Below, in pieces: positions 1-64,000 of a stretch of DNA of 64,000 nucleotides. The notes below the pieces were generated by a model, which worked only from the letters and a program-made list of their open reading frames with translations, had not been told where the DNA came from and searched no databases. Numbering within the stretch: position 1 is the stretch's first letter; each line of letters starts with the position of its first letter. Source of the stretch: Agelas oroides (taxonomy: Eukaryota > Porifera > Demospongiae > Agelasida > Agelasidae); assembly GCA_949130485.1 (NCBI GenBank), contig OX422183.1:8336636-8400635 (forward strand). The letters run 5' to 3'. A program made the translations under genes and the position numbers.

Positions 1-725
1 GGGGCGAGCCCGAGCAAGCAGTATGCCAATGACTACAATTGCGCATGCGCAGTTCGTACACACGCGCGCGTACCCTTTCGCACTTGTCGAGGTGTCGAAG
101 TTGGCGTGGTGTTTAGTAAGAAGTAAAGTTGCTGTTTGCTTACTGTGCCTCATCCAAGTGTAGAAATGACAAAGGCAGCGTTGTACATTATTCACACAGG
201 AATGACCTCGTAATTGAAAGTCTTCAATTCTTGGCCAACCCACATCTAGTTTTCTGCCTAGGGGTGAGAAACAATGAATTGGTTTGGAAGAGGCTAACGT
301 GCAATTTTTTGTGTACACAATCACCGTTATGGTTTATCAATTTTTGTTGTAAACAACATGACATTACACTAATAATGATATAAAAGTGATGACATAATAT
401 TTCCTGTTTGCATGAGAGCTTACATTGGAGTTTCTATCGACCAAATGAGCTTCAAATGGTAGTTTTTTACACATTGCCAGTGAGTTAGTGGATGTTGGTT
501 GGTTCAGTTTTTCCATTAGGGCTGTGTCATTGCTATCTCAACACCATTGTTGGTAGCCACAAAAGTTTTCCATTTTTTCTATGACATTTTCTCTGAGAGT
601 TTCTACTCCAGGTTGCTGAACGTCGTGCTGGCTAGAAGAGTCTATATTTTGCATCATCATTGTCTCTGGCAGATTGTGTAGTGGAGACAATTGTGGCAAA
701 TGCTTCCCATTCTTGCTTACCTGGG
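1..725. other. Non-coding stretch, no gene recognised
   Basis: No exon-like open frame with credible splice sites was found. The first 20 bases match the repeated motif GGGGCGAGCCTGAGCGAGC that recurs near 1148, 4574, 17307 and 17950, so the window starts inside or at the edge of a dispersed repeat. An 84-codon open frame at 129-383 has no recognisable similarity and is probably chance. The membrane/tail exon expected for the partial receptor gene to the right was not seen here. Confidence 0.5.
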
Positions 726-801
726 TAGCCTCGTTCCCAGGCTCTCCCCACTAAGAAGGGCCCTCCCCCCTCTTAGTTGGGAGAGCCTGGGAACGAGGCT
801 A
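726..801. mobile_element. Foldback MITE, TAGCCTCGTTCCCAGG family
   Basis: A 76-base element starts TAGCCTCGTTCCCAGGC and ends with its reverse complement GCCTGGGAACGAGGCTA, so almost the whole unit can fold into a hairpin. It is flanked on both sides by ACCTGGGT, a likely target-site duplication. Many other copies of the family lie in this window. It has no coding capacity. Confidence 0.8.
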
Positions 802-903
802 CACCTGGGTACAGTTCACTGAAATCACACAGCTATTGCTTGAATTCTTTGTTGTTAAAGATCACCTGACGGATGGTGTCCTTTTCCTCCTTGACGTCGG
901 CTT

Positions 904-1072
904 CTTCTCTTGCGGTCACGGAAGCCATGTACGCTAATGCGCCATTGGAAGCCCTACATACTTCATGCGACCAAGCGCGGCGCGCGGGTGATTCTCTTGC
1001 GGTCACGGAAGCCATGTACGCGAATGCGAAGCCCTACATACTTCGTGCGACCAAGCGCGGCGCGCGGGTGAC
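904..1072. repeat. Two tandem copies of an about 85-base GC-rich unit
   Basis: The unit beginning TTCTCTTGCGGTCACGGAAG and ending near GGCGCGCGGGTGA is present at 904-991 and again at 992-1072, with a few substitutions and a short deletion. It is more GC-rich than its surroundings. The open frames read from it repeat the same peptide on both strands, as expected of a repeat rather than a gene. It does not fold like a tRNA. Confidence 0.7.
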
Positions 1073-1082
1073 GGTCGTACGA

Positions 1083-1113
1083 TAATGATAATAATAATAA
1101 TAATAATGATAAT
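1083..1113. repeat. (TAA)n microsatellite
   Basis: An imperfect run of ATA/TAA triplets directly follows the tandem 85-base repeat. It accounts for the poly-isoleucine stretch in the minus-strand frame, which is not a protein. Confidence 0.8.
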
Positions 1114-1194
1114 ACATATATGAAATCTCCCAGCTGTACCGTCTATGTGGGGCTCGCTCAGGCTCGCCCCAATTATTACGCATGCTCTTGTACA

Positions 1195-1344
1195 CTTACC
1201 AGTGAACCTCATGCATGCATCTTGTATCCCTTAGTAACACCTTACCAGTGAACCTCATGCAGCTCATGCAGTCTTGTATCCCTTAGTAACACCTTACCAG
1301 TGAACCTCATGCAGCTCATGCAGTCTTGACTCCCAACACCCACA
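1195..1344 (-). repeat. Triplicated exon end with splice donor
   Basis: On the minus strand the last coding bases of the Cys-rich exon plus its donor (GGTTCACTG then GTAAGG) occur three times in tandem, with the donor complement CTTACC at 1293, 1241 and 1195 (periods 52 and 46). The paralogous exon near 4634 has only one copy. The first donor met by transcription (1298/1297) keeps the phase-1 junction used throughout this gene family; the two downstream donors could act as alternative sites. Confidence 0.75.
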
Positions 1345-2280
1345 TATCCTCCTCCTCCTAGGCCCCTTCCAAATTGACCACAGCAGTCTTCAGCACTGTT
1401 CACCATCCCCAACAGGTTTCCCTGACAGGTGCTGGTTTCAGAGTCAAACCTTCCAAAACAAAACTGCTGTGCTCCTACAAGGATTGCACCACAATTGTTA
1501 TCTTCAAATAGTAAGCATGTCACCTTTCCGTTAGCAAATATACCGGGCTTTTTGATAACTTGGGCTACATGCACATGAAAATCAGCCAAGGATCACTAAA
1601 ACAAAGCTCAGCAAATACTCGAGTCCATACTTCCACGTGAATTTGATGGTATATTTCCCCCATTTAGTGTTTCATTCCGGAAAATTAAACATGAAAATCA
1701 GTCAAGGATCACTAAAACAAAGCTCAGCAAATACTTCCACGTGAATTTGATGGTATATTTCCCCCATTTAGTGTTTCATTCCGGATTAATGGTGTTGAAA
1801 GCACTAATCACTGCAACTCAACCCCTTGCAGGGGTAGTTTCATTCCCAAATTACATTAAACCAGAAGAGATAATCTGCATTTGCACCATTTCACCTGAAT
1901 GACATGGAAGTATTGATTAATCCTTCTAGAAGACTAGGTTATTTCATGTAGAGCAACATTAGCTGTAAAGAAATAATTGTAGCAGTGTGCCGCTTAATAC
2001 CACTGAACTGTTAGCTTATAGCTACTATAGTGTTCTCTAGAAACCCATCCTCAAACTTTGCAGTAATGTGCATGCAACAAATTGGCCCCTTAATACAATG
2101 GTATACATTGTACTTGAACCATCTAGCCAGGCTCTAGCTCTGTTACATGGAAGAGGTATCCAGTGAATACTTTTGCTACGAAATTGCTATTTGCAGCTAG
2201 AAGTTATTTTACATACCTGTCTGGAACTTGGTATAAGCCATCAACAGCGCCACCAACACGACAGTCTGAATCCTCATCAT
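1298..2280 (-). CDS. Secreted/membrane receptor with 8-Cys properdin/TB-like domain, partial gene (unit C)
   Basis: Two exons read on the minus strand. Exon 1 (2280-2217) encodes a signal peptide starting MMRIQTVVLVALLMAY and ends in phase 1 at a GTATGT donor. Exon 2 (1564-1298) continues in phase 1 and encodes a Cys-rich domain with eight cysteines, including a CC pair inside the motif SAEDCC and a final CMSC. The spacing (FC, TC, DCC, DC, SC) resembles the N-terminal TB-like domain of properdin; this is family resemblance, not proof. Together the exons give about 110 residues ending in phase 1, so more exons must follow at lower coordinates, but none was recognised before the window edge. 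Its paralogue at 3866-5317 is decayed; this copy has no stop or frameshift in the two exons seen. The start is the first of two adjacent ATGs. Confidence 0.65.
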
Positions 2281-3865
2281 GTTATGCTCATGTAACCACG
2301 AACAGATAGCTACTGACTAAAATGTTCTAGACTTTAGTCTCTTTTCTAGACCACACAATGGTCAATTGTCTGGGAGCAAGACTATACTATATACTAGTGC
2401 GTACACTATGATATGTGTAGTAATTCGATAGCATTTCCTTGCATGCCCTAAATGGTCAGACATAATAACATTTATTCAGGCACTTCTCAACAGTTCCAAC
2501 TCAGTCACTTCACCCCCCAAGTTTTCAGTCTGTGCCACGCCCACTCTATATGTCCTGTACTACGAATTAATTTTATGTGCCTCCCTCCCCCCCAATCTAA
2601 AAGTCTTTCCTACACCTCTGCAGAGGGCCCTAAAAGAATTGAGATTTGGGGCCTTAACATTTTGGTGAATAAAATGAAAATCTGCACCCTGTCCAAGGCT
2701 GTACTTAGCCAGGGCCCATCAAGCACTTGTTATGGAGCCTAGCCTCATTCACAAGCCCTGCCCAGCTTCCTGTTGCTTGCAATAGTGCAGTAAGCAGGGC
2801 CTGTACTGCAAGTGTTGGAAAACTGGGTGGGGCCCATGCTGCAAACAACATGAAGCTAGCTGGGCAGGCCTTTAAATTCCACCTCAAGTACCACTTCTAT
2901 GTCAAAGTAACACCCCCCTAATTGAATTCACTGTATGTCATGAGAAGTTATATAATAACACCATCATGATCATGCAATCATTAATTGTCTTGAGTTACAA
3001 CTGAATCTATTATTGATTTTATAGAATGATTATACTATAGCTTGTTTTGAATTATAGCTTCCACCACTGTCACAGCTCATGTATAAATCAGACTTTGATA
3101 AACAGCTGATAACTAGGCAGATGTTTTGGTAATGTGGAGTGAGCCAGAGAAAGCAGTGTCTGCAGCTGCCATATAAAATCACCCAATAAACGTACTGTCA
3201 GGTATGGAGAGTATTTCAACTTTGAAGAAAGGGTGTTGTCACAGTTGAGAATCTTTGCTGACAAAATAATGACCATTTGTAAATCAACAACACTAAGTTG
3301 ACTAGCCTTCTTCCCAGTCTTCTTCCCAGCGTTTTGGCAGTGACATGCAACTGAAAAGTTAGAGAGGTGCTTGGGAATGAGGCTAAAAATGACCATACTA
3401 TTTTCTAAATGCAGCAATATGATTCCACTAAGAGAATTTTGTGCCCATACAGGCTCTTGAAGTTCAGAAGAGCCTAAAAATGAAACTTGCATTCTCTGCA
3501 CATGTTCCATTCTATATTTGCTGAGAGTGATATTCAATCAACACAGAAGTGGTCTTCATCCCATGCAGTGTCGTGCCCATCTTTCTATCAATTACAGTAC
3601 AAAACAAAGTATAGTATCAGCTGTACCTATATGAGTGCACACAAAACTGCTGTTATCCTATACCGTAAATAATGTACACTTGTGATTTTTTTTGCACATG
3701 TATGTACGTATGGATATATATTTTGTATTTACTTGACAAATATATTATGTTTTCACGAGAAAAACAAACATCAGGCCATCATGTCATTATTGTGTTGAAA
3801 CAATGGATGGAAATACTTAAGTGAAAATTATTCATTAACAGCAAGGTGAGAAGGAAGGTAGCAAA
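2281..3865. other. Non-coding, older half of a tandem duplication
   Basis: This is the upstream region of unit C and the 3' flank of unit B. Sequence at about 2440-2560 and 2700-3700 is matched by 5480-5600 and 6810-7760, for example the stretch around 3302 (CTAGCCTTCTTCCCA) and 7418. It includes fragments of the CCTGGGAACGAGGCTA repeat near 2741. Open frames inside, such as 3088-3537 minus, have a damaged counterpart in the other copy and look non-coding. Confidence 0.6.
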
Positions 3866-5317
3866 TCAGTGCTGTACAGGTCCATATGCTCTCAGCTCAA
3901 TCCTTTGCACAGGCCCATATGCCACACTCTCCGTCAGTTCAATCTCTGCTCCACTCATACTCTGGATCTGCTTGCACTTCTCCATACTGTGGTTCTGTCT
4001 GCTGCTGTTGGTAAGATGATGACTCGGGTTTAAGTTGTGATATGTTGATGCAATGGCACACCAGAACTCCAGCCAGAGCCCCAGCAAGAACTACAATCCC
4101 CCCAGTAAAGTGGGTGGTCAAAACATAGGACTGCATCTTACTAATAAACAGCCAGCCAGTGAAGCTAAAGGCATGTGATATTGTGCAAGTATGATGGCAA
4201 TGCCTCAGATTATGCCCTTATTACGCATATATAAGAGTACAAACTTTGTGACAAGTTCAAAACAAACCCATCCTGAGCAGTCTGGCAGCTCTTAAGGTCT
4301 TGTTCTTGCTGTACAGCTAAAAGTGAAGCAGTGTAGTGTTATTCTAGGTCCGTAATTTTGGTAGTTATTACTCTCAGCATGTGATACCAATGAGACTGTA
4401 TCTAGACTATATGCTAGACAACACAGGGACTGTATCTCAGATCAAGAGCTCAGAATGGTTATGGCATAGCAGTGCACGGTTGTATTATAGTCTAATAGAC
4501 ATATGAAATACGTACAAAAGATAATAAATAAAAGAGAAAGAGAGAGAGAAAATGCAACATTCCACTCGCTTGTGTGGGGCTCGCTCAGGTTTGCCCCAAT
4601 TATATGCATCTTGTATCCCTGGTAACACCTTACCAGTGAACCTCATGCAGCTCATGCAGTCTTCACTCCCAAAGGCCACATATGCTCCTCCTCCTAAGCC
4701 CCTTGGAATTGGACGACAGCGGTCTTCAGCAGTGTTCACCGTCCCCAACAGGTTTCCCTGACAGGTGCTGGTTTTAGAGTCAAAGTCTACAAAACAAAAC
4801 TGCATCTGTGCTCCTACAAGGGTGCACCACATTTGTTATTTTCCATCAGTGACCATGAAATAAAAGCATGTCACCATTCCATCAGCAAATTGGGCACATT
4901 TGTATTCTATATGCACATCTGCTTGAAAAGCTTTGCACAGAAGTGTAATCACCATGAGTAATGTATCAGCATCTCGGCATACTTGAGAATTAATGTTAAA
5001 GTGACATAGAAATATTGATCAATCTTTACTGTTTCAGTTATTTCAAAGAGAGCAAGAGTAACTAGGCTGTGTAGGAATTTGCTGGTGAGAGTTTAAATGT
5101 GAGCATTAAAATTGCAAATAATTGCAGCAATGTGCAGTTTGAATAACACTAAACTGATAGCTTATAGTTACTAGAGAAATCTAGTGAATGGTTTTGCAAT
5201 CAAAATCACTACTTTCAGCAAAATATGGTGACACTAGAAGTTATTTTACGTACCTGTCTGGATCTTGGTATAAGCCATCAAGAGCGCCACCAACAGAACA
5301 GTCTGAATCCTCATCAT
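3866..5317 (-). pseudogene. Decayed receptor copy: signal exon, 8-Cys exon, membrane/tail cassette (unit B)
   Basis: The signal exon (5317-5254) encodes MMRIQTVLLVALLMAYTKI and ends in phase 1 at a GTACGT donor. The Cys-rich exon (4906-4634) aligns with that of unit C but carries an in-frame TAA at 4838-4836, and the CC pair has become RC (AEDRC). The membrane/tail cassette (about 4136-3866) reads a hydrophobic stretch, GIVVLAGALAGVLVCHCI, then a Gln-rich tail with PQYGEV. The frame then stops at EYEWSRD, while another frame continues into AEIELTESVAYGPVQ and ends GPVQH, matching the intact tail at 48539. An acceptor in the right phase for the cassette was not found. Stop, frameshift and lost cysteine together argue for a pseudogene; assembly error could explain part of it. 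Confidence 0.7.
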
Positions 5318-5614
5318 GTTATGCTCAGCTACGCACACTCAATATCATGCAAAGATACTGACCAAAATGTTCCATACTTTAGTCTTATGTCCAGACCACA
5401 CAATGGAGCGAAGACTAGTTATAGTAATGAGTACACTATATATGATATGTGCAGTAATTGGATAACATTTCCTTGCTTGGTCTAAATGGTCAGACATAAT
5501 AACATGCTCAACATTTATTTAGGCACTTCTCAACAGCCCCAATACATTCAGTTCACCTAGCTGGATCATGAGTCCCTGAAGCAAGTTGATGGCTTAAATA
5601 GTAGGGTTGAAGTC
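5318..5614. other. Upstream flank of unit B
   Basis: This short flank matches the region upstream of unit C (the motif AATGGTCAGACATAATAACA is present at both 2452 and 5486), so it probably carries the duplicated promoter region. No separate gene is visible. Confidence 0.5.
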
Positions 5615-6753
5615 ATTGGCCGATATGCGATTCGCACTATAGGATCACGTGATTACTGCCACGCCCCTCTGGGGTCGGCTCCTTCTCGTTTTCCGTACAA
5701 AATGTATGGGAAATGACTACCGTGGTCTATAAAACAGCTTGCCGCTCGTGTACAGCGTGTCCTCCAGCCATCGTTTTGAGATTATCTATTCCAGATACGA
5801 TAAGCTCTGCTACCGTATATAGCCAATACGTTAAACCTCTTCGTACGCGGCAAATTCTACTGCCATGATTGCGAAACAGCGGCTAGACCAAATAAAAACC
5901 GACTTACATGACTTGTACTTCGACAGCTAGCGAACATGATGTTCCCAAGGTTTAACTGCACAGCAGGATCTACACAGTCGCTAAGTTGAAAGTACTGTCG
6001 TGGAACCATGACCATCATAGTCCCACCCTCAAATTTTAATAACTCACACATCCCCACACAAACTACAAGCACATACACAACCAGAGTCAAGCTGTGCAGA
6101 GAGGCTACATGGCTAGACAAGTATCAAAGTGCCTGAAAACAGTACATACAAGTATTAATGCTAGCAATACGCCAAGTGGTCCACAGAAGCTGGAATGTCC
6201 AATCGTAACTCAGGTCCGGTGTGTGGTCTTCGTCAACCCCATTCGTGGATGGTTAGCTGCCCCACTCTCCACTCTGGTGATAAGCATGCTTCATCAGGAA
6301 ATCAGTGTACCTACATAGACACAATGACGTCTATAAAGTAGCATGCAGTGGGGAATCATATTTCTTGCAGATGACTCCGCACAGAAACTCTTATGCCAAC
6401 AGTAACTAGCTAGATATGAAGAGCTGTTTGTACAGCAGCTGAAACTGGCTTCATCTCTCTGCACCCACCCATTAAAAGTGTACAGAAAGGCTAACAGCCA
6501 GGCTTTCACGGCTTTTGGCTCACCTGAGTCGGCTGGTATCCCAAGATTGATTCACATAATGTTCACAGTCAAGGCAATCCACCCTAGAACAGCCACATAA
6601 AGTATTTTTTCCATCTATCGTCTCGATCACGCACGGCAGCTGACTTTATGCTGCGCTGTCAGCTCACCATACGTTTTCAATGGCGATTCCGGGGACGGAT
6701 CCTGGCCTGACCCCCAGTTGTATCACGTGATCCTATAGTGCAAATCGGCCATT
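5615..6753. mobile_element. 1.1 kb terminal-inverted-repeat element inserted in unit B flank
   Basis: The left end reads ATTGGCCGATATGCG and then CACTATAGGATCACGTGAT; the right end is its inverse, ATCACGTGATCCTATAGTG followed by CAAATCGGCC. The duplicated partner region near 2.5 kb lacks this segment, so it inserted after the duplication. Inside are a TATAAAAC box near 5728 and minus-strand open frames (for example 6120-5857, ending at a GTAAGT donor) that might be exons of a passenger gene. No transposase motif was recognised. Confidence 0.6.
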
Positions 6754-8863
6754 CGTTTGGGGCCCACTGCTAATAAAATGATGCACCATCTCCAATTAAG
6801 GTTCTACTTAGCCTCGTTTCCTGGATGGGCCCTGGAAACACTTGGGGAAGGAGCCATGTAGTCTCATTCACAAGCCCTGCATGCCCACCTTCCTGTTGCT
6901 TGCAGTAGTGCAAGCAACGGGAAACTGAGCTTGTACTGCAAGCGATGGAAAACTGGGTGGGCTAGTACTGCAAGTAACAGGAAGCTGGGCGGGCATTTAC
7001 ATTCCACTCCACGTGTCACATTTACATCAAGTGACACCCCCCTCATTGAATTGAGTTGATGGAAGTTATGAAACAAGTATATAACATCATCAAGATTATG
7101 CGATCCTTGAGTCACAATTGAGTTGATTAGTGATTCAATTGAGTCATTATACCTTAACCACTAGCTTCTTTGAATTAGCTTTCCACCACCATCACAGCTT
7201 ATGTACAAATCAGAGATTTTGATAGCTAAACAGCTGATAACCAGGCAGGTGTTTTGATATGGTGGAGTGAGCAAGCAGTATCTGCAGCACCTGCTATCAC
7301 CTATACTGTTGGGTTAGCAGGTATACTTTGACATCGAAGAAAGGGTGTTGTCACAGTTACGACTGTTTGCTGCTAATTGTAGTTACATGGATTTGTAAAT
7401 CAACAACACTAATTTGACTAGCCTTCTTCTCAATTTTCTTCCCAGTGTTTTGGCAGTGACATGCAACTGAAAAGCTAGGGTGGTGCTTGGGAATGAGGCT
7501 AAAGTTGACCATACTATTTTCCACTAAGAGAAATTTGTGCCCACACATATTCTTGAAGTTCAGAGAATGAAGTTTGCATTCTCTGCACATTCCATTATAT
7601 TTGCTGAGTCAATCAACACAGATCAAGAAGTGGTCTTCATCCCATGCAGTGTCGTGCCCATTTTTCTATCAATTACGGTAGAAAACAAAGTATAGTATCA
7701 GCTGTATCTAAAAGTAGAAAAACTGTTGTTATCCTGAACTGTCTATAATTTACACTTGTGAATTTTTACTTGACAACTAGATTATTTTATGAGAAAAACA
7801 TCATGTCATATTTCATTGCGTTACAAAAAAGGATGGAAATACTGAAATGAAAATTATTCACGAATAGCAAGCAGATATAGGAGTACTACAACATTAGTTC
7901 TGTAATTTCCTTTTGGCCATTATTGCTGTGATCAAATTTGCTCAAATAATATTAACCTCATGCTATGCATACATCATTACTGCAGTTTTACATGTAACCA
8001 CCCAGCATACTTTAAACCCAGCTAAAAAGATGTCTTTTTCCTACGACATTAATTGAAGTGGTTTGTGATGACATTTTTAAATCATTTTTTGAGATTCCAT
8101 GACAAGATCACCCAGCCAGGTAGCTAACATAATTAGAGTGTTAACTTGACTATGTCAGGTGATAAATAATTCTTCAGACTCTGACAATGACATAGATCAT
8201 GCTAGTTGAATTTTGGTCTCTTCAAACCGTACATTTGTACTGATGTCATTATATTTGCATACACACTAATTAGAACAGTGTGTCTGGCTCTGGCAATACT
8301 GGAATCTACGGAACACATACTCCTCCACCATGATGTTGATTACAGTGAGCCTACTAATTGCTATGTTTGAGTGAGCTACGTACTTTCAAATACAAGTCTC
8401 AACTAGAAGCTTGAGTGGCCTCTAACCACATTAAATACTGGCTGCTTACAGACAGGGGAGGGTGGTCTCAGTGGGGCCTGCTACATTTCTGCTTTGAGTG
8501 TGCGGCTTATTAGCCATAGTAGCTTTTCAGGAAGGGCTGTAGCTCCATGTTCTGCCTGAGTACATATGAACTTAGTTTTCTCTGGCTTGCCCCCACAATA
8601 CCCTGTATTCCAGCTAGTTATATACATATATAGCCTTGTTCCAGGCCCCATGCACCCACCTTTCCATTGCTTGCAGTTTTTGCAAGCAACAGAAAGGTGG
8701 GTGGGGCTTGGGAATGAAGCTACTAGTTACATTTGCTTTGTTATTTAATGGACGGAAGTACTAAATTAAAATTCATGAACAGCAAGATGGGAACTTTGGC
8801 AAGACAGGAAACAAAGTAGTAAATCAATGCTATACATGATCATATGATATATTCTATCTCAGT
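6754..8863. other. Non-coding, younger half of a tandem duplication
   Basis: About 6810-7760 repeats 2700-3700 with many substitutions and small indels. A CCTGGGAACGAGGCTA-type repeat remnant lies at about 8633-8725. The 60-100 codon open frames in this stretch do not keep frame between the two copies, so no gene is called. Confidence 0.6.
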
Positions 8864-15707
<6,844 letters not shown>

Positions 15708-17068
15708 CTAGAGACAGACAGAACAGCAATTAGCGGATGATTAGTTTGATAATATGGTGAGTGGTATACTGTTCGAGTCAGTGAAACAATTTGCACTGCA
15801 TGCAAAGGCAGCCTATCTATCACTGTAAAACAGGAAAGGTTGTTTTGGTTACCCCAGTTTCCTCTTACTTGTCTGCATCGTTAAACACAGTGAAGTCCCA
15901 CTGCCTGCGTTAGATTCCAAACAGATAAGAATTTATTTGGCTTTACAGAACATTAGGTAATGTCATTGAAGGTTAACGAAATTGTCCAATCATGAAACTG
16001 GGGTAACCAAAATGGGTTAAAACTACCCACTTTTTCTTACAGTGATATATAGGTCTGAACATAAGTGTGGCAGTCCATCACATTACTGTGAGTGATATAG
16101 TGCTGAACTTCTGTTAAGGGCAAGACTCATACATGCTTCATAGACACATCAATCTCTGAACCTCACCCTTAACAGAACCTTAGCGCTACAGCACTTCAAA
16201 CACAGTAAGTGAAAATGAAATACACAACTGATTAACGTTCGATTTCTACTTAGCTAGGACTGCCACAACTGGTAAATTATCTGGTACCAGGTATCACACA
16301 CAGTCTAACTTACATCATTGCATACTCTAACTAGTATACATGCTTATTGCAATGGAGACAACTTTTGATAAGAGCACATTCATGCACACGCAATGCTGAA
16401 TAAAAGTCTCATGATTTATCTCACTGACAAGTTAGTGCAATCCTGAGGAAGTACTAGCTATATTGCCTGTATTGTGCCCATCTTCAGTTAACTAGTGTTT
16501 ATATTGCTACCTATAAGACTAGCTACCTACATAGTTACAGACAAGGTAGCTATAATTTTGCCAGATAGCTACTCCAGCATACCGTTATCTCTCGAAAATA
16601 CGCTCATGGGCAATGAACTTAAGTGGCTCCTCATGCAAAGAGGGGGGTGGACGTATCTTCGAGAGTTGTGATATTTCTCTCGAAAATTCGCCCACCTCAC
16701 ACGCAGTTAGTTGTTTACATGCTGTGATTCTGTAATCACCCTTTGCAACAACTTCATTTAAAAAACGGTGGGCTTATTTTTGAGGGTGGGCTTATTTTCG
16801 GGAGATTACGGTACTTGCTATACATACCTTAAAAGCAGATACACACATGGATAAGAGCTACACGTAGTGAGACACTGCACCTGTAGCTAGCGGCCATGTC
16901 CAATCGTGCTTTTGTAGACTCCGGAAGTCCCACTATGACCTGTGTAAACAGCTTAAATACATTCATGCAAGATCTGTATATTCATGGTGTGGGGGCAGCA
17001 GCTGAAGATATAACTTAGAACGTAGCGTATGTAGGTCCTACACCTCCAGCTCAGCTTAAGACTCTATC
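15708..17068. other. Intergenic, upstream of the Eph-like gene, with two MITEs
   Basis: No gene is seen. One inverted-repeat element lies at about 15816-16048: TATCACTGTAAAACAGG on the left, TTCTTACAGTGATA on the right, with the inner pair GTTACCCCAGTTTC and GAAACTGGGGTAAC. An imperfect inverted repeat follows at about 16080-16210 (TTCTGTTAAGGG and CCCTTAACAGAA). The first 150 bases upstream of the receptor start are expected to hold its promoter, but no clear TATA box was identified. Confidence 0.55.
16580..16813. mobile_element. MITE with TACCGT...ACGGTA ends
   Basis: The left end reads TACCGTTATCTCTCGAAAAT and the right end ATTTTCGGGAGATTACGGTA, its inverse with a few changes. TA at both ends is compatible with a TA target-site duplication. 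The end motif is shared with the element at 56654-57160. Confidence 0.7.
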
Positions 17069-17306
17069 ATAGGCTTAGGAAGTAAATTTGAAGTGTGGAG
17101 GCCATGCTGTGCCGTGCTAAGCGCTGCTAACAAAAAAATGGAAAGTAAATTTCGCTGCGCTATGCGCGGCGGCAAACTTTTTCAAAGTGTACACCTTTAG
17201 ACTGCAAAATAAAGCCTTTTTTCAATGGTGTAGAATATTCTAGCCTCATTCTCAGACCTTACCAACCCTCTAGTACAATATTCAATTTATGTGGAAAACA
17301 GATTAT

Positions 17307-17999
17307 TGGGGCGAGCCTGAGCGAGCCCCACACCAACAGTTGAACGGTGGCATCATTATTTAATATAAAAGACTTAAAAAACATTAAAATGTAAAAAGAT
17401 GTAGGGATGGCATGCCAAAAAGTATGCAAACAAGGTAAGGATGATATAATAGTGAAGGTAAATTTACAAAGCCTCATCCCTGCATCGTTTTCACACTAGT
17501 TTGCAACTGTACAGTTCATCCCTCAGGTCATATATATAGAGCGTTTTCAGCACGTGAACACAATTCCGTATACTAGAAATAAACCGCCATCTTGGTGTAC
17601 GACTTGTACAGTATGTTATTAGCAGTATATGCGATATCGATTAAAACACCCACAGGTAAGCGTTTATATAGCTGTTTTAACTTATGTAGCAATGGTATTT
17701 TGTCCGATTCAACACATATTAGAAGCATTATAAGTATATCACTCATTTCGTGAAGATCGCCATAGAAGCTCCTATCTCGTTGTGCACCAAAATGGCGGCT
17801 GTTTTCTGATTTCCTTCGTAATCTCGAACGTAATGACGTCACGTGCAATCGCTCTATACAGGACAAACATGGACTTCATCCTCGATACAGTTGCGTAAGA
17901 CTCATGTGACTTTCGGTTAGCCAAAGAATGCTGCTCTGCTTTGGTGCTGTGCTTTGCTTGCTCAGGCTCGCCCCACAATGTTCTACGTTTACACTAGTA
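17307..17999. mobile_element. Insert bounded by GGGGCGAGCCTGAGC inverted motifs
   Basis: The left end carries GGGGCGAGCCTGAGCGAGCC and the right part (to about 17976) ends GCTCAGGCTCGCCCC. Comparison with 13728-13760 shows that everything from here to about 17999 is extra. It contains a copy (about 17376-17495) of the AAAAAGATGTAGGGATGG repeat that is also found at 30699 and 31399. The exact ends and duplication were not resolved. Minus-strand open frames inside are unassigned. Confidence 0.6.
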
Positions 18000-18056
18000 C
18001 TGACTTTGTCGTTCCCAGGAGACCGCGTGCCCCCCAGCTAGTTTCGTCACTTGTAG

Positions 18057-19284
18057 TACAGTAAAACCACTAGGGATGAGGCTATTATGCTCAAAAATTC
18101 ACCCTTTATGCTATGCTAGAATGCTTAAAACTATGTCCGATTATGCTCTTGGTGTGTCCCTATTATGCTCATGCAGCAAGTTAATCAATTAATAGAATTT
18201 AGTTAAAACTGCGCCCCCAAGATGCTCACACCAACAAAATTAGCGCTGTTGATCCACCCTTTAGAGTGTAGTGCTACTTAGCTGCTTTTATCATGATCTT
18301 TGTCAAAACAAGCTTCACCACAAAGGAGGAGTCAGACATGAAACATCCTTATGAATAGAAAGGCACACCTCTAACAGTTTCATACCCATGCGCGCGCAGC
18401 GGAAGCACCTTACGCGCGCTCAATGTTGCCTTCCGATTATTCCCGATTATGCTCGCTCCGCAGAGCTACCGATTATTCCGGAAACTATGCCCGCATATTA
18501 GCCGCATCCCTAAAAACCACTAATAACGGACCCTCCGAAAAGCGGACAACCTCTGTACAGCGGACAGATCACTTGCCCCCGATTGATTTCACCACAGAAC
18601 TACTACATTTCGAACCTCCGAGAAGCGAACACCTCTCAACTCCGAACAACGGACACTGATGAGCCCCAGACGTACCTTATCCAATACAAAATTACCTCCG
18701 AAAACGGACCGTGAAACTACACCCACCAATAGTTTTGTACATAATGCGAACGCTTGTCGACGGCTTTCGTAAGATTGTGCGCCACCATCGCTGGATTCCA
18801 AGACCGGGGGATTATATTAGCACTGCTGCTTATCGTACTAGCCTTTCTCGCCATGGTACAGCAACGGAGAGGTCCGAAAATACGACCTCATTGTGTTCAC
18901 GGCCCGAGCACTCATTACCACGCCTACCGGAAGTATACCGAATGCCATAACGGATACCTCCGTATATTCCAGATACGCAACAGTCGTCCTTTCAACTGTA
19001 CTCGCAAATGAGCGGTTACGCGTACAAATAACAATCCAGTGTTTATTTTGTTACTGTTGTCATAATTGCAATCTTTCTACTTTTTTTATGCAAGTAGTAT
19101 TGTTCTTGCCATCTTGTGATTGAAAAACCATCAAAATTAAAATATATGGACAGAACACATCATTTTATTTGTCTTTTAGGACTTTCCAATAGGTTTAAGA
19201 CAAAACCTCCGAGAAGAGACAACCTCTCTACAAGGGACAAATGGCCCGTCCGCAATGTGTCCTTTGTTCGGAGGTTTTACTGTA
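18057..19284. mobile_element. Tc1/mariner- or pogo-like non-autonomous element
   Basis: It begins TACAGTAAAACCAC and ends GGAGGTTTTACTGTA; internal CTCCGAAAAGCGGACAAC and CTCCGAGAAGAGACAACC blocks are repeated. In the uninterrupted copy near 13810 the site reads TTGTAGTAGTCTCTTT, so insertion occurred at a TA dinucleotide that was duplicated, as in the Tc1/mariner superfamily. Open frames inside (18423-19123) show no transposase motif. Confidence 0.75.
18071..18512. mobile_element. hAT-like element nested in the CAGTAAAACC element
   Basis: The ends are TAGGGATGAGGCTA and TAGCCGCATCCCTA. The 8-base sequence AAAACCAC flanks it exactly on both sides (18063-18070 and 18513-18520), and removing it restores a continuous host element. 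An 8-base duplication is typical of hAT transposons. A fragment of the same family lies at about 41610-41670. Confidence 0.8.
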
Positions 19285-19555
19285 CTCTCTTTGAAAATCT
19301 GCATTAGTTAGTTTGTACCGAGCCATCTCACTGCCAAGATTTCGATCACCTTATAGTGTACTTTAATCGGAAATGTACGCATGTAACTGCACATGAGACT
19401 GATGCAACGAAGAGGCTGCTTGACCTTAGCCTCGATCCCAGAGAACGAGGCTAGCTTGAGCTAACTTATAGCATGCAGGTTATGAATATTAATCTACGGT
19501 CCAAAATGTGTAATGGCCAAAGCCGCTACGGCCGCTATGGCTCCTATGCAGGCTG

Positions 19556-21479
19556 GATGCAGTTTGTACCTCCATTGTGATGCTGCATGTTCAACATCTG
19601 TCAAGTAATTTATTCTGGTGACTAAGGCAGGGCTGTTATGCAGTCTAGGAGATTTTGTATTGCAAAGTGCTTGTGCAATAGTAGCTTTGTTCTGAGTGCC
19701 TGGGAATGAGTCTAGTGCAATAGAGATGTATTGCTGTATATTAACTCTTTACCTGACAGGACAATTTGTTTATCCTCTAAGATAAACATAATTGTTTATA
19801 TGTAGGCTTGAGTTGGATTATACTGAGCATAAAAGTGGAGCAAGAAGGCATTTGAACATTTTGCCAGTGTAATAGCAATCGTACAGTAGCATCCGTGAAT
19901 AGTACAGCACCAGTATTGTAGTGAAGTGATACTGACTGTTGTTGCCAGTCAGTGCCTTACCATATTATTTATTACCAAGTGAAGAGAACAGTAAAGACAC
20001 TTTGAAAACCAGCAACAGTTTTCTCTTGAAGACTATAATTAGTATAGGTAATAGCACAGTTTACTGTGGTATTTGGGATTAATAATACCATGAGGCAAAG
20101 CTAAATGCTATTTGGGGCATCACAAGTTATAGTTATAGCACAGTGCCAGGGAATTATGGCAATACAAAGACTGTGTCTGAGGGAGTAGCCCAATGACGAG
20201 GTTTGTTTACTAACAGCCATAAAAATCTGGCCACCTGTGTTACACATGTTTAACTATTATGTTTCCCACCTGATTTGTCCTTTGTTGTTATTACTATAAA
20301 CACATCTGTGCATGTGCAAGTTTACACACAACTGTATATAAAAACTGTACTACAGTATGGCATTTGGTGTAGTGTAGTGTATAGTGTAAACAAAAACGTA
20401 TGGAGAGGGAATTATGAGCCATGTTTTCCCTTGTAGCTACCCCTCAGGGAGGGAAATTGTCACACCCACAAGGCAATTAATTAATTAATTAATTAAATTA
20501 TAATCCCACTTTACAGTACTGTAAGCGATGGGAAGCTGGGTGAGGCTAAGTCCTAGAGGCATTTTACCTCAACTTTTCTTTGTGGCCTGCACAGGTGCTC
20601 TCGAAGTGCAAAGTTCAAAGTAAGCAGAGGACAAGTACACATGTACACTACAAGCCGTTAACGACAGAACGTTAGCATCCGTATGCTATACGGTATTTAT
20701 ACCAGCCCTAACCCAACCCTAACCCCACCCTAACCATATAAATCACTGTATAGCTTACGGATGCTAACGTTCTGCTATTAATGGAAATCTGTACACTTAC
20801 TAAGTGAGGGGGCGACCAAGGGCCATGGTGTTCGCTTGACTTGTCGGTCAATGGACTTTCATTCCTCAAATATCAGAACGATAGCCCGCTTAACAGTGCT
20901 CAAACAGATTGATGATTTTACTATTGCAGTTTGTATGTGAAGGGGGAGGGCAGCTCTAGTATCACGTGATGCTGTCGTCTCTCCTCTGATTGACGCCGAA
21001 CGGCGTCATGAGTACTTACCTGCCTTCGCGAGTTTCCTCCCGAAGATAGCAGTTTAGTACGCACTCCCTATATATGCGTGTAACAGTATTCATTAGAGCC
21101 ACGGAAGCTAATCGTCGTTGAGGCGAAAGTACTAGCGTCGCGTGTCGCGCTATCGCAATCGACCAGGCCGTGTTTGTCGCGACTGATCTCGTGAAGTATA
21201 CAAGCTACGAAGATGCAATCAAAAGCAACATATAGCTAAATGAAAGTTCTAACTTCGCTACAGATTTCAAAGGAAGCAGAACTGTAACGTCCAAGGTGCA
21301 GGTACCAGAACATAAAGACTTACCGAAGGTAGCAACTTCCAGTATAAAAACGTTGGGTTTATCTCCAAGGTTGTTCTTTAGTGGTATGCTTAGACACTAC
21401 AGCGAAGCTAGGCAAAGCCTAAGGCTCCCCACTGCTTTTTACCAGAAGTCTGTTTTGCAGCTGGAGCTATAACACGGAC
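19556..21479. other. Intergenic, with inverted repeat and possible promoter region
   Basis: At about 20660-20785 an inverted repeat (GAACGTTAGCATCCGTA and TACGGATGCTAACGTTC) encloses telomere-like CCCTAA units. From about 20940 to 21480 the sequence becomes richer in CpG, with a TATATAT-like motif near 21070; this is a plausible promoter and 5' untranslated region for the helicase gene. No exon with a confident frame was found. Confidence 0.45.
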
Positions 21480-21806
21480 ATGTGTGGTCATTCACGTAAT
21501 ATTGCAATAATTCGCTGCGTCGGTGAAGAGTTATTGCTTGTGACGTCATACCGAAAGTTTGCCTATTTAAATGACTACTACTCAGTAGATACCATCTCTT
21601 GGGTTGCTTCAGATGCCTATTACAAAAGTGATAGGTGTAGTGGAAATAGGCAGTTTATACTGGGACTAAACTATTATAAAAGCAATAAAATTGTTGGCAT
21701 GTACAATCACAAAGAGGGGGTTTGTGTCAGCAAAGAGGTATGCTGTGGGTCCATGAATACTTGTAGCGACCAGCATCTCTATAGTGGGATTCCCCCACTT
21801 ATATAG
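21480..21806 (+). CDS. Hypothetical open frame of 108 codons upstream of the helicase
   Basis: An uninterrupted frame begins MCGHSRNIAIIRC and is rich in Tyr, Ser and Cys, including the run CVSKEVCCGSMNTC. No domain was recognised. It lies in the region that should contain the promoter or 5' exons of the helicase gene, downstream of a possible acceptor (TGTTTTGCAG at about 21460). It may be a short gene, an upstream exon or chance. Confidence 0.2.
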   Translation: MCGHSRNIAIIRCVGEELLLVTSYRKFAYLNDYYSVDTISWVASDAYYKSDRCSGNRQFILGLNYYKSNKIVGMYNHKEGVCVSKEVCCGSMNTCSDQHLYSGIPPLI

Positions 21807-21903
21807 AACATTCTTGGTATATTTCTTTCACATACCACGCCATGATGTTGTGTTGCGTGGATATTGAATTTGCTTCATGTTTAAATTCCTTATGTTGTCC
21901 TTT

Positions 21904-22137
21904 CAGTGGAGTAGGAACCGGGGGGGGGGGGGGGGGGGGGCGGGGGGGCCATTGGGCCCCCCCCCCCCAATAATCCAACAGGGGGGGGGCCTGGCCCCCC
22001 CAATAATCAGGCTCCATGTTATAGTATATATTATACTATATCATACTGATGGTGATCATTATATAATGTTGTTTTGGTCCGCCCCTCCCAATACACCTTG
22101 GCCCCCCCCCAATCCAAAATTGGTTCCTACTCCACTG
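21904..22137. mobile_element. Small inverted-repeat element with a long G tract
   Basis: The ends are CAGTGGAGTAGGAACC and GGTTCCTACTCCACTG. Just inside the left end is a run of about 20 G followed by further G7 and C10 tracts, and near the right end more C tracts. The inside can form several G-rich/C-rich hairpins. It lies 0.5 kb before the helicase start codon. Confidence 0.75.
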
Positions 22138-22606
22138 CCTTTTCATGTCAAGCCAAACTAAAGCAAACTTAAATGTACACATATACGATTTCATAGCATG
22201 ATCAAGGGAGTTCACAATCATACAAAGTATTTGGTAAGTGAAAATCACACTCAGGTAACTGGTATGCCTAAGATGGATATGCATGCAGCAGCAGGTAGTG
22301 TGGGTTTGTACTATAAAAGAAGAAACCTGGTAGCTAGGTAGAATTGTAACAATTATTAAGTACACTTTGCAAAGTACATGATTATATGGAAATTTATAGT
22401 ACCAACATTCATTACTCTAAAACAGCCATTGTAGATACTGCTTGCTTAGGCTCACCCCATAATTCTGAAACAACTCATTCTTTCATTGTGTAGCACAAAG
22501 GAAAACTGATGAATGAGGACATAAGTCGGAAGAACAGCAGCCAGCAAGTACTTTTACCCAGCTTGGAGCTGTCAATTTCCTACAAGAAATCAGTATACCT
22601 AGCGTG

Positions 22607-24817
22607 ATGTCTCAACCACAAGAGACAGAACACATACCTGCCCAACAGCTATTTACACTGCCACCTGAACACCTCCAAATGTCTCGTCCATCTGGTATTC
22701 ATTACACATTGAAAGTCGATCCATCCAAACCAATCAGACAGTACCAGATGGAGCTAGCTGAGCCTGGCATCAATGGTGAAAACTACATAGTCTGTGCACC
22801 GACTGGCACAGGCAAAACACTGGTTGCTGGCCTCATCATTTCACATCACCTTCAAAAGAGGCAAAACCTAGCAAAGAAAGTTGTTTTCATTGTCCCAACA
22901 AGACCACTCGCTAAGCAGCAGGCGAAAGAGCTTCAAAACCTCATACCTGGAGCTCAAGTTGAGCCAATTATTGGGGATGAGAGTGGTTTGAGAATCAAAG
23001 ATATTCTCCCACACAGCGAAATCATTGTATGCACAGCTGGCAAGCTAGTGGATGAGATAGAAGGGAGCTTGGTTGCTTTTAGGAGTCTTGAGTTGATGGT
23101 GCTTGATGAATGCCACCATGCTCGCAAAAATTCTCCATATGCCAAGATGATGGAAAGGTATCTTGATGAAAAGAAGAAAAGTGGAGCCAAGAGTGTCCCC
23201 CAAGTGGTTGGCTTGACGGCATCTCCTGGAGCAGGGGAGAACCCAAACTTGGAGATGCAAAAAACAATTGACCATTTGATCTCACTCTGTGCACTCATGG
23301 ATGCTACAAGTGGGATAAAAGTTGTTAAAAAGAATGTATCCGAGCTGGACCAGTATACCATTAAGCCAACATTCACACTCAATATTCTTAATTGTCGTGA
23401 TCCAAATGAAGAATTAATTCGACTCATCACAGATGAAATGACAAAGCTTGAGAATGTAGTTGACCTAAAATCTTCCTTCAAGAAGTGGTCACTGGCATAT
23501 GAAGCTTGCGTTCAACAGAAGAAGTTGCCTTTGGAAATGAGTCTTAATCCTGAGCTCAGAATCAGCATCCGCATTTGTGATCTCTTGCAATGCTACTCAC
23601 AAGCACTGAATGTCTACATGGACTTGCGTAAAAATGATGCTATTAGTGTTCTGAGTGGGTTTACTGGTCTGCCAGCTGATCAGCAAGCTAATGATGTTGA
23701 GAAGCAGCTGAAACAAAGCCTTGACAAGCTTATCCATAAGCTAACCCTGCTACCACCTGTTAGGAACCCCTTTCTGCAGCAAGCTGAAGCAATCTTGCAG
23801 GACCAGTTCACAAAAAATCCAGATTCAAAAGGAATACTCTTTGTGCGTACAAAGAAGCATGCTTCATCTATGTGTGATTGGTTATTGGCACTTTCAGTAG
23901 GAACTGGATTGCTAATTCAACCTCGAATGATCACTGGCCACACACGACAAACAGGATATGGCATGACACAAACTGAGCAAGAAGAGGTGATTGAAAGCTT
24001 CCGCAAAGGTGAATGCAATGTTCTCGTGGCTACTTCAGTGGCTGAAGAGGGTCTAGATGTTCCAGCTTGTAATCTGGTCATTCGATTTCAGCATGTCTCT
24101 AATGAAATTGCCAGAACACAAACACATGGCCGGGCCAGAGCAGCAGAAAGTGAAGGCTTCACTATCCTCTCTAGTGATTCCAAGAAGCCATATCAAGAAA
24201 TGAAGAATTCTGAACTGCAATCTCTAGTAGATAAAGTGCTGCTGGATTACTTCCCAGCTGATTCTAATTTTCAGGAACAACTATTACAGAAGCAACAGCA
24301 GATTATCCAAAAAAATGAACTTATAAGATCTTTGAAGCAACAACGCCAGAAAGCAAATGCCAGAGAAAACATCCTGCTGAGGTGCAAAAAGTGCAAAACA
24401 ATTGCCTGCTCTGGTTCAGATGTTTATTCTACAGAGAATTCTACTCACCATGTTGTGCCAGATAAAGACTTCAAAGTGCTTAAAATAGTTACAAAGCCCC
24501 ACCACTCCCCAAAGCGAATAACACATAATATGAAAATAACACAAAAGATCCACTGTGTTAATTGTGATGCTGATTGGGGTGTAATGTGCATCTGGCCAAA
24601 TGAAGGCCATGAATTTCCAGTTCTGAAATGCAAGAGTTTTATTTTCCAGATCCATGGAGTTCCACACAGCATAAACAAGTGGTCAGATGTGACATTTGAA
24701 ATCCTTCCCCTCTCTGCTTATTATGTGGACAATGACTCTGAATCTGACCAACCTTTGAACGAACAACAGCAGAAAACAAATGGGGGAGGAGACATTTGGC
24801 TAAGATGTAAGAAGTGA
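22607..24817 (+). CDS. RIG-I-like receptor helicase (DECH box, RIG-I C-terminal zinc domain)
   Basis: One long exon. Residues 44-49 (RQYQME) and the Walker A APTGTGKT at 64-71 open the helicase core. Motif II is DECH at 167-170 with LDECHHARK around it, motif III TAS is at 204, and the second RecA lobe has VLVATSVAEEGLDVPACNLV and QTHGRARA at 505-512. From about 588 follows a RIG-I regulatory/RNA-end-binding domain: CKKC at 593-596, CVNC at 650-653, DWGV, PVLKCKSF and NKWSDVTFE match the family's zinc ligands and conserved lysines. No CARD is visible; an in-frame stop lies at 22514-22516 upstream. ATG 22607 is preferred over the adjacent GTG at 22604. The frame stops at 24817, but a GTAAGA donor after 24806 could instead splice in phase 1 to the Roc exon at 25509. 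Cytosolic double-stranded RNA sensing is the family role. Confidence 0.9.
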   Translation: MSQPQETEHIPAQQLFTLPPEHLQMSRPSGIHYTLKVDPSKPIRQYQMELAEPGINGENYIVCAPTGTGKTLVAGLIISHHLQKRQNLAKKVVFIVPTRPLAKQQAKELQNLIPGAQVEPIIGDESGLRIKDILPHSEIIVCTAGKLVDEIEGSLVAFRSLELMVLDECHHARKNSPYAKMMERYLDEKKKSGAKSVPQVVGLTASPGAGENPNLEMQKTIDHLISLCALMDATSGIKVVKKNVSELDQYTIKPTFTLNILNCRDPNEELIRLITDEMTKLENVVDLKSSFKKWSLAYEACVQQKKLPLEMSLNPELRISIRICDLLQCYSQALNVYMDLRKNDAISVLSGFTGLPADQQANDVEKQLKQSLDKLIHKLTLLPPVRNPFLQQAEAILQDQFTKNPDSKGILFVRTKKHASSMCDWLLALSVGTGLLIQPRMITGHTRQTGYGMTQTEQEEVIESFRKGECNVLVATSVAEEGLDVPACNLVIRFQHVSNEIARTQTHGRARAAESEGFTILSSDSKKPYQEMKNSELQSLVDKVLLDYFPADSNFQEQLLQKQQQIIQKNELIRSLKQQRQKANARENILLRCKKCKTIACSGSDVYSTENSTHHVVPDKDFKVLKIVTKPHHSPKRITHNMKITQKIHCVNCDADWGVMCIWPNEGHEFPVLKCKSFIFQIHGVPHSINKWSDVTFEILPLSAYYVDNDSESDQPLNEQQQKTNGGGDIWLRCKK

Positions 24818-25005
24818 AAGATAGTAATTCCTACTCTGGTTGAGATGGGTTTTTTTTTATGCTACCCACCACGCTAAGTTAGATAAAGAGTTCAAACATA
24901 ACCCTCTTTTCTTGAATTGATGTTTTCCTTGAATAGTAGTCACACAATTGGAAGTAAACATTAAGCTCAAATATTGACTGGGGCTGCTATACAAAGCTTT
25001 GTCTA
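24779..25005 (+). pseudogene. Broken second copy of the RIG-I C-terminal zinc domain
   Basis: After the complete C-terminal domain, the last codons of the helicase frame (WLRCKK then stop) repeat the start of the domain (LRCKKCK), with the second cysteine codon turned into TGA. The following bases still align, with indels, to the first copy: CTACTCTGGTTGAGATG against TGCTCTGGTTCAGATG, then GATAAAGAGTTCAAA against GATAAAGACTTCAAA. Further on, a frame reading SSNIDWG corresponds to VNCDADWG. This is a decayed tandem duplication. It lies inside the intron proposed for the helicase-Roc fusion. Confidence 0.7.
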
Positions 25006-25508
25006 AGTATATATATACTATCTATACATGAACACTTGTATGTGTATAGCAGATCTATGAACAATTGTGGAACCAAATAAATGCAAGATGTTCTTAGTGA
25101 TTTAGTGATTGTAGAACCAGGCTAGCAATAAGGCAGTTTTCAACAATTTGTTGCCATCACTGACAGTAAGCTATGCCTACTACTGCCAGCCCCTATCAAT
25201 GAAAGCTAGCTGTCAAGTATCTGCCTCATGGCAAGGTTCCATAGTGATAAGCCAAGCTGTATTGTAGGTATTGGGCTACCTTGCCGGTATCTGAACACCT
25301 TCAAAAAGATGTTGGCTTTAAGTAGTAGCCACATTTAGATATACAGCAAAGGTTTAGCCATGACGTCTGTTTAGGAAATACAATGGATTCACATGTGTAT
25401 TTGTGAATATTCAGCTTTTTCTGAGCATCCTCCTAGGAGTGTATAATTTGATTGTCTTACCACAGGGTATGGTGACATAATTATTCTGAATTTTTTTTCC
25501 TACCACAG
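25006..25508. other. Spacer between helicase and Roc exons
   Basis: No exon is seen. An AATAAA polyadenylation-like hexamer lies at 25076-25081 and could end a separate helicase transcript. The stretch finishes with a strong polypyrimidine tract and acceptor (TTTTTTTTCCTACCACAG) at 25508. It is either the rest of one intron or the intergenic region plus first intron of the Roc gene. Confidence 0.5.
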
Positions 25509-28500
25509 CTCTGGAAAACCAGCCACATTATGAAGCCTATCAACAGGCACTAAAGGAAGGAGTTGCAATATCGCTGAAGTATCTAAAAGTCCTCTTTTTT
25601 GGTCCTCCACGAACAGGGAAGACATCCATGAGACGTCGCTTGGTTGGAGAGATTCAGAACCTTGCAAAGGAACCTATTCAAATGAGGACTGGCACAGTGG
25701 AAGTTCATGATGTCATTGTCAAGCTAGTTGAGGACAAGATTACCTCTTCAACAACAATCATAACAAAGTCTGTGTGGTCAAATATAAAAGCCTTGTTTGG
25801 CCAAGGAACCAATGAGACAGATTTGGATGAAGAATTGAGGCTCCTCTATCAAATGATTTATGAATTTTATACAATTAAAATGAAATCTCATGTTCCTGAT
25901 TTGGTAAATGATGAAGGGCAAATTTCAATTACGTTGAAAACAGATACTGTTCCAAGTCCCATTCCACTTGAATCTCTGAAAGAAGTCCAGATTAATCCAA
26001 ACACCTCTACCCTTCAGGAAGTCTCATTAGTGAAATTGGCAGGAAAGGAACTGAGTGCCAAAGAAGTAGACGAAATTGAAAGAGCTTTTGTAGCTTATAG
26101 AAAGGTGTTGCATACACCTGGACAGGCAGAACTTAAAGCTCTGCTGGATGAAACTATTCTGATGAACATGGTTGACACAGGTGGTCAACCAGCATTCCTT
26201 GAGATGGTCCCAGCCTTGACAATTGGTCCAGCACTGTATCTCATCTTTTTTAGGCTCAACCAAGAGCTAAATAAGGTGTACCAGATACACTATATCAGTG
26301 AAGATAGTGAAGATGTCCATTTCGGCGATTCTATATACACTGTTAAAGAAGTAATTTTTCAAGCCCTATCAAGCATAGCATGTTTCAACTCTATTGTATC
26401 CAAGAAAGCTAACAACTATAATGTATTTTATGCAGCTATGCTTGTAGGCACACACAAGGATCTGCTTGGAAGTGATCCAGAAGGTGAAATTAAAGCTAAA
26501 GATGGTGCACTCCAAGAACATCTGAGAGAGATTTTGAAAACTGACATTTTTGATGAAAATTTCCTGCATTATGCTTCTGATGATCAGCTTATGTTTGCAA
26601 TTGATAACATGAAAGGAGATGAAGAAGAATTGACAAAAGTTCGGCAACGCCTTGAGGATGTAATCAAGCAAGAGTTTGATGACTTTCCAATTCCAGCCTC
26701 TTGGCTCATGTTCAACATCTTCCTTCGTAAGATGGGTAACCGCACCTTGAGCTTGTTGCAATGTCATGAGATTGGAGATAGATTGGAGGTGAAAGATACA
26801 GATGAAGCACTATGGTTCCTGCATCACTGTGTTGGAACCTTGATGCACTTTCCTGATGTAGAAGAGATCAAAGATGTTGTAATCTGTGATCCTCAAGTTG
26901 TCTTTGACAGTGTTACAGATCTAATCTTGAACAGCTTTAATCTTAAAAAGGTAAGCAAGTCAGCCTGTGACCAGTTCAAAGAAACTGGTCAGTTCAGCTT
27001 TAAAGACATTCAGAAGATTGCAAAAAACTCAAAAAGTGACAGCCTTCCTCTACCACAACTTGTGAAGCTCCTTGAATACCTTAACATCATTGCACGTATA
27101 AAACCTGAATGCCCTTCATGTTCTGTTGTATCATCTAGCAGTAGTGTTCCACCAAGTACTGGACTTACCACGCAATCAGATACATACCAAGAGGAGAAGC
27201 TAGTGTACTTCATGCCTGCTGTACTCAGACATGCAAAAGAAGAAGAGCTATATGTGAAGCAAAGTCCCACAGATCCAGTCCCTCTCATGATTCGCTTCAG
27301 GTGTGGCTTTGTACCTGTTGGTGTGTTCTGTGCCAAGATAGCTAGCCTTGTTGCTCAAAAGCACACTCTTAGGTGGTATCTTCAGGAACCACACAAACAT
27401 TCTTCTAAGGAAGGTAGTCATATTCTGTGCAAGAATAAAGTGACATTTCGAGTCAATGGTGCCTACGATGTCTCCTTAATTTCAAAGCCTAAGCGGTATG
27501 AAATTCACATTGCTTGCATTTCAACTACAGATATGACATTGGAAAATATCTGCCACCATGTTCGAAAAACTGTCTGTGACACTCTTGACCAAGTGATCTC
27601 CAAGATGAAGTACAAACAGTATCTGGCATCCTCCCTGTCTGATCAACCACTGTATGAGCTAGGTTTCAAATGCCCAGAACATCCAAATGATGATCACTTG
27701 GTCATTAACAGACCGAAGAGTGGAGTAGAAGCTTCATCACACTCAGCAAATCTTGTCTGGTTAAACTGCCTTGAAGGAAAGTCAACAATGGTTTGCCTGG
27801 AAGAAGAGAGGTCCATTGATTTTTCTGAATCTCAGTCTTTCACTCAACGGAGTCTTGTCTGGTTTGGAAAAGTAAGTCAGTTGTGTTGTAGTTAACCAGA
27901 CCTACATACTTAACAATAGTTCTATGTTTTACTCTTTTCTTGTAGGCTATGAAAAGCTCCCAAAGATTATCTGACCCTATACTTGGTAAGGACACTTTAC
28001 TGATATGTGTATATATATATATGGTTTATTTAGTTGAAAAGCTATCCTATTTTGTGTCAGCAAAGCTTATGTGTTCTACTTTATCTGTTTGCAGATGATC
28101 CTAAGTTGCCAAGATTGACAATTTCTCACCTACAACTTATTAGATATGGTAATCATGCAAATGAGCAAGATTTAAGGCTACTTCAGTGTCTTGCCATGAA
28201 GTGGAAGAGAGTGGGAGAGATTCTGGGCCTTCATAGGGCTGTAATTCAAAATATTGACAAACCTGGATCAGGAAGCTGCCTTGAGGATTGCATTCGTCAA
28301 GTCTTTGTAAAGTGGCTTGACAATGCGTCCCAATTGCCCAATTGCAGCCAGTACCCCTTGACCTGGAGGGGACTTTACAACCTTCTATTAACTTCAGAAC
28401 ATGGTGACGCAGCCAGTGAGCTAATAGTTGCTCTTTCAAGTCAGTTCAATACTGTGGTAGCAGCTGCAAGTGAGTTTTGATACTATATATGGTAGATACA

Positions 28501-31500
28501 AACTGATGAATTGTATTTTTACGTCTTGTCCCTAGGACAGCATGCCAATTCCAATACAGAAAACAGTATCAGAAAAAGTAGAGGGTGGACATATTAATAC
28601 CCTAATGAGTCCAATGATATATAAAGTGTTGGCCATTTATGTGTATTAGTGCTTGTGTTTGTCAACAAATAATATTACTGAGCATACAAATCAATTTTAG
28701 GCATTTGACTCTCTGAAATATTGTAGGCTACAGAAACAACACTGCATAATGTTATCAACTTTCCAACTGTCAAATTATTGGTCTGTTATTTATTGTTACT
28801 ATACACATAGCTACTCGGCCACTACAACAACCTCATTCTGCTACTATTGCTGGAGTGGATACTACTGAAACACCATCTGTAGTGGAGACTTCTCCAAAAA
28901 GTGTGTGTAATATGCATATTTTGTATGTTGTTAGTCTATACTCTATAGAAGGTACACTGTAGTTCATATGTGTTGATGTGAGTGCTTAACCTGTGATCCT
29001 ACACTGTTATACTCAAACAGTTATTCACCCACCTGAACTTTCTAAACAACCTAACTCGGCTGCCTGTACCTTTGCGAAAGGAAGTGCTCCAGAACAGTCA
29101 GTACCACCTGAGCCAAAAGCAATGAAGCACAAAGGTAGGTGTGTAAACTACCAACATAGCATTATTTCGCTCGAACCCCGGCCCCTTTGACCTCATGGAG
29201 GACCAGCGCGGAATCTACAGCAACTATAGCTTCAAATACAAGCTACTTACTGTAGAAGCTAGATACTAGAAACTTTTTGCACTAAAAAGGTAATTCATGT
29301 GCAAGTGTTCTGTAATATAATACTAATGGTGTGTGGTATTACTCCTTTTTATTGCACCAACAAAAATATACTAATGATGACAAATTCCCAGTTTAGGAAC
29401 TTCATGATTTCTTGTACTCAGCGTAACTCTACCAGACACATCCACTAATGTAGCTGGACTGGGTTCCAAATTACATGAAGAAAACTAATCAGCCTTGCCC
29501 TACAAGTATTGCCAACTCTGGCAACCGGTTAATATAATTATGTTGTAGGTTGTATGCAGAATAGCAGTAGTCTAAGAATGTTTGCTTATTTTTTGTAAAA
29601 ATTTCGCTTCTGTAGGTGGAGATCCTTGCCCTGAATTTTGTGAGTCCATGTCATTTGACAAATTTATTGACTTACTGAAACAAAGAGGAGTTATGGAAAA
29701 AGACATTGAATTGTTGACGAGTAAGTGCTATAAATATATAGTAACTGCCCACTATCAAAGAGTCGGTAGACTCTCTATGTAGGGATGGCGATATATGCAG
29801 TACTTAAGCAAAAGCCGTATAACTTCACCACAAACACGCTAAAAGCTTATTTAAGCGCCCAGGCTTCCTCTTTGAGTGCCTTTGTGATCAGCAAGACTCA
29901 TATAGTTGCCCAAAAGCCACGCGGAAGACAGCTAAACGCAAAAGTGTGCGGTAGCAAAAGTGCCATTTTTCGTATTCTTCTTTCTTTGTTCAGACCACTT
30001 GTCAAACGACAATAACTCAAAAACGGCCTCACCTTGATTTAGCATGAAATTGATGCTCGTCAAAGCGTGCAGATTCACAACCCCTCAGCGTCTTCATAGC
30101 TTCAAGTTCACCCTGGTCAACAAAAACCATTCACAGCACTCTGAGGCTGTTGTCCGTTGCTTAGGACGCCATTTTCTAATTTTGTACGCATGCGCACACG
30201 AAGTCTCATTCCCAGACCAAAGACCACGGTCATTGGTCTGGAAGCGAGACTAGTACACAAGCGAAATTGCAGTACACATGGCTGGCACGGTCCTTTCGCC
30301 CCACGGCATTGGGCAAGGCTTGTGAACACCACATAGGTAAGGGGCTGCATTCAGCTGCCTACTTGTAGCTACACTAAAAATAGCTACTCACAGCTTTAGT
30401 GAACTGTAAAGCTAGGATGGTCAGTTGTCTGTATGACACTTTTCTGAGCTGCAGCTGGTCAGTCAGGCGTCATGTGCCTTTGACAACTGAATCATGAAAC
30501 TGGTTTCACAAAGTTTGGTAGGGAGAGTGGTTGGCCCTTCATCAGGTTCTAGCTGGCAATATTATACATAATTATTAAATGCCTGGAACCACTACTAAAC
30601 TGTCAACGCCGTTTCAAGTTCTGGTGTTGTGGTTACACTTGAAATATTCTTCTTAGGCTTAGGTCTAACTGTAACTGAGATAAAAAGTACAGAAACAAGA
30701 CTTTAAAAACATTAAACATGTAAAAAGATGTAGGGATGGCATGCCAAAAGTATGCAAACAAGGTAGGGATAATGCATGAAAGCAAAGGTCAACATATTGG
30801 CAAAGCCCCATCCCTACATCTTTTTCACACTGCAGTTAGACAGTGCATGGGGATCTTCCTAAAACATACCACAAGTTCACTCCAACCTTTACTGGCAGTT
30901 CATGGCTGTAGCCTCGTTCTCAGGCCACTTCCTAGCTCATCCCACATGGCCTGGGAATGAGGCTGGTATGATCCACGCCTAGCTACCAGGTAGTTTATAT
31001 AGTGGTACACTTGGTAGCATTGTGTTATACGAAACCTATTAAACAACTTATGCAGTGACTTGGAGTAGACTGCATAAGTGTTGTAAAAGTACATGGTGCA
31101 TGGCATGGTTTTAGCCTCATCCTGAGGCCACTTTCCTCCTCCCACGTGGCCTAGGAACGAGCCTAGCATCAGCTGTATAGATATGTGTGTCTTGTAGGTA
31201 GCTACCAAGGTTAGTAGTTTTGTTGCCGTGACAGTGGCCCCCTTGTTATATGCCTCTGGCATAACCTAGACACTGAGCTCGAGTGGGCTGCAGACTGATC
31301 ATTATAATCAGTGTGTAAAACTCAAGTACTCATGCACAGCATTAATAACTGCATGGATGGCTGCAGATTCAGCTCTCAACTCAAGCATGCTGTCTACCTG
31401 CAGTGTGAAAAAGATGTAGGGATGGGGCTTTGCCAATATGTTGACCTTTGCTTTCATGCATTATCCCTACCTTGTTTGCATACTTTTTGGCATGCCATCC

Positions 31501-31767
31501 CTACATCTTTTTACATTTTTAATGTTTTTAAAGTCTTGTATATAATGGATTAGCATGTAAGCTTGCATGTGTGTTTATATCCCTCCACATGTAAGCTATA
31601 GGCTCAATACTTGGCTTATGTCTGAATGCTGTTTCTTTGATGCAGAGGAGTCGATCAATGCTCAAGTGTTTGTGATGTTGAAAAAGGAAGAACTTAAGGA
31701 ACTTGGTATGTCCTTCGGAGGAAGGAAGGTTCTTGAAAAGTTAATGGAAGAGATAAGATTGCAATGA
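25509..31767 (+). CDS. Roc GTPase-COR-Death-SAM protein (possibly 3' part of a helicase fusion)
   Basis: Seven exons: 25509-27871, 27946-27985, 28095-28469, 28811-28900, 29021-29134, 29616-29720, 31646-31767; all junctions keep frame (one phase 0, then phase 1). The first exon starts LENQPHYEAYQQALKEG, then a P-loop GPPRTGKTS, switch motif DTGGQPAFLEM and THKD, the Ras-like guanine motif, marking a Roc GTPase. A COR-like segment follows (IPASWLMFNIF, LWFLHHCVGTLMHFPDVEEI, CDPQVVFD). Exon 28095-28469 is a Death domain (MKWKRVGEILGL, YPLTWRGLYNLL). A Ser/Pro/Thr-rich linker leads to a SAM domain split by a 1.9 kb intron (SFDKFIDLLKQRG, then LGMSFGGRKVLEKLMEEI). The first exon has no start codon before the P-loop and opens with an acceptor in phase 1, so upstream coding sequence must exist. 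Role: GTP-switched death-fold signalling in the cytosol, by family analogy. Confidence 0.85.
29721..31645. other. Intron splitting the SAM domain, repeat-rich
   Basis: It contains three foldback remnants of the CCTGGGAACGAGGCTA type (about 30201-30252, 30909-30964, 31111-31168) and a pair of inverted copies of another MITE (next entry). Open frames within are repeat-derived. Confidence 0.65.
30699..31536. repeat. Inverted pair of AAAAAGATGTAGGGATGG elements
   Basis: Arms 30699-30835 and 31399-31536 are about 138 bases each, nearly identical and in opposite orientation, separated by about 560 bases. Each arm is itself a MITE with inverted ends (AAAAAGATGTAGGGATGG and CCATCCCTACATCTTTTT). A third copy is at about 17376-17495. 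Within an intron the pair could form a long RNA hairpin. Confidence 0.8.
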
Positions 31768-32490
31768 CACTGTAATATGTGTTGTGTGTATTCGCTTGTA
31801 GGAGTAGCTAGCTACATGTCAGAACACCATAGAGTTGAGTTTTTGTTCATCCTCTTACAATTGTCAAGTCATCTGTAACTAATTTGTAATTTGAAAGTAC
31901 ACATAGTTTTGTAATTTGACACCACAACACCCTCTCACTTTTGTCACTTTTCAATTATAAAATTACCGGTAAGTGACTTACTGCATGTTGCTGGCTCTCA
32001 ATAGAGAGGAAAAACCTATAATTGTAGTTAAAATGCAGCTGTATAAAATTCACAACTTACATGCACTTTACTGTATTATTAGTAAATCTCTTTTCGACTT
32101 TAGTTTCCTTTGTGTAACCATTGCTGCATGCAGCATATTTGCTGAATATTTTGTTGAAGTGATTATAGTCAAATCAAGAGAAGTTGACTGTAATTCTTGG
32201 AAAGGAATCCTAATCTGATAGTGTCTTCTTGTTAGGAAACCCAAATTCACAGCCTGCTTGTGTAGTTCAAGTATGACCACATCAAACCAATATCATTCCT
32301 TCCAAATCACAAAACTAAGGGCTGTATATAGAGTTAAGGTTCAGATGGGTCTACTTATTCAACAATCATTGCTTTAATAAAATCGACATATTTGTATCCA
32401 TCAGGCTAGTTGCACCTAGCTGGAGCTCATATCAGGCTAGTTGCACCTACCTAGGTCTGGAACTTCAGCGATGCTCTCCAGCAAAGTTAC
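31768..32490. other. 3' flank of the SAM-ended gene
   Basis: No further exon is seen after the TGA. An AATAAA hexamer occurs at about 32375 and is a possible polyadenylation signal. The rest is AT-rich and featureless. Confidence 0.45.
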
Positions 32491-32499
32491 CATCTGTTG

Positions 32500-33060
32500 C
32501 AGTTATAGCTACACACACTGGGGGCTTTGACCTCACACAGGTGGTTGTAACTGCCTTTGTGGGTGTACGTACTTACAACTGATTCTGAACTGGATGTACC
32601 CAATGGAAATTGGCTGACCCAAATCAGACGTACCTCAACATAGACACCTTCATTGCAGGGTTTATGTACATCTTCAATATGGCTGCATACAATGATCAAG
32701 CTTGGCAGCAATGTGAACCTGTTACACATCACATATTGGTATGTGCAGGTCTGTTAGTGCATGTGAGTCTCCATTTGTTTACACTTGTCATTTTCTGCCA
32801 GGTATCTCCCATTCCCCCAAGTCCTAACATCCCCACTGGCATATCAAATATTGGCACATCAAATCCTCCTGGTATAGTGTTGTACTCACCCTCTGCACAG
32901 CAGTGTCTGGTAGAGTATGTCTCAGATGTTTTCATTCATTGTTAACATCGTACGGACATCTAGCATTACAGAAGGTTCCCGTACACTAGACGTGTCTGAC
33001 TATGTAGATGGACAGGATCGCAAGTTCACAATAGATGGTCTGATGAATTAAGGGAGAGTA
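32500..33060 (+). pseudogene. Relic FN3 exons of an Ig/FN3 receptor
   Basis: The block 32510-32663 aligns base by base with 63866-64000 in the receptor at the right end (shared pieces CTCACACAGGT, CCAATGGAAA, ACGTACCTCAACATA, ACTTCATTGCAGGGTTT-like). It then continues into FN3-type text (QQCEPVTHHI). After an AG at about 32802 a second FN3-like frame, VSPIPPSPNIPTG and QQCLVEYVSD, breaks by frameshift near 32940 and is traceable to about 33060. Early stop codons and no surrounding gene show it is dead. It was probably a paralogue of the receptor starting at 53197. Confidence 0.7.
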
Positions 33061-33532
33061 TTACATGTTTAGTGCACAGGCACAAACGACTTTTGTTCTT
33101 CACACTTCTCTGAGAATTCTGACTTCATTTAACTCAACTACAGAAAAATCAGAAACTCGACAGCCTAGTGAGTCTATAAATAGCATGTAACATTTGTATA
33201 TAATGGGAGTTGAGACACAACATGCACAGACATTGTTAATTCCTCCAGTCCAACCAAGGAGCGAGCTTCTACTAAAGTGGTCCTTCAATTATGCATAGTT
33301 ATTACAGAATGTTGTTGTCTCCTCCAGTAATACTGAATAGGGCGGATTGCAGTTTTTGATCAGCAATGTTAACAGTACTGTGTAGCTACATGGAAGGACT
33401 TCACAAGTAATTTGGTGGAATTGTGAGAGCTGGTAGCTCTGCATGGATGATATATACAGGTTGTATTTGTCTTGCATCTTTCTGTTCCAACTCTGTGGCC
33501 ATAACAACAGGAATATATATATATATATATCA

Positions 33533-33790
33533 CTCTAAAAACAGACTGGTTGTTTCAACTGCAGAGTGGTTACCCTGGTTTCATGGTTTACTTGTTACTA
33601 CACCCTAATTGTATTAGACAACCAGTTTCCTTGTTGTTTCCTCCTCTTTTCCTCATTCTGGAATAAGGAAAAGAGGAAACAACAAGGAAACTACCTCTCC
33701 AGTTGTTTTATACAATTAGCCTCTGATACAAAAAGAACCCATGCAACCAGGGTAACCACTCTGTGGTTAACCGATCTGTTTTCACAGTAT
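33533..33790. mobile_element. Foldback MITE with about 45-base inverted ends
   Basis: The left end contains AGAGTGGTTACCCTGGTT and the right end ACCAGGGTAACCACTCTG. A second internal inverted pair, CCTTGTTGTTTCC and GGAAACAACAAGG, surrounds the centre, so the whole unit can fold into one long hairpin. It has no coding content. Confidence 0.75.
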
Positions 33791-33815
33791 GACAAATATC
33801 CCGTGGTTGTGTTAT

Positions 33816-34206
33816 TATAGACCTTATGCAGGGGGTGTGGCTTCAAGGTTAGCAACCGCTATTTATGTTGCCATGGTAACACCAATTTTATATGACAGTT
33901 CTTATAGTCCAAATGGCTCAAATCTCAAATATGAAAGTGATCGGCCTTATGGTTGATTTTTTAAAAATCGTCAAACTTTGGCATTTAAGTATTGAGTTCT
34001 ATGGTGAGTGGCCACTCACCATAGAACTCAATACTTAAAATGCCAAAGTTTGGCAAATTGCTAAATACAGCTACACTCCTGACACAGCAGTATCGGTAGT
34101 TGAGTGAGTGCATATAGCAGCACAGTTGATTTGCTTCAGATTGGCAAATATCACAACTGCAGGACAGAGCTAACCTTGAAGCCACACCCCCTGCATAAGG
34201 TCTATA
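33816..34206. mobile_element. MITE with 38-base perfect inverted ends and internal cruciform
   Basis: The ends begin TATAGACCTTATGCAGGGGG and finish with the exact inverse up to TATA. In the middle, about 33970-34060, lies a further almost perfect palindrome around TGAGTGGCCACTCA. The right interior (34045-34170) recurs at 37886-38010. Identical ends suggest recent movement. Confidence 0.85.
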
Positions 34207-35911
34207 CCAAGTACTCAGTAGTGTCACTTCCCAATTTATTATACATTTGAACCATAATTATAGTCATGCTTTGACAGTCCAACTTGGTGAAAACAATCCT
34301 AAGCATGTCTACTAGATAGACCAGATTTGGGATTCACTGGTACTCTATAGAGTTATAGCATGTACTGTAACGCTCTTAATAATAGACCACTCCATAGTCC
34401 ATACATACCTGACTCGCAAAATTGATTTAGACCACATTGGAGGGCCAGAGCCAGGTATATTTTTGACTGGTACGGCCATAGTGACGATGAATAAAGCTAA
34501 GGGGGGTCTGGGGGCATGCCCCCCCAGGAACATTTTTCAAAAACTAGGTATTCTGAGATAGTTTCTGAGGCTGTGTTTGGCCAAAATGATACTAGAATCT
34601 CCTACTTGTAGCTACTTACTGCAGCCAGTGAAGCCACTTGAAACTCAAGCTGCCAGAAATGACGGTCTCACATAAGTACTTCTCAACGCGGTAAAAGATG
34701 ATCCGCGTTGCCTGGAAGGCTTGATCTAATTTTTATTCGTAACATTTGCCATCATTTGCTGGTATGCATCATCTTGCACACATTAGCCCCGCCATTCTGC
34801 ACGCTCTCGCGCTTGGATGTCGTATGGAAAATCGACAATCCAGTCGTCGTCACTCTGAACGCTCGACGCCTCAAGAAAGTCCGTAGAAGACTTCGTCATA
34901 CTTTAGACACAACGAAACGTCGGTAGAGGTCAAAGGTCAAAGGTTCATCGATATCGCCCAACATGGAGCACGATTGCGTACATATACAAGTCAAACACAA
35001 CAACACACGCAGGGAAAATAACATACAAACATGACACATAGTAGAAGTGTTCAGCACAGAGTACACTGTTCAGAGAATGGTAGCTGTCGGCAACACACAC
35101 AAAACGGGCTACCCATCTGACCATGACGTTACGCCAAGCGCACGCGCGTAAGTTAAAATCCAAGCGACGCCATTTTTTTTCTCTCAAAAACTGGTACGGC
35201 CAAAGCCGTACCGGCTCGTGCCGGCCTTGCACATTGTACACGAATAGTCGCCGCCCCTGAATAGTAGCCACATAATCGGAAGCTCTGAGCCGGATAAACG
35301 CCGCCGTCAAATACCGTAACTCCTAACGGGAAATTTTCGCTGGGCGCAAATTTTTGCGATTTTAGCGGACAGACCTGCTTCCGCGAAAATAACGACCGCG
35401 AAGAAGATGAAGCACCTGACATTGGTGGTTAGGACGCTACCTACAGTGAGCATGTAGATGCGTCCATCGAGTGGCAATTTTGGGTTATGTGTATATTAAT
35501 GTGCTTTACATGCCTTTAATGAGATTCATTGACCCAAATTGGGACATAACGTTATTCATAAGTATCTAGTTGCAATCTATAGGCTACGTGTTGCAGCCGG
35601 ACAACACGTCAAAGTCTTTGGGTTCGTGGCAGCTAACGAAGGAACGACCACTGAGTGAACCAAAATTGCCGTAAATAGCGCAAATCTGTAAGGATGCAGC
35701 GTTGCCTTGGGTAGCTTTTCGGAAATGACACGTCTTGTAGCTACTATCTTCGACTGTACGTAATTACATGCAAAACCCAGGTTGCATGAACCAGCGCTTC
35801 TCTAGCTCAGACCGGAAGTGCACACCTCCAGACGTCCACCTGACGTCACTTTACAATACACTAGTCTACTTTGTTTGACCACTGGTGTCTCATAAAGTTT
35901 TACCATTGAAG

Positions 35912-38900
35912 ATGTCTCTCTGTTATTGCGAGCTAATACGTGCCTTTCTCCCACTGCTGTTGTTATACGGACTGAACGCGCACGGTGAGTAAACATACAC
36001 ATAAACTCTAGTTTGTAACATATACAGTTTTGCCAGTGCATTAAACTTGTAGTGAAGCCGTAACGCGCATCCAGCCACCTCCTTAGAGTTCGGCAAGGTG
36101 GCGCGGTCCATATTTTATATTGCATGCCAATGACAGCGAACGATGCCGAAATTTTTTGGTGTTGCATTTGGACGTTCTCTCAGACTGAATAGCTTTTTCA
36201 GAAGCAATATTTATTCGGAGCTTCCGAGCTTCGCGCGTGATGACCGAAATCTCTTCGACGTTCGAACACCAGCTGTGGATTCCAGCAACTCGTTCACGTT
36301 CGACTCGGTACCATTCTTCGGTGCTTTTACTTGTGTCCAAACTTAGAAACAGATTTACCAAAGCGTTACTTAATGTCACAGCGAATCCGCGGTAGGACCG
36401 AATATCTCGTCGACGTTTGAGTACAGGCTAATGACTTTCATGCGTGCTTTGAGGACTCGCATGGGCACGTAAAATTTATATCCGTCGCTAATGGTTATCA
36501 GCACTGGCATAGTGAAGCCTGGCACTGCTCTGCATTGCTACATAAAAGCAGGCTGAGACTGACATAGCCAACAGGGGCTGATCGATAAATAAATGGATAG
36601 ATCGATAGATAGATAGATAGATAGATAGAAAGATGGATAACGAATATGCTGAAAAAATATGCTGTATATCTACACAGTGGAAGGTTTCATGCAGGTCTAA
36701 TGGGGGAGGGTGTAGCCTTGGATCATACACCATACACTAGTAGCAGAAAAGGAAATGTATGTTTTTCTCTATTACTTTATAGGTCAGACTGTGCAGATTG
36801 TCTCCCCTCGTCCTCCAATCAGCTTCCCAGTAGGGACTAATGTCACCTTCCAGTGTGAGGCAACAGGGTCTAGGCTTGCACTGTGGGAAGTAAATATGAC
36901 TCAGCTGGCTGGCCCAAACACTCGAGGAGCTTTTGCAGCACGAGGGATAATAACAGAGCCAGGGCCCACGCTTCCAGCAATTGGGGACATCTCATACCCA
37001 CTGTATGCCCTTGCTTCCTTTCAGAACAACAGAACAGTGATTAAGTGCCAGGCATCCATGAGTGTGCCACCTTCTTATGTTTCTAGTAACGTTGTGACTC
37101 TCCTAGTGTTTGGTGAGTGCTTCTAATGTGCAATCAAACCTTACCAACCACACAATTGTTGCAAGTGTGACCAGGCCCTTTTCCCAATTTTTTTTGGTGG
37201 GGCCTGGGGACGAGGCTAGCCCCCACCTGCTGTCTTCCAGAAGTGAGTACCTAGTGTACTATGCCATTGCCCATGACAACTATATCTACAGGACCTTGTA
37301 TATATATAATTATATATACAGTAAAACCTCCCATCTCCAGCCCTCTAACTAATGGGAACCTCCTTCTACCAGGCACTATCTTTGGCCACAAAACATTTAT
37401 TGTCTGTCCCTAGTCATGATCAGCTGCGGGTGCACATGCTGGTCAGGGGTGCGTGTGACTTGTGTGAACTCAGTATTCAGCATGCAACCACAGTGTTCAC
37501 ACAGTCTGCACCCAGTTGTGTCTACTTCTTGCTAGTACAACCAGGTTTGGGACACCATTTTTTTTTTTTACACTTGGGTTGCCTGGTCATTTGTAATCAT
37601 TTCTAATACCAGAAACAGGAAATTGAGTGGCCTCACTCTATGATATTTTAATGGAATATGTTGGGTACAGGACTATACACAACATACAGGCATTTTCTAA
37701 GTTATGGGCACCCCCCTGGTCCCATGCATGCTGCCCGGAAAAGAGAGGTTTTACTATATATAGTGCATGGGCAGATCAAAGGCAGCACATGGGGTCATAT
37801 ATGGCATTTACACCCCTGACTCGGCAATATACTCCATGCAGTTGTGACCACAGGGAGTATATTGCTGAGTCAGGGGTGTAGCAATTTGGCAAATTGCTAA
37901 ATACAGCTACACTCCTGACACAGCAGTATCAGTGGTTGAGTGAGTGCATATAGCAGCACAGTTGATTTGCTTCAGATTGGCAAATATCACAACTGTAGGA
38001 CAGAGAAATAAATTTTTGCAATGAAAGGGCCAATTCTCCCCGGTACTCAGTAGGAGAGCTACTGTACTTAGTAGTAGCACATTAGCCAAAGCATCATATA
38101 TACCTATTTTTGAGTTTATTCAGCGACACAGTGCTTACTTAGCATGTAAAACTATGCATGGTTGAACATATGTTACTGCTTCCCAGCAGCTAGCCACTAC
38201 CCTGATGGATGCTGACGATTTCTTACACCAAACAGTTGATCCAGGAATAGTGCTAAGCCTAAGATCAGTTTGTATTGTCGTTGCCACCACTGCCAGTGGA
38301 ACTGGGAGGGTGGGCATTCTACTGCCAGCTTGAATCATTGTAATATGATTGCCAGCTTTCGAGAGCTGCTAGGCAGCAAGCTAGCTGCCCATCGGCATCA
38401 TGGGCGAGCACCAGCAGCATCTTGGTTTCAAGTCCACGTGAGCGAAAGGCCCTTCGTCATGGGTCCAACTCTGCCTCGATTGCAGAGATGTTTCAGGGAT
38501 GCTTTAGTGGCCTAAGTGTATACTCAAACTCATTCATTTCCAGTCAAAAAGCAGCAGCAATGCACAATAACACTAGACATGTCAATTCAAAATTCAAAAA
38601 TGAATGTGCAAGTATAAAGCAGGTGAAGGCATGCCTTGCTATTTACGATTGATAAATTGATGTCTGACTCTGAGCTTGAGGTATATATAAGAAGCCTTTA
38701 TGAAATCTAAGCACAAAACTCTGAACTCTAAGGCCTCTTACTTCAGGTAAATTTGCAGCAAACACTTTGAACTCTAATGCCTTCTTTTGCAGCACAGAAC
38801 TCTAGTAAAGCCCAGTAGCAGTGAACTTTGTTTTACTAAAACCTAATTACAAAGCCTTTACCTACATATTAATGAACTCTAAAGTGTTTGAGCCAAGGTA

Positions 38901-41900
38901 AACCTGCAGCAGTAACCTCATAAGAATCTTGGGGGTTGTGGGAGGTGAGCGGAAGATTCATGGTCTTTAAATGCATAAATTGAAGGTGGGTGGTATGTAA
39001 ATTGAAGATCCACTGGTTTTTGAAAACGTTTTCAAACTTGTTTACTGTTGTTTTTCTCATTGTTTGTGAGGGGATTCGAAGTGCTGTGTTTTTGTTTGAC
39101 TCACTCTATTACGGGAGGACTCCTGGGAAGCTGCCCTTCATTTGTCAGGATCTTCTGGGTATGGGAGGACTCCCTGCTGCCATTGCAAGCTACACGTGCT
39201 CAGTTGTGTGGAGTCCTCACACTCATTTTCATATACAGCAGCCCTAGCAATACATAATCTTATAATAATTTTCCTGAAAGCATGCACAAGTCATATTCCC
39301 TTTCTATGTTTTGTGTTAACCACGGGAACTAGGCTGTTGCAGTCTTCACGTAATAATTTGTGGTATCTGCTGCCTTAGCTTCTTATCATAGTAAGCTATC
39401 TAAACACATGCTTAGTACAGCTTCTGGGGGTGCAGGCATACTTGCAATGAACAATATACAAAATGCAGTGAGCATCAACATATATGGGAGCGCTAGTGAT
39501 ACCCAGTGATTTATGCTGTTGTTTCACATTTAAATCCTTGTAATAACCGTAGCCATTATTGTGCTAGCCAGGTTTCAGTAAGTCAGTCAATCAATCAGTC
39601 AGTCGGTTGGTCAGAAGATAGACAATTTGCCCATTTCATAGCTATTTGCTTGTCTGGTACTTAAGTGATGCTTTCCAGCAAAGTTAACAGCCCTTTTGTT
39701 CTGATAGGGCTCATAGGCCTTTCACTAATCTAAGTATGCCATGACAATAGGGACATTTCTACCTGATAATTGTAGGTATACATGTATGTTAGCTACCAAG
39801 TGCATACTCCACCAGCCTATGCTATTGGACATTTCTACAATGTTAGCTATGTATAATAAAGTATACAGTGTATGTATACTGCAAATTTTCCTTATTTGGA
39901 TACAAGTTTAGTACAAAAATCAAAGTATAGACAGAAAGCTCTGTATATGTATACTAAGGACTTACTGGCAATCTATCAATGGGTAATTAAAGCTAACTTG
40001 GGGTGAAGTAATCATTTTGCCTGCAGATTGAAGGAGGTTCTTCAAGATCACTACTTAGTGCAATATCTGCAAATTATCCACAGATATCAAACTACACAGG
40101 GGCTACTGTTGTGCTATATTTATACCATATTACATCACTTTGTAAGCATTTCATTGGATGAATAGAAGAGCAGAATAAGTCACATGTAGAAACTGTAAGA
40201 TAAGAGTTTACACAAGCTTTGCTTGCTACACACAATAGCTTACATCGAACTGAGTATTTGTTTATTGTCTCAGTGTAGTATAAGTTAACTGCCTCAGGTA
40301 AACCATCTAGCAAAGCCTCAGTATATGTGTGTGTACATTGTGTGTATGGATGGCAAACTGTATCTAATACTTGTACTATACAGTGTTCAAGATATGAATT
40401 TCTCATAGCTTCACCCCCACCACTCCATGCACATATGCATGCACTAGACTTCCAACTCCTTCGCAAACTTTACTCCCTCTCTTTCTTCCCTAGGCCTTCC
40501 CAATCCTCCCACAGGACTTAGTTCCTCTCCACAAGCTGCCGATACCCTCCGACTCCAATGGGAAGCTCCCTTCTCCCTGCCAGGAGAGAACATCAGCTAT
40601 AATCTTCACATTAGGAACTTGAGAACTGATACTACAATGAGTGGAGTGACAGTTACTGGGACATCGACCACATTCAAAAGGCCACAGGGGGATCAGGCCT
40701 GTGATAGATACAAGTTTACTGTCTGCTCAAACAATGCTGTCGGTCCCAGTGAGAACTGTACTACTGTTGAAGCAAGCACTCCAAGTGGTAAGCAGAGCTT
40801 TTAAAACACTAAAGGTAGTTTTCAAATGGACGGAGCCAACCATTTCCAGAGGCAGCTGCGTGATCAAGAGGCAGCATTAAAGCTGACCTTTCACCGATCC
40901 TTTGCCTTGATAGAAGCTGCTTTTTGTATCTCTTGCTTTTCGCTAATACTAGTCTTTTTGCCTACATTTTCCAGGCAGCTATACTGCATGCAGACTACAC
41001 ATGTTGTTTTTTAGAAGTAAATGATTGTATACTAAACATAAAAACTATCTATATACCAACGTCACTTCCATAAACCTCTTAAGAGATCCTAGCAGAAGGG
41101 GGAACTGTTCCAGGTTTCGCAATCTTTCTGACTACATTTTTTCACTTCACATCAAAAAACTTAGTGAGAACTTACTTGCCATCAAACTAAATCTAATGAC
41201 ATCATTGTTGACCGCACCCTCATCCTTTTAAGAACATTGTATGAATCCAGTGTGATTAATACTGCCTCAAAATTTAAGTAAGTATAGTTATTCCTTAATA
41301 CACCTGATTGTACCAGTCATTTCAACTAGTTGTGTTCCCAAACATTACTGTTTGCCTTTTTGGGACTGATTCCTGCCTGGTTTACAAAATGTAGCCCACA
41401 AGTTGTTGACACACGCAAAGTCTCTTGGGACAACTGTGCGATAGCTAGGTTTTCACTATGTTCAATTCACTTCAAAATACAATCACTTATGTGTATCTAA
41501 TTATGCATTCTGCAATTTGATTCAAGCTCTAAATCAGAGAGCAACCCCGCTCCATGTGACTAGAAAAGTGACTCAAACAACAAAGCTTCTTTTCCAAAGA
41601 GGGTCTGGACATACTATGTCCAATTATGCTCTTGGTGTATCCCTATTATGCTCATGCAGTAAGTTAGCTAATTGCCTTGCAGTAGGACGCCAATAGTTTG
41701 CAAACTCATTCTCAAGAAAAATTGACTGCTGTCTACATGGGGCATAAGTACAGCGGAGCAGTTTGCGAACTCATTCTCACCAGCGCAAAAAGTAATTCAT
41801 TTCCACTCAGAATACACAAGGTCTCAACAGGACCTAAAGCTCACTCTGTTAGACCTTATGCAATACCTCACATTTTTACCATTCAAAATGGCAGTGTAGT

Positions 41901-44900
41901 ATCCGGGGTTTTTTTTGTCTACTGTTAGTTTCACATTGAGTTACGTGAGGTATTGCATAAGATCAAGGAAAAGGAAGCCTAAAGAAAATCTGGTCATGTT
42001 TGGTTACATAAGAAAAAATAGACATAGCTATGGAGGTGATGTACAACCATATTTCATCCTGCATCACCCCCTGTGTATCTATACCCTTTGTCTACCTGAT
42101 GTCAGCCAATAGCCATGCATGAAACAGCTGGATCTCCCGGGCCTTCCCAGTCAGTATTTGCATACTGCTATTGATCAAAGACTAGGGTCGATGAAGGCCT
42201 TGGAACGAAGCTAAACCTTTAATGTGTGCACATGTTTGCAACAACATGCATACCAAATCGTATTGAGCAGCTGAAGGCAGTGGGAGCTGGCATAATGAAA
42301 TTTAATTGTGCTTTATGTTTGATATCATAACCAGACATATACTAGCTCTGTGCATGTTTATACTTCATGAACTGACCAATCACATTGCAGCTCCACAGAG
42401 GCTGGAGGGGTTGAATGTCTCCCTGACGATGGACAGAGATCTTGCTATCACACTGTCATTCAATGTAAGTTGAGAATAAAGTTCAGTTACCTTGTGCATA
42501 ATCATGCAGGCTAAGAATTCTGCTTGGGAGGAGAAATATTTTAATCATTGGTCTCAGATTCACTTGGCCTAGCTGAATTAGAAACGTCACAATTCCTAAA
42601 CATTGTTTTGGAACATTGTTTTACTGAATTACATTTTAGACGGTGAAATTAGGAGTACATGTAATTTCACAAAGAAGATGTCTAGGTAATGGACCCTGTG
42701 TCTATGTATGATCAAAAAATTACTGTATAAATGGTTAAGGGAAAAAATTCACCTCCACATTCAATTGTAACAAGCGTGAATAATAGTACTACATTATTGT
42801 GCCTCATGATAACGAGGCTACAGTCATGTAGTAAGACTACATCAGTTCACTAAGGCCAACTCTAGATTTCGTTGTCAGTATTCCCTATTCCATAAATAAT
42901 TGTGCCCTAGCTTTGAAAAATTCCCACTATTTAGAAAGAAAAGATGTTTATCTGTATGTACTGCAACATGTAACAACCTGGCAAGGCTGTGTACCCAGGC
43001 CACATGGGAGGCACTTTTCCTCTCCCATATGGTGTCTGGGTAGGAGGCTAGACTACACTAGTTCACTCACACCCTCTCATTCATGGCAATGTCATCATTT
43101 TTTTGGAAGCTATGCTCATCTTAGTGAAATCTGCCAACTTCAAGTAAAGCCTTTAGTAGTTAAAAGGTTTTAATGTAAAGGTGGTATTAACAAGACGGTA
43201 CCAGCTAACTCGCGCCCATTGGTACATTCACAGGCTCTGAACTGCCCAGATTATCCAGTGACCAACTACAGTGCCGTACTAACTCTCCCAGAGAGTATCC
43301 ATCAAAGGATGGGACTATTTCTACCCTCTGGTAATAACCCTGAAACAATCACCATCACTGGTGTAGATGGACTGTTGGAGAACAGGATGTATACTGCCTC
43401 AGTTGAGGCTAGGAACCAGTTTGGCACGACCTCTTCTGAAGCTAGAACAATTTGTAAGTGAAAAGTAGTCTCACTCCCAGCCTCTTGTGTTATAATAAAT
43501 GTATTTGGAAAATTCTTTGTGAATTCCACAAATACCCATATCACACACTGTGCATGACAGGGAGATATGGGGTATTTGTAAGAGATATGTAGGGGGAAGG
43601 CACGCAGGTTTGTACCCAAGGTAGGAGGGCTGTCACACCGTGGATGGTACCCTCCTCATAAAAACGGTCCCTCTGGTCACACTCCGAACTTTCATTGCCC
43701 CCTTTTTAGACTTTGTGGGTGTGAGAGGCTGGGAATGAGGCTAATTGAGAAGAGAAATGAAGGAAAAGGGTGTTCCAGGTTTAACCTCCAAACAGGTGGG
43801 GAAGAAGAGAAACACTTTACCTGTAGATAGACAGAGGTGTTGGAAGCGTTTTAAAAGTGGTGAGGCCATTGCAGTTTATAAGTAAGTATGCAGCAGCTAG
43901 GGGGTCTGGGGGCATCCCACCCAAGAACATTTTATCAAAAAAAAAATGCTCTGAGGTTGCTTTTGAGGCCACTTAAAATATTGGGACATAAAAAAATCTT
44001 TTTTTTTTTTTTAGTCTCAAAAGTCAAATACCGCCTTGATGCATGCAAACTTTAGTGGTCCTCATCCAAACACGACTCATGGCACAACGGCAGTTGAGAC
44101 TATCCAAAATCATGCTTTGAAAAACTGAAATCTCATAGCTTGTGAGGCTTTTATAGTGCTACCTGGTTTCTGCAATATGTGCTTACATCTTGAAAATGGT
44201 AGTGAGACAGTAAAACATAAAACGTCTCTGAGTTTGGGTTATTAGCCCAGCTCCTGCTTGAGAAGATTGATCATGACAGATTGACGGCCAGACAAAATGC
44301 TTTTCAATTTACCTAGTATGCTATGCTCTGATTGCTGCATTACCAGGTATGCATTATGCTTAACAGTCCTACCAATAAGTGTGAATAATTTACAAATGTA
44401 CACACTTGGAAGAGGGAGCAAGTGAGTAAGTGATTATTGAACCACACATGCCCGACTTAAATGTAAATCCAAAGAGGAGTGGTGCTTTAATCAATCTAGT
44501 AGAGATACAACAGCATGCACTGCCTGTGCATGGCTGATTCACTTTCATTTCACTGTCCTCTGGAGTGAGCTACAGTCACAACTAAAAGCTCCTTCAGCCA
44601 CCTCAGCCTAGTCTTGTTCCAAAACCCTGTATGAGCATTCTGCCACTCACATGACACAGCAAGGATATCATGCTACAAAAATTAACTTGGCATTACATTT
44701 TGTCACACAGCATACCTAATATACTTAAAGAACATAATATTTATGTCCCCACTGCAACGACCTTTGAACTTTATTAACTCAATTTACTCTACTACCTGCT
44801 GCAGACACAACTGATGTACAATCAGCATCATTGGAAGTGGAGGGAGATAATGTCACCATCACCTGCACCTTTCTCTCTGGAAGCAATGCACAAGGATGCC

Positions 44901-47900
44901 ATGTTGTGATTACAGTATCTTCAAATCCAACCCCACTATGGACGGGGAACATTTCGCGGGAAAATAACTCCAACACAGTAGAACGTATAGAGACAATAGA
45001 GTTACCAGCTGAAAACAACTACCGTGTATATGTACGTGACATAGAAGCTGGTGGGAGTGTTGGCCAAACTGCTCTGTCAGCAACAATAAATGTCATTCCA
45101 ACCATCACCACTACTTCACAAAGTACAACTTAGTGAAGTGATTTGTGTGCTACAGTAGTCAATCATGCAGCAAGTATTGTGCGGTAGATATCTGAAGACA
45201 TGTGTTACTATTTATGCAAGAGAAAATTGTATTATTTGCATTAATAGCTAGTGATCCCTGACACAAAAAACCACAGAAACTTTATGTTCAGTCTAAATAC
45301 AAGACTTAGAAATACTTTACTGAACATGCAGTCCTATTAGGCCCTCAATTTACTGTTTCTCATTTCCCTTTCTTTCCACCCACATCAATTTTTCAACATC
45401 CAAAATTTATGTTCAGTATTTAGCACATGCACAAAATGGCTTCTAAATTGACCTTTGAGGCCTAAAGGGGGACCTACACGTCCACAATTTTTTCTGCTAT
45501 GATCCGAGTATACAAAGAAAAGATCACAAAGTAGTGTTTTCTTTACTGTGCCTCAAACCTCAACTGAGTGTATAAATAAAGAAGTATTTTTGTATATACA
45601 ATATGTGATGTGCACTGACAGTGTGGTATTCACAACAGGAAATGATGTCATAGTGATTAGTCTTCATTTCCAAATCTGCCCACCCCCAATGAATTCATTT
45701 GGAGGGGTCTTATTTCTATATGCAGTGATAGATAGATGGTGACTTATACTAGTTAGTCTAGTAGCTACCAACAGAAGGCAGGATATGATGTCATATTGTA
45801 GTGACAATTTGTGTGCTCTGACTACATTCCAAGGGCAGGAATCATGAATACAAGCTGCAAAATCAGCTCTATGAACTAAATCATGAGGAGTGCATAGGAT
45901 GTTCGAAAAAGCTAAGGTTGGTTATTATGACTTGCTTCACTTTAACTTGTAAGTTGCCGGTTCAACACTAGGTGAGTCACGAGAGGCCATTTTGACCACC
46001 ATCCATTCTCTGCTTTGTAGAAAACCATAATACCATCACAACTTGGTCTATACAGCCGTTCCTGTAGCTTGTATCCACAACTCTTGACGTTGGAATGTCA
46101 GTTTTATAATTGTCACTGTCACGTGACCGCATTCTCCCTCCTTCGCTTAACATCTTTGGTATTACTCTGCTGGTTGTTGCTGATCTTGATTCTAGCATCA
46201 GTTTCTGTGTGATGTGTGATATTGTCGCCATTTGCAGGCACACCTACAACCCAAATCACTTCACCACCATCAAGAGCAACCACGGATTCTGGTTTCAATG
46301 TGACACTGTCAACAGCATCCCCAAACCTAGACATTTCCAGTAAGTGTGATGCACAAGCAAACTAACATTGTTATATACATGTTGTAGATTTAGTAGGGAA
46401 AATGTAAGAACTAAAATCTGGAACGACTTGATCTTACAATATGGTTGGTACGTAGTTTATACAATGGATTAATTTGAGTGTGTTTTTTTGCAAGTAGAAA
46501 GCAATTCACAAAAATTTAAACTGCGAAATCTTTTGTTGCTCACGACGAGTGAATCACGTTTCAATCCAGTTCTATTTCAAACCATCTAGCTATCTTGACT
46601 CCAATAGAAGCTTGTCAGTAAGTGTGAATTTGATAGTCATAGCTCAATCCACTCAGGAAATTGAAGTGCTAGAGCAAGTGCAGAGGCAGCCAAATAAAGC
46701 TGGACTGTGCATGGTGCCAGTTCGAGCATGCAAGTGATTACTCTTTACTTAGTCTGGTAGTGTCACTTCAACTCAGACACAATCAGCTGAGATTGTTTTC
46801 TCTTTCTGTAAGAAAATACGTGTAACACGTTCTGACTTCTCGCTTTGGTTGTGCTGTCATACACGAATGGACTTGACTGAATACTATACGTAGCTCATCT
46901 CAGAGAAGAGGGTGGTCACTTATAGAAGGTTAGACTGGTAAGTACTTGTTACAAAAACAGGTAAGGGTCGTCACAGAACAGGTAAGGGCTGTTTACAAGA
47001 ACAGGTACAAGAACAGGTACAGGGACAGACAGTCTGACATCAAGTATTTAATACATGTGCTAAAATACCTAGCATACAGTACTATGTTGACAAATTGTGT
47101 AAGTTAGCTACAGCCACCAAAAATGTCTAAATGGATGAAAAATTGTGTACATACATGTACACTGAAATAGATTGTTGTACACTTGCTGAATTAATGCTTT
47201 GAACATCCTACAACCTGAGGAGTGGTTGCTAGATGTGTGACTCAGGCATTCAGTACCACCCATATTGTAGGAGCTGATGGTTGTCTGGTTGTCATATTTG
47301 GATAGAGCAGTGTTGATTCAAGCTAAGAGCCCTAGGTTCAATTCCCAGCAACTGCTGGCTTTTAAGTTTCACTATTTTTGCCTCAAAACATCAAATATGC
47401 TAAATTCCGTCTTCAGCTTACATGAACCACCTTCAGTTCTGTGCAACATATTCATACCTCATGTGCAGTAGAACCCCTCATGAAGAACTGCATCTAGGAT
47501 TTTCTACACATGCTCTCTAATACCCCTCTCACATCTTAGTAAAAGAGCTGTTACTATGGCAATGACCACTACAGGACATGAAAATCATTACAAATAAACT
47601 TGAGCAGAAATACTTTACTACTTTTATTTCCATACCACACGCACCATATCTGGTGTAGTGTCATCCCCTGGTCCCATCCTCTTACACATTGGGATCATCA
47701 GTCTAAGAACGAAACTACATGAGGTGGTAGGTGTGGGTACAAGACTAAGGTCATTGTTACATGCGTACCGCCAGCACAGCTGTTGAGGTCTGGTATAGGC
47801 TAAAACACATCCTGCGCAGTGGGTGACTTTGCATAACATCTTCCTTGGCGTGTGTGTACAGAATATTGCATAGATTGTGTGTGTGTGTGTGTGTGTGTGT

Positions 47901-48539
47901 GCATGTGCATTTTTTCATCCAGTAGGAGCAGGTTCATCAGTTATAGAATTATCCTGATCCTGTTTCTCAGTCGTACTAACAAGTTTTTGCACTAGTACTC
48001 TTCAACCAAGTTGAACCACCTCTGCTGATTCTAGACCACTCTGGCTTTTAACCCCTGAGTGCATGACAGAGTTGCCATTCTTTAGTATCTACCAGTTATC
48101 ACACAGGCTACCCTCTGCATTACACCAACCATATATCATTCATACAGATATTACCCTAAGCACAAACGTTGCACCAACCATTCTCAGCACAAACACTGCA
48201 CCAACTATTCTCAGCACAGATGTTACCCTCAGCATGGGTGCTATTGTGGCAATTGCAGTGGTAACTATTGGCACTATTGTACTTGTTGTTGGAGTCCTGG
48301 TTGGAGTTCTGCTGTACTATTGCATCAACAAGCACTCATCACTACTCAAAAAGCCCCAAAGCACCAAATCTGAGTCCTCTTCTCACCAACAGCAACAAGC
48401 AGGTCCGGAGTATGAGGAGGTGCAGGAAAGTCCAGGATATGAGGAGGTGCAAGCAGTTCAAGAGTATGAGGTATCTGCCACCATTGGTGGAGAGGAGATT
48501 GAACTGAGGGAGAATGCATATGAGCCTGTACAGCACTGA
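35912..48539 (+). CDS. Ig/FN3 transmembrane receptor with YEEV-motif tail
   Basis: Eight exons: 35912-35984, 36783-37112, 40494-40787, 42391-42464, 43234-43453, 44805-45122, 46238-46339, 48148-48539; 600 residues, phases 1,1,1,0,1,1,1. Residues 1-24 are a signal peptide (LPLLLLYG core). An Ig domain follows (FQCEATG, ALWEV, IKCQAS), then an FN3 domain (LPNPPTG, LQWEAP, YKFTVCSNN). A second FN3 is built from exons 4-5 (PQRLEGLNVSLT, NRMYTASVEARNQFG). Next comes a beta-sandwich-like segment with TITCTF and GCHVVI, then a Thr/Ser stalk with three APTILST-type repeats. The membrane helix is at about 502-527 (IVAIAVVTIGTIVLVVGVLV). The tail has PEYEEV, PGYEEV and QEYEV and ends EPVQH. The donor after 45122 (GTACAA) is weak; without it the frame stops at 45133. 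Adhesion or recognition is inferred; the tyrosines look like SH2-binding sites. Confidence 0.75.
36597..36633. repeat. (GATA)n microsatellite
   Basis: About eight GATA tetramers lie in the first intron of the Ig/FN3 receptor gene. Confidence 0.9.
37113..40493. other. Intron 2 of the Ig/FN3 receptor, repeat fragments
   Basis: A CCTGGGGACGAGGCTA half-element lies near 37200 and a CAGTAAAACCTCC fragment at 37318. A hairpin at about 37800-37880 pairs TGACTCGGCAATATACTCC with its inverse. 37886-38010 repeats the inside of the 33816-34206 element. No exon was recognised. Confidence 0.55.
40788..44804. other. Introns 3-5 of the Ig/FN3 receptor
   Basis: Besides the exons already listed, these introns hold a hAT-family fragment (about 41610-41670) and an inverted pair AGACCTTATGCAATACCTCA and GTGAGGTATTGCATAAG (41851-41965). 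Foldback remnants lie near 42135-42215 and 42986-43050, and a copy of the GGGGGTCTGGGGGCAT repeat at about 43899-43990. No other gene is visible. Confidence 0.5.
45123..48147. other. Introns 6-7 of the Ig/FN3 receptor
   Basis: Only the 102-base exon at 46238-46339 was recognised in this 3 kb stretch. A (GT)n run lies at about 47876-47901. Short open frames on either strand have no splice context. Confidence 0.5.
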
Positions 48540-48658
48540 TGTGTTTCCCATTCTCTTCCAACTTAGCTCTTCCATGCAACACATACACTGTAATGACACA
48601 AATGATTTCAGTTGGTACAGTAAAATCTTTATATATACCAGTTTTTTTTGTGTGTTTT

Positions 48659-48702
<44 letters not shown>

Positions 48703-49490
48703 GCTGTTGCTTATTATTTAAGAGTGTTTTACGTGTAGTTATTGCTTACTGCATGAAAACTACATAACTATTCCCATGTTAATAGTGGTACACAAAATTA
48801 AACCTTACTCATCAATCTTAGACTATAGTGAAATTTTGGCACCATAATGAACTAAAACTAGTAAGTAGCCATATATATTTTTTCCATGTACACCAGGTTC
48901 TACTACATGTCAGAATTATCAGATGGGTAGTCCACATCAGATTATCACTGTGATCAACCTCCAACTTTCTAAAGCCAGGGATAGCTGTAGGTTGTTGTTT
49001 GGAAGTCAGAATTATTATCTCTTGTAATATAAACAGACGGGTGCCAATTAGAAATGGCCATTACAAATTTATACATAACTGCACGACGAAGCTCTGACTA
49101 CCTGTGTCTAATTGCTTACCTACTCATTGCAAATCAGATTATTATAAAGTTGATAAGACTTAGAAATAATGAATTAAATCATTGTGTATTATGCAAGAAT
49201 GCTGGACTACCCACACCATTGGTGCAATGTTTGCAGTGGGTAATGTGATGGGTCATGGCAGGATTATCATAATATTTATATGCCTATACTTATGTCATAA
49301 TTATGTCTGGCTGTTACACCACACCTATTCAATGTCTACCATAGTTTAAAGGAGACCATATCCATCAGGCTAATTGATTGGATAATTGAGGTCATGTCTA
49401 GTAGAAACATTAATTGCACTATTTGCATGAAAAGCTTAGAAAATTTTTTTGCAGCCAAAAGGTCCACATTTATAAGGGTTTTTGTCTGTC
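48540..49490. other. 3' flank of the Ig/FN3 receptor with (TTG)n tract
   Basis: A (TTG)n microsatellite of about 16 units lies at 48658-48706, 120 bases after the stop codon and probably in the 3' untranslated region. The poly-valine and poly-leucine frames are artefacts of it. Nothing else was recognised. Confidence 0.6.
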
Positions 49491-49496
49491 AACACA

Positions 49497-49545
49497 GCAT
49501 GTAGTGCTCTTGGTGGCTTGTGTCAAGATCCAGACAGGTAAAATA
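49497..49545 (+). pseudogene. Relic signal-peptide exon
   Basis: The sequence TGCTCTTGGTGGCTTGTGTC followed by AAGATCCAGACAGGTAAAATAACTTA matches the signal exon and donor of the receptor starting at 53197 (CTCTTGGTGGCTTGTGTCAC, ATCCAGACAGGTAGAAA). The bases just after the donor match the minus-strand copies at 5254 and 2217 even better. The 5' part with the start codon is lost or altered. It marks a dead family member. Confidence 0.65.
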
Positions 49546-52270
49546 ACTTATACAGTGTCATTCGCAGCAAGGGACGTCAAAAATATTGCAGAAGAACCAC
49601 AACCTTCCAGTTCTAGCAGAGGTCTGGCTAGATCAGTGCACTTGTAAGGGGCTATTCACAGCAGGGTTTTGTGAAACTCTATATAGTGTTCAAGTAGCAG
49701 TCTTGTGAGGTGTAGCTAAGTTGTTACATTGCTCTTTTTTTGCAGTGAAACAGATCTAGTTACGAAATCTCATAGAAGAGGTCTAGCATATTATATGCAC
49801 TTATGAGTGGAATGCACAGCTAGCCATGAGTAGCTAGACCCATTGCTGCTGGCCAAGAAAACACTTATCTTTGTACCCTATGCATATTTTTTTGTTATGC
49901 TCACATGCAGTGTTTCTAACGTTCAGTATCTACACTGCAGATAAGTAGCAAGCTGACAAGTAACAAACTATTGTTACTAGCTAGGGCAGATTGCATAATA
50001 CGCAGTTGTGATTCACCAGTTTGGATTCATCCATTTTGAATGTATACACATTTTAGTACCTGATGGTAGGTTCAATCAAGTCAACAATATTTGATAATGA
50101 ATAAATGTGCAACTTGGTTTTTTGGGAAGTAATATTATTGTTGATACCACACGGTATATTATTTTGAAAAGCACCCCCATAGATACAGTGAACAACACTA
50201 GAAGTAACTAACACTCGACTTCGCCTCTGCTTCTAATAGAACAATAAAGATGCTTAAGTTCATAATATTGCAAACAAGCCTATAAGTGAGGAACTGTTTA
50301 AGCAGAACATTTTACAGCCTGAGTTCTGAGTAGCACTATTAGTAAGAGCAAATGCATGTGATTATCACCAGAGGTAGGTAATACCACACATACATTTAGA
50401 CAACACAACACTTTGTTTTGCTGGGGCAGCTTCTATATATGGCTGAAGTGCTTCACTCTCATTCATGATCAAAGCTAGCACCATGCAGGGGAATCTCTCC
50501 TGTCTATGAGCAGCCTAACACCATTAGATCCTTTGACCTAATCCTAGTTGTTAAGCTACATGGTATATATACCATGTAGCTTAACAACTGCATGCTAGAT
50601 CATAGCAAAAAGACCATGTATATGTAGCAGCAAAATTCTCAACTGTCACTCTAAATACTATCTGCAAGTAAATCCAACCTGCCTCATGCATATGAATCCA
50701 TATACTTACTATGAAATCATGTGGAGGGGGCAGAACAACAATTACCCAAAATGAAGATTTTTCTGCAGTGTAGGTCTGGGAATGAGACTAGCACGCTATA
50801 GCTCATTCCCAGACCCAGAATACCACCCAGAGAGAAAGAGGAAAGTGACGACTCATCGCTGTCGATTCTAAGGTGTCTAAACTCATGCCTTAGGCTTAGT
50901 TCATGATATTGATGCTTTCTGTGTTCAGTGTCCTTTGTCTTATTTGTGCTTTCGGGTAACTTGAGAGGTTCTGCTCGTACTGCATTAAAACTGTCCTGAT
51001 CAAGTCATCCTATGGTTGGTGGCATCAAGTTAGAGTCAGCAGTGTTGTCTACGGAATTTTGTTGGTGTAGATGTGTCTTCATCTGGACTAATACCCGAGT
51101 TTAGTTTGGTGCTGTTTGTCCTGTCTAGGAAGCAGAATCCAGCTAGCGGTGATACTGAACTTTCATGCTCTGTCCACTACTCCTACCTGTTGTTGGACCT
51201 ACATGTGCACTTTTGTGGCTTTTCATAAATTAATTCATTCATTAATGTTTTTCTTTCCACTTGGGGTGTAAGTTGTATTAATTTATGCCAAAAGACAATT
51301 AAGGGATACCTAAATAACAGCAATGCTCTGAGTATGTACCCAGGAGTAAGGAACAAGTAGCACACTGAACACAACAGTTAAGGCTAGAACAGAGTAAGGT
51401 AATGAGTTCCAGGTACGTAAGGCAATAAGCATTTGTGTGGGAGGATGGTATATGTAGAGAAACATTATGGTTAGAACGTGTGTAATAAGAGTGAGAGGAA
51501 GAAGTGGTAATAGGAGTTAGAAAAAAATGGACCATGAACCAGTTTGTACAGGTGACAGTGCTTGAGGTAACTTCTTCTCATATGGAGAGTGTACTGTGTT
51601 TATCATACATACATGTAAGCATATATATATCAGTGCTAGGAGAAGCCATGCCCTGGCAGGCAAGGCTAGTAAGTAATGGCAAAGTTACGTTGAGCTGACA
51701 AACGTGACATAACCATTACCAAGAGTGCCAGTATGAAGTCAATGGTGGCTTGATATGCCCTTAAATACTAGCCTTGCCTGCCAGAGCATGGCTTCTCCTA
51801 GCACTGATATATATATATGCTTTAATACATGCAGATTTGTCGTATCTGAAACTGCTTTTGCTTCTACACACACAACACCGTAGCACTCAAAAGTCTATCA
51901 GGCAGGAGTACTCCCATGCAAGACAAATCTAACCTCATCACCAGAATTTGATGGTCGTGCAGGAGAGCCTGGGGACAAGGCTAGTTGATTAGTTGAGGAC
52001 TGAGCTATCAAAGACGGGCCATAGTCTACTTGGAACTCGTGGCACACAACCAACACTTCCAAATGGACCAACATCCACTACAACAGTAATGTATGTAGAT
52101 TCTGTACCTCCACAGAGAGAAAGAGCTTGCCTCGACCTCCTTTGGATATATGAGAGCGTTCAGTAGAACACTTAGGAAGTCACTAAGTTGACCAACTCCA
52201 TGTGGTGACGTCAGAGGTTCAAAGGTTCACAACTGCATGCGCTCAACTGCATGCTGCAGAAAGCGGTACT
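49546..52270. other. Intergenic with several hairpins
   Basis: No gene is seen. Hairpins: a 42-base perfect palindrome at 50547-50588; a foldback remnant at 50767-50813; and an inverted pair at about 51607-51830 (ATCAGTGCTAGGAGAAGCCA, with GGCAGGCAAGGCTAGTA on the left arm). Another foldback half-element is near 51965-51983. Confidence 0.6.
50547..50588. repeat. Perfect 42-base palindrome
   Basis: GTTGTTAAGCTACATGGTAT is followed directly by its exact reverse complement around a central ATAT, so the DNA can extrude a cruciform with almost no loop. No repeat copy was seen elsewhere in the window. Confidence 0.85.
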
Positions 52271-52678
52271 TACACTGCAAAAACCACTTGGTTAAAATGA
52301 CCATGAGTGAAGGTTACTGCAGTTTCAGGGTTCATTGAACAGAATCAAAAACACAATATTATCATCAATCAACCCCCTCACAACCCCCTCACAATCCATC
52401 AAAGTTCAAATAGCTAGCAGAGACACTTGTCTGCTAGCCAATATATACCAGTTCATATGCATCCATCTGCTGGCTATTATCCGGTTCAGAACCAGATAAT
52501 AGCCAGCAGGTGGATGCATATCAACTGTCTGTGCTAGCTCTTTGAAGCTAGATGGAGTTATGAGGGGGATGATTGTTTTGGAATTCCTTTAATCATGCTA
52601 CCCACCTGTTCAATGAACCTTGAAACTGCAGTAACCATGCACTTGTGGTCATTTTAACCAAGTATTTTTTGCAGTGTA
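52271..52678. mobile_element. Foldback MITE with TACACTGCAAAAA ends
   Basis: The left arm begins TACACTGCAAAAACCACTTG and the right arm ends AAGTATTTTTTGCAGTGTA. Inner pairs include TACTGCAGTTTCAGGGTTCA and TGAACCTTGAAACTGCAGTA, and a central TGGCTATTATCCGGTTC hairpin. The TA ends fit a TA target duplication. Confidence 0.8.
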
Positions 52679-53196
52679 GTGCGCTGGTTGTCTGTTGTGG
52701 CTTGTTGGCTAAATGGTTAAGGGCTAGGGTTAGGGTTAGGGCTGGGGCCAGGGAATGCAATAGGCGTACTTTTTTATTTTCCTCTGGTTTATAAGTGTGG
52801 TGAACACCTCTGTCTTCGTTGGCTCGGTATACAGTCTCCGTAACAGGTTACTTAGGGATATTCAATAGATGACGTAACCTCATGGAGTTGGCGACTCCCA
52901 GAACACTTAGCCGTCAGCGCTGTCAGGTTGTTGCAAGTATACAAGGATCTACGGGGTTAAAATAGCGGCTTATGAATAATTTATTAGCGACATTCTGTCT
53001 GAGAATGCCTCGGAGGAGGAGAATTAGGAAGTCGGTGTGGGCGGTGGATGAGAAACAGGATATTTCCTTGCGGCTGACCTAACCTTCCCCAATGGGGTTA
53101 TTCCAATGAACCTTGAACCTTGGACCCGTTATCCGGTCCTGGAGCCGCCGTTGATAAGCGCTGTACAAAGTGAAGTATATCGTCTGTCCGTTCACC
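52679..53196. promoter_or_regulatory. Upstream region of the second Ig/FN3 receptor
   Basis: This 0.5 kb stretch directly precedes the start codon. It has a telomere-like (TAGGG)n-type tract at 52721-52746 and a more GC-balanced composition further on. No TATA box was identified with confidence; the assignment as promoter rests on position only. Confidence 0.35.
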
Positions 53197-56100
53197 ATGA
53201 AGACTCTGACTACAGTCGTGTTGGTAGCGCTCTTGGTGGCTTGTGTCACAATCCAGACAGGTAGAAATAGTACTTCGTCATAGTGAGGGAAGTATACTTT
53301 GTCAGCAAGCTGTTTAGTGCAGGCGCCGTACTAACTTAGTAAAATTCACTTCGCATAATCTAAAGTACCGGTACCGGTACTGTAAGCGTTTGTATTTGTA
53401 TTTACGACAATATAAGGCACAGCCTAACGAAATGGATATCATTTTGTAGCTCTTTTAAAGCTCTATCTACTGATACTAGTTTCATTAAAATTGGAGTTTG
53501 CTATCAGAAGTTATCGTCCCTAGAATTTAATTTCCACTACCGGTACGTATATACTCTAGCCACAGCCTATTTAATAATTTTGTAACAGTAATTTTCTTTG
53601 CCAATCATACTATTTTTGCAACTTCTCAAACCCTGATCTTATGTCACAGATTTACAACACACTAATTTTTCCACCACTGTGCCTAAGTAATCTGTAGCAA
53701 GACCATAGATAGATATCTGTTGAAGGTGTATAAAAGCCAGTGAGTTTAATTATATTATAGTACCAATGCACACTTATCCATGAAGTGAAAACAGAGCAAG
53801 GCTTTATAGTTTATCAGTGAATACATCATAAACTCTCATTGGTATAGTTAGGTTCAATGTAATGGTACTACTTAAAAGTCTGTTACTAAGTCTGTTACTA
53901 AGTCTGTATCTAAGACACAGGTCAATATTACTTTTCTTAGGTGTATATGCTTTGTGCAAGAAACCATCCCAGAAAGTGGGAGCACTGTGATTGGAGGTGA
54001 AGGGGAGAGTGTCAGCTTCTACTGCAGAGTGCTGAATGAAGCTAATGGGACGCAGGTGGTCACAGAATGGTTTATTCAGAGAAGAGATGCTAATACTCCT
54101 CAGACGATTGTTCCAACTCAAACTTTAAACATAACTGGAGAGCCAGTACCCAATTCTGTGATCTTTGGACAAACTTACCAGACAAACCTCACCATACAGA
54201 GTCTAACCTCTGACCTGGACAGAGCAACTCTCAGCTGTGGACAAGCAGGAACTCCTTCCACCATTGATGCTAATTTCACCCTGAGAATCTATCGTAAGTG
54301 TGTACCTTCAGCTTGTTTCTTTAAACATGAAGCGTTTGCTCATTTAATAAATGATGTTTGAAGTCTGAAACTGTTCACTGTTTCTTTCCCTTACTCAGGG
54401 CGACCCAATTTGATAGACAACTTACCAGTGGTAGCTGTTGAGGGGAGTACCGACACAGTCAGTCTCAACCAGACTCCAGATGCATTCCCCTTCCCCCAGC
54501 AGTTCAGTTGGACTGTGAGTGGATCGCCTGCCAGCAACAACTCAAGGGTAACCTTTGGCTACCCTAGTGTCACCTTCCAACGGTTTGAACGAGGAGATGC
54601 TGGTATCTACACCCTGACTGCCACCAACTATCGTCTGGACAATGTGGTAGTGGGGATGGATACTGGATCCTTCACACTGGATGTACAGTGTAAGTTAATA
54701 TGATGTGGTTTAGCCTCGTCTCAGGCCCCTCGCTGGAGATGAAACAGAAGAAGGCCTGGTGTCTTTCCTCATGTGAGATGGTGTAATCAGAAAATGGCAA
54801 AAATTTTCAGAACAAATAGACAGTATTTCTCCTATTGTTAGATTAACTACATGTATACACTCAACATGCATGCACTTTGTGTGTGTGGAAACATAGCTAG
54901 TATGTCTCTAATAGTGTTTCAGGAAGTCTGCTAACACGATGCATACTTGATTTTAGAAGTGAGTAATTTGATAATCACACAAATCATGAATTGAATTCAC
55001 TGCTTTTGTGTGAGTTGACAAAATTTGACCCATTTGGAGAGGAGGGGATTTCAAGCTAAGGATTGCTAGAAGTGCTCAGTAGAGCACTTACCCCACATGC
55101 TTTCCTAAAAAGCACAAAGAAGGTAGCAGTCTACCCATGTGGTCCTCATATATAGCTGGGACTCACAATCTTGTACTCAGGGAGAAATTTTTGGAGTGTA
55201 ATGTTGCTGGCTACACAATGGGGTTGGTGCAAAATTAGGCTATGATAATAGGCTATGATAATGATAATATGTTTACATAGTATGATATGTTATGTTTACA
55301 AAATTAGGCTATGATAATATGTTTACAAAATTAGGCTATGATAGTATGTTTACAAAATTAGGCTATGATAGTATGTTTACAAAATTAGGCTATAATAAAA
55401 TTAGGCTATGATAAATATATATATACAACCCCCGCCCACCAACGTAAAGCGCTTCGGAACCAACGAATCCGTGAGAAGTTTTTGCTAATTCCTGGATATA
55501 TTTTACCAAGAGGCCTTGTCTAAATTTTGGTTTTTACCCTGTGTCGATAGCTTGCTTACAATCGGAGATAGACACCGGCGAAAAGTAGCCACTACGTTCG
55601 AAAAAGCCGAATCAGCAAATTCACTTCTGTTTGCACGGAACGGGTGCCTTTTCATGTGGGGTGCCTATTTTTGTATGAGTGCTTATAAACACGATGTGGT
55701 TGTTGTAATCAAAATGGGTGCCTATATTCATCGGGTGCTTATTTTGTGTGGGTACTTATTATCCCGATTTTACGCTTCTATACACAGACCAATATAAGTA
55801 CATGTAGCAACTCGGGAATAATGACAATGACAGGCATTGCTTGTGAATATTGCTGCTTATATTCACACCACTATAATGGTTTGTAATATTTGTGCTGTCC
55901 TAATGACAGTGTAAACAAAAGCAGTCCTAACTTACCAATGAGATGAATCAATCAGATGTACAGCATGTGCTGAAAAAGGTGCATAACACAATATTCACGA
56001 GCTTTGTGAGCACAGGTCATGAATGTCGCTGCGACTCTGCTTCCTAGAGCTTCAAAAAAGTGGTATGAAGTGTGCATACTCACCAAGGTTGCATAGTTCC

Positions 56101-59100
56101 CAGGAATATCCACATTCGTATACTTCATTTTAGTGAAACTCTACAGTCACGACATTCATGACCTGTTGTGATCTGTTGTGACTGTGCTCACAAACGTCAT
56201 GAGTATCGCGTTAACTTACCTTTTTTGGGAGGCATGCTATATGCATGTGTGTATACAGCTCCAACTTCTCTGCTCTGTCTGCTGCTCTCAAAACATTGCT
56301 GTGATCAATTAATTTTTGTTTCATCACAGACCCTCCAGAGTTCATTGGACCTGAGGTTGATGCTTCAGTTCTTGTAGGAGGTAACATCACTCTTGTGTGT
56401 GCTAGTCGTGTTAATGGCAACTCCACACCCACCATTTCATGGATGGATAACAATGGAAGTACCATCCCTGATGGAACTAGCATCTCTGGATCAACCACTC
56501 TCAGTCTGACCGTCTCCAGTGTCACACATTACCAGGCTGGCAACTGGACCTGCACTGCAGAGAACTCACCTGGTGGTACACCACGCACTGCAGAGCGTCA
56601 AATCAGTCTGACTGTCGTTGGTGAGTGTGTGTGTGTGTGTGCTAACTTCTCTATACCGTATAGCGGGTATTTTTTGCGGGGCAAGATTTTCGCAGAACCA
56701 TGATCTATTGTATTACAGAAAAATTTCGCAGGTTAAATTTTTGGGGAAGTGAATTTTCAAAATTCATTTATTGACATTCACCAAGCGTGCGTGAAGTAAG
56801 CTAGCTATAGTTTATACCAGAGATGCTCGCAACGGAGATCTTTGTCAAGTTGTGCAGTATTATGGACGCACTCGTTAGCGGCGTGCAGACTAGTATCGCT
56901 AGCGGAAGTGGGCTGGCTGGCTCGCGCGAAACTAGGCACACTGACAACAGCAGGCTAAACCAAGAAAGAGAGTGGGCCCTTGGAATTTGGTAACTGTCTT
57001 CGTGGGATGGCTATTGTACCAGTGACGTGTTTCATGGAGAGAACTGTCTGTAGAACTACACGCATGAGTTATAAATTTTCATGCTCATTTTTCGCGGATC
57101 CCACTCGACCGCGAAAAACGCGAAAATTACACCCCCGCAAAAAATACCCGCTATACGGTAAGCTCCAGATGGCAAAGGCATGCAGTGGTTAAAACATCTT
57201 TTGTGCAATAGCTATTTCCCCCAAGGGAAGTTTATGTAATGCTATACAAAGTAAAAAGGCATTGTTACTCAAAGAGTAAGGTCATGCCAACTGTAAAGTA
57301 ACTGTGGTCATATAGTTCCCAGCACTTATACTAAATTCAAAGGTTGCAGTACTCTAGTCTCCAGAGGGCCGGGTATTAATAAAAGTTTTCTGTCATGACC
57401 ATAAGGTATATGTAGCTAGGTATAGTGGACCAATGACTGTACTGAAACTGAAGTAACCACTCAATAGATTATTTTAACTGAGTAATCACTGCAGTGGGGG
57501 GGCATGTGCATGTATGTATTAGCAAAACTACTTAATACAAGCTCTGTATGATTACTCCAGTAGCAAATAGTACATGTACAGTAAACACAAAATTTGAAAA
57601 TTGTACAATGTGTTTCTAAATCCAATTTACCACAGTACTTGTAGCACTGACTTATAAGCTGGTTTCACTCTTTACTGTGTTTGAGTAAAAGCTTCATGTC
57701 TGACAACCTCGGCTAAACTTGTGATCACCCATGAACAAGTACCGCCCCTTCCTGCCTTTCCAGAGTGATGATATCAGCCAACCTTATAATATAAAGGAGC
57801 CTATCTCATTAAGCTCCTTATAGCTTTGTGGGAAATGGGGCCACATAAGTGGCCTTCTGCGTGGGCTATGTGGCAATTATTGGGCCACATATATGCTCCA
57901 TGCATATGTTTGTATTTGTCCATAGCTGGCTTTCACAAGGGATCTAAACAAAGGATCCATTGCCTTTGTCATCTGGAGCTTGGAGCAGGTACAAGAACTA
58001 GGGATGGTACATACTGTAGGCCATATGTCTGGTTTAGCTTCATAACATATCTTGGCCATGTGCACAGACCTATTGTAGCAACTTAGATCAACTGTTATCA
58101 ACTTGTATTCCCTGCTGCTTGCATTTTATCACCATCCATACTCTCAACAAATTGTGAATGAAAGCTATTTCTGACTTTCAGTCTTAGTGCTTCCATCATG
58201 GTAAAGCAGGGTGGGGTTGTGTCTTCTTTGGACACCACTTTGTTGCATTTGTATTCCACCCTTGTAGCTATGTTTTTCAAAAGTAAACATAGTGGATTCC
58301 GCATCATTGATGTTCTGTTAAGTCTAATTAAGTTGTTTGCTGTTTGGAATCTAAAGCATGCAATTGCACTGCAATGTTACGGCTAATTGCTTTGCTAATG
58401 AAATTGTCCATGATACAGAAAGCTCACAACTATACTAATTTTTCATGTATGTACCCACGTCAAACAATCTTGAACATTCAAATCTGAGGAATGAAGTGTA
58501 TTGTCATTAAAACCAATCTAGCCAAAGAAATTTTTACTTATCTACTTATGCAAAAGGCTGCCACACTAATTATTTTTAAGTGAATCGAATTTAGCGGAAT
58601 AGTAGGTACCTTGTTCCCAGACTAGCAGGGAGAGCATGGGAATGAGGCTAGGTACCAACCACACAACAGCTAAGTCACTGGCAGTTTGGTGCTTCAGTAA
58701 GAGTTCTTATCAAACGATACTTGTGAAGTCACTGGCAAATGTGTTGTAGTGAACCCAGAATGTCCTTACTAAAACAAGGGACAAAAGTGACTGACAGACC
58801 TAGAGACAATGGGATGGTCAAATGAAAGTTCCCTGCACCTGCACACTTCTGGGAAAGCTTACTATTGCAAGCAACTGAAACCACAGAAGTGAAAAGGCCC
58901 ATGTGTAGCTAGGTCCGTTTCTTGAAGAATATGCAACAATGGATCTAATATAGTGAAAGAAAACTTTCATTTTTGGTGAATCTAATCTAGCAGATGCCCA
59001 ACCTGAAATTATTCATTTTCTACCATCCTACCTGTACTTCCAAAGACAAGAACAATCTTGCTGCAACTTACCAAACAGAATGGGCTTCACTGTGGGAAGA

Positions 59101-62100
59101 TAATAGCTAACAAAAACAATCACACACCCCAGTAAAAATGCTGGCATCCAGCTTGCTTACTTGACACTTCATAATCTGTCCATATGTATGGATATGAATG
59201 ACATAGACTAGCCACATACTCGTTCAAATCTGCTTAAGTGCCTGGAAGATCCGAGAAAGCCATTTTCACTACGACCGTGGAAGTCCTGTGAAGCTAATAC
59301 TGGCCTGTTCAAGTGCCGGAAAGGTCCAACAAAGCCTTTTTAACCAGTCTTGGGGTCTTGTGAAGCTCATATAGGCATGTAACTCAGTATTTTTAACCTC
59401 TGATATGAGTGGTTGTGCAATCAGTGCATATATACAAGGCATCTGCTGCCCAGGCATGAACAAAACAGTCAAATTGGCTCTTTTGCGTCAAATATCTGCT
59501 TACGAGATTCGTTACTTTCACAACGCCTGGTGCCCCCCCCCACGTGATCTAACCACATTCATCAATCCATTCAGACTTTCAATAAAACAGTATTATTTCG
59601 TAAGTTTTGCAAACTTGACGGAGAGTTCTGTTATCATATTGTTCTGTTATCACGAGGCTTTGAGGCTCAAAAAAAGAGTCTTCACAAAATTAGAGGACAA
59701 CACAGAGAACATGCAGAGCCAGGAAAAACACTGAAGCAGGCTAGAAATACTGGGCCAGAAAGTAACTCTCACAAGCTAGGCCCAGTACAAAATGCTTGCT
59801 TTAGGCCTTTGGAGAATTATGTCAGCAATGCAGCATAAATCTGATCATAATTCATGCAGTGTAGAAACATGTATAAATACGCTCCTATGCTGCATGTGCA
59901 TAACACACTGTTTTCAACAACTATCACTTTGTGATATCCACATGCAGGCCCGTAGCCAGGATTATCAGAAGGGGGGTTACATGCCAATACGTGGGTGCCT
60001 AGTGTGTATGTATGCATGCAAAACTAGGGGGTCTGGGGGCGTGCTCCCCCAGGAAATTTTTAGAAATTAGATGCTCTGAGATTGCTTCTGAGGCCATTTT
60101 GGGACAGAAGCAGAGCCGCGTAGGTACATGGCTTGCAGAGTATTGCATCCAATATTTGCTGTCCATGTAGACCACCACGTACGTTTCCATGCATTTTCAT
60201 GTATGACTCCAGGCCATTCCGCTTGATTGTTGGCGGTGGCTCACTAGAAGGACAACTGGTGAACTTTCGAGTGCCTGAAATAGCGATTTATTTATGCATG
60301 TGTTTACTCAGTACGCGCGTCCTTCCATCTCAGCAGCGTACATCGCTTACACGCGTTCCGCATTCATCCGCTGGTCCTCAATAAACAAACGGGGTGTGTA
60401 GTTGCAACCAAATTCGTTTGGACAGCGGCGATTCTCAATGGTAGGGCACTTAAAATGTATAGCTATAGGCGGTGTATATATCTTTTGGAGACCGAAAGGG
60501 GTGTTCGAGTGAACCCCCTCAAACCCTCCACTGCCTACGGGGCTGACATGCATCACAAACTTGATGTAACAATATTACAGCAGACATGCATGTACACAAC
60601 TTAATAACTACTTCCAATCCAGCTAGTTCCACCGATCATATTTGTAGTAAACTCAGTCCTTTGGGTAATTACCACTATCATTACACAGAAATTTGGACTT
60701 GCATAATCAAAGAACATTTTTGGTCAAAGCACAAGTACCTGTCAATGAATAGGAGAGAGAGAATAAAGAAACAACAAAGCACAGATACAAAAGCTTGGGT
60801 ATAGAGTATATACGACAACGGGGCAACAGTTTCATAATAATATATTATGTTGATGAAACCGTACATTTATCATCAAGGCGTGAGAGAATCCCTAGACTGT
60901 TCTGGAGGTACAAGGTCAGAGCACAGTCTGCTCAGTGGATTAACATTCATTTCCCATTAGTGATAAGTACAGCCAGTACAGTACAGTACAAGGAACACAT
61001 GCAGCAGTTACCGGTTTCCTTCAAGGTAGAGTAAGTTAGCAATCATCGGACGACAGGTATATTCGGACACTCAAACGCGGAGGGAAAACTGCGTAAACAT
61101 TCGGCGATACCACAAGACTGTAGCTGAGGTACGTGGTACCTGGTGTACCAAAAATGACGCCCGCACATTGTTTCCTGTTGGCGCTAGAAGCGATAAAATG
61201 GCCGTCCGAAAAACATCAATATTCGGAAAAGTGTATGTATTTTCAGACACTGTTGTTTGTGCCTTCTCTGAAGCTGCTTTTGGAGAGATTTTAGCATCGA
61301 TACGATGCCCCAAGACCTCCCCAATTCACAATATATTTTGGTAGCGGTAGCTGCTTTGAACACTCAGGGGCGTAGCTGAACATGGACCAGTCCGATCGAT
61401 CAATAATCGGACGGTGAAATTTGTCATTTCTTGCTGTGTTGTCTCCAAACAAGTTGAAGTCTCCACCATATTAGTATCAGTAGAATCTACAGGCTCTTGG
61501 CTACATGCTGGTACTTGTCCGGTGTTTGTGCGTTGAGTAGTTCTCGAGATATAAATATATTTCATGTTTCTTTCCATAAAGTACGCTGGTTGATTTATGT
61601 GCAGCATAAATAGGTGAGTTCAAACGATATCGTGCAATATCTCGAGAACTACTCAACGCACAAACACCGGACAAGTACCAGCATGTAGCCAAGAGCCTGT
61701 AGATTCTACTGATGCTAATATGGTGGAGACTTCAACTTGTTTGGAGACAACACAGCAAGAAATGACAAATTTCACCGTCCGATTATTGATCGATCGGACT
61801 GGTCCATGTTCAGCTACGCCCCTGAGTGTTCAAAGCAGCTACCGCTACCAAAGTATATTGCGAATTGGGGAGGTCTTGGGGCATCGTATCGATGCTAAAA
61901 TCTCTCCAAAAGCAGCTTCAGAGAAGGCACAAACAACAGTGTCTGAAAATACATACACTTTTCCGAATATTGATGTTTTTCGGACGGCCATTTTATCGCT
62001 TCTAGCGCCAACAGGAAACAATGTGCGGGCGTCATTTTTGGTACACCAGGTACCACGTACCTCAGCTACAGTCTTGTGGTATCACCGAATGTTTACGCAG

Positions 62101-64000
62101 TTTTCCCTCCGCATTTGAGTGTCCGAATATACCTGTCGTCCGATGATTGCTAACTTACTCTACATGGAAAATACAGTATATAGTTCTAATTCTGTATAGT
62201 TCATGTGTGGCAGAAGGACTGAAAATGAGAATCACCCTGTTAGGATATAGCCTCATTCCCAGGCTCTCCCCTTGCCCCGACGAAAAATAAAAATGGAGGG
62301 TGAGAGCCTGGTATCAATTTGCCTGGGAATGAGGCTACTGTTAGGATAATGTTTGGTGCTCATTCTTTTTCCAGCTGCTTTATATGGAGAGTCTGTAGGC
62401 TACTTCTGACAGTTCAAGATCAGAATTCTTAATTTGTGTGACTTAGCAATAGAACACCAGAATAGTTCTGTTGATTATGCTCCCTTGTGAATTTTATTCT
62501 AGCAGAAAAAGTCCCATCAACATAGGTGCTCCTGTGTGTACGCACATGTGTGTGTGCATGTGTGTGGGAGGGGGAGGTCTTCCACATCACTCATTGCCTT
62601 GTATGTGAACTTGAATGGTGTTGCACTTGTCAGAATCACCTGAGCCTCAACTTGTATCATTTCTAGTGTTAGCTATGTATGCCTCCCTTAGCAGTATATA
62701 TATAGCCCACTTGCAGATAGCTCCAGACAGTGCATTCATAAAGCATACCAGGCTGATGTCAGCATGGACTTTCATCCAAGACTATAACAGCCTCCCAAGG
62801 TGAAATTTTATGCCAGAGTCAGCTCCGGAGTCCCCCTTTCTCTACCTAAAAAATAAAAATCCGAATCTAGCCTTTCTAAGTGGTAGACTGACCTCATCCT
62901 GTGACGAGAGGCCCTTTCAGCAACATTGCACCCATCGTGACTTTGTCAATGGAGTCGTTTATTTACCGCACTTCTTGGCCTTGGAATGTCAGTTAATCAC
63001 ATGATCATGTCCTATCCTCTGCGCTGTAACATTCAGAATGTCTCTGGTTTGAATACCAGCGCAATTTCACAATGATTTATCTGTCACTTTCTTGGTTAAT
63101 TTCAATGATCTAGAGAATGCTAGAGAAAATTCATGACCTCAATAATCCTTCACTCTCCTTCCCTCCCTACCCATCTCCCAGCTCTGATTCATCATCTTCT
63201 CTCGATCCTCCTCCTTCACCATCCCTTGCCACCTGCATTTTCACTTTTCTTCATCTCTTATGCAGTTATGCAACTAAACGGCTTGAATTTGCATTATCAG
63301 TTGTGCTTTCTCTGCTACAGTCCCACCCTCCCAGCCTACAAATGTCTCCATTCAGAGCATGGATATTGGACCGACATTTGCAAGAGTCTGCTGGCAGCTT
63401 CCTATATCCAAAGGCATCCCTACCGTCTCCCACCATGTGATCACAATCACTCAAGTTAATGGATTGGCAGACCCTCTCACTTTCACCACTACTGATGCTA
63501 CTAGAGACTTCAATGTGACCGGGCTGGCTCCAGGTACCACTTATGAGTTCCGTGTGGCGGCCATTTCTGAATCTGGGATGCTTGTTGGGCAAAGTCTACA
63601 GAGTGATCCATTATCAGTCACTACAAATTTCACTGGTACTATGGAGTTGTGTGTGTGTGTGTCTGTGTGTCTGTGTGGGTAACTGCACAAATAATGAGTT
63701 ATTGATCTGCAAAGTGCCAAAGGTAACTGTGAATGGTCACAGTGTGTACCTGACGAATCTAGTGTAACTGAGTCTCTCCTGTCCTCAGTTCCTGCTCCTG
63801 TGTGCCCCGCTCCACCAACTTCCTCCAATGGTGTGATCACAGTCCATTGGAACTACACACACACAGGGGGTCTGAAGCTCACACAGGTCATCGTAACTGC
63901 AACCAACGGCATATTTCTAACTGAACTAGATGTTCCAAATGGAAACCTGACAGACCCCTCTCGGACGTACCTCAACATAAGCAACTTCATTGCAGGGTTT
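53197..64000 (+). CDS. Large Ig/FN3 receptor, 5' part (continues past the window)
   Basis: Six exons seen: 53197-53260, 53961-54293, 54399-54689, 56330-56620, 63321-63635, 63789-64000 and onward; every junction is phase 1. The signal peptide starts MKTLTTVVLVALLVAC and is paralogous to the minus-strand signal exons. Then come Ig-like domain 1 (SFYCRV, TEWFIQ, TLSCGQ), a second Ig-like domain with the pattern GDAGIYTLTATN but no cysteine pair, and a third, classical Ig domain (TLVCAS, ISWMD, AGNWTCTAEN). Two FN3 domains follow (QPTNVSIQSM, TTYEFRVAAISESG; then VPAPVCPAPP, ITVHWNYTH) before the window ends; 502 residues in view. The exon-2 acceptor (GTGCAAG at 53960) is less typical than an upstream AG at 53940, but only it keeps the frame. 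A 6.7 kb intron before the FN3 part could hide exons. Function: extracellular recognition, inferred. Confidence 0.78.
54690..56329. other. Intron 3 of the second receptor, with minisatellite and hairpin
   Basis: About 55225-55410 is a minisatellite with the unit AAATTAGGCTATGATARTAT plus GTTTAC, around six or seven copies. 55650-55790 is a copy of the GGGGTGCCTATTTTTGTAT repeat also seen at 10141. About 55970-56215 is an imperfect inverted repeat around TCATGAATGTCG and CGACATTCATGA. Confidence 0.65.
56654..57160. mobile_element. MITE with TACCGTATAGCGGG ends
   Basis: The left end TACCGTATAGCGGGTATTTT is mirrored exactly at the right (AAAATACCCGCTATACGGTA), giving about 28 bases of perfect inverted repeat, and the match continues imperfectly inwards (GCGAAAATT). 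TA at the borders fits a TA target site. The interior is CpG-rich compared with the intron. No transposase frame was found. Confidence 0.85.
61026..62163. mobile_element. 1.14 kb near-perfect palindrome (arms about 528 bases)
   Basis: Arm 61026-61553 and arm 61637-62163 are reverse complements with only scattered mismatches; the spacer is 83 bases. The outer ends are GTAGAGTAAGTTAGCAATCA and its inverse. Each arm carries the same open frame; on the right arm it is 132 codons (61720-62118, MVETSTCLETTQQE...), unrecognised. Such a structure is typical of a foldback transposon or a recent inverted duplication and would be hard to clone or assemble correctly. Confidence 0.9.
62248..62337. mobile_element. 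Foldback MITE, TAGCCTCGTTCCCAGG family
   Basis: It runs from TAGCCTCATTCCCAGGCTCT to GCCTGGGAATGAGGCTA. The 11-base direct repeat CTGTTAGGATA lies immediately outside both ends, the longest target-site duplication seen for this family here. Confidence 0.9.

What the first reader, a model, noticed from the sequence alone, without database searches (positions are those of the whole stretch)
22607..31767. Possible single gene: RIG-I-like helicase fused to Roc-COR-Death-SAM
The Roc exon at 25509 begins with an acceptor and has no start codon before its P-loop, so coding sequence must lie upstream. The only strong upstream coding sequence is the helicase. Its last codons contain a GTAAGA donor (after 24806), and splicing to 25509 keeps frame (phase 1, joining T and CT to a Ser codon), skipping the stop at 24817. 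The product would have 1,802 residues: DECH helicase, RIG-I C-terminal zinc domain, Roc GTPase, COR, Death, SAM. Vertebrate RIG-I signals through CARDs; this architecture would link RNA sensing to a GTPase and death-fold output in one chain. Against it: phase agreement has a 1 in 3 chance, an AATAAA lies at 25076, and the donor bases coincide with the LRCKKC codons of the duplicated domain.
Basis: partly seen in the sequence, partly recalled or inferred. Interest (0 to 1): 0.88.

Follow-up and report, generated by a model that had tools for sequence, protein, structure and literature searches.

The report
Sponge RNA-sensor and Roco-GTPase chimeric locus
In what appears to be a sponge chromosome, a virus-RNA-sensing helicase that has lost its usual start domain and usual stop codon sits directly in front of a GTPase gene that has lost its own front half, so the two may be read as one new immune receptor, but only RNA data can show whether they are.

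Summary
The geometry is right: exons 22607-24806 and 25509-31767 splice in phase to 1,802 residues. The helicase is a RIG-I-like receptor; the rest is a Roco gene (COR-A at threshold, Roc sub-threshold, Death and SAM weak). The window's own genome (259 Mb) adds what sequence reading could not. Four of four helicase paralogs have an upstream Death exon; this copy has none, and a TGA where three paralogs stay open. Three close paralogs stop right after ESD; here that codon is CAA and the frame enters a decayed second copy of the zinc domain. Twelve of 17 close Roc paralogs have a death-fold-like exon upstream, and the two upstreams fetched in the best-scoring cluster also a caspase exon; this copy has neither. 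Its acceptor, phase and about 120 intron bases are kept. So the locus is a chimera of two truncated genes. Whether it is one transcript stays open: the donor is weak for this genome and equals two alternative first-exon donors, and an AATAAA lies between. I put the single gene at 0.45, two genes at 0.33.

The parts
22494..22606 (+). Part of the helicase exon before the ATG: acceptor at 22494 is shared with three helicase paralogs, which stay open here; this copy has TGA at 22514-22516 in the helicase frame
22607..24751 (+). RIG-I-like helicase and first RIG-I C-terminal zinc domain, up to the codon before the place where three paralogs stop
   Evidence: Pfam PF00270, PF00271, PF11648; RIG-I 7jl1_A E 2.5e-87 over residues 27-702; paralog ends at ESD
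24752..24817 (+). Extension past the paralogs' stop position (CAA where L050 has TAA), running into a second copy of the start of the zinc domain; stop TGA at 24815-24817
24754..24896 (+). Decayed second copy of the start of the RIG-I C-terminal domain
   Evidence: 0 of 500 shuffles reach the score for 24786-24896; blastn to L050-L052 from 24754; 72-73% to L050-L052 and 68% to the first copy
24807..24812 (+). Candidate donor GAT|GTAAGA, phase 1 (weak)
25076..25081 (+). AATAAA, possible polyadenylation signal of a helicase-only transcript
   Evidence: 0.44 expected by chance in 692 bases
25386..25508 (+). 3' part of the ancestral Roco intron, still similar over its length to the intron before the Roc exon in two paralogs (the others match only its last few dozen bases or fewer)
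   Evidence: L024 68%, E 2e-11; L022 64%, E 8e-9
25509..27871 (+). Roc-COR exon, phase 1 in, phase 0 out
   Evidence: L011-L026 hold it from residue 1; COR-A PF16095
27946..27985 (+). Short linker exon
   Evidence: splice sites and phase only
28095..28469 (+). Death-like exon
   Evidence: no Pfam hit; weak match over 74 residues to the helicase family's Death exon, 27%, E 0.024, no better in E than two shorter chance-like matches in the window; conserved downstream of Roc in 5 of 16 paralog loci within the 1.5 kb held, 69-77%
28811..28900 (+). Linker exon
29021..29134 (+). Linker exon
29616..29720 (+). First part of SAM-like domain
31646..31767 (+). Second part of SAM-like domain and stop
   Evidence: PF23307 15.8 bits, below cut-off 27; 4 of the 5 PDB sequence matches come from proteins known for SAM domains, E 0.03-0.6 (SAM identity of two of them recalled)

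Best explanation
A dispersed copy of a RIG-I-like receptor gene and a dispersed, 5'-truncated copy of a Roco gene were brought together so that the helicase's 3' end lies inside what was the Roco gene's phase-1 intron. The usual forms in this genome are Death-helicase-RD (RLR) and [caspase or other N-terminal exons]-death-fold-like-Roc-COR, with a Death exon after COR in the closest copies (Roco). Here the helicase has lost its N-terminal Death exon and its normal stop, and the Roco part has lost its N-terminal exons. I think it most likely that one transcript is spliced from the helicase (24806, or another site near its end) to 25509 and gives helicase-RD-Roc-COR-Death-SAM. The inferred action: the helicase and zinc domain bind viral double-stranded RNA, RNA-bound chains line up, the GTPase module dimerises, and the Death and SAM domains, now at the C-terminus, recruit death-fold partners in place of the lost N-terminal Death domain. 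Shown: the chimeric anatomy. Inferred: one transcript, and every step of function.
For: Roc exon has a strong acceptor kept with its phase in 15 of 16 paralogs and about 123 bases of its ancestral intron, but none of the paralogs' upstream exons is found in the window or near it in the genome (12 hits, each with a Roc paralog as its downstream same-strand neighbour). The only coding sequence found upstream is the helicase. Helicase stop lost relative to L050, L051, L052. Helicase lacks the Death exon that 4 of 4 paralogs have. Both halves stay open and show excess synonymous change on this copy's own branch: Roc 48-64 synonymous to 69-82 nonsynonymous over 8 choices of sister and outgroups, P 2e-11 to 4e-4 against neutrality; helicase 39 to 79, P 0.003 to 0.03. 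The inferred donor at the end of L050's Death exon is AAT|GTAAGC, phase 1, very like the candidate GAT|GTAAGA. Six of seven introns in the model are phase 1, the class that suits exon shuffling.
Against: The donor is weak in this genome (below 34 of 34 donors, or 19 of 20 unique ones), no better than two private first-exon donors, and its letters are Cys-Lys codons also present in an unspliced paralog. A stop begins 8 bases after the junction, and an AATAAA lies 259 bases after that stop. Purifying selection looks more relaxed than in relatives: helicase 0.56-0.67 against 0.26-0.51 in the three others (the first includes any stem change if this copy is the outgroup), Roc 0.30-0.52 against 0.24-0.41 in sisters. 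No other RLR in the genome is followed by a listed Roc match, and no helicase lies in the 5.4-14 kb examined upstream of 8 Roc paralogs, so there is no second instance. Five other Roc paralogs also lack a detected death-fold exon, so that loss is not unique. The branches may predate the rearrangement.
Confidence: 0.45

Rival explanations
1. Two genes. The helicase stops at 24815-24817 and is polyadenylated near 25076; the Roco gene uses a new promoter and a very short private first exon in the 690 bases between, spliced to 25509, giving Roc-COR-Death-SAM with a few extra residues. The helicase alone would be an LGP2-like receptor without a signalling domain.
For: AATAAA at 25076. With lax thresholds three ATG exons reach a phase-1 donor: 24920-24953, 25028-25037, 25228-25267; by this genome's donors the first two score like 24806 (0.24 and 0.29 against 0.57 bits with all 34; 0.86 and 1.35 against 1.26 with the 20 unique), and with all three smaller training sets 25037 scores above 24806 (1.2 against -1.4, 2.8 against 0.0, 2.6 against 0.6). 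LGP2-like sponge RLRs have been reported (PMC8260672, passages).
Against: With human-like frequencies no ATG exon there has a phase-1 donor at or above 0.41 bits, the weakest donor taken as real in the window's Ig exons, whereas 184 of 320 (overlapping) non-coding windows of that size hold one. No coding signal in the interval.
Confidence: 0.33
2. Decaying locus. The rearrangement broke both genes; the open frames persist because the event is recent or because only one half is still used.
For: The helicase branch is the most relaxed of four and the Roc branch slightly more so than its sisters; TGA in the 5' part, lost Death exon, lost stop, decayed zinc-domain copy. Some Roc paralogs and pieces of the helicase cluster are themselves broken.
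Against: Both long frames are open (736 and 794 codons), although about 4% of random changes in the Roc exon would make a stop, and both show a synonymous excess on this copy's own branch; the downstream exons keep splice sites and frame. The branch may predate the event, so this does not date it.
Confidence: 0.15
3. The Roco gene's 5' exons lie upstream of the helicase, which would then be nested in a long intron on the same strand.
For: Distances between the death-fold exon and the Roc exon reach 9.2 and 15.8 kb in paralogs.
Against: None of the family's N-terminal exons is found in the 25 kb of window upstream by tblastn (best E 0.1, elsewhere in the window) and no death-fold exon is listed near C1:8.3 Mb genome-wide; no coding signal in 16-22.5 kb.
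Confidence: 0.07

Closest known systems
RIG-I-like receptors (RIG-I, MDA5, LGP2), in particular the sponge type Death-helicase-RD reported for Amphimedon queenslandica (PMC8998645, passages)
   Same: Helicase motifs, RIG-I_C-RD domain and its four cysteines align with RIG-I; four paralogs in this genome have a Death exon before the helicase
   Different: This copy has no N-terminal Death exon, lacks the stop of its three close paralogs, and is followed by Roc-COR-Death-SAM
Roco proteins (Roc-COR GTPases), e.g. LRRK2, DAPK1, MFHAS1 (examples recalled)
   Same: P-loop, DTGGQ and GTHKD motifs in order (motif names recalled) and a COR-A match
   Different: About 190 residues between P-loop and DTGGQ, Roc below Pfam cut-off, N-terminal partner missing and an RLR in its place
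[quoted passage not shown]
   Same: Domain shuffling around an RLR core
   Different: None of the passages seen describes a Roc-COR module; here it would be C-terminal
Roco modules in immune proteins: Aplysia TLR and MyD88 proteins with ROC-COR (PMC9334734, passages), a sea anemone kinase-Death-TIR protein with Roc, COR and SH3 (PMC5094078, passages)
   Same: Roc-COR joined to immune sensor or adaptor domains
   Different: No RNA helicase in the passages seen

Membership tests
RIG-I-like receptor | SF2 helicase core with DECH box and motifs I, III, VI | tested here: met
   APTGTGKT 64, DECH 167, TASPG 204, QTHGRARA 505 (motif names recalled); PF00270 96.6 and PF00271 67 bits
RIG-I-like receptor | RIG-I C-terminal domain with four zinc cysteines | tested here: met
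   PF11648 78.3 bits; C593, C596, C650, C653 align with the RIG-I cysteine pairs (zinc role recalled)
RIG-I-like receptor | N-terminal CARD or Death signalling domain (absent in LGP2 type) | tested here: not met
   Death exon upstream of 4 of 4 paralogs, none found upstream of this copy; TGA in the joining exon. This excludes the Death-helicase-RD type, not the LGP2 type
Roco (Roc-COR GTPase) | Roc GTPase motifs | tested here: inconclusive
   Motifs present in order at 31, 222, 313, Pfam Roc 17.9 bits, cut-off 27
Roco (Roc-COR GTPase) | COR domain directly after Roc | tested here: met
   COR-A 33.3 bits on the whole exon (below the cut-off 35.3), 35.4 on residues 364-530; E 5e-8 and 1e-8
Single-gene RLR-Roco fusion | Open, phase-compatible junction between helicase and Roc exon | tested here: met
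Single-gene RLR-Roco fusion | Donor within the range of real donors of this genome | tested here: inconclusive
   0.57 bits, below 34 of 34; 1.26 bits, above 1 of 20 unique sites
Single-gene RLR-Roco fusion | A transcript crossing the junction | not testable with these tools
   no RNA data held
Single-gene RLR-Roco fusion | Same arrangement at another locus of this genome | tested here: not met
   no listed Roc match near another RLR (best candidates only: 57 of 226 scored)
Single-gene RLR-Roco fusion | Same arrangement in another species | not tested

The most novel reading that the evidence does not exclude
A single animal protein that joins a RIG-I-type RNA sensor to a Roco GTPase with C-terminal Death and SAM domains: an RNA receptor that lost its N-terminal Death domain and regained one at the other end through a GTPase switch, formed by recombination inside a phase-1 intron within one genome where both parent families still exist.
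Probability: 0.43. Interest if true: 0.78.

Novelty: new variant of a known kind. Interest (0 to 1): 0.57.

Why it matters
If one transcript is made, RNA sensing and a GTPase switch with a death-fold output would lie in one chain, a layout that I did not see in the listings and passages of eight literature searches on the subject (open-access papers only; listings show the best 8-20 papers). Even if it is two genes, the locus shows how sponge immune genes are built: both parent families are present in the same genome with their usual partner exons, so the lost and gained parts can be named exon by exon. The death-fold-like exon just before Roc reads as phase 1 on both sides in the copies looked at, and the upstream partners differ between paralogs (caspase, two exons of unknown kind, or none found), which points to a modular Roco receptor family.

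Tried and rejected
Structure prediction of the Death exon and of the Roc-COR exon without alignments gave pLDDT 43.7 and 34.6; too poor for a fold search, so none was made. Viral contigs held no relative of either protein. Genome contigs held none of the Roc exon and for the helicase only one locus, 24% identical over residues 353-524, in a bacterial assembly. A first view that the donor at 24806 was clearly the best in the interval was given up after training on this genome's own donors. The argument that upstream exons beyond the helicase are impossible because introns are short was given up after 9-16 kb distances were seen in paralogs. The AATAAA as strong evidence was rejected: 0.44 expected by chance. 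The idea that the whole second zinc domain is preserved as decayed sequence is not supported: homology ends at 24896 and the rest does not beat shuffles. The interval 24890-25510 found only itself and one 72-base match on another contig in the own genome. The match of the helicase family's Death exon to 28193-28423 (E 0.024) is weak evidence: two other matches in the window have E 0.022 (27 residues at 736-807) and 0.029 (13 residues, antisense in the helicase), and it is not among the 91 genome hits. Dropped rows: L025 was left out of the Roc codon analysis because its alignment starts elsewhere, and L012 and L020 (in-frame TGA) fell out by length.

Caveats: splice frequencies are recalled human-like values. 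Donors of Ig exons and of paralog Roc exons were picked as the best GT near the exon end, which flatters them. Only the best candidates of the genome searches are scored, so counts are lower bounds (150 of 356 candidates, 57 of 226). The 17 Roc paralogs count two pieces at C2:17.39-17.40 Mb as one locus; exons are assigned to genes by strand and distance, not by transcripts. SAM exons were not looked for in paralogs. I read no paper in full.
Full report
WHAT IS THERE. The helicase half is a RIG-I-like receptor: DEAD, Helicase_C and RIG-I_C-RD pass their Pfam cut-offs, and the best solved relatives are RIG-I, LGP2 and MDA5; the cysteine pairs 593/596 and 650/653 align with those of RIG-I. The other half is a Roco gene: COR-A at its cut-off (33.3 or 35.4 against 35.3 bits), Roc below cut-off but with a P-loop, DTGGQ and GTHKD in order. 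The Death and SAM labels are weak by Pfam and PDB sequence search. The helicase family's own Death exon matches 28193-28423 at 27%, E 0.024, but two shorter matches in the window have like E-values.

THE JUNCTION AT FACE VALUE. The Roc exon has a very good acceptor (top 0.3% of 4,187) and no start before its P-loop. A coding score finds nothing coding in 24,820-25,490 and nothing convincing in 16-22.5 kb on the + strand. The donor at 24806 looked good with recalled human-like frequencies (1.88 bits, top 4.2%), and no ATG exon with a phase-1 donor of 0.41 bits or more exists in the interval, although 184 of 320 overlapping non-coding windows of that size hold one. Training on this genome's own donors lowers it: rank 226 of 4,026 and below all 34 training donors scored with themselves left out; among unique sites it beats 1 of 20. 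It is then no better than the donors after 24953 and 25037, each of which has an ATG in phase. Smaller training sets rank it lower still (923, 489 and 406 of 4,026), and all three put 25037 above it. The splice sites alone do not decide.

PARENT FAMILIES IN THE SAME GENOME. After many unanswered tries genome search placed the window at C1:8336636-8400635 of a 259-Mb assembly. The Roc exon has 17 close paralog loci, 60-74% identical over their main piece. In 15 of the 16 aligned (L011-L026) the acceptor and phase are kept. A death-fold-like exon (no convincing Pfam family) precedes it on the same strand in 12 of 17, 0.4 to 15.8 kb upstream, and each of its 12 genome hits has a Roc paralog next. 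In the two upstream stretches fetched for the best-scoring cluster a caspase domain (PF00656, 87.7 and 82.9 bits) lies further upstream; in others, two further conserved exons of unknown kind (two and three copies). None of these exons is found in the window (best E 0.1). A Death exon like that of the window follows Roc in 5 of the 16 loci within the 1.5 kb held.

The helicase has three paralogs at 76-80% and one at 46%, all at C1:8.817-8.849 Mb. All four have a Death exon 0.3 to 2.4 kb upstream, matching the Death-helicase-RD type described for Amphimedon queenslandica (PMC8998645, passages). The three close paralogs end right after ESD, with TAA, TGA and TAG.

WHAT CHANGED IN THIS COPY. Three things. 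First, no Death exon is found before this helicase, and the exon part that would join to it carries TGA at 22514-22516 where the three paralogs stay open. Second, the codon aligned with the paralogs' stop is CAA, and the frame continues into a second, decayed copy of the start of the zinc domain, 24754-24896, 72-73% identical to the paralogs' functional domain (significance). Third, the Roco half keeps its acceptor and about 120 bases of the family intron (25386-25508; L024 E 2e-11, L022 E 8e-9; the other paralogs match only the last few dozen bases or fewer) but none of the upstream exons. So the helicase's 3' end sits where the rest of the Roco intron and its N-terminal exons used to be. This is the anatomy of a chimeric gene made by recombination in a phase-1 intron. 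The anatomy is shown by sequence; what follows is inference.

ONE TRANSCRIPT OR TWO. For one: the Roc exon needs an upstream exon; the helicase has lost its stop; both halves show an excess of synonymous changes on this copy's own branch (Roc 48-64 synonymous to 69-82 nonsynonymous over 8 choices of sister and outgroups, P 2e-11 to 4e-4; helicase 39 to 79, P 0.003 to 0.03); and the Death exon of the helicase paralog L050 ends in a very similar inferred T|GTAAG phase-1 donor. Against: GTAAGA at 24807 is a Cys-Lys codon pair that L050 also carries inside its open exon; a stop follows at 24815-24817 and an AATAAA at 25076 (0.44 expected by chance); the helicase branch is the most relaxed of the four and the Roc branch slightly more relaxed than its sisters; and there is no second instance in the genome: no listed Roc match lies near the helicase cluster, and no helicase in the stretches examined upstream of 8 Roc paralogs. 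I put one gene at 0.45, two genes with a new short first exon at 0.33, a decaying locus at 0.15, a nested arrangement at 0.07.

FUNCTION. If fused, the product would bind double-stranded RNA through helicase and zinc domain (established for RLRs), dimerise through Roc-COR (established for several Roco proteins, recalled) and signal through Death and SAM at the C-terminus, replacing the Death domain lost at the N-terminus. If not fused, the helicase would be an LGP2-like receptor without a signalling domain and the Roco product a Roc-COR-Death-SAM protein without the family's N-terminal partner. For this locus all of this is inference.

NOVELTY. Domain grafting on RLRs is known (PMC8998645; PMC8260672, coral LGP2-like proteins with an RNA polymerase domain; PMC8195603, TRADD-N with RLR-like receptors; passages only), as are Roc-COR modules in immune proteins (PMC9334734, PMC5094078; passages only) and exon shuffling in ROCO genes of brown algae (PMC11378527, abstract). 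Eight searches of the open-access library on the subject listed no RLR with a Roc-COR module that I recognised from titles, abstract starts and the passages read. I file it as a new variant of a known kind.

Noticed in passing
window 30695-31539: Inverted repeat with 150-base arms, 98% identical, inside the last intron; a related stretch (85%) lies at 17363-17497. Looks like a foldback or MITE-type element.
   Followed up: partly
window 22509-22607: A 32-codon upstream frame begins at ATG 22509 and its TGA overlaps the helicase ATG at 22607 (TGATG). The acceptor at 22494 is shared with the paralogs.
   Followed up: partly
L047 5376-6284 and 7570-7770; L048 3218-4129 and 4518-4718: The two upstream stretches fetched in the C1:4.79-5.05 Mb Roc cluster carry a caspase domain exon and a death-fold-like exon before Roc: a probable caspase-Roco architecture.
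   Followed up: partly
L050-L061 (without L057 and L059), C1:8.817-8.849 Mb: A cluster of Death-helicase-RD genes with degenerate pieces between them; the window's helicase is a copy about 0.46 Mb away.
   Followed up: partly
L012, L020: Two close Roc paralogs carry an in-frame TGA in the Roc exon.
   Followed up: no
window 25601-26190: About 190 residues separate the P-loop from DTGGQ, much longer than I recall for Roc domains; this may explain the weak Pfam Roc score.
   Followed up: no
window 36700-64000: Several exons that look Ig-like and FN3-like by eye on the + strand, and at 48015-48536 a hydrophobic stretch followed by repeated YEEV motifs: one or more receptor genes next door (no family search made).
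   Followed up: no
own genome: 133 Roc-family matches, and a large set of more distant Roc-COR exons (about 30-36%), many of them clustered on C20 and C13: a big Roco expansion.
   Followed up: no
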